Shown here piece by piece: positions 1 through 42,454 of a stretch of 42,454 nucleotides of DNA (positions are counted from its first letter, which is position 1; each line of letters starts with the position of its first letter). Below the pieces are notes generated by a model, which saw only the letters and a list, made by a program, of their open reading frames with translations, was not told where the DNA came from and made no database searches. Origin of the DNA: an uncultured Ruminococcus sp. (lineage in GTDB: Bacteria; Bacillota; Clostridia; Oscillospirales; Acutalibacteraceae). Position numbers and translations under genes: made by a program. Where the stretch lies: contig CADASG010000015.1 in NCBI GenBank assembly GCA_902790475.1, forward strand, positions 1 through 42,454. Reading direction: 5' to 3'.

Positions 1-79
1 AGGGACGTCCTCTGCTTCCCCTCAATTTGATGTGTCCATTTTATAGGGTATAGTTTAGACCTAACACTCCCCGACCAAA

Positions 80-112
80 ACTCTCCACTCTCAACTCTCA
101 ACTCTCAACTCA
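80..112. repeat. 7-bp tandem repeat, about 4.5 units
   Basis: The unit ACTCTCA (first copy ACTCTCC) is repeated head to tail about four and a half times downstream of the rnf terminator. No gene is visible in positions 1-148; this short array is the only structure I see there. Confidence 0.6.
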
Positions 113-149
113 AAACATCAATACTCCGGAAACTCTCCAACCAAAATAA

Positions 150-188
150 AAAACCGACCTTTCCCGAAACATGGGAGAGGTCGGTTTT
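150..188 (-). terminator. rho-independent terminator of the rnf operon
   Basis: A 16-bp inverted repeat (150-165 against 173-188, one G-U pair) with a 7-nt loop lies just past the rnfB stop. On the minus strand it is followed by a T-rich run, as expected for an intrinsic terminator closing the operon. Confidence 0.9.
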
Positions 189-198
189 GACAAAGCTG

Positions 199-999
199 TT
201 ATCCTAATATTTTAATGCAGCCCGTTGTACAGGAATCCGCGCATGTGCCGCAGCCGGTACACTTGTCGTAGTCGATCGAAGCGCAGTTGTCGGTCACGGT
301 GATCGCGCCCTGAGGACATACCTTGACACACTTGCGGCAGCCTATGCAGCCGCTTTGACAGACCTTGCGCGTCAGCGCGCCCTTGTCCTTGTTTGAGCAG
401 GCGACCGCAACACTCGATACGGAAGGCTTCAGCTCGATAAGGTGATTTGGACACGCCTTGGTGCATAGTCCGCAGCCTACGCAGGCGCGCGGGTCAACGC
501 GTGCAACGCCGTTTTCAAGACAAATCGCGTCGTGCGGACATACAGCCGCGCAGTCGCCCATTCCCAGACAGCCGTAGGTGCAGCTGCCCTTTCCTCCGTA
601 AAGCAGCTTAGCCGCCGCGCAGGTGGGCATACCCTCGTATTGCACCTTGTCCTGAGTATGCTCACAGTCGCCCGAACAGCGCACGAATGCTGTCTGCTCG
701 ATAACGTCGGCGAATTCCACGCCGAGAACCTCGCTGAGCTGTTTGGAAACAGCGTCCGCACCCGGGATACACAGGTTGGTCGGAGTGTCGGGACTGTCGC
801 ACAGGGCTTTTGCGTAGCCGTCGCAGCCGGCATAGCCGCACGCGCCGCAGTTGGCGCCCGGCAGACATTCGCGCACCTTGGGAAAGCGCTCGTCCTCCTT
901 TACAGCCATGATCTTTGAAGCGACGACCAGTACCGCGGCGCAGATAACGCCGATTATCACAACGGGAAGCACCGCTGTTAAAATAGGAGTAAAATCCAT
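199..999 (-). CDS. rnfB: Rnf complex subunit B (iron-sulfur electron carrier)
   Basis: Electron-transfer subunit of the ion-pumping ferredoxin:NAD+ oxidoreductase (Rnf), 266 aa. The order is an N-terminal membrane anchor (about residues 8-28), then a four-cysteine iron-sulfur domain containing GANCGACGYAGC (about 48-59), then two stretches with paired CxxCxxC...CP ferredoxin motifs (ACVGCGLCTKACP, SGCIGCRKCVKVCP, DKCTGCGTCADSC), so several 4Fe-4S clusters. The start is ATG with AAGGAGG seven bases upstream. It is the last gene of a complete six-gene operon in the order C-D-G-E-A-B, the usual Clostridia order. RnfB probably accepts electrons from ferredoxin and passes them into the membrane part. 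Family assignment is secure; the coupling ion cannot be read from the sequence. Confidence 0.96.
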   Translation of the reverse strand: MDFTPILTAVLPVVIIGVICAAVLVVASKIMAVKEDERFPKVRECLPGANCGACGYAGCDGYAKALCDSPDTPTNLCIPGADAVSKQLSEVLGVEFADVIEQTAFVRCSGDCEHTQDKVQYEGMPTCAAAKLLYGGKGSCTYGCLGMGDCAAVCPHDAICLENGVARVDPRACVGCGLCTKACPNHLIELKPSVSSVAVACSNKDKGALTRKVCQSGCIGCRKCVKVCPQGAITVTDNCASIDYDKCTGCGTCADSCTTGCIKILG

Positions 1000-1011
1000 T
1001 GCAAGCCCTCC

Positions 1012-1602
1012 TTACGCAAACAGGTTCTCTATCACGCCGCCGAATCCGAGGAAGGACAGCGAGGTGATCGCCGCCGCCACCAGCGTGACGGGCAGACCCT
1101 TGAAGCTTTCGGGAATGTCGTTGCCCTCAATGGCGGAGCGAACTCCCGAGAACATCACCATTGCGAGGAAGAAGCCGAGACCGCTTCCCAGCGAGTTTAC
1201 CATAGCTTCCAGGAAGGTGTAGCCCTCGTCGATGTTCAAAATGGTCACGCCCAGTACCGCGCAGTTGGTGGTGATAAGGGGCAGATAAACGCCGAGGCTC
1301 TTGTGAAGCGCAGGGATATAGCGCTTTAGCACGATCTCAACAAGCTGCACCAGCGCCGCGATGACGAGAATAAAGACGATTGTCTGCAAATAACCCAGAT
1401 CGTTTGGGGTCAGCAGATACATTTGGATAGGATAGGTCACGGCGGTCGCCATAAGCATTACGAAGATAACCGCTATGCTCATGCCTGTTGCCGAGTCCAT
1501 TTTTTTGGAAACGCCCAAAAACGGGCAGATTCCCAAAAATCTCGACAGCACGTAGTTATTGATAAAGACTGCCGACAGCAGAATGATGATAAGCTTAGTC
1601 AC
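1012..1602 (-). CDS. rnfA: Rnf complex subunit A (membrane)
   Basis: Integral membrane subunit of Rnf, 196 aa, about six hydrophobic helices; homologous to RnfE and to NqrE. The segment around NNYVLSRFLGICPFLGVS near the N-terminus carries the conserved cysteine that, in this family, helps bind a membrane 2Fe-2S centre together with RnfE. The start is GTG at 1602, supported by a GGGGGTG ribosome site; it overlaps the end of rnfE by eight bases (GTGACTAA), which suggests translational coupling. A 12-bp gap separates it from rnfB. Confidence 0.95.
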   Translation of the reverse strand: MTKLIIILLSAVFINNYVLSRFLGICPFLGVSKKMDSATGMSIAVIFVMLMATAVTYPIQMYLLTPNDLGYLQTIVFILVIAALVQLVEIVLKRYIPALHKSLGVYLPLITTNCAVLGVTILNIDEGYTFLEAMVNSLGSGLGFFLAMVMFSGVRSAIEGNDIPESFKGLPVTLVAAAITSLSFLGFGGVIENLFA

Positions 1603-2278
1603 TTGCCGTCACCCCCTGTTCCGCGCAGGACGCTTTGCCGCAGGCAGCCGCAGAGGGACAGCCCGCGCAGCCGAATTCCTTTTTCTTCGGCTTGTTTGCG
1701 GAGAATTTATTTACCAGCGCTATCAGGCAGCCGAATACAAAGAAGCCGCCCGGCGCCATCGTCATAATGGAGATCTTGTTGTCGCTCAGCACGGGGATAG
1801 GCATACCCATGAAGCTGCCGTTGCCGAACACCTCGCGGATCGCCGCCATCAGGATCAGCGCCAGCGTAAAGCCTGCGCCCATGCCCAGCGCGTCAACTGC
1901 GGAGTCAAACACCTTGTTTTTATTTGCGAACATCTCGGCTCTGCCCAGAATAATGCAGTTTACGACAATCAAAGGCAGATAGATGCCCAGCGACTGGTCG
2001 AGTGCGGGCGCAAACGCTTTGACGAGCATTTGCACCATGGTGACGAAGCCTGCGATCAAAACGATGTAGCAGGGGATGCGCACCTTGTCGGGGATGATCT
2101 TGCGCAGTGCGGAAATAACGATATTTGAGCACAGCAGCACCGCCGTTGCGGCGACGCCCATACCCACGGCGTTGGTGACGCTGGTGGAGGTGGCGAGCGT
2201 GGGGCAGGTGCCGAGCACCAGCACCAGAACGGGATTTTCCTTAATGATGCCCTTGGAAAAGTTTTGCAGGGTGTTCAT
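1595..2278 (-). CDS. rnfE: Rnf complex subunit E (membrane)
   Basis: Integral membrane subunit of Rnf, 227 aa from the ATG at 2278. A GTG at 2281 is possible, but the ATG is better spaced from AAGGAGG and overlaps the rnfG stop as TGATG. The N-terminal segment LVLVLGTCPTLATS holds the conserved cysteine that pairs with the one in RnfA. The C-terminus is a soluble, lysine-rich then cysteine-rich tail with four Cys in about sixteen residues (FGCAGCPSAAACGKASC), beyond the usual RnfE fold. The tail could bind metal or be a lineage-specific extension; no function is assigned. Confidence 0.95.
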   Translation of the reverse strand: MNTLQNFSKGIIKENPVLVLVLGTCPTLATSTSVTNAVGMGVAATAVLLCSNIVISALRKIIPDKVRIPCYIVLIAGFVTMVQMLVKAFAPALDQSLGIYLPLIVVNCIILGRAEMFANKNKVFDSAVDALGMGAGFTLALILMAAIREVFGNGSFMGMPIPVLSDNKISIMTMAPGGFFVFGCLIALVNKFSANKPKKKEFGCAGCPSAAACGKASCAEQGVTASD

Positions 2279-2802
2279 CACTGCGCCTCCTTTACTGTTT
2301 CGTATGCCTCAAATGCGGAGGCGATCGCCTTTTTATACGCCTTTGAAGAAATAGTCGCGCCGGTCACCGCGTCTACGCTGTCATAGCTGTCGGCGGTTTT
2401 CCCTTGGTAGCCTTTGCGGTAATCGCTGTCATTGTCCACGACACGTGAGCCGATACCGCTGGTTTCGCTGTGGCTCAGGGTTTTGGTCTGCTCAATGCTG
2501 CCGTCGGCTTTGATTCCGCACACCAGCTTGATCTCACCGCCGTAGCCCTTTGTACTCAGCATAAACACATAGCCCGTGCCGTTTTTGGCTTTGAACGCCT
2601 CTGTCACGCCCTCGGGCAGCTCGGCTTCGATCGGGTCGAAGCCGTCAGCCTCGGCGAGCACCTCCGTCATTGCCTGAAGCTTGGATTCTTCCTCCGCTTT
2701 GGCGATAACGGGGGCGGTTATCATATTGATATACGCCAGCAGCGCGGTCACGGCTAAGCAGATGCCTGCCAGCACCGCGATAGGCTTTACGATCTCTTTC
2801 AT
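2278..2802 (-). CDS. rnfG: Rnf complex subunit G (covalent-flavin subunit)
   Basis: Periplasm-facing type flavoprotein subunit, 174 aa. It has one N-terminal membrane helix (about residues 7-28) and an FMN-binding domain ending in DAVTGATISSKAY. The threonine of the TGAT motif is the family's covalent FMN attachment site, loaded by an ApbE flavin transferase; no apbE gene is in the window. Start ATG at 2802 overlaps the rnfD stop as ATGA, and a GGGAGGTG ribosome site lies upstream. Confidence 0.95.
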   Translation of the reverse strand: MKEIVKPIAVLAGICLAVTALLAYINMITAPVIAKAEEESKLQAMTEVLAEADGFDPIEAELPEGVTEAFKAKNGTGYVFMLSTKGYGGEIKLVCGIKADGSIEQTKTLSHSETSGIGSRVVDNDSDYRKGYQGKTADSYDSVDAVTGATISSKAYKKAIASAFEAYETVKEAQ

Positions 2803-3746
2803 AGCTTATCGGCACCTCCCGTCAAAGGCTTTGGACGCGTAAGCTTTGTGATCGCAGGTGTGAGGATATTCATCAGCAGTATCGAGAAGCTCACGCCCTC
2901 GGGGAAGTTGCCCCAGAAACGGATCAGTATAGTGATGAGTCCGCAGCCCACGCCGAAGATGATCTTGCCCCATTTTGTGGGCGGCGTTGAGCTGTAGTCG
3001 GTCGCCATGAATATCGCGCCCAGCAGCAGACCTCCCGAAAGCAGCTGATACGGAACGTCCTTGCCGCAGATCAGCGACATCACAGCCACGGTGCCGATAA
3101 AGGCCACGGGCGTGTGCCAGCTTATAACTCCGCGGAACAGCAGATACAGTCCGCCGATAAGCAGTGCCGCGGCGCAGGTCTCGCCCAGACAGCCGCCGCG
3201 GAAGCCGAAGAACATGTCTAAGTAAGAGGGCAGAGCGTCGGTCTCACCCTTTGTGATAAGCGTTAGCGGAGTTGCCGAGGATGTGGCGTCAACGGTTCCG
3301 CTCAGGCTGAGATTCGGCGCGACCCAATTGGTCATAGCGCCCGAAAACGCCGTCATCATAATGATACGGGCGGTTATTGCGGGATTTGCGAAGTTTTGAC
3401 CTATGCCGCCGAACAGCTGTTTAACGACGATGATCGCCGCGACGCTGCCGAACGCCGCCTGCCAAAGCGGAATGGTGACGGGCAGGTTGAAGGCGAGCAG
3501 CATTCCCGTGACGACCGCCGACAGATCGGATACGGTGTTTTCACGCTTGCACAGCTTTTCAAACAGGAATTCCGACAGCACGCAGACTCCTACGCAGGTG
3601 AAGATGACCGCGAGACTTCTCCAGCCGAAGATGACGACTGACATTATCGCCGCAGGGATCAGGGCGATAACGACGTCAAGCATAATGCCCTGAGTGGTGC
3701 GCGCCGAATGAAAATGCGGCGACACAGCGGATATCAGCTTGTTCAT
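2799..3746 (-). CDS. rnfD: Rnf complex subunit D (membrane, covalent flavin)
   Basis: Large membrane subunit of Rnf, 315 aa with many hydrophobic helices, related to NqrB. The segment DATSSATPLTLI fits the covalent FMN-threonine site of the family. I place the start at the ATG at 3746 because GAGGAGG lies eight bases upstream and the ATG overlaps the rnfC stop as ATGA; the reading frame stays open further upstream inside rnfC, but those residues look like antisense-type noise. The protein begins MNKLISAVSPHFHS, as usual for RnfD. Confidence 0.95.
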   Translation of the reverse strand: MNKLISAVSPHFHSARTTQGIMLDVVIALIPAAIMSVVIFGWRSLAVIFTCVGVCVLSEFLFEKLCKRENTVSDLSAVVTGMLLAFNLPVTIPLWQAAFGSVAAIIVVKQLFGGIGQNFANPAITARIIMMTAFSGAMTNWVAPNLSLSGTVDATSSATPLTLITKGETDALPSYLDMFFGFRGGCLGETCAAALLIGGLYLLFRGVISWHTPVAFIGTVAVMSLICGKDVPYQLLSGGLLLGAIFMATDYSSTPPTKWGKIIFGVGCGLITILIRFWGNFPEGVSFSILLMNILTPAITKLTRPKPLTGGADKL

Positions 3747-5065
3747 GATCTCGCCTCCTCTTTTGCTTTTTCCTTTTCTTTTTGCAGTCTGACAACAGTT
3801 TTTGCCAGCTTGTTTGTCTGGACCAACGGCCGCTTTGCAGGACACACGTAGCTGCAGCAGCCGCACTCCATGCACAGATCGACCTGAAGCGCGCGCAGAT
3901 CTTCTCCCGAATTCTGCTTGTATGCCTTGGCTATGGCGCGCGGGTCAAGCCGCAGCGGACAGTGGTTCAGGCATGCGCCGCAGTTGATGCAGGGCGTGGT
4001 TTTGGGCGGAGCTGCCTCGCGCTCGTCCATAACGGTGACCGCGTTGGTGTTCTTTAACACGGGCGCGTCCAAATCGGGAACGGCTATTCCCATCATGGGA
4101 CCGCCGTAGAGTATCTTTTTTGCCTCGCTTTTCAGTCCGCCGGCGCTTTCGATAAGCTCGCGGATCGGCGTTCCTACGGGAACGATCACGTTTTTAGGCT
4201 CTTTGACCGCCGAGCCGTCCAGAGTCAGACAGCGCTCGGTCAGCGGCATTCCGGTTTCAAGGTACTCAGCCAAAAACGCCATTGTGGTGATGTTGATGAC
4301 CACCGCGCCTACGTCAAGCGGCAGACTGCCCTTTGGGATCAGTCGGTGCATTGTGTTGTAAACGAGCACCTTTTCGCCGCCCTGAGGGTACATGGAGGGC
4401 AGCACGTGTATCTCGACCTCACTGTCCCTGTCCGCGAATTCACGCAGACGGGCGATAGCCTCGGGCTTGTTGTTTTCTATTCCTATAATAAACCGGTGAA
4501 TGTCCATATAACGGCGGAACGCGTCGATGCCCTTAAAGACATATTCGGTTTTGTCCAGCGCCGTGCGCGTGTCCGAGGTGATGTACGGCTCGCACTCGGC
4601 GGCGTTTATCACCACTGCTTCGATTTCGCTCAGCTCGCGCACATTGAGCTTGACGTTCGTGGGGAAGCCGGCGCCGCCCAAGCCGACGGAGCCGCTGTCA
4701 GCCACCGCCTGAACAAAGCTTTTGTGGTCGGTGACGACAGGAGGGCGAACCTCCTCGCTGATCTCCTGAAGACCGTCGGGCTCGATCACGATGCACGGTA
4801 CGCGCTGACCGTTTGAAATAAGGATGTCGTCGATTTTCAGAACCGTGCCCGAAACGCCCGAATGAACGGGAGCGGACACGTACGCCGACGCTTCGGCGAT
4901 TTTTTGCCCCACCTTCACATAGTCGCCTTTTTTGACAACAGGTTCTGACGGACGGCCGATGTGCATAGACATCGGAACAGTCAGCACCGAGGGCAGCGGC
5001 AGCCTGATTGGAGCGGAGCTTGCCGTATTCTTATGATGCGGCACTTTTATACCATGTAATTTCAT
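3743..5065 (-). CDS. rnfC: Rnf complex subunit C (NADH-binding)
   Basis: Peripheral NAD(H)- and FMN-binding subunit, 440 aa, first gene of the operon. It has an N-terminal barrel-like domain, a nucleotide/flavin segment GLGGAGFPTNVKL (about 130-145) matching the NuoF-type fold, an SLBB-like region, and two C-terminal 4Fe-4S motifs, CINCGACLNHCP and CMECGCCSYVCP. It hands electrons to NAD+ in the forward direction of Rnf. ATG with GGAGG nine bases upstream; the gene directly follows the putative operon promoter. Confidence 0.96.
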   Translation of the reverse strand: MKLHGIKVPHHKNTASSAPIRLPLPSVLTVPMSMHIGRPSEPVVKKGDYVKVGQKIAEASAYVSAPVHSGVSGTVLKIDDILISNGQRVPCIVIEPDGLQEISEEVRPPVVTDHKSFVQAVADSGSVGLGGAGFPTNVKLNVRELSEIEAVVINAAECEPYITSDTRTALDKTEYVFKGIDAFRRYMDIHRFIIGIENNKPEAIARLREFADRDSEVEIHVLPSMYPQGGEKVLVYNTMHRLIPKGSLPLDVGAVVINITTMAFLAEYLETGMPLTERCLTLDGSAVKEPKNVIVPVGTPIRELIESAGGLKSEAKKILYGGPMMGIAVPDLDAPVLKNTNAVTVMDEREAAPPKTTPCINCGACLNHCPLRLDPRAIAKAYKQNSGEDLRALQVDLCMECGCCSYVCPAKRPLVQTNKLAKTVVRLQKEKEKAKEEARS

Positions 5066-5118
5066 ACACTACGCCTCCGGATTCTAAGAGTCATTGCGCC
5101 TAAAGCGCACACACATTT

Positions 5119-5147
5119 ATTATAGCACAAAACAGCCATACCACCAA
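5119..5147 (-). promoter_or_regulatory. candidate rnf promoter
   Basis: On the minus strand a perfect -10 TATAAT (5119-5124) stands 17 bp from a weak -35 TTGGTG (5142-5147), about 50 bp upstream of rnfC. The -10 is convincing; the -35 is only half consensus. Confidence 0.5.
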
Positions 5148-5210
5148 TAGGTTAAGATGCACAATAACAGCACGAAGTTTTTGGGCAAAGTGACAATTCA
5201 CGTTAGCCGC

Positions 5211-5224
5211 CCGACGTTCGTCGG
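5211..5224. other. small perfect palindrome upstream of rnf
   Basis: CCGACGTTCGTCGG is a perfect 14-bp palindrome in the gap between the rnf promoter and the repeat derivative at 5250-5298. It could be an operator or simply a hairpin; nothing else supports a role. Confidence 0.3.
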
Positions 5225-5249
5225 TGGAATAAAACTTTTCAAAAGTTAA

Positions 5250-5298
5250 GGCACCACCGCACAATTCACGGCGCGCGGCTTGGATTGTGCGGTGGTGC
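5250..5298 (-). repeat. 49-bp derivative of the dispersed inverted-repeat element; hairpin between protease gene and rnf
   Basis: Two nearly perfect inverted arms (starting GGCACCACCGCACAATT) flank a 13-base GC-rich centre. Read on the minus strand, its end with the GCCGCGCGCC core and TGAATTGTGCGGTG arm matches the right end of the longer elements at 22058, 27520, 29523 and 31990, so this looks like an internally deleted member. It sits just past the stop of the protease gene and, followed by T-rich sequence on both strands, may also work as that gene's terminator. Confidence 0.7.
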
Positions 5299-5344
5299 TT
5301 TTATTATATGCGATCATATTATGCGATCATATTTTATCGAAAAG

Positions 5345-7351
5345 TCAAAACTGTACGGTGATTCCGGCGATGTGTTTTTGGATCGCGGTTGAGTCGCTGA
5401 TGGTTATCCTGCCGTCGCCTGTCACTTCGGCGGCTTTGATTTGTTCGGCGCTCAGCCCGATCATTTTTGCGACGTATTTTTGGATCGTCGTCGCGTCGTT
5501 GATGTCGATCTTGCGGTCGCCGTTCACGTCGCCCATAAGCGTTTCGGAACCGTGCTTGTCTGCCGGAACAAGGATCGCCTTGATAGGATAGTTGTCAACA
5601 TTAACGCCGTCTCTGCCGTCGGGATTCATTTCAAGGAACTTCTTTTGAGAGCGTGTATACTCAAAGGTCTGTCGGTATGTCGCGTCGGTGATATCCTCCC
5701 TGATATCCGCCATATCCGTCCACTTGCCGTCTGTGAAGAAATAGCTTTCTCCGGAATTCACCACGCTGTTGACTATTGTTTTATGGGCTCCGTCAAAGAT
5801 GTTTATCGAGAAAGGCACTACGTCGCTGTAAACCGTCTTTTCTCCGTCGGCTGACTGACGGCTCATTGTAATGACAACAGAATACTTCTCACCCTTTTTC
5901 AGAAAATACTCTCCCTTCAGGTCGATATTGTAGTAGCCGCTCAGCTCGTGGGTCGTCCTGCCCGTTTCAAGCAGCGTTCCCGAGGCAGGGTCGCCGTTTT
6001 CAACATCCTTATATATCTCGTAAGCCGCCGTTGTGTTCGGAGAGTTTGTGCGGTAGGAAATGCTGTAAAGATATTCGTCCTCCTCAGCGTCAAAAACGTT
6101 TGCCATTTTGGACGTCGTTTCATAGTCCGAGCCGGCGTAGAAGGAAGTCATGAGCAAGTCGTACTGATCGTGATTCTGTTCCTTGTATTTAACCGAAGCT
6201 TCGCTCTCAAAGTCAAAGCTCACCGGAGTTTCCATGCTGTGGTCATAGTAGGAAAGATAGAAGTAACCGCTGTCGTCAATGCCCCACTTGCCTGCGTTGG
6301 GGTCTTCATAAATCGTTACTCCCATTTTATTTACGGTTGCCGTCGCCTTATCCTCCTCGGTAAGCGAGCCGTTTGTATTTTTCACGATAAAAGCGCCGTC
6401 TCCGGGAGGAGTGGTTTTCTTGGCAGCCTTGCCGGAGCTGAAATACCTTGTGAAATTATCCTTGGAATAGTTATCATCGTAGCCTACGATCGTTACCTCA
6501 TGATTTGAAAAATACTTGTTGCCGTTGTTGAACATCGCCCAGTTGTCGCTGTTCATGTTTGAGTCGAAGCAGACGCCGAGCGAGACCGCGTGACCCTGTG
6601 ATATCTCGTTCTTAACGGCGTTAAGTCCTTCTTCGCTTAAATAGTACTGACCGTCACGATCCCACGCGCACGGCGACGGAAGCGCCTTGCCGCCCTTAAA
6701 GCCCTTCACTGAGAGCGGATTGCGGTATTCGGAATCAACGGGGATCGTCCAGTTGTCGGACGCCGTATAACCCGAATCTGTGTTTGAGCGCAGTCTGTTC
6801 TTGCCTGCGTAATAATACGGAAGCTCGCCGTTTATGCTTACGCTTTCGTCAACTGGACCGAAGCCCGACGCAAGAAAATTCAAGCCTAAGCAAGCGGTGC
6901 CGCCGAAGCTGTATGCCGCGGCTGAGTACTCCTTGTCAGCCTGCTCCATATCGTTGCCTTCACCGACCTGAGAAGCGCGGATCTTTCCCTTTGTAACATC
7001 ATTTGCCGTGATCCCGTGATAGAGGAACCATGCGATATATTTTTCGGAAAAATTGACGTTTGTGTTTTTCTCTCCCGCAGGAACTCCCAGATCATTCGCG
7101 AATAAGTAAGAGGTCTCGGCAGCAGCCGCAATACCGAACGCCCAGCAGGTGCCGAAGGGGTTTTGGTTCTTAACAGGCGTGACGTAGTTTTTTCCGTTGT
7201 AATCTCTCAGGTCGATTTTTTCGGGCAGGGTTTGCGCGGTTTCTTCGTGTGGCTGTGTATCGGTTTCAGCCGCGTATGCTGTTCCGCATGAAACCATTGC
7301 CGAAACGGTCATCGACGCTGCCAGCAAGGCAGCAAACACTCTTTTTTTCAT
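5345..7351 (-). CDS. secreted C1 (papain-family) cysteine protease with C-terminal dockerin
   Basis: 668 aa. An N-terminal signal peptide (MKKRVFAALLAASMTVSAM) ends near AYA-AE; a cysteine in VSCG leaves a lipoprotein reading possible but weak. Papain-like domain about 45-340 with oxyanion Gln63, catalytic Cys69 (NPFGTCWAF), His284 (NHEVTIVGY) and Asn325 (VKNTNGS). A beta-rich domain like the lectin-like partner of these proteases follows (about 360-580), then a type I dockerin (about 605-665) with two calcium loops, DVNGDRKIDIND and DGRITISD. It should cut extracellular protein while docked to a cohesin scaffold; no cohesin is in the window. The start at 7351 has AGGAGG upstream. Only 28 bp separate it from the esterase gene before it, so the two are probably one transcript. 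Confidence 0.92.
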   Translation of the reverse strand: MKKRVFAALLAASMTVSAMVSCGTAYAAETDTQPHEETAQTLPEKIDLRDYNGKNYVTPVKNQNPFGTCWAFGIAAAAETSYLFANDLGVPAGEKNTNVNFSEKYIAWFLYHGITANDVTKGKIRASQVGEGNDMEQADKEYSAAAYSFGGTACLGLNFLASGFGPVDESVSINGELPYYYAGKNRLRSNTDSGYTASDNWTIPVDSEYRNPLSVKGFKGGKALPSPCAWDRDGQYYLSEEGLNAVKNEISQGHAVSLGVCFDSNMNSDNWAMFNNGNKYFSNHEVTIVGYDDNYSKDNFTRYFSSGKAAKKTTPPGDGAFIVKNTNGSLTEEDKATATVNKMGVTIYEDPNAGKWGIDDSGYFYLSYYDHSMETPVSFDFESEASVKYKEQNHDQYDLLMTSFYAGSDYETTSKMANVFDAEEDEYLYSISYRTNSPNTTAAYEIYKDVENGDPASGTLLETGRTTHELSGYYNIDLKGEYFLKKGEKYSVVITMSRQSADGEKTVYSDVVPFSINIFDGAHKTIVNSVVNSGESYFFTDGKWTDMADIREDITDATYRQTFEYTRSQKKFLEMNPDGRDGVNVDNYPIKAILVPADKHGSETLMGDVNGDRKIDINDATTIQKYVAKMIGLSAEQIKAAEVTGDGRITISDSTAIQKHIAGITVQF

Positions 7352-7379
7352 TTGACTTCCTCCTGATATAAAAAACAAT

Positions 7380-9023
7380 TTACTGCATGCAGGTACCGAT
7401 CCACTCAATAAAGTTCTCGGTGCTGTCGCCTGTGCGTTCCGCCTCTTCGTGTCCCTTCTCCCACACGGTTTCAAAGTCAACGTTTTTGACGTCACTGTTA
7501 TGCTCAAGCGCAAGCGCGAGATTCGCTTCCGTGGTCACCGAGGTGTTGAATTGCTTAATGCCCGTTCGGATACGCCAGTATTCAGCGACATCGGAGGTGC
7601 CGAAGCCCTCTCGTTTTTCCATCAGATAATAGAGAGGCGTATACATATTCACGCGCTGTTCCAAGGTGCTGTCCTGTGCGTCGGTCTTTTTGAAATCCTC
7701 GGCAAAATCCGCGGCGGCATCGTTGTTGAGCTTTGTCAGGATATCTCCGAGTATTTTGTCAAAATGCGATCCCTTGCCGTCTCCCGTACCAAAAAGGTTG
7801 TTTTCACTCTGCGGAGTGTCAAAACCAAACTGATTGTCGGAAGCATTTTTACACGCTTTTGCAAAGTCCGCTATGCTTGAGATCACAGCCGTATTAGTTG
7901 CTTTATCATAGGTGACCCATTTTTTGTCCTTATTCAGACTGTCGATATATCCCTGCGCTGAGCCGTAGCTGTTTTTGAGATCCGGAGAGTCAAACACGGT
8001 GTCGGACAAATAATGGTTGAGCGATCCCTCGATAACGCCTTTGATATAATCATAATAGCTTCCTGCCTGGAAGATGCCCTCTTTTGATTCTGTCAGAGTC
8101 AGCGCGTTGCCGTCCTTGTCGGTGAAGCCTGCCTGATTGATATACTCAGCGAAGGCTTTGGCAAGCTCGTCGGAGATAGCGTTTTCCTCAGCCGAACGAT
8201 CCTTGCGCGTACAGCCCATCATCCATTCATATTCCGCGTTGGCGGTATCAAGATCGGTGATTGGACACCATGCCATTACTCCTGCCACTTTATCGGACAC
8301 GCCCTGTACCGCGCCGATCTCTTTCAAATACGGATCATATAACTCGCTGTTGCCCGAAGCGCCGAGGATCGTAGCCTGAGCGCCGCCGCCGCTCATGCCG
8401 AATGCAAAGATGCGGTTTGCGTCTCCTGCCAGTTCGTCGTCGCAGTATCGGATGTAACGGACAGCCGCCTTGAGATCTGTCACTCCGGAGGGAGCGCCCT
8501 CGTCGATACCGCGGCAGCCCGGGAAAATATATACCATGCCCTGAGAGGTATACTCCTTTATCTTATCCAAAAAGTAGTTCAGAGCATTTTCCGGCATGTC
8601 TGAGGTCAGCGCCTCAGCCGCGTAATAGCTGGGCGTTTCGACCGGCAGGACAATGGGTGCGTCGGCGGAAGTATAGCTGCCGACCTTAGCCCCCTTCTTT
8701 ACGCTGCAGGTATATGTGCCGTCGCCGTTATCGGCCGCGTCCATATAATCGGCAGGAACGAATACCGAAAGCTTCTCATATTTTTCGTCGGCAGGCTTCT
8801 CGCAGTAATCAATGCCGAGCTGATAATAGATTTTTTCATTCGGCAAATACTGCCACTTGCTGTTATCCGGCTTGGGTAGATCGGATTTAACGGCGATTGT
8901 AGTCGCAGCTTCGGTCTGCGCCGTCGTTTTGGTCTGTGATGCTTTTGAACCGCTGTTTTGACCGCATCCGGCAAACGCCGTAATCATTACAGCGCTCAGT
9001 GCCAATGATAGAACTTTTTTCAT
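7380..9023 (-). CDS. tannase-like alpha/beta-hydrolase lipoprotein
   Basis: 547 aa. Lipoprotein signal with lipobox FAGC (Cys20), followed by a Ser/Thr/Ala/Lys-rich linker. Alpha/beta hydrolase with the nucleophile elbow GMSGGGAQ (Ser211), preceded by FPGCRGIDEG, and C-terminal YWRIRTG and VWEKGHEEAE segments that fit the Asp and His ends of the triad. The block WCPITDLDTANAEYEW and these segments resemble subtype B tannases and related feruloyl/gallate esterases of gut Firmicutes, so a role in cleaving phenolic esters from plant material at the cell surface is plausible. Substrate is inferred, not shown. It lies in one unit with the dockerin protease downstream. Confidence 0.75.
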   Translation of the reverse strand: MKKVLSLALSAVMITAFAGCGQNSGSKASQTKTTAQTEAATTIAVKSDLPKPDNSKWQYLPNEKIYYQLGIDYCEKPADEKYEKLSVFVPADYMDAADNGDGTYTCSVKKGAKVGSYTSADAPIVLPVETPSYYAAEALTSDMPENALNYFLDKIKEYTSQGMVYIFPGCRGIDEGAPSGVTDLKAAVRYIRYCDDELAGDANRIFAFGMSGGGAQATILGASGNSELYDPYLKEIGAVQGVSDKVAGVMAWCPITDLDTANAEYEWMMGCTRKDRSAEENAISDELAKAFAEYINQAGFTDKDGNALTLTESKEGIFQAGSYYDYIKGVIEGSLNHYLSDTVFDSPDLKNSYGSAQGYIDSLNKDKKWVTYDKATNTAVISSIADFAKACKNASDNQFGFDTPQSENNLFGTGDGKGSHFDKILGDILTKLNNDAAADFAEDFKKTDAQDSTLEQRVNMYTPLYYLMEKREGFGTSDVAEYWRIRTGIKQFNTSVTTEANLALALEHNSDVKNVDFETVWEKGHEEAERTGDSTENFIEWIGTCMQ

Positions 9024-9103
9024 GTGAGATCTCCTTTTGTGCTGTATAGGGAAACGTTAGAGGTTCCCTAAAGATTGTGTGAAGCAAAACTTTATTCATG
9101 TAT

Positions 9104-9132
9104 ATAATAAAACAGCTGCCCGAAAAAATCAA
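9104..9132 (-). promoter_or_regulatory. candidate promoter of the esterase-protease unit
   Basis: Minus-strand -35 TTGATT (9127-9132), 17-bp spacer and -10 TATTAT (9104-9109), about 80 bp upstream of the esterase start. Confidence 0.5.
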
Positions 9133-9184
9133 GCAACTGTTTAAGCTTTTATCCAACGGAAATGAGAATGATTAAACCGTTAGT

Positions 9185-10024
9185 TTACATAAGGGGCTTG
9201 TTTCTGTCATACAAGCCAAAGACCGGGTAAGGGGTTCCCTTGGCGATCTCATCGGCAAAGCATATCATCGGTATCACGATGGATTCGCAGCCAATCGTAT
9301 AAGCGGTGATCTCTCCGTCAAGGGTAGCGATTTTTATTTGATTAGCCAGCTTATTATCGCAGAGTATCTTTATGCAGCGCTCTACCTCGCGGTCGTCAAG
9401 CCCGGTTCCGCTTCCGATGAGCGGTGCGGTAACGGGGGTGTTGGATATGGTATACATGTAGCAAATAGTTTTTATCAGCTTTTTATCCGCAAGCAGAGCG
9501 AACACCTTTCTGATCGATTCCATGTCCTCAAGATAAGCTGAGATGCTTTCTTCATGCGGCTGATCCATCAGAAAAAAGTGTCTGAAATCATTTGACAAAC
9601 GCGCCAGCGCCATACCGTCGTTGCGGACAAGCTTGGCAAAGTAATCGGGACAGCGTTCTCTTTTGGAGCCTGTATGACTCACAAAGGTATCAACGAAATC
9701 ATCGGTAAAAGCCGCGTCACCCGTCAGCCCCAATATGATCGACCAGCACAAATTGAAGGAATAGCGGAAAGCGTCCTCGCTTGACATTCTACTCAGCTTT
9801 TTTGTCAAAATGAGCTGCAGATCCTGTTCCTCTCTTCCGAAAAGCGAATTGACGTCCACGTCAAGCGCGTCGGCGATCAGGGGCAATATCTCCGCGTCGG
9901 GGGTACCTCCGCGCTCCCATTTGGATACAGCCTGTGTGGTAACGCCGATCTCCCTGCTGAGTTTTTCCTGCGTGTAGCCCTTTTGTATTCGGAATTTTTT
10001 GATTTGCTCTCCGATGATCCCCAT
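9185..10024 (-). CDS. XRE-family transcriptional regulator with C-terminal sensor-like region
   Basis: 279 aa. Residues about 5-60 are a Cro/CI-type helix-turn-helix (GYTQEKLSREIGVTTQAVSKWERGG). The remaining 200 residues are mostly helical with a later segment that looks winged-helix-like; I do not recognise a named domain. The ATG at 10024 is preferred over the TTG two codons earlier because GGAGGG ends seven bases before the ATG but touches the TTG. It has its own promoter and may regulate the esterase-protease genes that follow in the same direction; that is inference from position only. Confidence 0.85.
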   Translation of the reverse strand: MGIIGEQIKKFRIQKGYTQEKLSREIGVTTQAVSKWERGGTPDAEILPLIADALDVDVNSLFGREEQDLQLILTKKLSRMSSEDAFRYSFNLCWSIILGLTGDAAFTDDFVDTFVSHTGSKRERCPDYFAKLVRNDGMALARLSNDFRHFFLMDQPHEESISAYLEDMESIRKVFALLADKKLIKTICYMYTISNTPVTAPLIGSGTGLDDREVERCIKILCDNKLANQIKIATLDGEITAYTIGCESIVIPMICFADEIAKGTPYPVFGLYDRNKPLM

Positions 10025-10053
10025 TATCAACCCTCCGTTGATTTTATTCTTCT

Positions 10054-10082
10054 ATTATATCAAGGATCATCGCGTTTGTCTA
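10054..10082 (-). promoter_or_regulatory. promoter of the XRE regulator
   Basis: Minus-strand -35 TAGACA (10077-10082), 17-bp spacer, perfect -10 TATAAT (10054-10059), about 30 bp before the start codon. Confidence 0.7.
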
Positions 10083-10123
10083 TACGGATATCTTGTATCA
10101 ATAAAAAGACTGATTTTGTAAAA

Positions 10124-10153
10124 AAGAGTGGCAAACCTTGGTCTGCCACTCTT
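10124..10153. terminator. bidirectional hairpin terminator after the LRR-dockerin gene
   Basis: Ten-bp perfect stem (10124-10133 against 10144-10153) with a 10-nt loop; flanking A and T runs on both sides. It follows the stop of the LRR-dockerin gene on the minus strand. Confidence 0.75.
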
Positions 10154-10179
10154 AAAAGTATTTACTGTGTTATTGCGTT

Positions 10180-11208
10180 TTAATGTGATATTGCTTCGCC
10201 GATAGGATCAATAACCGGGAAATCGGCTAAAAATCTTTGAATCTCAGTCGCATCGGAAATATCAACTACTCCGTTGCGGTTGATATCTGCCGCATCCAGA
10301 TAGATGCCCTCTAAGGTAGTCAACCGGGCGATGTGCCGCTGTATTGTCGTTACGTCGTTGATTGTAACGTTTCCGTCGCTGTCCGTGTCGCCAAGCTTTA
10401 CTTGATCGAGAAGAACATAGGGAATGTTATTGCTTTCGGCATAAGAATGAGCATAAGAATCATAACAAACGCCGAGAGTAAGGTTCGGATCGTTATAAAA
10501 CGCGCATGAAGAAATGTTTGTGACGCTTTCCGGAATTTCTGCGTATACTAATGCAGAGCAGTTAGCAAACGCGTAATCGGGAATACTTGTGATACTCTCA
10601 GGAATTGTCAGCTGTGTAATTCCGGTACCGTCAAAAGCACTTTTGCCGATGGTAGATATCTGCGACAAAAATCCAACATTGCTAAGTGAATCACAATCTA
10701 AAAAAGCATAGTTGCCGATTCCTGTTATGGATTGATTTAAATCGACTGTTGTCAATGAACTGCAGCCTGCAAAGGAGTACGCCGGGAGCGTATTTATCGC
10801 CGCATACACATATGCCGTCTGAAGCGATGTACAGTTTAAGCACACTCTTTCACCCAAAGACGTAATGTTTGCCGGAAAACGTACTGAAGAAAGAGATGTG
10901 CATTTGCTTAATGCACGGTTATCGATTTTATTCATTGAAGTAGGAATATTTAATGTCTGCATTGTTGAATTACCTGACAGCGCGTTACTTCCCAATCTGG
11001 TAACAGGGTAGGTAGTGTAGCTACCGGGAATTGTGACTATAGTTTCGGAGCCATCATACTCAGCGAGCGTTGCTTCTCTGGTATAAGTATTGAGTTCATA
11101 GCCAAAATAACCGTCCATTAATACCAAAGCAGATGCGCTATAAGAAAAGCAACAAACCATCATCGCTGATAAGCAAATTATTGCAATGAATTTTTTAAAA
11201 TGTTTCAT
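10180..11208 (-). CDS. secreted BspA-type leucine-rich-repeat protein with C-terminal dockerin
   Basis: 342 aa. Signal peptide about 1-27, then a series of BspA/LRR_5 repeats (about 55-255; recurring pattern like ITSIPDYAFANCSALVYAEIP), then a type I dockerin from about residue 272 with loops DTDSDGNVTIND and DINRNGVVDISD. BspA-like repeats usually bind proteins or glycans; here they would be displayed through a cohesin-dockerin contact. ATG with AGGAGG upstream. It is the third gene after the giant surface protein and the 42-residue peptide; the hairpin at 11227-11252 just upstream may tune its expression within one transcript. Confidence 0.92.
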   Translation of the reverse strand: MKHFKKFIAIICLSAMMVCCFSYSASALVLMDGYFGYELNTYTREATLAEYDGSETIVTIPGSYTTYPVTRLGSNALSGNSTMQTLNIPTSMNKIDNRALSKCTSLSSVRFPANITSLGERVCLNCTSLQTAYVYAAINTLPAYSFAGCSSLTTVDLNQSITGIGNYAFLDCDSLSNVGFLSQISTIGKSAFDGTGITQLTIPESITSIPDYAFANCSALVYAEIPESVTNISSCAFYNDPNLTLGVCYDSYAHSYAESNNIPYVLLDQVKLGDTDSDGNVTINDVTTIQRHIARLTTLEGIYLDAADINRNGVVDISDATEIQRFLADFPVIDPIGEAISH

Positions 11209-11226
11209 AGTTGCCTCCTTTGTTGT

Positions 11227-11252
11227 TATGCCCCGGAAAAATCCGGGGCATA
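11227..11252 (-). promoter_or_regulatory. intercistronic hairpin before the LRR-dockerin gene
   Basis: Perfect 11-bp stem (11227-11237 against 11242-11252) with a 4-nt loop. On the minus strand it is followed not by a T-run but directly by the AAAGGAGG ribosome site of the next gene, so an mRNA-processing or partial-attenuation role is more likely than plain termination. Confidence 0.55.
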
Positions 11253-11268
11253 ACTCTGTAACTAAATC

Positions 11269-11397
11269 TTATTCGATATTGCCATTGCCGCCGTCGTCAA
11301 CAATCTGACCGGGGTTACCCTCCGCGGAAGCCATTATGATCGAACCAATGTTAATCTTAACAAGCTCAAACTGGGGAGAGTCATAATTTTTTTTCAT
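11269..11397 (-). CDS. 42-residue peptide between the giant surface protein and the LRR-dockerin gene
   Basis: Short ORF encoding 42 aa, beginning MKKNYDSPQFELVKINIG and ending in a Gly/Asp/Asn-rich tail (GQIVDDGGNGNIE). It has a textbook AGGAGG ribosome site ten bases before the ATG and fills the gap between two secreted-protein genes on the same strand. It has no signal peptide, no cysteine and no hydrophobic helix. Short proteins with the pattern MKK-Y-P-F-E-V followed by a Gly-rich tail are common and uncharacterised in gut Firmicutes. It could be a peptide precursor, but no modifying enzyme is nearby. The ribosome site and placement make translation likely; function is unknown. Confidence 0.75.
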   Translation of the reverse strand: MKKNYDSPQFELVKINIGSIIMASAEGNPGQIVDDGGNGNIE

Positions 11398-11427
11398 AAT
11401 ATACGTTCCTCCTAAGGAATAATTAAA

Positions 11428-14400
11428 TTAGGATTTGCTGTATGTTCTGAGAATGCTGTTATCGCTGAGAATCCATTCGTCCGCCGAGACAGCGTTGTCG
11501 TTGTTTTTGTCATACGCCATAGCGCCGATCTGAAGGATTCCGACAATACCATTATCTGTATACAGCTGGGATTTAGCAAATTGAGTAGTAAACTCAACAC
11601 GGTTCTTGTTGGTCAGGTCAATAGAGCCGGAACCGGAGTTTACAAGCTTAACATATCCCTTAGTTGTAAGCTCTACATTAAGGGCGGTAGGAGTACTGGT
11701 CTCATAATGTAAAGAAGTGAATGTATTAGCCGCGAGCATCGACAATAACTGACTGCTGTACTGATCCATTAACTCCTTGATCTTGCTCTCGTTGTAATAA
11801 ACGGGATCTTCTCTCAGAAGCTTGGAAACATAGATATTAACAACCGCTGCACGTTTGATATTAGGATCATAATCGGGTAAACCGTAAGGAGTAAACATTG
11901 TGTTTATACGGATCCTTGCGTTACCGGCGTTGTCAATATAGTTATCATCGGCATCCTTAACGATAGTCAAGCCGTAATTAGTCAATCCTCCGGGAGCATA
12001 AACTGCATACAGATCGAAATTACCGGTAATACGGTAGCCGTATTTATAATCGGTAGATGCAACCTGTGTACCATCGGGATCATATGCCCAGTATGCAAAC
12101 TGGAGACCGCTGATTGAGGGAGAAGCCTTTGTTTCAGGACATACATATTCACCGTCCTGCTTTACGCATGCGGGGATATCATATACGTCGAGATATGCGA
12201 TAGTGTCAAGATATTCGTCGCCCTTAGGATCGGCAAGACGCTGGCTGTAATAGCCCTTGACATTTTCGTAGCTGTTGCTGCTGGTCAGCTTAGCGATTCG
12301 AGCGTTCTGGATGGTCTTATTAGAACCCTTCAGAGTGATATTTGTCGGGGTGCCCAGATCGTTTGTAGTTTTAGCGCCGTAGATGTTTACGGTGTACTCC
12401 TTCGGAGTGTTGTAAAGCCATACTACGATACTCTTGATATTCTCGAAGCTTGAGAGGTCGCCTGCGTGGAACGCTGCGCTCTCGTCTGCGGGATTCTCAG
12501 GATCATATGTCGAGCTCTCGGAGCAGTAGTTGACCCACTTTTCGCCTGAGTCGTTCGGCTGACCGTTACGGGTAGTATGATAAACTGCCTCAGCCGCTGA
12601 GTACTTGTTGCCTGTTTTCAGGTTGACGGTGTTCTTCATACCTTCAACAGCCTTGTCCTGTCTGGTCCACATATGATAATCGTCGATCAGGTTGGAAACA
12701 TTTGTGTCCTCGGCGAAGTCAACAGCCTTATCTGCTATCATCTTCTCGTAGTTATATGCTACAAATTCACCGTCGGCAAGATCGTTAATGCCGGGGAGCT
12801 CAGCCAGATAACTGTAGTGTGAATCGACCGAATCGCCCTTCCTGTAGATGTAATCATCAAGGTTTTTCAGCGTTACACTGTACTGCGTGACCACGTCACT
12901 GATTGAAGCAGGTATGTTGCTGGTAGTATCACGGTCATAGTATTTGAAGGTGATGGTGAACTGCTCGCGCTGGTTGATGAACTCCAGTTTGTTGAGGGAA
13001 ACGTAATCGCTTGTTCCTGCTACAACTGTTTCTTCAACAGGCGGGATCATGTTCTTGTAGATATAGAATGCGTTGTTGCCGCTGCCCTCAATTGTGATCC
13101 TGTCATCAGTAGTCTTAGGAGCCGCAGGAGCGAGGATGGTCTGGCTGTATTCGTTAGCCGTTGATGCATTGTTTTGATAGTAGATAGTATCGCCGTTAGG
13201 CTTTTCAGCAGTCTTTGTAAGCTTTGTGAAGGAGTAGCCCGCTGCGGGGATCTCTTCAACCTCGTAGTAGGTTTCTACGGGAACGCCTTCGATCTCTGCA
13301 TACTGACCGGGAGCGATGGTGATACCTGTACGGCTGTCATACCAACGTGTACCGATGGGTGTGCCGTCGGAATAATAGAGCGTGTATTCCAAGCCGGGAT
13401 ATTCCTTGAGGGTTTCTTCACCGGAACCGAAGAGTCTGCCGAGCTTAAGCCTAAAGTTGAACTTAGCGTTTGATGTTGACTGGTCGTCCAGTTCCTTCTT
13501 GATTCGGATAGTACCTACAGCAACCTCATTGTAGAAGTCAACGCGCATAGCTGTGTTGGCGTCCTCGGCGTCGCCGGTGTAGTTGGAGAAGTAGAAGCCG
13601 CCTTCACCGGTGGTGTCGTTAAGAGTTGTATCCGCCGCGTTATGATCGGAGTTGCCTATGCCGACCGAAGTTTTAGGAACAATATACTTTTTACTCTTTT
13701 CGTCGTAGACGCTGTAAGAAGTAATATAGTAGCTTGCCGCATTGTTGTTTGCAACGGTTTGATACTGGATCGGGGAGGTATTATTTACCGTACCGAGTCC
13801 CTGAGTCTGAGTGACCTTTACATAAGAGTTTTGAGTGATTTTGTCGTTAAAGATCGCCATCTGACCGCCAAGCAGGTGGAAGTCGGCGTCCGAGGTGTTG
13901 TCTGTTTTACCTGTTACGTGCGCTTTACCTGTGGTAGTAGCCTTGATGTATTCATCCGACAGCTCGTATACAGTGTCTTGGACAGGCGTCCAGCTTGATG
14001 TACCGTAGCTGAGCGTTGAGCCTCCCGAGCCGGGGGTACCGCCTGCTGTTGACAAAATGTATGTCTGGATCGGGTTGGAGCCGTCGTCGTACACACGCTT
14101 CGTTTCGTAGCCGTACGGATAAACAGGCTTGCTGAAATCAAGTGTTCCGGTTGATGTAGCCGGAGCCTTGGCGATGCTTGAGATAGAAGAAGGAAGATCA
14201 TTGCTGACCAGTCTCGCGTTTACATTATAAGTAAAGTAGTCGGGGTTGGTCGCATAGAGAGTGTCCTTCTTAAGAGCTCTGTTTACATTGGAAACTTCGA
14301 CATTGTTCTTAACGTTCAAACCTGTTGCCTGAGGAAGGTTGAAGCTGACAACGCAGTTAGACTGGAACGCGCCGCGCTCCATGTAGAACATCTGGAAGGT

Positions 14401-17400
14401 GTGCTTTGTTGTAGCGTCGGTAGGATTAAAGGGCTTGCCGTATGCAGCCATAAGCTCTTTAAGGTCTACAACGTTGATGTAGCTGTCGTTGTTGTATGCC
14501 CATGTACCGCGAACACCGCCGTTGCTGACAGCAGAGGAGTCGATGCTTGCCGCGGAGGATTTGTAATAAACCTTTCCGTCGGTAAAATTGATGGTAGCCG
14601 CGGAAACCTTATGGTCGCCGCCGAGGTCGAGAACCTTGATTCCGTCAACGAATACCCAAACGTCGTCGTCACCGGAGAAGTTAAACGCGATATCATGATC
14701 GTTGTTCTTAGTGTCGGTGAGATAACCTGTGTTTGTCATATAGAAGGTAAGGTCAAATTCCAAACCGAATGCACAGCCGTCCTTACTGTTAGTATTGCCG
14801 CCAAACGGGAACAAACCAACGTACTGGTTACCGTCGGAGTCCTTACCTGTGGTAAAGCCGTTGCCGTTGCTTGTGCTCTGGATAGAGAAGTTATTGTTTG
14901 AATATACTCTGTTGCGGTCTGTTGTGGAGTCGTAGGAGTAGGTTGTGATTCCGTTGAGAGTACTCTCATAGAACGGGAATTTTTTGCCCTGCTCTACGGT
15001 AGATGTAGTTGAACTGCCGTCGCTTGAATAAGAGGAGAGTGCGTTTCTTGTGCCGTCGCCCTCATAAGCGAACAGGGGATAGTTTCTCGCGGTGCTCTTT
15101 CCGAGAGTAGAGTTGCTTGTTAATTCGTTATTTCCCTTTGTGTCCATCAAATAACCAAAGGTCTCGCCGTCACCGTTTGGATTGAACTTGGTCTTGGACG
15201 TGGTCATACCTACCAAATTCTGGACAGAAGCATAGTAAGCATTATTATGATTACGCTGAGCGAGGTTAGCCGCCCAATGCTGCTTATTGTCCTTGTAAAG
15301 ATGGAAGAGCGTGGTGCCCCAACTGTTGTAGTCCTGTGTGATACCTGATTGTCCTGTATTTACTGTGCTGTTGCTGTTTTCCAAATAACCGAAATACAGT
15401 GCCCAAGGAGTATCGTATGCCTGATATGCCTGAGACAAAGCCTTGTTAGGCTTGTTAGGAGTTTGCAGACGATCGAGATTCGTGTATTTGATCACGTTTG
15501 TATCTACCTTAAAGGTCTTGACCTGGTTGCCCTCGAGAGTACGGTTGTATGTCCACATCGTTTCGTCAAGAACAACGCCCTTTACGTAATATTTTCCGCC
15601 GTATTCATAGAGCACATAAATACGGTTGGGGTTAAGGGTGATCGAGTGATCCTTTGAGTTTGTAACACTGTCGGTATAGGTAGGCTGTGCTTCAAAGGCG
15701 TTGGTGTTGCTGTCTACGAACTGGAACGAAGTCGCCCAGATAGGCAGCTCCACGCTGTATACATAGAAGCTTTGACGATTTGCGTCCTGGTTGCCTGTAC
15801 CGAACAGATCCTTACGCGATACATAGATATGGTTGTTATTTTGCGATACATTGCTTGAGTTTTTACCCGGGACTTTTACCTCTGTGGTAACGTCTGCGTT
15901 ACCGTTCAGGTTCGTATTCGAGTTGTTCCAGTAATGGATACGCATACCTGTTCCGCTTGTGGGATTGGATTTGTTTAAGCAGTAATCCGCTTCCGCAAAG
16001 TAATATGTTACTTTTTCACTGCCGTAGTTGTTGGTATTTCCGGGTGTTGAAGGTGAATAGTCTGCGATAGCCCAAATCTTTTTGTTTTTGAAGTCAACAT
16101 AGATTCTGGGGTTTGAACACTTGGGGTTGGGAGTAACGACATAGGTCACTACCGTTGCAGGCTGTTCGTTTACTGTAACTTCCTTGATTTGTGTTGTTAT
16201 CGTACAGAACTGGTTGCTTGCCTCGTCTATTGTATAAGGTGCAAGCTCGGGATCCCAGTTTGTCATTGTAGAAAGTGAGAAAATGTAGGGATTAGAGTTT
16301 TTATAAGAGGAGCTTGTAGTTCTCTTGTACGGATAATTGTAGTTCAAATAAGCTGACCTGTCGCTGCCCCATGAGGGGTTGTTGTTGCCGCTTATGTGTC
16401 CTGACATATACAGACCCGACGCGTAAACCTCAACGCTGGTTGAAGCGCTGCGGGTGTCGTAATCCCGACCGCCGGTGGTTGCATTGGAACCTACAACTAC
16501 CTTGTAGTACATTGTGTCCACGTTAGCCGTTTCCTTATAGGAATAGGTGTCGGAAGTATCCGCTGCGCGAAGCAGAGTCCAGTTTTTGCCGTCTGTGGAC
16601 TTATAGAATGTATAAGTGATAGTGTCTGCAGGAGCGTTAAGTGAATCTGTTAAATAGGAGCCCTTGATGGTAACGTTGGTTGCTGCGGAAGCATTTCTGT
16701 CTATACGTGAGGGAGTAGCAGAAATTCTTACGTTGTCCGCAGCGGCAGGTGTTTCATCAACGATCTCGTACCAGATCTTCAGGGTACCGCCGGTGCCTGT
16801 TGAGGGCATGTAGCCGTCCTCTAACAGATGTATGCGCACCCAGCCGTTGGACTGGCTGGCGTAGTTGTTGAAGCGGATCTCCTGGGGTTGCGCCGCAACT
16901 GCGCTGATCTCTTCGATAGCGAGAGCGTTCGATTCGGAATTATTGTTCTGGAAGTTATGACCTGCGGAAGAACCGATACCGAACTTGTGCGCCTTATCAT
17001 GAATAACAAAGTAGAAGGGGTCGTGATAATCACTATTGCTTCCGCCGTAATCTGCAACAAGGTCATCTTTATCCTCAGAGAGCTGTTTTACGGTACGGTA
17101 GGTGTCGAGAGTATAGTGACGCGAGCCCTCGGCATCGCTGCCCTGCTGTGTGAATTTAAGATTTGTTGAGTTTTCATTGAATGACCAGTAGTTATACATT
17201 CCATAATTAGAACTATAACCAGCGGTCGAATTACTCAAGCCGGCGCCGTTATTCAATACCTGACCGTACTGCTCCACGCCGTTTTTGCCGATCGTGCTGG
17301 AGTGGATATTAGCCGACGAAGTTGCGACCGCAAAACGTCCGCCCAGATAGTACGGGTCGGGAGTTGCTGCCCGGAATCTTGCGTAGACGGTAACGTTATC

Positions 17401-18411
17401 ATTAATAGTGCGGGTATAGGTATTGCTTGCGCTGTGCTGAGTACCGCCGGATGCCTCTGATGTGTTGTACCAGCCCACAAACTCATAACCGAAGTTGGGA
17501 GTAGCTGTAAACACAACAGACGAGCCGCTTGCAACAGACGCGGGCGAGTCGCCGATCGCCGTATCGCCTATTTTCGCGGTGATCGAACCCATGGAAGTCT
17601 GCCCTGAGCAAATGCCGTAGGTTACGGTTTTGTTGGTTGCAACATATCCAGTTAACGTTAGTTTGTAGTTGCTTGTATCACGAACATCCCATTGTAATGT
17701 ATATTTACCTGGTCCTAAAGTATTTGATTTCAGTGGTACAGAATGACTCGTATCAGGAGTGCTGTATTTATACAGCCTTGTATAGTCGTTCACATCATCA
17801 AGCGTTGTAGCGCCTGAATTTCCATAGAAATCGCCGGAGTCATTTGCTCCGCTGCGAGGATAACACTGTATTGTTTTATTTGTTCCAAGAGTTACCTCAG
17901 TTGTATAAACACCGGTAGTTGATGTAGCGGTGAACGTATAGTCACGTGAATTCGTTTTATCTCTCAAATAATAAGTAACGTTGCCGCTTGGGAAAGTTAC
18001 AGTGATACTCATTGAACCGCCTGAATCGGGCTCGGAATTCTTCTTGAAAACAAAATCGCCTGCAGTGCTGACAGAAAGATTAACAGCGTTTTGTCCTCGT
18101 TGTAAATTGTGTGTTCTTGTATTTGAGAATGTTACATTATTAGCGCCGTAATATGTGTTATTACCATTGTCCCAATAAGCAAACTGGAAAGTATGGTTGC
18201 CTGCTGAAAGATTTTTAGTGTATTGATTATTTGATAAATTATACCAGCTGCCATCGATAATAACGCTCCATCCGCTTGCTCCAACACTTTCACTGTCAAT
18301 CTTCGCCGCAGTTGTTCCAATAAGACCGACTGTCACCGTAGAAATGACCATCAACAATACCAATATAATGGAAATCGTTGACTTGGACAAATGTTTTAAT
18401 CTTGTTTTCAT
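11428..18411 (-). CDS. giant secreted fibro-slime/Cna-B-type surface protein
   Basis: About 2,327 aa. Start ATG at 18411 with GGAGGT eight bases upstream (an ATG at 18426 overlaps that site). N-terminal signal/anchor about 7-36. Then an all-beta, Asn/Ser/Thr/Tyr-rich body with an InlB-type beta-grasp repeat (about 260-345, GYEFVGWYN), a fibro-slime domain (about 1150-1365, centred on DDDVWVFVDGIKVLDLGGDH), a Cna-B/SpaA-like module (about 1630-1790, YEVEEIPAAGYSF), a second grasp-like repeat near 2090-2135, and a canonical EF-hand loop DKNNDNAVSADE at about 2301-2312. No LPXTG motif, dockerin or SLH repeats are visible at the C-terminus, so the mode of surface retention is unclear. Likely an adhesin or surface-fibre component. 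The unit downstream holds a small peptide and a dockerin protein; no clear sigma-70 promoter was found in the 60 bp upstream. Confidence 0.9.
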   Translation of the reverse strand: MKTRLKHLSKSTISIILVLLMVISTVTVGLIGTTAAKIDSESVGASGWSVIIDGSWYNLSNNQYTKNLSAGNHTFQFAYWDNGNNTYYGANNVTFSNTRTHNLQRGQNAVNLSVSTAGDFVFKKNSEPDSGGSMSITVTFPSGNVTYYLRDKTNSRDYTFTATSTTGVYTTEVTLGTNKTIQCYPRSGANDSGDFYGNSGATTLDDVNDYTRLYKYSTPDTSHSVPLKSNTLGPGKYTLQWDVRDTSNYKLTLTGYVATNKTVTYGICSGQTSMGSITAKIGDTAIGDSPASVASGSSVVFTATPNFGYEFVGWYNTSEASGGTQHSASNTYTRTINDNVTVYARFRAATPDPYYLGGRFAVATSSANIHSSTIGKNGVEQYGQVLNNGAGLSNSTAGYSSNYGMYNYWSFNENSTNLKFTQQGSDAEGSRHYTLDTYRTVKQLSEDKDDLVADYGGSNSDYHDPFYFVIHDKAHKFGIGSSAGHNFQNNNSESNALAIEEISAVAAQPQEIRFNNYASQSNGWVRIHLLEDGYMPSTGTGGTLKIWYEIVDETPAAADNVRISATPSRIDRNASAATNVTIKGSYLTDSLNAPADTITYTFYKSTDGKNWTLLRAADTSDTYSYKETANVDTMYYKVVVGSNATTGGRDYDTRSASTSVEVYASGLYMSGHISGNNNPSWGSDRSAYLNYNYPYKRTTSSSYKNSNPYIFSLSTMTNWDPELAPYTIDEASNQFCTITTQIKEVTVNEQPATVVTYVVTPNPKCSNPRIYVDFKNKKIWAIADYSPSTPGNTNNYGSEKVTYYFAEADYCLNKSNPTSGTGMRIHYWNNSNTNLNGNADVTTEVKVPGKNSSNVSQNNNHIYVSRKDLFGTGNQDANRQSFYVYSVELPIWATSFQFVDSNTNAFEAQPTYTDSVTNSKDHSITLNPNRIYVLYEYGGKYYVKGVVLDETMWTYNRTLEGNQVKTFKVDTNVIKYTNLDRLQTPNKPNKALSQAYQAYDTPWALYFGYLENSNSTVNTGQSGITQDYNSWGTTLFHLYKDNKQHWAANLAQRNHNNAYYASVQNLVGMTTSKTKFNPNGDGETFGYLMDTKGNNELTSNSTLGKSTARNYPLFAYEGDGTRNALSSYSSDGSSTTSTVEQGKKFPFYESTLNGITTYSYDSTTDRNRVYSNNNFSIQSTSNGNGFTTGKDSDGNQYVGLFPFGGNTNSKDGCAFGLEFDLTFYMTNTGYLTDTKNNDHDIAFNFSGDDDVWVFVDGIKVLDLGGDHKVSAATINFTDGKVYYKSSAASIDSSAVSNGGVRGTWAYNNDSYINVVDLKELMAAYGKPFNPTDATTKHTFQMFYMERGAFQSNCVVSFNLPQATGLNVKNNVEVSNVNRALKKDTLYATNPDYFTYNVNARLVSNDLPSSISSIAKAPATSTGTLDFSKPVYPYGYETKRVYDDGSNPIQTYILSTAGGTPGSGGSTLSYGTSSWTPVQDTVYELSDEYIKATTTGKAHVTGKTDNTSDADFHLLGGQMAIFNDKITQNSYVKVTQTQGLGTVNNTSPIQYQTVANNNAASYYITSYSVYDEKSKKYIVPKTSVGIGNSDHNAADTTLNDTTGEGGFYFSNYTGDAEDANTAMRVDFYNEVAVGTIRIKKELDDQSTSNAKFNFRLKLGRLFGSGEETLKEYPGLEYTLYYSDGTPIGTRWYDSRTGITIAPGQYAEIEGVPVETYYEVEEIPAAGYSFTKLTKTAEKPNGDTIYYQNNASTANEYSQTILAPAAPKTTDDRITIEGSGNNAFYIYKNMIPPVEETVVAGTSDYVSLNKLEFINQREQFTITFKYYDRDTTSNIPASISDVVTQYSVTLKNLDDYIYRKGDSVDSHYSYLAELPGINDLADGEFVAYNYEKMIADKAVDFAEDTNVSNLIDDYHMWTRQDKAVEGMKNTVNLKTGNKYSAAEAVYHTTRNGQPNDSGEKWVNYCSESSTYDPENPADESAAFHAGDLSSFENIKSIVVWLYNTPKEYTVNIYGAKTTNDLGTPTNITLKGSNKTIQNARIAKLTSSNSYENVKGYYSQRLADPKGDEYLDTIAYLDVYDIPACVKQDGEYVCPETKASPSISGLQFAYWAYDPDGTQVASTDYKYGYRITGNFDLYAVYAPGGLTNYGLTIVKDADDNYIDNAGNARIRINTMFTPYGLPDYDPNIKRAAVVNIYVSKLLREDPVYYNESKIKELMDQYSSQLLSMLAANTFTSLHYETSTPTALNVELTTKGYVKLVNSGSGSIDLTNKNRVEFTTQFAKSQLYTDNGIVGILQIGAMAYDKNNDNAVSADEWILSDNSILRTYSKS

Positions 18412-18429
18412 GTATTTTACCTCCATTCT

Positions 18430-19032
18430 TTTATATATAAGAAAGACTATAAATTTAATTTATGTCAACAAACGCCGAAGCGTTTGATTGTTTTTTGCAA
18501 AATCCAGTGACGAATTTTGCCCGGCAGGCTGACCGCCTTGCCGCTTTGCCGTTCCTTTGACTGCAAGGGCTGACCCCTTGGAACAGCGTGCAGTTTTTTA
18601 TATTTCTGTGCCCGAAGCTGTTTTGCAGATTGCTGCGCAGGTCAAATTATCCGTTGACTGCGATTGCCTTTGTTTGGCGTAAGCCAAGCCTCTGCGCTCT
18701 TTATAAACAGGCTCGGGCTCCCTGCGCCCGAGCCGGCTCGCCCCTGCACCTGTCAGTCGGGGCTTCTGTAAACTTGATCCGTGCAAGAAGGCAGCCGTTG
18801 TATTTGATTGTTTTTAAATTAGGTTTCATTTGACTCACCTCCCGTGCCGTTGCGGCTGTGTCCGTTTGAATGTAAAGCTGCCCGGTTTATACGGAAATAT
18901 GCTCGGAAAAACAACCGTTCAAAAGCAGCCTTCAAGTCAACTCTACTTTAACACCGCAGGATGTCCGCAGGTTTTTGCGTTAATTACCAATGATACTAAA
19001 TTGCCGCGCAGAGTATACTTCTATTCATACTG
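18430..19032 (-). other. hairpin-rich transcribed-looking region upstream of the giant gene
   Basis: Between the giant gene and the ABC exporter lie about 940 bp with no long ORF. On the minus strand, downstream of the promoter at 19033-19061, I see a leader of about 200 nt, a ribosome site with a 42-codon ORF (18701-18829), then a chain of hairpins: GGCTCGGGC/GCCCGAGCC (about 18711-18735), CAAGGG/CCCTTG near 18565-18582, a GGC-AAGG type stem near 18523-18543, and CAAACGC/GCGTTTG closing a TTCG tetraloop (about 18471-18488). The two middle hairpins both carry GTCAGCC. It could be a structured RNA or a decayed element; no known RNA family is recognised. From 19062 to 19290 I see nothing. Confidence 0.4.
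18701..18829 (-). CDS. possible 42-residue ORF in the hairpin-rich region
   Basis: ATG at 18829 with GGGAGGTGA upstream at good spacing. The first half (MKPNLKTIKYNGCLLARIKF) has normal codon content; the second half is Arg/Ala/Gly-rich because it reads through a GC-rich hairpin, so it may be a true leader peptide or a chance frame. No family recognised. Confidence 0.35.
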   Translation of the reverse strand: MKPNLKTIKYNGCLLARIKFTEAPTDRCRGEPARAQGARACL

Positions 19033-19061
19033 ATTGTAACATAAAACTAAGGAATTTGCAA
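19033..19061 (-). promoter_or_regulatory. promoter pointing into the hairpin-rich region
   Basis: Minus-strand -35 TTGCAA (19056-19061), 17-bp spacer and -10 TACAAT (19033-19038). It would give a transcript that includes the short ORF at 18701-18829 and the hairpin chain. Confidence 0.5.
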
Positions 19062-19291
19062 CAGTTTTTTGATACTTTATTACATGTTTTTTATTATTTT
19101 TCTCGGGAATAATTTTGCAGCGTCGGCAAAAGCGCTGAGCCTCCTTTTTGTTTCCGCTTCCGAAATACGGTATTCCGTCATAAACCCTCCGCATTTCCGC
19201 GCAATGTCGGATCGTTAGGTTTCCTTAAACTAATGACATTGCTCCGCAAGGCGCCCCTTTTTATTCGATTTTGAGGTCGCTGAAAAAACAC

Positions 19292-19320
19292 TTGAAAAAA
19301 ACCGGATTATGCGTTAGAAT
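19292..19320 (+). promoter_or_regulatory. promoter of the ABC-2 exporter operon
   Basis: -35 TTGAAA (19292-19297), 17-bp spacer, -10 TAGAAT (19315-19320), about 35 bp before the ATPase start. Confidence 0.65.
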
Positions 19321-19355
19321 ACATCTATTAATTATTTATCATAGGGGGTATGGAA

Positions 19356-20360
19356 ATGATCACTGTTGACAAGCTTAGGAAGGAATTTAAAAAGACCGTC
19401 AAGGAGCCCGGGCTGAAAGGAAGCGTCAAGTCGCTGTTCAGACCGAAATCGGAAAAGGTCGTCGCCGTCCGCGATATCAGCTTTGAGGTCGCCGAGGGTG
19501 AGATACTCGGCTTTATCGGACCGAACGGCGCGGGTAAGAGCACGGTCATCAAAATGCTGACGGGGATTCTGACCCCTACCTCGGGAAGCTGCACGATCAA
19601 CGGCAAAAATCCCACTCAGAACCGAAAAAGCTACGTCAAGGAGATCGGAGTCGTGTTCGGACAGAGAACTCAGCTTTGGTGGGATCTGCCGCTCAGGGAA
19701 ACCTACGGCGTGCTCAAGGAGATATACGAGGTGCCTGACGACCGCTACAAAAAGCGCATGGCGTTTCTCAACGAGGTGCTGGAGCTGGATGACTTTATCG
19801 CAAGCCCCGTGCGCACGCTCTCGCTCGGACAGCGAATGAGGGCTGACATCGCCGCCTCGCTGCTGCACAGCCCGAAGGTACTGTTCCTCGACGAGCCGAC
19901 GATCGGGCTTGACGTCGTGGTAAAGGACAACATCCGCAAGGCGATAGAGCATATCAACCGTCAGGAAAAAACCACCGTGATACTCACGACTCACGACCTT
20001 GCGGATATCGAGCAGCTTTCAAAGCGTATAGTGATGATCGACAAGGGAACGAATGTGTTTGACGGAACCATAGCGTCCCTAAAGGCTAAGTACGGTCAGA
20101 TACGCGAGCTGTCTTTTGAGACCGCTTCTCCAAACGCAGCCGAAGCTCTGGGCTATGACAGGCATTTCAGCCTCGGCAAAGATGACCTGAGCGTAGAGAC
20201 CGAGGGCAATTCGGTGAAGGTGAGGTTCAACAGCTCCGTTGTTCCCGTGTCCGACATGCTGTCATACACGCTGGAGAAGATCAACGTCAGCGACATCAGC
20301 GTTAAGGACGCGGACATCGAAGAAATAATCCGCAGGCTGTACGGTCAGGGGGTGGAGTGA
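19356..20360 (+). CDS. ABC-2 type exporter ATPase
   Basis: ATP-binding subunit, about 334 aa. Walker A GPNGAGKST (about 55-63), Q-loop region GQRTQLWWDLP, signature LSLGQRMRADIA, Walker B VLFLDEPTIGLD and the switch histidine in TTHDL are all intact; a C-terminal domain of about 90 residues follows. The combination with the next two permeases matches the COG4586/4587/3694 group of uncharacterised, viologen-type exporters. I choose the second ATG (19356): AGGGGG ends seven bases before it but only one base before the ATG at 19350. The stop overlaps the next start (TGATG). Confidence 0.92.
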   Translation: MITVDKLRKEFKKTVKEPGLKGSVKSLFRPKSEKVVAVRDISFEVAEGEILGFIGPNGAGKSTVIKMLTGILTPTSGSCTINGKNPTQNRKSYVKEIGVVFGQRTQLWWDLPLRETYGVLKEIYEVPDDRYKKRMAFLNEVLELDDFIASPVRTLSLGQRMRADIAASLLHSPKVLFLDEPTIGLDVVVKDNIRKAIEHINRQEKTTVILTTHDLADIEQLSKRIVMIDKGTNVFDGTIASLKAKYGQIRELSFETASPNAAEALGYDRHFSLGKDDLSVETEGNSVKVRFNSSVVPVSDMLSYTLEKINVSDISVKDADIEEIIRRLYGQGVE

Positions 20361-21178
20361 TGAAGCGAAAGCTGAAAATCTATCTTCCGTTCGTGAACGC
20401 AGGCATACAGGAGGTCGCGACCTACAGGATAAACTGGATATTCTTCATGCTGGGCAACGCGCTCGCCTGCTTTGTGTCTTATTTCATCTGGTCGGCAGTC
20501 TATGAATCCGGCGGAGGCGGCTCAATGAGCGGCTTCACCATGCCGCAGATGGTCGTATATATCGTGCTGATGTTTTTGACGGGAACCGTGATAGCCAGCG
20601 ACGCGGCGTATGTTGTGGGCGAGGAGATACGCGACGGTACGATAGCCATGAGGCTTATCAAGCCCGTGAGCTACAACGCGACGTTTTTGTTTCAGGAGTT
20701 GGGCAACAAGCTGCCTACCGAGATCGCGATAGCCGCGCCGATGATAATTGCGGTCGAGATCATACGCACCGTTCTCAGCGGTGAAGTCCAGTTCAGCGCT
20801 TTGAGTCTCGTGCTGTATCTGTTCAGCTGCGTGCTCGCGTATCTTATCAACTTTTATTTCAACATCTGCTTCGGCTTTATAGCCTTTGTCATCAAATATC
20901 TTTGGGGCGCGAATATGATGAAAAACGCCGTTATTGGGTTTTTGTCGGGCACCGTTATCCCGCTCTCGTTTTTGCCCGGAGCGCTCGAAAAGGTGTTTTT
21001 GTTCCTGCCGTTCTCGTCGCTCAATTACACGCCCGTGATGATATATATGGGCAAGTACAGCGGCGCGCGGCTTTGGTATTACATCGGCTTGCAGGCGTTT
21101 TGGGCGCTGTTCTTCTTCGTGCTTTCCAAGCTGCTTTGGAAAGCCTCGGTGAAGAGACTGACGGTACAGGGAGGTTGA
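20360..21178 (+). CDS. ABC-2 exporter permease, first subunit
   Basis: 272 aa with six hydrophobic helices, of the ABC2_membrane_6-like family that pairs with the preceding ATPase. The ATG at 20360 overlaps the ATPase stop; a GTG one codon earlier lies inside the ribosome site and is less likely. It probably forms a heterodimeric channel with the next gene product. The exported substrate is unknown. Confidence 0.9.
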   Translation: MKRKLKIYLPFVNAGIQEVATYRINWIFFMLGNALACFVSYFIWSAVYESGGGGSMSGFTMPQMVVYIVLMFLTGTVIASDAAYVVGEEIRDGTIAMRLIKPVSYNATFLFQELGNKLPTEIAIAAPMIIAVEIIRTVLSGEVQFSALSLVLYLFSCVLAYLINFYFNICFGFIAFVIKYLWGANMMKNAVIGFLSGTVIPLSFLPGALEKVFLFLPFSSLNYTPVMIYMGKYSGARLWYYIGLQAFWALFFFVLSKLLWKASVKRLTVQGG

Positions 21179-21182
21179 TCGC

Positions 21183-21983
21183 ATGAAAAATATAAAGAGA
21201 GCGTTTCGCATCCACCGCATTTTTATGGCGCAGGAATTCAAGCGCATGATGGAATACAAGGGTGATTTCATCGTGGGCATCATCAGCTTTTTTCTGGTTC
21301 AGCTCTCAAACCTTCTGTTTTTGTGGATAATTTTCAGCAGGATACCGAACCTTATGGGCTGGACGGTCAACGAGGTCGTGTTTATCTACGGTCTGTCGCT
21401 GATACCTAAGGGTATCGACCACTTTTACTTTGACAACCTTTGGTCGATCGGCTTTTTCATCGTGAGAAAGGGCGACTTCGACAAGTACCTGACCCGACCC
21501 GTCAACACGCTGTTCCACGTTTTGACCGAGAAGATCCAGATCGACGCGCTCGGCGAGCTGATAATGGGCGTGGCTCTCGTCTGCGTATCCGTGCAGGGGA
21601 TCAGCGCTCAATGGGACGTTTTCAGGATTTTGGCTATGATACTGATGATCCCGTTCATAACGCTGATTTTCACGGGAATAAAGACGATAACCGCCTCTGT
21701 CGCGTTTTGGACAAAGCGCAGCGGAAACGTTATCTATATGTTCTACATGGTCAGCGACTTCGCGAAGTACCCTGCCGCTATCTACAACCGCTTTGTGCGC
21801 AACGTGATAACATATATCATTCCGTTTGCGCTGACCTCATATTACCCGGCGCTGTTTATCCTCAGGGGAGAGAATCCGCTGTTCAATTTGGGTATGCCGA
21901 TCCTTGCTTCCGTAGTTCTGATGGGAGCAGGAATATTTGTCTGGCACCGCGGACTCAGAGCCTACGAAAGCGCAGGAAGCTAA
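21183..21983 (+). CDS. ABC-2 exporter permease, second subunit
   Basis: 266 aa, six predicted membrane helices; N-terminal RIHRIFMAQEFKRMMEYKGDF is typical of this permease type, and the following helix-rich body matches its partner in length. Start ATG with GGAGG seven bases upstream and a 4-bp gap from the first permease. It completes the three-gene exporter, which ends at a strong terminator. Confidence 0.9.
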   Translation: MKNIKRAFRIHRIFMAQEFKRMMEYKGDFIVGIISFFLVQLSNLLFLWIIFSRIPNLMGWTVNEVVFIYGLSLIPKGIDHFYFDNLWSIGFFIVRKGDFDKYLTRPVNTLFHVLTEKIQIDALGELIMGVALVCVSVQGISAQWDVFRILAMILMIPFITLIFTGIKTITASVAFWTKRSGNVIYMFYMVSDFAKYPAAIYNRFVRNVITYIIPFALTSYYPALFILRGENPLFNLGMPILASVVLMGAGIFVWHRGLRAYESAGS

Positions 21984-21996
21984 ATAACAGAAAAAT

Positions 21997-22045
21997 AAAA
22001 CAGACGATCAGCGCGGAATCTTTCCGCAGTGGTCGTCTGTTTTTT
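21997..22045 (+). terminator. terminator of the ABC exporter operon
   Basis: Long imperfect stem, AAAACAGACGA paired with TCGTCTGTTTT and an inner GCGGAA/TTCCGC, then T6. It begins 14 bp after the last permease stop. Confidence 0.9.
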
Positions 22046-22057
22046 GTGTGAAATATA

Positions 22058-22213
22058 GGCAATGCCGCATAATTCAGGTGTGCGGATTGCGCAGTAGCTT
22101 TGCATGGATTATGTTACCCAAATCGAAGATTTGGACATAATCTCAAGATTTTTTGGGCAAGCTGACGGAACAAGAAAAGGCAAGCCGTGCGCCTTGAATT
22201 GTGCGGTGTTGCC
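22058..22213 (+). repeat. dispersed inverted-repeat element, copy of 156 bp
   Basis: Left end GGCAATGCCGCATAATTCAG, right end TTGAATTGTGCGGTGTTGCC, imperfect terminal inverted repeats shared with the other copies. The interior differs: it has a nested hairpin (GATTATGT...CCAAATC-GAA-GATTTGG...ACATAATC) that the others lack. Flanks are TATA on the left and TTAA on the right, so a target duplication is not clear here. No ORF inside, so it would be non-autonomous. Confidence 0.85.
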
Positions 22214-22235
22214 TTAAACAGTATTAGAGTCTGAC

Positions 22236-22661
22236 TTAAATGAACGCCCGCATTTCTCTGATGTGTTCCTCCTCGGCGTCGAGCATTTTTTTGGCGAGCA
22301 GAGTTACGCCGGGGTTTTGTCGGTTATAATCGCGAAGCCGCCGCACCAGCTTGTTTACTCCCATGGTGCTGCCCTTTATCATCATTTCCGCGATGTGGGA
22401 AGCCGACGCGTCGCGCTGCAGGTCGCGCCCTGCGGCTATTCGCGTCATGGTTTTGACGACCGGGCTTATGTGCTTTGCCTTCTCGCCCCGGCTTGTCAGC
22501 ATTTTGTGAGCCGCGCCGTAAAACCTGCCGTAACGCGCGAGCTGGTCGCAGAGCACGCGGTCTACCGCCATGCTGTGCTCCATCCTGCGGATATTCGTGA
22601 TGCCCTGACAGCCCATTTCGGCGTTTTGCAAAATACAGTTGAGCATTTCAATATCGTTCAA
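22236..22661 (-). CDS. DUF2383-like helical protein
   Basis: About 141 aa from a TTG start at 22661, chosen because AGAGGTGA lies six bases upstream; the first in-frame ATG is too far from it. All-helical with a ferritin-like feel: NDIEMLNCILQNAEMG at the start, SASHIAEMMIKGSTMGVN in the middle and a closing helix LDAEEEHIREMRAF. This pattern fits the DUF2383 family of Clostridia, often linked to spores or stress; the role is unknown. It stands alone between the repeat copy and the terminator of the CBM21 gene. Confidence 0.75.
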   Translation of the reverse strand: MNDIEMLNCILQNAEMGCQGITNIRRMEHSMAVDRVLCDQLARYGRFYGAAHKMLTSRGEKAKHISPVVKTMTRIAAGRDLQRDASASHIAEMMIKGSTMGVNKLVRRLRDYNRQNPGVTLLAKKMLDAEEEHIREMRAFI

Positions 22662-22718
22662 AATAATCACCTCTGCTGTGATTATGCGCAGATAAATTGG
22701 AAATATACGGGAAGTGCA

Positions 22719-22750
22719 AAAAAACGCAGAGCGGTTGCTCTGCGTTTTAT
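22719..22750 (-). terminator. terminator of the CBM21 gene
   Basis: Perfect 12-bp stem (22721-22732 against 22737-22748) with a 4-nt loop; a T7 run follows on the minus strand. It starts 15 bp after the CBM21 stop. Confidence 0.9.
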
Positions 22751-22763
22751 ATAAAGCGGTCAA

Positions 22764-23513
22764 TTAGCCGCGGGAAGTTGTGTAGTTGTAGGTGTAGTAC
22801 TGACCGAAGTTGTTGTCGGTGTAGGTCTTGCCGTTTACCTTGTAGGTGAGGTAGTACTTGAACTTAGAGGTGTTCTTGATACCGCTGATGGTGCCGATCC
22901 AACGCTCGGTCTGGTCGTTGTAGGACTTAGCGTCATACATTTTGTCGAACTTGAGGCTGACGGTCTTCTTGGTTGACCAGTTGTTCTCGGTGTAAACAGC
23001 CTTAACTTCCTTATTGTAAGCGATGTTTCTTATGGTAGCAGCAACATTGTAGGTGCCGTTGGAGGGATAGAAAGCTCTCTCAGCCTTTATGTTCTCGTTG
23101 TAGCCGAGAGCGGTGGTGAAGTTCTGACCGTAGTTGTTGTCCCACAGTGTGAAGCCGGGGTTTACATACTTGAGGCAGAACTTGCCGGTGTAGCTGCTGA
23201 AGGAAGCCTTGTAGATGGTGTAGCCTTCCTTGCTCTTCATGTCGGTTCTTGTAGCAAGAGCGTCCTGCCAAGCCTGACCGGGAGCAACCTCATAGTGAAC
23301 ATAAGCGTTTGAGTACTGATCCATGTTGTTTACTTTGATGTATACTGTTCTGATGCTGTTGCCGCGGCTGCCCTGATAGGTGAGCTCTGTGGAGTGGAGT
23401 CTGATGTCGGGGTAAGTTGCAGCGGAAGCAGTACCTGCGGAAAGAGCAAATACGGAAGTTGCGAGTACGCTGATAACAGCGACAAGAGAAATGAGTTTCT
23501 TAAATGACTTCAT
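22764..23513 (-). CDS. secreted protein with two CBM21-like starch-binding modules
   Basis: 249 aa. Signal peptide about 1-32 (cleavage near ASA-AT). Two beta-sandwich modules follow, about 36-140 and 142-245. Each ends in the CBM21 signature (LWDNNYGQNF and YTDNNFGQYY, compare the WDNNxGxNY core), and the second also has the upstream Trp segment NNWSTKKTVSLKF. In the second module the Trp before DNN is replaced by Thr, so its affinity may differ. There is no catalytic domain, dockerin or anchor: a free starch/glycogen-binding protein. It has a consensus promoter, a long structured leader and its own terminator, suggesting a highly expressed single gene. Confidence 0.82.
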   Translation of the reverse strand: MKSFKKLISLVAVISVLATSVFALSAGTASAATYPDIRLHSTELTYQGSRGNSIRTVYIKVNNMDQYSNAYVHYEVAPGQAWQDALATRTDMKSKEGYTIYKASFSSYTGKFCLKYVNPGFTLWDNNYGQNFTTALGYNENIKAERAFYPSNGTYNVAATIRNIAYNKEVKAVYTENNWSTKKTVSLKFDKMYDAKSYNDQTERWIGTISGIKNTSKFKYYLTYKVNGKTYTDNNFGQYYTYNYTTSRG

Positions 23514-23673
23514 TGTAAAATCTCCTTATTGATCCTAATTTGTTTCAACTTGAATGTTTGAATGATGAATTGATGAAATATTGTGCTTGACTTTGTTGTT
23601 TCGGAACACCGTCTGATGTTCCGGTGAATTCACAGCCGTGTTTTCAGGACTGTGAGCATTCGTAAGCTTACGG
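23514..23673 (-). promoter_or_regulatory. structured 5' leader of the CBM21 gene
   Basis: About 160 nt between promoter and start codon. It contains the palindrome CGTAAGCTTACG, a CACAG/CTGTG stem and a GGAAC/GTTCC stem, then an A-rich single-stranded stretch and the AAGGAG site. It is more likely an mRNA-stabilising leader than a riboswitch; no known class recognised. Confidence 0.45.
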
Positions 23674-23679
23674 TTTTGA

Positions 23680-23708
23680 ATTATACACCATGCACAAAGC
23701 TTTGTCAA
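23680..23708 (-). promoter_or_regulatory. perfect consensus promoter of the CBM21 gene
   Basis: Minus-strand TTGACA (23703-23708), 17-bp spacer, TATAAT (23680-23685): an exact sigma-70 consensus promoter. The stretch from here to 23930 shows no other feature. Confidence 0.9.
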
Positions 23709-23935
23709 CTGTTTTGTGCAACATTTTTAAAAAATCCGCACTTTCGTTAATTGCGCAGATTGGATTTTCCGATATCAATTCAATTTTGTGTACAATACAC
23801 AGCAAATAACCAGTGAAGGAACACCTAAAAAATCTTGCGCAAAATAATACACAAATAATTATTTCTTCCAACTGCTTTTCTTTGGTTATTTTTTCTTTGC
23901 GGAATTTTGAGGGAATAAAAGCAACAGCGGGTTGC

Positions 23936-23964
23936 TTTTCAATTTTAAAACGATGTGTTATAAT
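23936..23964 (+). promoter_or_regulatory. candidate promoter of the XRE/zinc-ribbon gene
   Basis: Weak -35 TTTTCA (23936-23941), 17-bp spacer, perfect -10 TATAAT (23959-23964). A small AAAAGCAAC/GTTGCTTTT inverted repeat overlaps the -35 and could be an operator. Confidence 0.5.
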
Positions 23965-23986
23965 TATAACAGTAGGAGGTGTTATT

Positions 23987-24763
23987 ATGAACACAAGGGA
24001 AATAATATACGAACTCAGAACAAAGAACGGTTTGTCACAGGATGAGCTTGCCGAAAAGGTTTTTGTTACCCGTCAGGCGGTGTCGCGCTGGGAGAACGGC
24101 GAAACGGTGCCGAATACAGAAACACTGAAGCTGCTGTCGAACCTTTTCGGTGTATCTATCAACACGCTGCTCGGTGCTCCGCGTCAGCTTTTCTGTCAGT
24201 GCTGCGGTATGCCGCTTGAGGATGAGATCATCGGCAGAAATCAGGACGGAACGCTGAATGAAGACTACTGCAAATGGTGTTACGCCGACGGCGAGTATAC
24301 CTACAGCGATATGGACGAATTGATAGAGGTCTGTATCCCTCATATGGTCAAAGAAGGCTTTTCCGAAGATCAGGCGCGCGCGTTTATGAAAGAGCAGCTG
24401 CCAAAGCTGGATTACTGGAAAAGATACGAGGAGCTCAGCGACAACGGCGAGTTTGAGGCGTTCAAAAAGCAGTTGATCGACGAGATAAACGATCTCCATA
24501 TTGACGGTATGCCTAAAGTAGAACGGCTGAACGCGCTCGTCGGAAGCTATGTCAATCTCGCCTACCCGTTGCCAAGCGGTATCAGCGCAAAGTTTCTCGA
24601 CGACAATACGACTTATCTCGGGACTCAGCTTGAATCCGAGTTCGGCGAACACGCGTGTTCAGACCGCTGCTTCGGCGTTTTGGCAAATATGGATTTCATC
24701 TTAATATGCACCTACAGCGCAGCCGGAGAAAACCCCGAGCTCCTGCTCTATAAAAAGAGATAA
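23987..24763 (+). CDS. XRE-family regulator with zinc-ribbon domain
   Basis: 258 aa. Residues 1-65 form a Cro/CI helix-turn-helix (LSQDELAEKVFVTRQAVSRWENG). A zinc ribbon with two CxxC pairs follows (FCQCCGMPL and DYCKWCYADG, about 68-105), of the putative zinc-ribbon type common in Firmicutes regulators, and then a region of about 140 aa ending MDFILICTYSAAGENPELLLYKK. Start ATG at 23987 with AGGAGGTG upstream; longer upstream frames lack a ribosome site. Stand-alone gene that ends in a shared terminator with the flavodoxin gene. Confidence 0.85.
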   Translation: MNTREIIYELRTKNGLSQDELAEKVFVTRQAVSRWENGETVPNTETLKLLSNLFGVSINTLLGAPRQLFCQCCGMPLEDEIIGRNQDGTLNEDYCKWCYADGEYTYSDMDELIEVCIPHMVKEGFSEDQARAFMKEQLPKLDYWKRYEELSDNGEFEAFKKQLIDEINDLHIDGMPKVERLNALVGSYVNLAYPLPSGISAKFLDDNTTYLGTQLESEFGEHACSDRCFGVLANMDFILICTYSAAGENPELLLYKKR

Positions 24764-24814
24764 AAGAGCCTCAAAACACCCGTTAATTTGACGACATTGG
24801 CGATACAAAATAAT

Positions 24815-24856
24815 ACAGCGTAAGGAAAACGCATTTGTTTTTCTTACGCTGTTTTT
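24815..24856. terminator. bidirectional terminator between converging genes
   Basis: Stem ACAGCGTAAGGAAAA against TTTTCTTACGCTGT (24815-24829, 24838-24852) followed by T5; A-rich flank on the other side allows use by the converging flavodoxin gene. Confidence 0.85.
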
Positions 24857-24887
24857 ATTGGATTATAATGGGTCTGACCCCGGCATC

Positions 24888-25361
24888 TCAGTATTTATCC
24901 GCAAAGGCTTTTAGTTTTGCTTCGCTGGGGCTGCCGTTTAGGATTTCGCCTTCTATGATAGTCGCTTTAGGTGCGCTTGGCTGCAGGGAAGCGACAGCCT
25001 TGCCGAAGCCGGAGCCGCCGGAGGTCGCAAACAGCACGATCTTCCTGCCGCTGAAATCGTAGGCTTCGAGGAAGGTGTTGATGATCGTCGGTGCGATATA
25101 CCACCATATCGGGAAGCCGATAAAAACGGTTTCGTATTCTGCTATATTCGCGTCGGTATCGGCAAGCTCGGGACGGGAGCTTTTATCGCGCATTTCAACG
25201 GAGCTGCGGCTATGCTTATCCTGCCAGTTCAGGTCTGCTCTGCTGTACGGCACGGCAGGCTTGATTTCATAAAGCTCCGCTCCTGCGGCGTTTGCCAGAT
25301 CCTTTGCGACTTTTGCCGTTGTCCCGCTTGCGGAAAAATAGGCAACTAATTTTTTGCTCAT
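24888..25361 (-). CDS. flavodoxin-family protein (cytoplasmic)
   Basis: 157 aa, flavodoxin_4-like fold. The N-terminal phosphate loop FSASGTTAKVA binds FMN; the YETVFIGFPIWWYIAP and YDFSGRKIVLFATSGGSGFG segments are the other flavin-contact strands. No signal peptide. AAAGGAGG eight bases before the ATG. Last gene of the minus-strand unit TetR - aldo/keto reductase - decarboxylase/cupin - dockerin flavodoxin - flavodoxin; the 13-bp gap to the dockerin-bearing paralogue shows tandem duplication with divergent localisation. Probably a cytoplasmic redox shuttle or quinone/flavin reductase-type protein. Confidence 0.9.
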   Translation of the reverse strand: MSKKLVAYFSASGTTAKVAKDLANAAGAELYEIKPAVPYSRADLNWQDKHSRSSVEMRDKSSRPELADTDANIAEYETVFIGFPIWWYIAPTIINTFLEAYDFSGRKIVLFATSGGSGFGKAVASLQPSAPKATIIEGEILNGSPSEAKLKAFADKY

Positions 25362-25374
25362 AATGATTCCTCCT

Positions 25375-26139
25375 TTAGTATCCGATCTCTTTCAGCCATG
25401 TTTCGATTGTCGCCTGCGATGTTCCTGCGGCAAATCGTCTGCCGTCTTTCCAAACGGAGTTTGGGGCGAGCGCGTGCAGATTTGACGCGCTCGTACCGAG
25501 CGGACTGGAGGCTGAGGTGCAGAACGGAATGATGACCTTTCCGGAAAAGTCATAGCTTTCAAGGAAAGTATAGATGATCTTTGGCGCCTGACCGTGCCAG
25601 ATCGGATAGGCAAGAACGATGGTATCGTACTGCTCCATATTACCGACCGTGTTGGCTATTGCGGGACGCGCGGCAGGATCGCTTTGTTCTTTGTCCGCAC
25701 GGCAGTTGGTATAATAAGCGATATCCGCATCGGTATAAGGAACGGCAGCTTCGATCTCAAAAAAGTCTGCGTTCAGATAATCGGCTGCATATTCCGCCAA
25801 AGGCTTTGTGTGACCTGTGCGTGAGAAAACAGCGACAAGGGTTGAAGCCTTATTATCTTCAACAGGAAAGCTGCTGAATATTGCCGCAACATATTTTTGG
25901 ATCACTGTCGCGTCATTTATCGAAAGAGTTTTTCCGTTATCGACCATAGCGCAGGATAATCTTTCTTCGGGGATCGATTCGAGCCCTGCAATGTGCCTTT
26001 GAACAGCTGTCGCGTCGGAGACGGTTATTCTGCCGTCGCCGTTTGCATCTCCCAATAGTTTTTCCGCTGCATCGGCAGGAAAAGCGAACACGGGAATTGC
26101 CAGACTGATGATAAGCAATAATGCGATAAGCTTTTTCAT
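25375..26139 (-). CDS. secreted dockerin-flavodoxin fusion protein
   Basis: 254 aa from the ATG at 26139 (TAGGAG upstream). Signal peptide about 1-25 (LIALLLIISLAIPVFAFPADA), then an N-terminal dockerin (about 27-90) with one canonical loop DANGDGRITVSD and a degenerate second loop DNGKTLSIND, then a full flavodoxin_4 domain (about 100-250) with the FMN loop FSRTGHTKPLA, YDTIVLAYPIWHGQAP and YDFSGKVIIPFCTS. The fold is the same as the cytoplasmic flavodoxin downstream, but moved outside and given a docking module. Flavodoxin normally acts inside the cell, so an external, scaffold-docked flavodoxin is unexpected. If it binds flavin outside it could take part in extracellular flavin or quinone chemistry; if not it may be a relic fold used for another purpose. 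Confidence 0.88.
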   Translation of the reverse strand: MKKLIALLLIISLAIPVFAFPADAAEKLLGDANGDGRITVSDATAVQRHIAGLESIPEERLSCAMVDNGKTLSINDATVIQKYVAAIFSSFPVEDNKASTLVAVFSRTGHTKPLAEYAADYLNADFFEIEAAVPYTDADIAYYTNCRADKEQSDPAARPAIANTVGNMEQYDTIVLAYPIWHGQAPKIIYTFLESYDFSGKVIIPFCTSASSPLGTSASNLHALAPNSVWKDGRRFAAGTSQATIETWLKEIGY

Positions 26140-26155
26140 AATGCTCCTACTCCTC

Positions 26156-26908
26156 TCAAAGCTTTTCGTATTCTTCATCAGTTACGGGTTCGCACCACTC
26201 GGTGGAAGCGTTCTCTCCGCTGATCTCAAGCGCGAGGTGAGAGAACCAACTGTCCTTTGCCGCGCCGTGCCAGTGCTTGACGTTCGCAGGGATGTTGAAA
26301 ACAGAACCTTCTTTGAGCTCGACCGGTTTTTTGCCTTCCTCCTGATACCAGCCTTTGCCGCCGACGCAGATCAGCATTTGACCGCCGCCCGATTCCGCGT
26401 GGTGGATATGCCAATTGTTGCGGCAGCCCGGTTCAAAGGTGACGTTGAATACCGGCACCTGCTCCGTTGACAGAGGGGCGAGATAGCTTTGACCGACAAA
26501 GTAATCTCCGTAGGGATTCGGCTCGCCGATGGGGAAGAGGAGCTCCTTTTGAAACCTGTCTTTGTCGCTGACGGCGCAGGCTGCTTCATTCCAAACCTCT
26601 TTTGCCAAGCGGAACACCGCCCAGCCCTTAGGCCAGCCTACATACATCGTCGCGTGGGTGATTATCGCGGCGATCTCTTCTTTGGTAACGCCGTGTGCTT
26701 TTGCGTTCTGCAAATGATAGCTCAGCGATGAATCGGTGATCCCCGACGCCATAAGCGATACCACCGTTATGATACATTTTGTTTTGACGTCTATTGCTTT
26801 TTCATTCCACACCTCGCCGAACAATACGTCGTCGTTGAGGTGAGCGAACTCAGGCGCGAACTCACCGAGCTGTTCTCTGCCTGCTGTTTGTACGATTTTT
26901 TCAGCCAT
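26156..26908 (-). CDS. carboxymuconolactone decarboxylase-cupin fusion protein
   Basis: 250 aa. Residues about 15-110 are a carboxymuconolactone-decarboxylase/AhpD-like helical domain (VKTKCIITVVSLMASGITDSSLSYHL), without the CxxC redox pair, so not an AhpD peroxidase partner. Residues about 150-235 are a cupin with metal-ligand histidines in NNWHIHHAE and KHWHG. Such fusions accompany flavodoxins, aldo/keto reductases and cyclophilin-like proteins in many anaerobes, with no settled substrate. The start codon directly abuts the stop of the aldo/keto reductase remnant; the gap to the next gene is 16 bp, so it is mid-operon. Confidence 0.88.
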   Translation of the reverse strand: MAEKIVQTAGREQLGEFAPEFAHLNDDVLFGEVWNEKAIDVKTKCIITVVSLMASGITDSSLSYHLQNAKAHGVTKEEIAAIITHATMYVGWPKGWAVFRLAKEVWNEAACAVSDKDRFQKELLFPIGEPNPYGDYFVGQSYLAPLSTEQVPVFNVTFEPGCRNNWHIHHAESGGGQMLICVGGKGWYQEEGKKPVELKEGSVFNIPANVKHWHGAAKDSWFSHLALEISGENASTEWCEPVTDEEYEKL

Positions 26909-27519
26909 TTATTGGTCCTCCCTTATTTTTTGATTTCCTGTTGTCCGGACGTGTTTATCCTTTGCGTTTTCACGCTTGTTTTGCGCCATTACACCGGCTA
27001 ACGGATGCGGTACATACGGTTCCTCGAGATAAGCAAGCTCGCCGTCAGTCAGCGTCAGCTCCGCTGCCTTTGCAGCTCCCTCGATATGGTGCAGCTTCGT
27101 TGCGCCGACCACGGGGGAGGCGACTTTTGTGAGCAGCCACGCCAGGGATACCTCCGTCATTGAAACGCCGCGCTTTTCCGCAAGCTCCGATACACGGTCG
27201 ATGATGACGCTGTCCTGCTGCGCGGTTGCGTCGTATTTGAATTTTGCGTAGGCGTCCTCCGACGCGCGTTTCGTATCCTGTTCTCCGGGCTTGCGTGATA
27301 ATCTGCCGCTTGCAAGCGCGCTGTAGGGCGTCAGGGCAATGTTTTCTTCCTCACAGAAGGGAACCATTTCACGCTCCTCCTCACGGAAAAACAGGTTGTA
27401 ATGTCCCTGAACGGAAATGAATTTTGCAAAGCCCTCTTTTTCGGCAATGGCGTTTGCTTTGGCAAGCTGCCACGCAAAGCAGTTGGAGATACCGATATAT
27501 CTCGCTTTTCCTGCTTTAA
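26909..27519 (-). pseudogene. aldo/keto reductase, 5' half replaced by the repeat element
   Basis: About 203 native residues of an aldo/keto reductase: GKARYIGISNCFAWQLAKA, VQGHYNLFFREEE, LTPYSALASGRLSR and VVGATKLHHIEGAAKAAEL are the C-terminal half of the barrel and the NADPH-binding region. The frame begins inside the repeat element (ATG at 27532), so roughly 140-155 N-terminal residues, including the catalytic Asp-Tyr-Lys-His set of this family, are missing. On the far side of the element a ribosome site and ATG remain at 27683-27697, directly after the TetR gene, and fit the original start. The protein cannot be an active reductase, although the frame is still open and the genes downstream are intact. 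Confidence 0.88.
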
Positions 27520-27680
27520 GGCAATACCGCATAATTCAGGTGTGCGGATTGCGCAGTAAGATTTTTCGTCAGGTTGTACAAATAAATTGAGGTAAGGCTG
27601 CCGCCTTGCCGAGATTTTTTGGGCAAGCTGACGGAATAAGATTCAAGCAAGCCGCGCGCCTTGAATTGTGCGGTGTTGCC
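27520..27680 (+). repeat. dispersed inverted-repeat element, copy of 161 bp, within the aldo/keto reductase gene
   Basis: Left end GGCAATACCGCATAATTCAG, right end TTGAATTGTGCGGTGTTGCC. The interior shares the GTAAGATTTTTCGTCAGG and GGTAAGGC/GCCTTGCC hairpin with the copies at 29523 and 31990 and the right-hand segment with the copy at 22058, so it is the most complete version here. Flanks are TTAA and TTCA, compatible with an imperfect 4-bp duplication but confused by the deletion next to it. Confidence 0.88.
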
Positions 27681-27682
27681 TT

Positions 27683-27697
27683 CATTATTTGCCTCCC
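27683..27697 (-). promoter_or_regulatory. orphan ribosome site and start codon of the lost reductase 5' end
   Basis: GGGAGG at 27692-27697 (minus strand) and ATG at 27683-27685, 21 bp after the TetR stop. Translation from it runs into the repeat and stops after about 38 codons. It marks where the aldo/keto reductase gene originally began. Confidence 0.6.
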
Positions 27698-27706
27698 GTT
27701 CCGGCG

Positions 27707-28333
27707 TTATTTGTCGCCAAGCAGTTTTAACAGGTAAGTATAAGTGATTTCGTATACGGTTTGGTATTTATAGTCTATATTCGCTTCCTTCATCGCTGTG
27801 CGCTGCTTTTCCGTTACGGCTGTGTAGGGATAGATGCCGAACATAAACGGAAAAAACATATAGATGAAGTCCCGTATATCCCGAGCATTCATATCGGGAC
27901 AGAATTTTTCGGGTATTTGTGCGAAGATTTTTAATGAAGCGCCGTAGGACAGCTTGAAGTCTGTCAGCAGCTCGGGACGGCTGTTTGCCTCCATCTCGAA
28001 GTTGTTCATCGAGAGCAGCCGCAAAAGCTGTTTTCGCTTTTCCAGCGAAGCGGCGATCTTATCTGCGATCTCCTCTTTGGACAGAGCTTCATAGTCATCC
28101 AAGATGTGCTGCAGATCCTCATTCCATCTGTCGTATTCACGCTTGAACAGAGCGAGAAATATCTCCTCTTTAGTCTGAAAATAATTATATATGGTCGGTC
28201 TGGAGAACTCTGTGACCTTTCCGATCTCCTTGAGCGTGATCTCCTTGAAGCTCATAGTCTGATATAATTCTTCGCAGGCGTTGACGATCTCTTCTCTGCG
28301 TTTTTCGATCAGCTCCGGTGTTCCCTTGATCAT
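27707..28333 (-). CDS. TetR-family transcriptional regulator
   Basis: 208 aa. N-terminal helix-turn-helix about 12-58 (ITLKEIGKVTEFSRPTIYNYFQTKEEIFLALF); C-terminal helical ligand-binding domain of unknown specificity. First gene of the operon with the reductase remnant, decarboxylase-cupin and both flavodoxins. Its promoter is embraced by two matching palindromes (28360-28372 and 28395-28409), so autoregulation, and with it control of the whole operon, is likely. Confidence 0.92.
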   Translation of the reverse strand: MIKGTPELIEKRREEIVNACEELYQTMSFKEITLKEIGKVTEFSRPTIYNYFQTKEEIFLALFKREYDRWNEDLQHILDDYEALSKEEIADKIAASLEKRKQLLRLLSMNNFEMEANSRPELLTDFKLSYGASLKIFAQIPEKFCPDMNARDIRDFIYMFFPFMFGIYPYTAVTEKQRTAMKEANIDYKYQTVYEITYTYLLKLLGDK

Positions 28334-28359
28334 CCCGAATCTCCTTTCGGTTTTTTGGT

Positions 28360-28409
28360 TGACACTGTGTCAGTAACTATATTATACACCTTCATTGACA
28401 CGGCGTCAA
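28360..28409 (-). promoter_or_regulatory. TetR promoter flanked by two operator-like palindromes
   Basis: Minus-strand -35 TTGACG (28404-28409), 17-bp spacer, -10 TATAAT (28381-28386). The palindrome TGACACTGTGTCA (28360-28372) lies just downstream of the -10, and TTGACACGGCGTCAA (28395-28409) covers the -35. Both share TGACAC-N-GTGTCA with one mismatch in the second; their centres are 36 bp apart. Layout fits repression by the TetR encoded next to it. Confidence 0.75.
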
Positions 28410-28429
28410 TACATTTTTGAAAGTTTTTT

Positions 28430-28467
28430 AAAAAAGCTGTCCCCATTTTTCTGAGAACAGCTTTTTT
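28430..28467 (-). terminator. terminator after the alpha/beta hydrolase gene
   Basis: Stem AAAAAAGCTGT against ACAGCTTTTTT (28430-28440, 28457-28467), T6 on the minus strand, between the hydrolase stop and the TetR promoter. Confidence 0.85.
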
Positions 28468-28513
28468 CCATATGTGTTATTATTTTCTGCCGGAGCTGCT
28501 GCTGTGCCTGTAC

Positions 28514-29503
28514 TTACATTGCGCTGAAAAAGCTCTCCATTTTGTCAAAGGGAATGACGTCCAAATTGTCGTAAAGATCGGTATGCACAGCGCCTTCAAT
28601 GACCATTAATTCCTTGTTTTCGGTGTATTTGCTGTCCTTTGTCATATTTGCATAGGCGTCCTTGCCGAAGTAGAAGGAGTGCGCCTTGTCGCCGTGGATA
28701 ATAAGAACGGACGAGCGGATCTCGTTTGAGTACTTTAATATCGGCTGATTCATAAAGGAAAGACAGCCTATGGTGTTCCAGCCCTCGTTGGAGTTGAGCG
28801 AACGCTCGTGGTAGGCTCTGTCCTTATAATACTCGCTGTAGTCCTTGACGAAGAACGGCATATCCTCGGGAACGGGAAGCTCGACGCAGCCTCCTCCGCG
28901 GGAGTATTCGCCTTTTGCGTATTCGGCGGTGCGCAGATCGTTCAGCGCCGTCTTCTTTTTAAAGCGCTGTTCTTCGCTGTCCTCGCTGTCAAAATAGCCG
29001 TTGGCGTTGACCCGCGTCATATCGTACATTGTGGAAACGACCGTTGCCTTGATACGGGTATCGAGCGCGGCTACATTCAGCGCCATACCGCCCCAGCCGC
29101 AGATACCTATGATCCCGATACGCTCGGGATCTGCCTTGTCGCAGTTGGAGAGAAAATCGACAGCCGCCTGAAAATCCTCGGTGTTGATGTCGGGCGAAGC
29201 CATGTATCTCGGTTCGCCGCCGCTCTCTCCGGTAAAGGACGGATCGAAAGCTATCGTCAAAAATCCGCGTTCAGCCATCGTCTGCGCGTACAGTCCGGAG
29301 CACTGCTCCTTGACTGCGCCGAAGGGACCGCAAACGGCGATAGCGGGCAGCTTGCCCTCTGCGTTCTTCGGGATATACATATCCGCTGCAAGCGTGATCC
29401 CGTAGCGGTTGATAAAGGTCACCTTGCGGTGATCCGTCTTATCGCTCTTAGGAAAAGTTTTGTCCCAGTCCTGTGTCAGTTTTAAATCTGCTGTTTTCAT
29501 CAT
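28514..29503 (-). CDS. alpha/beta hydrolase with cysteine nucleophile
   Basis: 329 aa. Alpha/beta hydrolase fold: strand VTFINRYGITLAADMYIPK, oxyanion region AIAVCGPFG, nucleophile elbow GICGWGG with Cys135 where most esterases have Ser, and candidate acid and base in LIIHGDKAHS and IEGAVHTDLYD. The Cys elbow is the pattern of dienelactone-hydrolase-like enzymes and is standard in this subgroup. AGGAGG seven bases before the ATG. It follows the repeat copy at 29523, the cyclophilin fragment, the dockerin-cyclophilin gene and the acetyltransferase on the same strand, and probably belongs to the LysR-linked half of the cluster. Confidence 0.88.
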   Translation of the reverse strand: MMKTADLKLTQDWDKTFPKSDKTDHRKVTFINRYGITLAADMYIPKNAEGKLPAIAVCGPFGAVKEQCSGLYAQTMAERGFLTIAFDPSFTGESGGEPRYMASPDINTEDFQAAVDFLSNCDKADPERIGIIGICGWGGMALNVAALDTRIKATVVSTMYDMTRVNANGYFDSEDSEEQRFKKKTALNDLRTAEYAKGEYSRGGGCVELPVPEDMPFFVKDYSEYYKDRAYHERSLNSNEGWNTIGCLSFMNQPILKYSNEIRSSVLIIHGDKAHSFYFGKDAYANMTKDSKYTENKELMVIEGAVHTDLYDNLDVIPFDKMESFFSAM

Positions 29504-29522
29504 GATGATTCCTCCTTGTTAT

Positions 29523-29635
29523 GGCAATACCGCATAATTCAGGTGTGCGGATTGCGCAGTAAGATTTTTCGTCAGGTTGCACAAATAAATTGAGGTAAGG
29601 CTGTCGCCTTGCCGAGATTTTTGTGCGGTGTTGCC
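29523..29635 (+). repeat. dispersed inverted-repeat element, copy of 113 bp
   Basis: Same left end and interior as the copy at 27520 but lacking the right-hand third; ends TGTGCGGTGTTGCC. It is bounded by the direct repeat TTAT (29519-29522 and 29636-29639), a clean 4-bp target duplication. The right duplication forms part of the stop codon of the cyclophilin-like fragment. Confidence 0.9.
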
Positions 29636-29761
29636 TTATTCCTCAATAATTGAAAATGTCGCTTTGACGGTTCCCTCGCCGAGTTTGCTTTTCAGCGAGC
29701 TGTCCGCGTCCCTCAGCTTTGCCACTTTGGTAAAGCTCCACGTGTTTGTATCGTAGTTTAA
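29636..29761 (-). pseudogene. 3' fragment of a second cyclophilin-like gene
   Basis: A frame of about 41 codons ending in TAA reads YDTNTWSFTKVAKL ... LGEGTVKATFSIIEE. It aligns with the end of the dockerin-cyclophilin protein just upstream ([14 protein letters not shown] ... [12 protein letters not shown]). An in-frame stop precedes it and there is no start, so it is a remnant of a tandem paralogue. Its 3' end abuts the repeat copy at 29523. Confidence 0.7.
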
Positions 29762-29775
29762 TCATACTTCTCTCC

Positions 29776-30423
29776 CTAAATCGAGATCACAATGGTCACA
29801 TTGCCGTTGGACAAAAGCTCTCTCAGTTCGGTTTGTGTTTTATCGGCAATATGTCCGAGACGGGTGTACGCCCAGGTGTTTGAACCGTAAAATACGACCA
29901 TTTGATTGCCTGAATACAGGATCACATCTCCGGGCTCTGTTGTGATTCGGGTGTCGCTTCGCGGCAGATTCATGCCGAGGTAACCGACCTGCTCAAAACC
30001 GCCGTACATTGACATTTGGATCGTCAGCGGATTTTCCTTTACCGCTTCACGGAGAGCGGCGACTGAATCATTGTCCTCCCAGTCCACCTTTACGGGAGTG
30101 TTATTGATGATCATTTTCATTTCGGTATCATCCTGCTTTGCTTCTGCCGGGAAGCTTTCGATCATCTTTGCGACATACATCTGTATGAGCGTAGCGTCCG
30201 AAATCGACAGTTTATCGTCATCCGATACCATAGCGCACGGCAGATATTCATCGGGGATAAGCTCCGATCTTGCAAGATGTCTTTGAATAGCTGTTGCGTC
30301 CGAAATGCTGACAACACCGTCGCCGTTGACGTCCCCGAAAAGTCTGCCTGCCGCTGACGCGGAATACGCTGACAACGCGAACAGAATGCTCAGACTAATG
30401 ATAATTGAGATCGTTTTTTTCAT
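29776..30423 (-). CDS. secreted dockerin-cyclophilin-like fusion protein
   Basis: 215 aa. Signal peptide about 1-24, dockerin about 26-90 with canonical first loop [12 protein letters not shown] and degenerate second loop [10 protein letters not shown], then a cyclophilin-like domain (about 103-215; [51 protein letters not shown]). Domains of this type are usually small cytoplasmic or lipoprotein neighbours of flavodoxins and are not proven prolyl isomerases. The dockerin closely parallels that of the dockerin-flavodoxin, including the short second loop, so both fusions share an origin. The ATG overlaps the stop of the acetyltransferase gene (ATGA). Confidence 0.85.
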
Positions 30424-31004
30424 TTTGAACCATCCTCCGTATCAACATCTTTGATATATTTCGCAGGCACACCGCCCGCGATGGTATTTGCCTTAACGTC
30501 TTTGTTGACGACGGCTCCTGCTGCGATCACAGCGCCGTCGCCGATCGTTACGCCGGGAAGGATAGTGACATTCGCGCCTATCCAGACCTTGCTTCCGATT
30601 TTGACCGGCTTGGGGATCAGGTTTGCGCGCTTAACGGGATTTTGGTGATGATTGAGCGTAGCTATGACCGTTTTGGGACCTATCAGCGTATCGTCGCCTA
30701 TAATGATACCGCCCTGATCCTGAAACTGACAGCCTGAGTTGATAAACACGTTTCTGCCGAGCTTTAAGTTTTTGCCGCAGTCGGTGTAGAACGGAGGAAA
30801 CATATACGCGCCCTCCGGGAAAGGTCTGCCCGTCAGCTTTTCCATCAATTCGCCGATCTCTTCGGGAGTGTGGTAGGCGTTGTTAAGCTCGGAGGTTATC
30901 TTCATCGCCTCGTTGCTCAGATAGGTCATATACAAATGCGTTTCGCTTTTTGCGATGACCTCCTCGCCGCTGTCCATGATTTTGATAAACTCGCTTGTAT
31001 TCAT
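30420..31004 (-). CDS. maltose/galactoside O-acetyltransferase-type enzyme
   Basis: 194 aa, left-handed beta-helix (hexapeptide) acetyltransferase. N-terminal helical cap, then repeated hexapeptides ([47 protein letters not shown]), catalytic His in TLNHHQNP and the closing GVPAKYIKD. It transfers acetyl from acetyl-CoA to a sugar or related hydroxyl acceptor. First gene of the LysR-linked minus-strand unit; divergent from lysR across 125 bp holding a promoter for each. Confidence 0.92.
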
Positions 31005-31027
31005 TGCTATCCCTCGTTTCTGTCTTT

Positions 31028-31056
31028 ATTATACGTCATAAAACCAAAAATAGCAA
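31028..31056 (-). promoter_or_regulatory. promoter of the acetyltransferase unit
   Basis: Minus-strand -35 TTGCTA (31051-31056), 17-bp spacer, -10 TATAAT (31028-31033). The weak -35 and the AT-rich region between the two divergent promoters suit activation by the divergent LysR protein. Confidence 0.65.
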
Positions 31057-31083
31057 ATACTTATATTAAATAGTTTATTATGC

Positions 31084-31112
31084 TTTACAGGTATAGCAAA
31101 GCGTTGTATAAT
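31084..31112 (+). promoter_or_regulatory. promoter of the lysR gene
   Basis: -35 TTTACA (31084-31089), 17-bp spacer, -10 TATAAT (31107-31112), 18 bp before the LysR start. Confidence 0.75.
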
Positions 31113-31129
31113 AAATCTGAGGTGATCAT

Positions 31130-31990
31130 ATGGAATTTCGGGTCTTACAGTATTTTTTGGCAGTCACAAGAGAGGGTAATATCTCAGCCGCAGCGCAGTC
31201 GCTCAATCTCTCGCAGCCGTCGCTGTCAAGGCAGCTGCGGGATTTGGAGGAGGAGCTCGGCGTCACGCTTTTTATCAGGGGTAAAAGACGGATCGAGCTT
31301 ACCGAGGAAGGCTTGATACTCCGCAAAAGGGCAAGCGAGATGATGCAGCTTGTGGAGCTGACGGAGAGCGAGATATCCGAGGTGAAGAACAGTATTTCGG
31401 GCAGTTTGAATATCGGCGCAGGTGAATCGTATTCCATGCACCGTATCACAAGGGTGTTTTATCGGTTGCAAAAGGAATACCCCAATATTCGGCTAAACAT
31501 TTTCAGCGGAGATACCGAGGACTTAAAGGACAAGCTCGACCGCGGACTTCTTGATTTTGCGCTGATCTTCACGGACTTTGACCGCGAATTATACCATCAC
31601 CTTACGCTCGACGACAAGGAGATCTTCGGTGTGATCATGCGCAGGGACAGCGAGCTCGCCGCAAAAGAGAGCATAACCGTAAGGGACTTATACGGCAAGC
31701 CGCTTATAGTATCACGAGCCAACGGCTTGTCGCTTTTCAGCGGAGCGCAGGCAAGGCATTTGCAGGTCGCCGCGACCTATAATCTTCTGTACAATGCCTC
31801 GCTGATGGTCGAGGACGGCATCGGATATGCTGTTTCGTTCGACAAGCTGGTTGATACCTCCGAAACCTCGAACCTCTGCTTCCGTCCGCTGACTCCCGAA
31901 ATATCCGTTCAGCCGACTCTCGTTTGGAAACGGGAGCAAAAGCTTTCACTTGTTTCGCAGCTGTTTATCGACAGATTAAGCGGAATATAG
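31130..31990 (+). CDS. LysR-family transcriptional regulator
   Basis: 286 aa. Winged helix-turn-helix 1-60 (LQYFLAVTREGNISAAAQSLNLSQPSLSRQLRDLEEELG) and a type 2 periplasmic-binding-like effector domain (about 88-285). Divergent to the acetyltransferase unit, the classic LysR arrangement, so it probably activates that unit in response to an unknown small molecule. The TAG stop takes its G from the repeat element inserted at 31990; without the element the frame would end at TAA at the same codon. Confidence 0.93.
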   Translation: MEFRVLQYFLAVTREGNISAAAQSLNLSQPSLSRQLRDLEEELGVTLFIRGKRRIELTEEGLILRKRASEMMQLVELTESEISEVKNSISGSLNIGAGESYSMHRITRVFYRLQKEYPNIRLNIFSGDTEDLKDKLDRGLLDFALIFTDFDRELYHHLTLDDKEIFGVIMRRDSELAAKESITVRDLYGKPLIVSRANGLSLFSGAQARHLQVAATYNLLYNASLMVEDGIGYAVSFDKLVDTSETSNLCFRPLTPEISVQPTLVWKREQKLSLVSQLFIDRLSGI

Positions 31991-32104
31991 GCAATACCGC
32001 ATAATTCAGGTGTGCGGATTGCGCAGTAAGATTTTTCGTCAGGTTGTACAAATAAATTGAGGTAAGGCTGTCGCCTTGCCGAGATTGAATTGTGCGGTGT
32101 TGCC
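31990..32104 (+). repeat. dispersed inverted-repeat element, copy of 115 bp
   Basis: Same structure as the copy at 29523 with a slightly longer right arm (TTGAATTGTGCGGTGTTGCC). Flanked by a perfect 4-bp direct repeat TATA (31986-31989 and 32105-32108). The insertion lies exactly on the LysR stop codon. Confidence 0.9.
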
Positions 32105-32117
32105 TATAATACTGCAA

Positions 32118-32162
32118 AAAAAACCGTATCGGATAGCACGTCGCCTTCCGATACGGTTTATA
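32118..32162. terminator. bidirectional terminator between lysR and the kinase gene
   Basis: Thirteen-bp perfect stem (32121-32133 against 32147-32159) with a 13-nt loop; T8 on the minus strand and a weaker T-rich tail on the plus strand. Positions 32163-32306 show nothing further. Confidence 0.85.
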
Positions 32163-32306
32163 TCTTTACAGAATTCAGTCATAACAGCTTTATAACAAGC
32201 CTTCAAATTCTGAAACGGTGTGTGTATGAGAGAGTTTTTTTATGAAATAATGTGACCGTGCAATCAGATAAGTAAAAGCTTAGAAAAAGGCACATTTCGG
32301 TGGATT

Positions 32307-33305
32307 TCAATAGTTTTGCTTGAATAACGCTAATTCGCGCTTGATGTCGGCTTCATTTTCATATAGACAGCGGATACGGGCAAGCGTATTCTTTGCTTCT
32401 TTGACGCCCGTCTCTTTTTCATCTTCGCCGATACAATTGCCGAGAGCTCTTTTCAAATTGTATTCTAACCATTCAAGCCAAGTGTAAGCAAGTCCGAATA
32501 CTTCGGCATATCCGCGAAAGCCGTTGTCATATGCGTTAAGATAGCCGTCAAAGAAGGCGTGAATATGGCTGAGATCAATATCGCAGACCGTTGCGCCCGA
32601 CCATTGAAGGGAGAGCTGCAACGCATCTGAAATCGGGTTTCCGTATGATAGGCACTCGAGGTCGATAACATAAGGTTGGTCATTTTCCCACATCACGTTC
32701 TTCGGATCCATATCCCCGTCCGAAATGCAGATGATATCGGGCAAAAGCTTCCTTGCTCTGTTCAGCTCATCTTCGGCATAGCGCAGCAAAGCACTGCTTT
32801 CCGTAAGAAGCATAAACAGGTCATGATTCATTGTTTCCGATTGATTCAAATACAGGTCGAAATCTATTTTGCTTTCTTCAACGACGGTTGTTGCGCTGCA
32901 CTTAGGATCCAGTGCATGCATCCTTCCCAGTATGTTTCCGATTTGTCGGCATTGGTTGGATGTAATACAATACCAATCAGTCGTTTGTCCGCTGTGCCAG
33001 TCAAAAATATAAAAGTATTCTCCTTCAACTTCCTGCATTTTCTTGTTGTAAAAGCATAACGCTGATACAATCGGGATACCTGAGTCCTCGATCACACTTT
33101 CAAGCTTTTCCGCCGCTGTGAAATTTGAAACAGCGCAGGGTCTTTTCATAATAACCGGATTTAGATACTTAACGGCATACACTCTGCCTCCGGCGCTAAC
33201 CTTAAACATCCTGTGCAGGAATCCGCCGGAAACGGACTCGATGGAGTGCTCAACGCTTCCCAATCCGACTTCTTCAAACAGCTTTTTGATTTTCTGCTCT
33301 ATCAT
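32307..33305 (-). CDS. APH-family small-molecule kinase
   Basis: 332 aa, aminoglycoside/choline-kinase-like phosphotransferase fold. Nucleotide lysine in VYAVKYL, catalytic loop ISDGDMDPKNVMW (Asp near 197; the usual His of the loop is Ser-Asp here) and metal motif VIDLE (near 215). Substrate unknown; proteins like this include antibiotic kinases but also choline, homoserine and thiamine kinases. Third gene after the MATE pump and FluC with short gaps, so likely cotranscribed in a resistance-type unit. Confidence 0.85.
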   Translation of the reverse strand: MIEQKIKKLFEEVGLGSVEHSIESVSGGFLHRMFKVSAGGRVYAVKYLNPVIMKRPCAVSNFTAAEKLESVIEDSGIPIVSALCFYNKKMQEVEGEYFYIFDWHSGQTTDWYCITSNQCRQIGNILGRMHALDPKCSATTVVEESKIDFDLYLNQSETMNHDLFMLLTESSALLRYAEDELNRARKLLPDIICISDGDMDPKNVMWENDQPYVIDLECLSYGNPISDALQLSLQWSGATVCDIDLSHIHAFFDGYLNAYDNGFRGYAEVFGLAYTWLEWLEYNLKRALGNCIGEDEKETGVKEAKNTLARIRCLYENEADIKRELALFKQNY

Positions 33306-33338
33306 CTTTCCTCCGTAGTTTTAGCGGTAAATCGATTG

Positions 33339-33707
33339 TTATGGATGCAGCAGCAAAGCGATCCTTTTCCCAAGCAAGACACCCAGAACACAAAAAGATA
33401 CACTGAGCAGAATATAAATACTTCCGAACAAATATGATTTTTTCTCAAACAAGGAGAGCGCTTCAAGCGAAAATGTTGAAAAGGTCGTAAAGCCTCCGCA
33501 CACTCCTGTTTTCCAAAATAAGACTGTGTTATCGGAAGCATTGCTTTTGTTGCTTACAACACCGACAATAAAACCGATCAGTATTGCTCCTATGATATTT
33601 GTGATAAGCGTAAGAATAGGAAATCCCGTTTTTACCGGGATAAGACTGATTGCATACCTTCCGATCGCCCCCAACGCGCCTCCGAGAGCAACAAATAAAA
33701 AACTCAT
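33339..33707 (-). CDS. crcB: fluoride channel FluC/CrcB
   Basis: 122 aa, four membrane helices. Conserved GGALGAIGRY, TNIIGAILIG and GVCGGFTTFSTF motifs of fluoride exporters are intact. Only one gene is present; FluC can work as an antiparallel homodimer. No fluoride riboswitch is seen in the 48 bp upstream; expression probably comes from the MATE promoter. GGAGGG five bases before the ATG. Confidence 0.95.
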   Translation of the reverse strand: MSFLFVALGGALGAIGRYAISLIPVKTGFPILTLITNIIGAILIGFIVGVVSNKSNASDNTVLFWKTGVCGGFTTFSTFSLEALSLFEKKSYLFGSIYILLSVSFCVLGVLLGKRIALLLHP

Positions 33708-33755
33708 TTTTCCCTCCGTGAATCCGATTTATCTTACCAAAAGTATAGCACAAAA

Positions 33756-35114
33756 TTAAAGATATGAAAAGAGGGAGCAGCTTCCTTTAAGTAAAATACA
33801 CGCAATGATCGCAGTAATTATTTCCGCAAAGGGAAACGTCAGCCATACGAGCCACGCATTGGATAAATCCGGAGTAATAAGCAGCGACAACGCCCACGCG
33901 ACCGGAAGAATCAACACAAGCTGTCTTAGAAGCGAAATAATAAGCGAGGAAACACCCTTGCCGAGCGCTTGAAATACGCCTTGAAGTGATAAGCTGATTC
34001 CGGCAAAGAAAAAGCCTGCTGAGATTATCCTTGTCGCGCTGACACAAAGAGCCTGTGTGCCTCCCGACAAACCGAATGCGGCGCAGAGCGGTTCGGCAAT
34101 GATCTCCAAAAGCAATGTGCGTGACAACATTATCACAGATGTATAGAGCACGCCGTATTTAATGCCTGACTTCACGCGCTGATCATCCCTCATTCCGTAA
34201 GCGAAGGACACGATCGGCGTGATCGTATCTCTCATACCAAATGCGGCAAATAAAATGAACTGCTGGATTTTATAATACAAGCCGTAAGCCGTGACAAGAG
34301 AAGCGTCTACAGCGCCTAAAATCAGATTGATGCCGTAGGTCATCACCGACATCAAAGCCTGCGCAATGATAGCAGGCAAGCCGATTTTGTAAATCAGCTT
34401 TATCGTTGTCTTATCGGGACGAATATAGCGCAAGCCGTTTTTGATGCTTTTGTTCTTTTTGATATGGAAAAACAGCGCGATCAAAAAAGAGGCTATCTGA
34501 CCGATAACCGTTGCCAGAGCAGCACCCTGCACGCCCATTTTCGGACAGCCGAGCAAGCCGTAGATCATTATCGGATCAAGAATGATGTTAATGACTGCGC
34601 CTGAGATTTGAGCCAATGTCGATTGAACGGTAAGCCCTGCCGCCTGCAGCACCTTTTCAAATACACTGAAAAACACGATCCCGACAGAACAAACACAGCA
34701 GATCTGCAGATAGGATACCGCCATCTCACTGATTGCGTTATCTGAGGTTTGACTGCCGATATACGCGTCCGCTCCGAAGAAACCAAACAACATAAAAACA
34801 GCGGTTATCACTATACCGAGAAATACACCGTTGCCGGCTGCTTTGGAAGCCTTTTCTTTGTCGCCCTCGCCCAAGCTGCGCGCAAGTAAGACGTTTACGC
34901 CGACACCTGTCCCTATTCCTATTGCTACCATCAGCATTTGTACCGGGAAAGCGAGCGTCAGGGCGTTGATGGCTGCTTCGCCGCCCTCCATATTAGACAC
35001 AAACGCGCTGTCTACGATATTGTAAAGCGCCTGCAGCATCATCGATACTATGATCGGCAAACCCATTTTTATCATCAGTTTGTTCACAGGCATTGTTGCC
35101 ATTTTGTTGTTCAT
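33756..35114 (-). CDS. MATE-family multidrug efflux pump (MepA-like)
   Basis: 452 aa, about twelve membrane helices in two bundles; N-terminal LMIKMGLPIIVSMMLQALYNIVDSAFV and VQMLMVAIGIGTGVGVNVLLAR are typical of the MepA-type MATE group. It exports cationic compounds in exchange for sodium or protons. The ATG at 35114 follows GGAGGT; a TTG four codons earlier lies inside that site. Preceded by a leader RNA with an intrinsic terminator (35115-35186), so transcription is probably attenuated until a ligand is sensed. Leads the unit MATE - crcB - kinase. Confidence 0.94.
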   Translation of the reverse strand: MNNKMATMPVNKLMIKMGLPIIVSMMLQALYNIVDSAFVSNMEGGEAAINALTLAFPVQMLMVAIGIGTGVGVNVLLARSLGEGDKEKASKAAGNGVFLGIVITAVFMLFGFFGADAYIGSQTSDNAISEMAVSYLQICCVCSVGIVFFSVFEKVLQAAGLTVQSTLAQISGAVINIILDPIMIYGLLGCPKMGVQGAALATVIGQIASFLIALFFHIKKNKSIKNGLRYIRPDKTTIKLIYKIGLPAIIAQALMSVMTYGINLILGAVDASLVTAYGLYYKIQQFILFAAFGMRDTITPIVSFAYGMRDDQRVKSGIKYGVLYTSVIMLSRTLLLEIIAEPLCAAFGLSGGTQALCVSATRIISAGFFFAGISLSLQGVFQALGKGVSSLIISLLRQLVLILPVAWALSLLITPDLSNAWLVWLTFPFAEIITAIIACILLKGSCSLFSYL

Positions 35115-35186
35115 AATTACCTCCAAATACGCAAAAAAGGCGCAAGTCCGAAATGCCGGACTTACGCCTTTAAGCTACTCACATTG
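35115..35186 (-). ncRNA. attenuator/riboswitch-like leader of the MATE gene
   Basis: Leader of about 70 nt between promoter and MATE start. It contains UAGC (35173-35176), then GCGUAAGUCCGG, whose 14-bp terminator stem (35137-35150 against 35157-35170, including one G-U pair) is followed by T6 just before the ribosome site. The core is shared with the leaders at 35.8 and 36.5 kb. A terminator in the leader of a MATE gene in a Clostridia-type genome fits the mepA (guanidine-IV) riboswitch class by position; the detailed match needs a covariance search. Confidence 0.6.
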
Positions 35187-35192
35187 TTTTGG

Positions 35193-35221
35193 ATTATATC
35201 ATAATTTAATTAAAAAATCAA
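35193..35221 (-). promoter_or_regulatory. promoter of the MATE unit
   Basis: Minus-strand -35 TTGATT (35216-35221), 17-bp spacer, -10 TATAAT (35193-35198), inside ATGATATAAT, a 10-mer also present at the other two leaders. Confidence 0.75.
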
Positions 35222-35225
35222 GCGG

Positions 35226-35792
35226 TCAATTCCACTCTTTTTCTCTGTTTTTGATGTCCTTACGAAACAAAAGCCTGAAAATCCTTCTGACAAGCGGCTG
35301 AATAAACAGATGCTGCGAGAAGAAGGCAAACGGAAGGTTGAAGCACACGAGCTTGAACCAATGACAGAGCAATACGATCACATTAAAGCCCTCAAAGAAC
35401 GGATAGTAAATGATCGCGGCGATAAAGCTCATCGCAGGACACATTATTGCGACTGTCACGGTGATAATAGCTCCCTCGAAGATAACCGGATTGGTCGTTT
35501 TCATATCGAACATTTTGGACGCGATCTTGAATGAAAGCGGACTTCCGACAAGCACCTCGAGCGTATAGGCAAAGGCAAACTCCGCCAGCACGACAGCCCA
35601 GATCGGCAGCATTGTCCCGAACATCATAATGCCGCCCTGTTTGTTGACGGCGGTCAGCACGCTGCTTGTGTAGTTGAAGCCGCGCAGCATATCGCCGTTA
35701 AGGACATAGATGTTGTAGAACACAAAGGCGTGTACTGTGATGACGACAGTGATGAACGCAAACACCATTCTTTGAAATTGATTTCTCGGCAT
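35226..35792 (-). CDS. DUF2798-like membrane protein
   Basis: 188 aa with four membrane helices in two similar halves. The opening MPRNQFQRMVFAFITVVITV and the ending NLPFAFFSQHLFIQPLVRRIFRLLF fit DUF2798-type proteins, whose function is unknown. AGGAGG eight bases before the ATG. It has its own promoter and an attenuator-like leader with the same GCGUAAGUC core as the MATE leader, so it is likely induced by the same signal and may help handle the same compound. Confidence 0.8.
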   Translation of the reverse strand: MPRNQFQRMVFAFITVVITVHAFVFYNIYVLNGDMLRGFNYTSSVLTAVNKQGGIMMFGTMLPIWAVVLAEFAFAYTLEVLVGSPLSFKIASKMFDMKTTNPVIFEGAIITVTVAIMCPAMSFIAAIIYYPFFEGFNVIVLLCHWFKLVCFNLPFAFFSQHLFIQPLVRRIFRLLFRKDIKNREKEWN

Positions 35793-35900
35793 AAAGAATT
35801 CCTCCTAAAATTAAAAGACACAAGCCGCGGACGCGCCGATTACAAATACACTGTACCGTAATCAGACTTACGCGCCGTGCGCTGCTTGTGTCGTTATGTA
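35793..35900 (-). ncRNA. attenuator/riboswitch-like leader of the DUF2798-like gene
   Basis: Leader of about 100 nt. Outer stem GACACAAGC/GCTTGTGTC (35817-35825 against 35884-35892) followed on the minus strand by TTTTAATTTT; inside it AGC and then GCGUAAGUCUG (35863-35873) and an alternative CGUAA/UUACG hairpin. The mutually exclusive pairings and terminal U-run suggest transcription attenuation. Longer than the other two leaders by an inserted stem. Confidence 0.55.
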
Positions 35901-35908
35901 TTGGAATT

Positions 35909-35937
35909 ATTATATCATATTCAGACAATCAGGTCAA
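35909..35937 (-). promoter_or_regulatory. promoter of the DUF2798-like gene
   Basis: Minus-strand -35 TTGACC (35932-35937), 17-bp spacer, -10 TATAAT (35909-35914), again within ATGATATAAT. Confidence 0.75.
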
Positions 35938-35939
35938 GG

Positions 35940-36200
35940 TTATGGATTATCTATAATCTCAAAATTCCCCGTCAGTATATCAACGTATTGCAGGGAATGC
36001 GTTCTCGGAATGCCTGTTGTGTATTCCTCAATGCAAAAGATATTTTTATAGACTCCCTTTATCTCTACAACATCATTCTTTATTTCCAAGCGTGGATGGT
36101 GCAGTTTTATATTCACGTGGATTTTGGGATTTGTTGCGTAAAGATAAGCAACTTTTTTCTTGATCATATCAAGCTGTGTCATAAAAATCTCCTTATTCAA
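35940..36200 (-). CDS. Veg-like small protein
   Basis: 86 aa. The central part (IHVNIKLHHPRLEIKNDVVE, IKGVYKNIFCIEE, HSLQYVDILTGNFEI) fits the Veg/DUF1021 pattern: a beta barrel-like fold with a final SYxDILTxxVE-type strand. Bacillus Veg affects biofilm gene expression; the role here is unknown. AAGGAG upstream. Second gene after the 79-residue protein, 24 bp apart, expressed from the leader-bearing promoter at 36548-36576. Confidence 0.7.
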   Translation of the reverse strand: MNKEIFMTQLDMIKKKVAYLYATNPKIHVNIKLHHPRLEIKNDVVEIKGVYKNIFCIEEYTTGIPRTHSLQYVDILTGNFEIIDNP

Positions 36201-36224
36201 ACAGGTGCAGATCCGTCTTCATCA

Positions 36225-36464
36225 CTAACTCAGATAATCCCCAACAGGACTTGTGTTATACTGCTTGATGATTTTGATGATAACGGAATCGTCAGGCTGA
36301 GTTTCTTCGCTTATGATCTTGTACTGTGTTTGGTTTTTTTCCAAAGACGCTTTGTACCGTGCAACTTCTTCCTGCACTAATTTCACCGCGTAGCTGTGAA
36401 CGACATCTTCTTTCAGCATAAAGTGAAGCGTTTGGCAAATACACGCTGCTTTTACTCTTTTCAT
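36225..36464 (-). CDS. conserved-looking 79-residue protein
   Basis: 79 aa, start ATG with AGGAG eight bases upstream: MKRVKAACICQTLHFMLKED, a helical middle (YAVKLVQEEVARYKASLEK) and a beta-type end (YKIISEETQPDDSVIIKIIK). I do not know a named family; the composition and ribosome site are those of a real gene. It is the first gene of a two-gene unit with the Veg-like protein and sits behind an attenuator-like leader. Confidence 0.75.
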   Translation of the reverse strand: MKRVKAACICQTLHFMLKEDVVHSYAVKLVQEEVARYKASLEKNQTQYKIISEETQPDDSVIIKIIKQYNTSPVGDYLS

Positions 36465-36541
36465 TGTTTTTTCTCCTGTTCTGAAAAATTAAAACGTGCA
36501 GGCTTCAACCGGACTTACGCAGTTAAAACGCTACACGTTGC
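36465..36541 (-). ncRNA. attenuator/riboswitch-like leader of the 79-aa/Veg-like operon
   Basis: Leader of about 75 nt with GUGUAGC, then GCGUAAGUCCGG (36509-36520 on the minus strand), closed by AACGUG(U)AG/CU(G)CACGUU (36493-36501 against 36531-36539) and followed by TTTTAATTTTT. Same core and order as the MATE leader: UAGC, 6-9 nt, GCGUAAGUCCGG, terminator. Confidence 0.55.
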
Positions 36542-36547
36542 AATATT

Positions 36548-36576
36548 ATTATATCATTTCCGAATCTGTTTTTCAA
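36548..36576 (-). promoter_or_regulatory. promoter of the 79-aa/Veg-like operon
   Basis: Minus-strand -35 TTGAAA (36571-36576), 17-bp spacer, -10 TATAAT (36548-36553), within ATGATATAAT as at the other two leaders. Confidence 0.75.
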
Positions 36577-36702
36577 ATGGCGATTTTGAACAAAAATCAA
36601 ATTTGATTCCAAACATACAGCTGTATATTTTAATTGATATCTGCTCATTACATTTACCGAGCAAAGCTGACTTTCCTGTTCTGTTCTCAACCTTATATTT
36701 TT

Positions 36703-36745
36703 CCAAAAGTATATATCTAAAGACTAAAGATATGAAAAGAGGGAG
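36703..36745. repeat. degenerate duplicate of the MATE 3' end
   Basis: CCAAAAGTATA ... TAAAGATATGAAAAGAGGGAG repeats, with the same orientation and a few differences in the spacer, the sequence at 33737-33777 that covers the end and 3' flank of the MATE gene. On the minus strand it still reads YSLFSYL-stop. It looks like a remnant of another MATE copy or a recombination scar. Confidence 0.6.
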
Positions 36746-36779
36746 TATCGTGATGATACTCACAAAATTCGTGGTGGAG

Positions 36780-36997
36780 TTAGACTAAATGATTCAAAGA
36801 TTCCGGCTCGCTTGTTGCGGTGTGTGGGATTGGTTAAGTTTCTGCTGCTCGGCGGGCTAAAATCGTTTCACTGAAACGATTTTACCTGTGATTTGCGCGC
36901 GGCTTAAATCACAGGCACGCCCTGTTCGATCCCCCTATGTTCCACTTAACTATATATAGTTTGAGAGCAGAACACCTTGAGGTGTTCTGCTCTCAAA
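36780..36997. other. hairpin cluster and tRNA 3'-end-like fragment
   Basis: No gene from 36577 to 37018. Three perfect stems stand in a row: AAAATCGTTTCA/TGAAACGATTTT (near 36862-36887), CCTGTGATTT/AAATCACAGG (near 36888-36915), and an 18-bp palindrome with 2-nt loop (36960-36977 against 36980-36997). Between the last two, 36924-36944 reads GTTCGATCCCCCTATGTTCCA, resembling the T-arm and acceptor end of a tRNA without the rest of the gene. Such fragments often mark integration sites. Confidence 0.4.
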
Positions 36998-37018
36998 TCT
37001 AATGGTGGACCATATGGC

Positions 37019-37240
37019 TCACTTTTGCTTGATTCTCCTGTCCGTTTCTCTGTACAAATTCTCACGCTTCATATCCATTTTAAATTGACCGTTAGCGTAG
37101 TTATCGTCAAACTTCGCTTTTTGCCAATAATCTTTAGCGACTTTCAGCGCCATTGCAGCAAACTCTGCTGTGATGGTGCTTCTTTTTTGTTCCACACGAA
37201 TCGCAGAGCAGCGGCTTTTGTAAATCGGATTGATAAAGTC
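37019..37240 (-). pseudogene. unidentified coding remnant
   Basis: An open minus-strand frame of about 73 codons without a clear start ends in TGA: RVEQKRSTITAEFAAMALKV followed by AKDYWQKAKFDDNYANGQFK and a charged, Arg/Lys-rich tail. Composition is that of a genuine protein C-terminus. I do not recognise the family. It begins at the same point (about 37235) where the plus-strand recombinase fragment begins, so the two were joined by a rearrangement. Confidence 0.5.
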
Positions 37241-37583
37241 GATTCAGGGAGAAAGCGCTTTTTCTCAGTCTATGCCGGCAGGGCTCGTTGAGGATTCCGA
37301 GAAGAAATCCGAATCTTTGAAAGTACAATGCGAGAAAGCAGAACGTGATGTAGAATCCTCAAAAACGCTTATTAAAGATATAAACGACCAATATGACGAA
37401 ATCATTTCGTGGTCAAGCCTTTATGACAGCGCTCCGATCGAAGCAAGGAAAATGATAGTCAATTCGATGATCAAACGAGTTGACGTTTACCGCAACTATG
37501 AACTGAATGTAGAGCTGAATATGAATATCCGCCAATTTTTCCTCGGTATGGAGGAAAGCGAGAGTATTCCGATTACGGAATAA
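37233..37583 (+). pseudogene. C-terminal fragment of a serine recombinase
   Basis: About 116 codons: a coiled-coil (SESLKVQCEKAERDVESSK) and the closing domain SLYDSAPIEARKMIVNSMIK - VYRNYELNVEL, which is the C-terminus of large serine (TnpX-like) recombinases of Firmicutes. The catalytic resolvase domain, the zinc ribbon and a start with ribosome site are missing. It differs from the C-terminus of the intact recombinase at 38571-40112, so it derives from another element that once occupied this spot. Confidence 0.8.
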
Positions 37584-37588
37584 AATTT

Positions 37589-37628
37589 ACCCGCCTGTTC
37601 ACCAAAGTGTGAGCAGGCGGGCTTTAAC
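37589..37628 (+). terminator. terminator after the recombinase fragment
   Basis: CCCGCCTG...CAGGCGGG stem (37589-37596 against 37613-37620) with an inner CAC/GTG, then a T-rich tail. 37629-37793 shows nothing else. Confidence 0.75.
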
Positions 37629-37793
37629 TTTTTATGCTCTAAAACAACAAATCAGAATTTATCCGATTTCCCATCTCAAACCTCAGTGTTTATCAGCTAA
37701 ATACCGCAGCTCATACTCAAATTATGCTTACTTTACGTCAAATTGTCCGATTTTAATCAGCAGCTATCTTTCCTCCGCAATCATTTTATCCCT

Positions 37794-38498
37794 TTATACA
37801 ACAAGCTGATTCAAGGAATGTATCTCATATGTAGGGATTATCTGTGTAGTATTCCTTTTGTTCTTTGCATTAAACCAACACGAGTCGATTCCGGAACGAT
37901 TTGCTCCGAGAATATCGGATGACAATGAATCTCCGACCATCAGCACTGTGGTTTTATCTTCAATATCCGCAATCGTTATTGCTTTCTCGAAAAATACTTC
38001 TGACGGTTTACAGCAATTCAAGTCTTCCGAAACAATAATATCCTTTAGGTACGGTTGAAAATGGATCATTCTGGATTTTTGGATGACAGATAAGCCGTTA
38101 GAAACAACATATACGTTCGCAAACCCGGATAATTTCATGCACACCTCTCTCGCAAAAGGAACCTCATCCATTTGCTGTGCGAGATGCTGACGATAGGAAA
38201 TATCGAATTCTTTTGGCGAAACTGACAGCTCAAAGCGTTTAGCTAATTCACAAAAACGGCTCTCAGAGTAGTCATAATAAAGCTCGTGGAAGCGTGATTG
38301 TATTTCTTTTTCTGTTGTATTCGACAAGCCAAATCTTTTCCATTCCACGCTGCAAATATCTGCAAACGATTTTTCAATTTGATCATTATAATCAAGATGA
38401 TAAAACCGAAAGGTTTCCTTTAAAGCTTGCAATTCAGCCTTGTCATAATCAAGCAGTGTGCCGTCTGCGTCAAACAGATAGGTTTTGTACTTTTTCAT
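37794..38498 (-). CDS. HAD-superfamily phosphatase, YjjG-type nucleotidase
   Basis: 234 aa with all four HAD motifs: DADGTLLD (Asp10, Asp12), VVSNG, the lysine in CCKPSEVFF and MVGDSLSSDI. Length and the YDYSESRF cap region fit YjjG-type pyrimidine nucleotidases that clear non-canonical nucleotides. Stand-alone gene between decayed fragments and the mobile element. Confidence 0.88.
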   Translation of the reverse strand: MKKYKTYLFDADGTLLDYDKAELQALKETFRFYHLDYNDQIEKSFADICSVEWKRFGLSNTTEKEIQSRFHELYYDYSESRFCELAKRFELSVSPKEFDISYRQHLAQQMDEVPFAREVCMKLSGFANVYVVSNGLSVIQKSRMIHFQPYLKDIIVSEDLNCCKPSEVFFEKAITIADIEDKTTVLMVGDSLSSDILGANRSGIDSCWFNAKNKRNTTQIIPTYEIHSLNQLVV

Positions 38499-38570
38499 AT
38501 TAGTGTTTCTCCAATAGTTTTCAATAAAATGGTAAATGCCGATTGCCCCAAATTCCGATTTATCGGGATG

Positions 38571-40112
38571 TTAATACAATAGAAATACCGCCCGAGCAAA
38601 CTCGGGCGGCGGTGGTGGAGCAGGCGACGTCATAGTCGAACACTGCTCCGTGCAGGTTTTATCGGAGTTAAAGGCTTCTTCTATTTCCTCTAACGGTATG
38701 TCATCAATGCTCATCGATTTCTTGCTGGCGTTGATTATCAGGGTGAAATGATCATCGTAAAGATAGACGGAATGTACAAGGATATTCACGATGGCTCTGC
38801 GTTTGTTGACATCATCCAAGGGCATATCGCAGACAAAATCAAGGAAGGCGAGTATCTGTGCTTCCGAAAGGCAGATACGTTTGTTTTGCTCAATGGCGAG
38901 CTGTTCCTCCAGCGCTTCTTTTTCAGCCTGACGCTTGTTAAGGCGTTCTGTCAGCATTGGAACGGACTGTCCTTGTTCGATACCTCGCCATAGATTTTCT
39001 ATGGCGGTATCCGCTTCTCGGATAGCTTTCTTTAACTGCTTGACCGTCAAGTTATCGGGACTTTTGCTGCATTCCTCGGCAACCTTTTGAGCAATAAACT
39101 TAATGTTGTCATCAGTAAGTAGTTTCAAACATTCTGCAATCACTCTGTCCTCAATTTTCTTTTTGCTGACGATAGTTTTATCACAGCGTTTCTTTCGGGC
39201 TTCCTTGCAAATATAATAGTGATACTGCTTGCCGGTTTTACTTGTACCGCCGTAGCCGACCATCATATTTTTGCAGTGACCGCAAAACAGCTTTGTTGTC
39301 AGCAGATACTCGCCCTCACCGTGCGTTCTGGCTGGAGCCTTTTTGTTTTTGTTCAGTATATCCTGAACCTTGTAGAATAAATCATCATCTAATATCCTCG
39401 GCATTCCGCCAGGCGTTTCCTGTCCCTTATACATATAAACTCCTATATATCTTTTGTTGCTCAACATACGGCTGAGACTGTTATAAGTGAAATCGTTGCC
39501 TAGTGAAGTTCTGACTTTGCGGCGTTTTAAATCCTTTACAATTTCTGCTTTGGTCTCGCCACTTGCGTATCGCTCAAATATTTCACGCACGATTTTGGCT
39601 TCGTCCTCATCAACATAAAAGCGTCTATCTTTATCCACCTTGAAGCCAAGTCCGGGATTACTGCCGTTGGATAAACACTTTTGTGCGTTGATCTCCATCC
39701 CTCGGTGGATCTTCTGAGAAAGCTCGGCGGAAAAATACTCCGCCATACTCTCTAACACACCTTCGACGAGAATACCGGATGCGTCGTCAGTGATGTTTTC
39801 TCTTGCCGACAACACCCTGACGCCGTTCTTTTTCAGCTTTGATTTGTAGATTGCACTGTCGTAGCGGTTACGGGCAAATCGGTCAAGCTGATAAACCAAA
39901 ATTCCCTCAAAAGCGTGTTTCTCGCTGTCTGATATCATACGCTGAAATTCAGCTCGATTATCATATTTACCGCTAACAGCTCTATCTATGTATTCTCCGA
40001 TAATTGTATAATGATTTTGCTCAGCATATTCATAGCACACTTTCAACTGACCTTCAATAGATTGCTCAGTTTGGCTGTGGCTCGAAAAGCGGGCGTAAAT
40101 TACTACATTCAT
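38571..40112 (-). CDS. large serine recombinase of the mobile element
   Basis: 513 aa from the ATG at 40112 (AAAGGAGG upstream). Resolvase domain about 1-150 with catalytic Ser in YARFSSHSQ and the arginine motif YQLDRFARNRYDS, recombinase domain about 165-265 (SLGNDFTYNSLSRMLSNKRYIG), zinc ribbon (LFCGHCKNMM ... YICKEARKKRC), coiled coil and C-terminal domain. It catalyses integration and excision of the element to which the relaxase and ParB belong. The last codons read through a CCGCCCGAG/CTCGGGCGG hairpin (38588-38609) that also acts as terminator, which explains the odd PPPPP ending. Confidence 0.93.
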   Translation of the reverse strand: MNVVIYARFSSHSQTEQSIEGQLKVCYEYAEQNHYTIIGEYIDRAVSGKYDNRAEFQRMISDSEKHAFEGILVYQLDRFARNRYDSAIYKSKLKKNGVRVLSARENITDDASGILVEGVLESMAEYFSAELSQKIHRGMEINAQKCLSNGSNPGLGFKVDKDRRFYVDEDEAKIVREIFERYASGETKAEIVKDLKRRKVRTSLGNDFTYNSLSRMLSNKRYIGVYMYKGQETPGGMPRILDDDLFYKVQDILNKNKKAPARTHGEGEYLLTTKLFCGHCKNMMVGYGGTSKTGKQYHYYICKEARKKRCDKTIVSKKKIEDRVIAECLKLLTDDNIKFIAQKVAEECSKSPDNLTVKQLKKAIREADTAIENLWRGIEQGQSVPMLTERLNKRQAEKEALEEQLAIEQNKRICLSEAQILAFLDFVCDMPLDDVNKRRAIVNILVHSVYLYDDHFTLIINASKKSMSIDDIPLEEIEEAFNSDKTCTEQCSTMTSPAPPPPPEFARAVFLLY

Positions 40113-40125
40113 TTTTACCTCCTTT

Positions 40126-40150
40126 GCTCTCCGCCGAAACGACGGAGAGC
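40126..40150 (-). promoter_or_regulatory. hairpin in the recombinase leader
   Basis: GCTCTCCG/CGGAGAGC stem immediately before the AAAGGAGG ribosome site. It may limit translation or bind a regulator of recombinase expression; no further evidence. Confidence 0.45.
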
Positions 40151-40199
40151 TGTATTTATATATTACAGGATTTGCAGAAAACAATCGAATGTATCAAAT

Positions 40200-40370
40200 T
40201 TACGCAATCATTTTCTCATCCTGATATTCGGGGTGAGCCTTTAGCCACTTTTCATAATACTGTTTACCAAACTCGCTATTGTAAAAATCTATAATTTCCG
40301 GAACAAATGCTTTTGCGAGGAGCGTTAACGCTTCTTCCGAATATTCCGCAGTTTGTAATTCAATGCTCAA
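40200..40370 (-). CDS. small element-encoded protein
   Basis: 56 aa from a TTG start at 40370, chosen because GAGGTG lies six bases upstream; longer frames run back into parB. Helical, acidic then Trp/His-containing: MSIELQTAEYSEEALTLLAK, FVPEIIDFYNSEFGKQYYEKW. Such short proteins sit between ParB and recombinase in related elements; function unknown. Confidence 0.65.
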   Translation of the reverse strand: MSIELQTAEYSEEALTLLAKAFVPEIIDFYNSEFGKQYYEKWLKAHPEYQDEKMIA

Positions 40371-40380
40371 TAGGTTCACC

Positions 40381-41202
40381 TCATCTTTCACGGTCTCGCT
40401 GTCGCTTGAGATAGCGTTGGTAGTAATCGCAGGCTTTGAGGATAAAACCTTCAAGCTGATTGTCGGTTGCATTAGGTGCAAACTTTCTCACCTTATCCAT
40501 CGGGATTTTCAGCGTTTCACGCTGGTTCGCTTTATCCTCTGACATAATATTTTCGATTAATCGTGGTGAAATCAGTCCGTCACGGACAGCCTTGTGCATA
40601 CGAAACGCCTGAGAATAGGACGGCGTGCAGTCATCACGCTCGATAACATCCAGCAGGTTGTGCTGTAAATCCTCGTCCAAATAAGAAAGCTCAACGCCAA
40701 CAGAAAAAGCGATTTTGCCCTCGTCCATCAGCTTGAGTAATTCAGGGATAAGATTTGTTAAGCGTATGTAGCGCTGTACTTGCCTTCCGCTTTCAGAATC
40801 AGAAATGGTATCTCGTGACTTGTGGACAAGTTGTCCACAAGCCTTTCCTTGATGACTTATTGCTTCAAGTTTCAGCTTGTAAGCAAACGCCTTTTCCGAC
40901 GGCAAAAGATGCTCCCTGTGAAGGTTGCTGTCCACCACCATAATCGCCGCTTCGTCACGACTTACGGGACGAATAAAAGCAGGAACTTCTGCAAGCCCTG
41001 CCTTCTGCGCCGCACGGAAACGACGGTGTCCGGATATGATTTCGTATTCGTCGGTTGTGCCTTCAAGCGGTCGGACAATCAGCGGCGTCATAATGCCCTG
41101 CTGCTGAACGCTCTCGATAAGTCTGTTCATCTCGTCGTTGTCGAGCACCTGATAAGGGTGGTCTTTGAATTCGTGTAGTTTGTTGATTGATATATTGGTC
41201 AT
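40381..41202 (-). CDS. parB: ParB-family partition-like protein
   Basis: 273 aa. ParB/Srx nucleotide-binding domain about 1-100 with ISGHRRFRAAQKAG and LHREHLLPSEKAFAYK, then a helix-turn-helix region (ESGRQVQRYIRLTNLIPEL). No ParA partner is in view; in integrative elements lone ParB-like proteins may aid maintenance or regulate transfer. Starts with ATGA overlapping the relaxase stop, so it is cotranscribed and translationally coupled with the relaxase. Confidence 0.92.
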   Translation of the reverse strand: MTNISINKLHEFKDHPYQVLDNDEMNRLIESVQQQGIMTPLIVRPLEGTTDEYEIISGHRRFRAAQKAGLAEVPAFIRPVSRDEAAIMVVDSNLHREHLLPSEKAFAYKLKLEAISHQGKACGQLVHKSRDTISDSESGRQVQRYIRLTNLIPELLKLMDEGKIAFSVGVELSYLDEDLQHNLLDVIERDDCTPSYSQAFRMHKAVRDGLISPRLIENIMSEDKANQRETLKIPMDKVRKFAPNATDNQLEGFILKACDYYQRYLKRQRDRER

Positions 41203-42454
41203 CGCTCATTACTCCTTTGTTTTGATTTTGTTTTTGATTTCCGTCCTCTTGCGAGGTTTTGCGCTTGTATTTCACAGCGTATATTTTCGTTGATCTTCGG
41301 TTCGTCCTCAATAATTGAGAGGGCGATTTTCTTTTCCCGGCGGAGCTGCCGCAACAGCGTTGTGCAATCGTCACGGCTCTTTTTCAGTTCCTTGATCCTG
41401 TCGTCGTCATCGCAGCGGCGCAGTTTGTTATACACCTTCTTACGCAGTTCGATAACTTCTTTGATCTCCTTATCGGTATCGGTGATAAAAGATTTAACGT
41501 CGTCGATCGTATGAAGCTTTTTGTTTGAAACCAATGTCACTTGCCGTGAAAACCTGTCCAAATATCTCCACGCCTCACGCATTTCAGCCGACAACGGCTT
41601 GCGCTGATTCCACTTCGGCAGCTTACCCATCAGGAACATATAATGTAGGTACTTGGCATATAAACCGCCGAAGCATTTGAGCAGCTTGAAACTGCCACGG
41701 TATCGGATTTTCTTCGGTATAAAATCTCTCATTTTAACTCTGGAATAGTGATATTCATCAAAGTGCTTGTAGCCGTACTGCTGATAATGAACCTTGATTC
41801 TGCGGAGAATGGCTTCGTTTGTATATTCATCACCCAAGCGGTACATTCTCACTGACTTGTTGCTATTAACGGAGCATATTGTCCAATATCTTCGCCGAGG
41901 ATTGGTGTTGACGATAAAGCCTTGACTTTTCATTACACGGTCAAAACTTGATATACTGTATGACCGTTCTATACCGAAATCAATCGCTTTCCGCATAAGA
42001 TTGAACGTTGTCGGCTCGCCGTTTTTCTCCGCAAAGTAAATGCTTCTCGGTGTTTTGCCCGACGGATTTTTGATCACGGTCAAATTGTGTTCGGCGCACA
42101 GCTTGTCCGACAGAGCTCTGAATTTCCAGTAAGCGCCCTCGTTGCAATCGAACTTTTTGCCCGTCCACATATTAGTGCTGCAAACGACAAAATGATTGTG
42201 CAGCGTACCGGTATTCAGATGCGTTGCTACCAGCACCTGATACTCGTTGCCCCACATTTTCTTTGCCAACTCAACACCGATTTTGTGGCAAAGCTCCGGC
42301 GTGATCTCGCCTGTTTTGAAACTTTGATAGGCGTGATAGGCAACGTTGCCGCCGTTTTTTCCGAAGCGTTCCTGCACGGCGTTCATTTCCTCAAAAGCAG
42401 TTTCGGCGTTGCAGTTTACACCTGTCACATAGCAACGGCTTTCCGTTTTTGCTT
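41199..42454 (-). CDS. relaxase/mobilization nuclease, partial at the right edge
   Basis: At least 417 aa in view; the 5' end lies beyond the window and the frame stays open to the last base, so the GTG at 42428 is internal. The three-histidine metal motif (ATHLNTGTLHNHFVVCS) and the preceding YHAYQSFKTGEITPE region identify a MobA/VirD2-type (Rlx) relaxase that nicks the transfer origin. The C-terminal half is rich in Lys/Arg and coiled coil. With ParB, the small protein and the serine recombinase it defines an integrative mobilizable element. Confidence 0.93.
   Translation of the reverse strand, partial: AKTESRCYVTGVNCNAETAFEEMNAVQERFGKNGGNVAYHAYQSFKTGEITPELCHKIGVELAKKMWGNEYQVLVATHLNTGTLHNHFVVCSTNMWTGKKFDCNEGAYWKFRALSDKLCAEHNLTVIKNPSGKTPRSIYFAEKNGEPTTFNLMRKAIDFGIERSYSISSFDRVMKSQGFIVNTNPRRRYWTICSVNSNKSVRMYRLGDEYTNEAILRRIKVHYQQYGYKHFDEYHYSRVKMRDFIPKKIRYRGSFKLLKCFGGLYAKYLHYMFLMGKLPKWNQRKPLSAEMREAWRYLDRFSRQVTLVSNKKLHTIDDVKSFITDTDKEIKEVIELRKKVYNKLRRCDDDDRIKELKKSRDDCTTLLRQLRREKKIALSIIEDEPKINENIRCEIQAQNLARGRKSKTKSKQRSNER

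Follow-up and report, generated by a model that had tools for sequence, protein, structure and literature searches.

Three neighbouring transcription units in a 42,454-nt stretch of DNA from an uncultured Ruminococcus sp. (the whole stretch is referred to here as the window) each begin with a leader carrying the same short core and a terminator-like hairpin, raising the question of whether these leaders are copies of one regulatory RNA and, if so, what that RNA would respond to. A sequence-only reading of the locus had suggested that a single ligand, perhaps guanidine, acts through guanidine-IV riboswitches to control the three units as a small regulon. Our analysis suggests that the motif is a real, widespread and apparently undescribed cis-regulatory RNA. 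We consider it most likely (probability of roughly 0.68) to be a terminator-embedded element representing a new orphan riboswitch class that would turn its genes on.

Three transcription units and their leaders

All three units lie on the minus strand, and each possesses a near-consensus promoter with a TG before the −10 box: TTGATT-N17-TATAAT for the MATE unit (35221–35193), TTGACC-N17-TATAAT for the DUF2798-like gene (35937–35909) and TTGAAA-N17-TATAAT for the operon encoding a 79-aa protein and a Veg-like protein (36576–36548). These are the top three of the ten promoter-like matches in the region, in agreement with the TTGANN-N17-TATAAT promoters originally proposed for the units. The MATE efflux transporter gene (33756–35114, minus strand; PF01554, E value 2.8e-41; TIGR00797 over cut-off) probably starts at the ATG at 35114, judging from the ribosome site. 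The DUF2798-like gene (35226–35792, minus strand) encodes a 188-aa membrane-protein-like product without a Pfam match at an E value of 0.001 (best match: EBP, 0.019). It is homologous to DUF2798-like targets elsewhere (BLASTP against the L032 homologue: 26 % identity, E value 1e-13); among these DUF2798-like proteins, only that of L112 matches PF11391 over cut-off. The third unit opens with the gene for the 79-aa protein (MKR..CICQTLHFMLK; 36225–36464, minus strand), which has 12 homologues downstream of switches (54–81 % identical). Its AlphaFold model (mean pLDDT 89.7) predicts a beta-alpha-beta-beta arrangement and returned nothing from the PDB at an E value of 0.001 or below (best 0.066). 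The same operon contains the Veg-like gene (35940–36182, minus strand; PF06257, E value 2.5e-6, 27.9 bits, cut-off 25), for which the ATG at 36182 is the likely start codon. Among the named relatives encountered, a sheep-derived Ruminococcus metagenome genome (L137) is the closest; its proteins are 82 % (MATE), 88 % (Veg) and 91 % (DUF2798-like) identical to those of the window.

An imperfect direct repeat (33730–33777 and 36696–36745; 85–89 %, in two pieces) brackets the three-unit cluster, one copy beginning at the 3′ end of the MATE gene, and a serine recombinase-like gene (38571–40184) and a relaxase-like gene (41199–42428) are positioned outside it; the cluster may have moved as one piece. 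Immediately downstream of the MATE gene is a CrcB/FluC fluoride channel gene (33339–33707, minus strand); no fluoride riboswitch was returned by Rfam in the window at gathering thresholds.

A pattern search located the GCGTAAGTCYG core at 35157–35167, 35863–35873 and 36510–36520. Allowing up to one mismatch, the window contains five matches against 1.0 expected, one of the two additional matches falling in the far arm of the MATE terminator and the other at 22299, an unrelated site. The core follows an AGC at a spacing of 6, 7 and 9 nt in the three leaders, and all three fold into a terminator-like hairpin, with U residues after it, ahead of the ribosome site (z −5.5, −4.3 and −4.2). A search of the 2.74-Mb assembly (94 % complete) for AGC-N4-14-core returned the three leaders only, with none in the reversed control; the arrangement first described from the sequence alone (AGC, 6–9 nt, core, terminator) is thus confirmed at all three sites. 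A consensus terminator scan reported none of the three leader terminators, probably because of the limits that the scan places on loop and tail.

The conserved RNA is a compact hairpin of approximately 42 nt, located almost at the transcription start, in which an internal loop with unequal sides (5′ GWGYA, 3′ GUAARUCCR) separates a covarying stem (P1) from a short second stem (P2). P1 pairs the bases immediately 5′ of the GWGYAGC block with those immediately 3′ of the core; P2 is GC/GC, often with a loop that appears GNRA-like by eye. In the MATE unit, this candidate aptamer occupies 35148–35188 (minus strand; P1 AAUGU/GCAUU, P2 GCU/GGC), with GAGUA opposite GUAAGUCCG in the internal loop, and the terminator (35131–35171, minus strand) is built from the 3′ strand of the switch, GCGUAAGUCCG pairing with CGGACUUGCGC ahead of a U-run. 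In the 79-aa/Veg-like operon, the hairpin lies at 36501–36544 (minus strand; P1 CAAC/GUUG, P2 GCG/UGC), with GUGUA opposite GUAAGUCCG, and the terminator (36485–36539, minus strand) uses the 5′ strand of the switch, AACGUGUAG pairing with CUGCACGUU before a U-rich stretch. The two leaders carry one conserved RNA, scoring 53.3 and 49.8 bits, respectively, with our first search model (R1) and 48.5 and 46.9 bits with model R2, both sequences being present in both model alignments.

The notion of a leader RNA common to all three units holds for these two outer leaders; the middle one is a poor fit (R1: 12.9 bits, E value 0.18; unreported by R2 at an E value of 5 or below, searched in L001). The diverged switch of the DUF2798-like gene (35855–35895, minus strand; AAGCAGC...GCGUAAGUCUG) has an A-U in place of a nearly invariant G-C pair and is without a canonical P1; its terminator spans 35807–35892 (minus strand; GACACAAGC...GCUUGUGUC, then U-rich). 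A near-identical copy of this leader occurs in L007 without an identified target gene, and the A-U swap recurs in L222 and, by eye, in L130, both preceding genes homologous to the DUF2798-like gene. The remaining seven DUF2798-like leaders are ordinary or slightly variant members, and the sheep relative's gene, 91 % identical to that of the window, has a different, unrelated leader without the core. In L130 (approximately 7860–8000, minus strand), a DUF2798-like gene with 56.5 % identity to that of the window follows the diverged leader ACACGUUGU...ACGUAAAUCUGAUCACGG, and the UCUGAUYACGG common to this leader and the window's middle leader suggests a subclass. From these sequence comparisons, we take the middle leader to be a diverged member, less certain than the outer two.

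Distribution and covariation of the hairpin

A new model built from the leaders and searched in related genomes, as had been proposed from the sequence alone, showed that the switch recurs in many genomes of the family, order and class. R1 (E value ≤0.1) detected it in 63/398 family genomes, and R2 (E value ≤0.01) in 75/297 order, 48/293 class and 8/249 phylum genomes; these overlapping samples count the window's own genome, and the family search used the first model at a looser cut-off. Named carriers found by pattern scan include Gemmiger formicilis, Oscillibacter valericigenes, Hominifimenecus microfluidus and Ruminococcus flavefaciens, and many rumen and gut metagenome genomes also carry the switch; a pattern match in Arthrobacter is probably due to chance. 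The 287 aligned rows gave 273 distinct matches after removal of duplicates (two of the 82 sequences of set A7, described below, among these), covering the loci of most matches of the family, order, class and phylum searches. This set counts matches rather than genes, tandem copies being counted twice, and keeps a few likely false matches (e.g. L156, L212, L266 and L247).

Covariation in homologous leaders had been set as a test of the shared RNA, and it is strong in sets of 16, 45 and 82 sequences, much of this material having been found or aligned using models that presuppose the structure. Within the genus, a search of 61 genomes for a −10 box and core gave matches in 17 and none in the reversed control; the matches of two of the 17 genomes (L015 and L018) are apparently chance, and that in L005 is the opposite strand of a real leader. 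The 16 genus sequences (set A2: pattern-found, taken from 20 minus two near-duplicates and two diverged sequences, with P1 read by eye) have 93.0 % of cells paired and 35 double-change cells, compared with 12.1±2.7 in shuffled alignments and at most six when structures are slid along the alignment. MAFFT placed the P1 partners in the same columns, and a MAFFT alignment of 45 sequences (set A4: 14 of the 16 plus 31 of 34 from a later search) contains 72 double-change cells versus 23.0 shuffled. The 82 later sequences (set A7) contain 119 versus 44.8, being outside model building yet found with and aligned to the model. P1 varies between CAAC/GUUG, AAUGU/GCAUU or ACAUU, and AUC/GAU, around a near-invariant internal G-C pair (45/45, 66/66, 82/82, and 81/82 with one A-U). 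Positions Y13 and R32 also behave like a pair, with U-G 121, U-A 43, C-G 17, C-A 0 and U-U 3 times (n=184, the matches among 193 that fitted the search expression). P2 may be extended: in the sheep relative, the MATE leader, missed by R2, has an insert there of approximately 50 nt by eye.

These data bear on whether only the terminators are conserved, the core merely reflecting the descent of duplicated leaders without any sensing. That the three units adjoin in the window and that the terminators overlap the core would fit such an origin; however, members build their terminators from opposite strands, P1 and the loop are kept, P1 covaries and the motif is present in several families, so that this explanation is largely refuted and scarcely credible.

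Taken in isolation, the window's hairpins do not fold better than shuffled sequences (z 0.56, 0.47 and −0.51), and the predicted best fold contains P1 in the MATE leader only, the other two leaders and that of L163 folding otherwise. Either something must help the hairpin to fold or the fold is weak: a hairpin without predicted stability of its own fits the need for a ligand, yet it counts against the model too.

Hairpin, terminator and the proposed switch

Promoters (up to three mismatches) precede 144/192 matches (shuffles: 19 %); for 126 of the 144, the −10 box ends 1–5 nt before the model, placing the expected transcript start at or close to P1. Terminators of −12 kcal/mol or below follow 259/273 matches, compared with 32/273 random places in the same loci. 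By a scripted rule that over-calls in places (e.g. the second copy in L055, and L145), the 5′ arm of the first terminator is drawn from the hairpin's 5′ strand in 140 matches, and from its 3′ strand in 120, with none found in 13 (n=273). Since the first terminator thus uses one of the hairpin's own strands in 260/273 matches, hairpin and terminator are mutually exclusive, which is the layout of an ON-switch. MATE members use both strands (5′ 60, 3′ 89, none 3), and the 5′ strand predominates for CarD-like (31/36), Veg (12/12) and 79-aa (13/15) targets.

We propose that the nascent mRNA starts with the switch hairpin and that a ligand, probably a small toxic compound, would stabilise P1, the internal loop and P2. 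The stabilised hairpin would withhold one strand, blocking the intrinsic terminator and allowing RNA polymerase to read through into the downstream gene for a pump or helper; if ligand is absent, the strand would be recaptured and transcription would stop. The terminator would be formed from the hairpin's 5′ strand in some members and from its 3′ strand in others. The motif combines a covarying structure and conserved loop nucleotides with a position upstream of genes and a platform overlapping the candidate sensor, features that are general criteria for riboswitches. The comparison itself establishes the conserved and covarying fold, its position at the promoter and its overlap with the terminator; ligand binding, direct sensing by the RNA, the ON direction and the kind of ligand are what we infer from the sequences.

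A protein or RNA acting in trans could take the place of the ligand. One such scheme, in which the hairpin is the site of a trans-encoded RNA-binding antiterminator protein that stabilises it against the terminator under drug or stress conditions, would account equally well for the fold, the terminator overlap and the regulon structure, and would also suit hairpins that are not predicted to be stable alone. The 79-aa target protein was considered as such a regulator and rejected, since it is missing from 40/40 switch-bearing genomes outside the order (of 44; control 7/10). A constant neighbour gene was judged from the first downstream genes only. Patchy spread over many families together with conserved loop nucleotides is usual for riboswitches, and this is the pattern seen here, which argues against the antiterminator protein; we regard it as unlikely. 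Less likely still is a kinetic attenuator reading the speed or stalling of RNA polymerase (e.g. under inhibitors or DNA damage), in which a slow polymerase would favour the 5′ hairpin. The position of the hairpin at the very 5′ end is consistent with this, as are CarD-like targets with a CarD/TRCF RID domain and one UvrA target; however, such a device would not need a highly conserved internal loop (GWGYA/GUAARUCCR).

Tandem copies occur at 9/163 loci, mostly each with its own terminator by eye, and at 20/163 loci neighbouring units each have their own copy, 14 of these 20 comprising 79-aa, Veg or CarD followed by MATE, as in the window. In L055 (1501–1599), the second of two tandem copies ends right before the ribosome site and, by eye, is without a terminator; it might act on translation. 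In the tannase leader of L145 (345–384 onward), the only clear U-run lies between the ribosome site and the start codon, and this leader may use a translational platform. Downstream of the switch-bearing MFS units of L037 and L038, and likewise in L033, where no gene was assigned, lies a same-strand match to the TPP riboswitch; the match in L038 is truncated by the end of the locus and scores below threshold.

Target genes and relation to known RNA classes

A candidate downstream reading frame was picked mechanically for 266/273 matches; these are first genes only, joined by BLAST and checked with Pfam/NCBIfam on representatives, and some singletons are surely wrong. The targets of the 273 matches are MATE (152), CarD-like (36), 79-aa (15), MFS (14), Veg (12), DUF2798-like (8), tannase/esterase (4) and cytidylate-kinase-like (2), with 30 other or none. 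CarD-like targets carry a CarD/TRCF RID domain, and singletons include an amidohydrolase, a FecCD permease, a rubrerythrin and one UvrA. The mix of CarD, Veg, 79-aa and pumps points to no single ligand. A known riboswitch in front of MATE orthologues, which could have indicated the ligand, did not emerge: the six loci found among 59 genomes have no Rfam riboswitch; three of them have the switch motif weakly (24.2, 24.2 and 17.0 bits). In L190, a different leader hairpin and terminator (GAACACGUGUAAGUG...CUUACCGUGUUC) lies upstream of a MATE relative (48 % identical); R2 reports no switch in this leader, which is possibly another class or a distant variant.

Three of the four esterase targets match subtype A tannase (E values 4e-129 to 3e-136), the fourth being another esterase. 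Read at full length, the tannases downstream of the L082 and L087 switches score above the curated cut-off, and that of L145 is a 377-aa frame below it. Subtype A tannase occurs in 6/293 class genomes, and the switch directly precedes it in two (G876 and G893, both genes over cut-off). The rarity of tannase in the class, set against three tannase targets, hints at plant phenolics; however, in four of the six tannase-bearing genomes, the window's included, no switch precedes the gene (one weak match, L273, 11.3 bits), making phenolics only a lead. The window itself encodes a secreted-looking subtype A tannase (7380–9023, minus strand; NF041555, 615.9 bits, over cut-off), 26 kb from the switch cluster, with no switch before it according to R2. 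On this weak hint, one could envisage that gut and rumen bacteria use a new riboswitch class to detect a phenolic from plants, or a related aromatic toxin (of galloyl, catechol or phenolic-acid type), and to switch on exporters (MATE, MFS), tannase and accessory proteins, with a terminator-embedded aptamer whose platform could be built from either strand; we regard this specific version as speculative and rather improbable.

No Rfam 15 family reached its gathering score at the motif, the presence of a guanidine-IV model in that release being unconfirmed; running the Rfam covariance models on the leaders, as had been suggested, thus gave no identification. Atu_C9 (RF02503) was found below threshold at several terminators on either strand (best 30.2 bits versus 40, E value 4.8e-4), which we take as similarity between terminator palindromes, and other Rfam families appeared at the window leaders only at E values of 2.4 or worse. 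We found no paper on the motif in the open-access literature; survey supplements and an alignment repository were outside its coverage, and a prior computational listing is possible.

The proposed guanidine-IV identity was not borne out. In the available text of PMC9788692 and PMC7736828, guanidine-IV and its orphan variant Gd4v are two hairpins joined by a pseudoknot, with the 3′ hairpin serving as terminator; the two-hairpin pseudoknot is also given in the accessible part of PMC11611296. MATE genes are among the targets of both and a terminator is the expression platform (PMC7736828, PMC9788692, as far as their available text goes), which would favour membership of, or kinship with, this class. 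The switch is, however, a single hairpin located about at the transcription start and built into the terminator; the two-hairpin pseudoknot is not seen, and the guanidine-IV reading is therefore not supported. The −10 box ending 1–5 nt before the model (126/144) leaves no room for a first hairpin, no Rfam family reached threshold (with the above proviso on the guanidine-IV model), and no SugE-type gene is present among the annotated clusters and singletons (30/273 other or unassigned, annotated in part). We give a guanidine riboswitch a very slight chance and consider guanidine unlikely as the ligand. The small regulon stands in part: pump, membrane protein (through a diverged copy) and 79-aa/Veg-like operon share the switch, and guanidine as its ligand is unlikely.

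If the motif is a riboswitch, it would be a widespread one (48/293 sampled class genomes), unmatched in the library of known RNA families, and would reveal a compound handled by a large set of uncharacterised efflux pumps. The small size of the hairpin makes ligand screening and structural work practical.

Compared with known systems, the switch resembles guanidine-IV (GGAM-1/mepA), in the portions of the reports available, in having MATE among its targets, in termination control and in a distribution mostly in Firmicutes; it differs in having one hairpin with an internal loop in place of two hairpins and a pseudoknot, and in its other target genes. It shares with Gd4v, on the same partial sources, MATE targets, a terminator, orphan status and enrichment in mammalian guts, whereas Gd4v has the guanidine-IV-like two-hairpin pseudoknot and a transaminase as its main target. 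Like yjdF, one of the orphan leaders that may respond to toxic compounds and, according to the accessible text of PMC4793209, a binder of many azaaromatic compounds, it is an RNA leader of genes with unclear roles; no Rfam family matched at the motif. The available part of PMC6478431 describes HMP-PP (thiS) as a compact aptamer within an intrinsic terminator, ligand leading to read-through, and also found in tandem arrangements, there with TPP riboswitches and here as copies of the same motif. The two differ in their genes, in a possible pseudoknot in thiS and in that no Rfam match links them. If it is a riboswitch, the motif would join HMP-PP as an example of an aptamer inside a terminator and would be, in contrast to thiS as described there, one whose terminator can use either strand of the hairpin, suggesting that read-out from either strand is possible.
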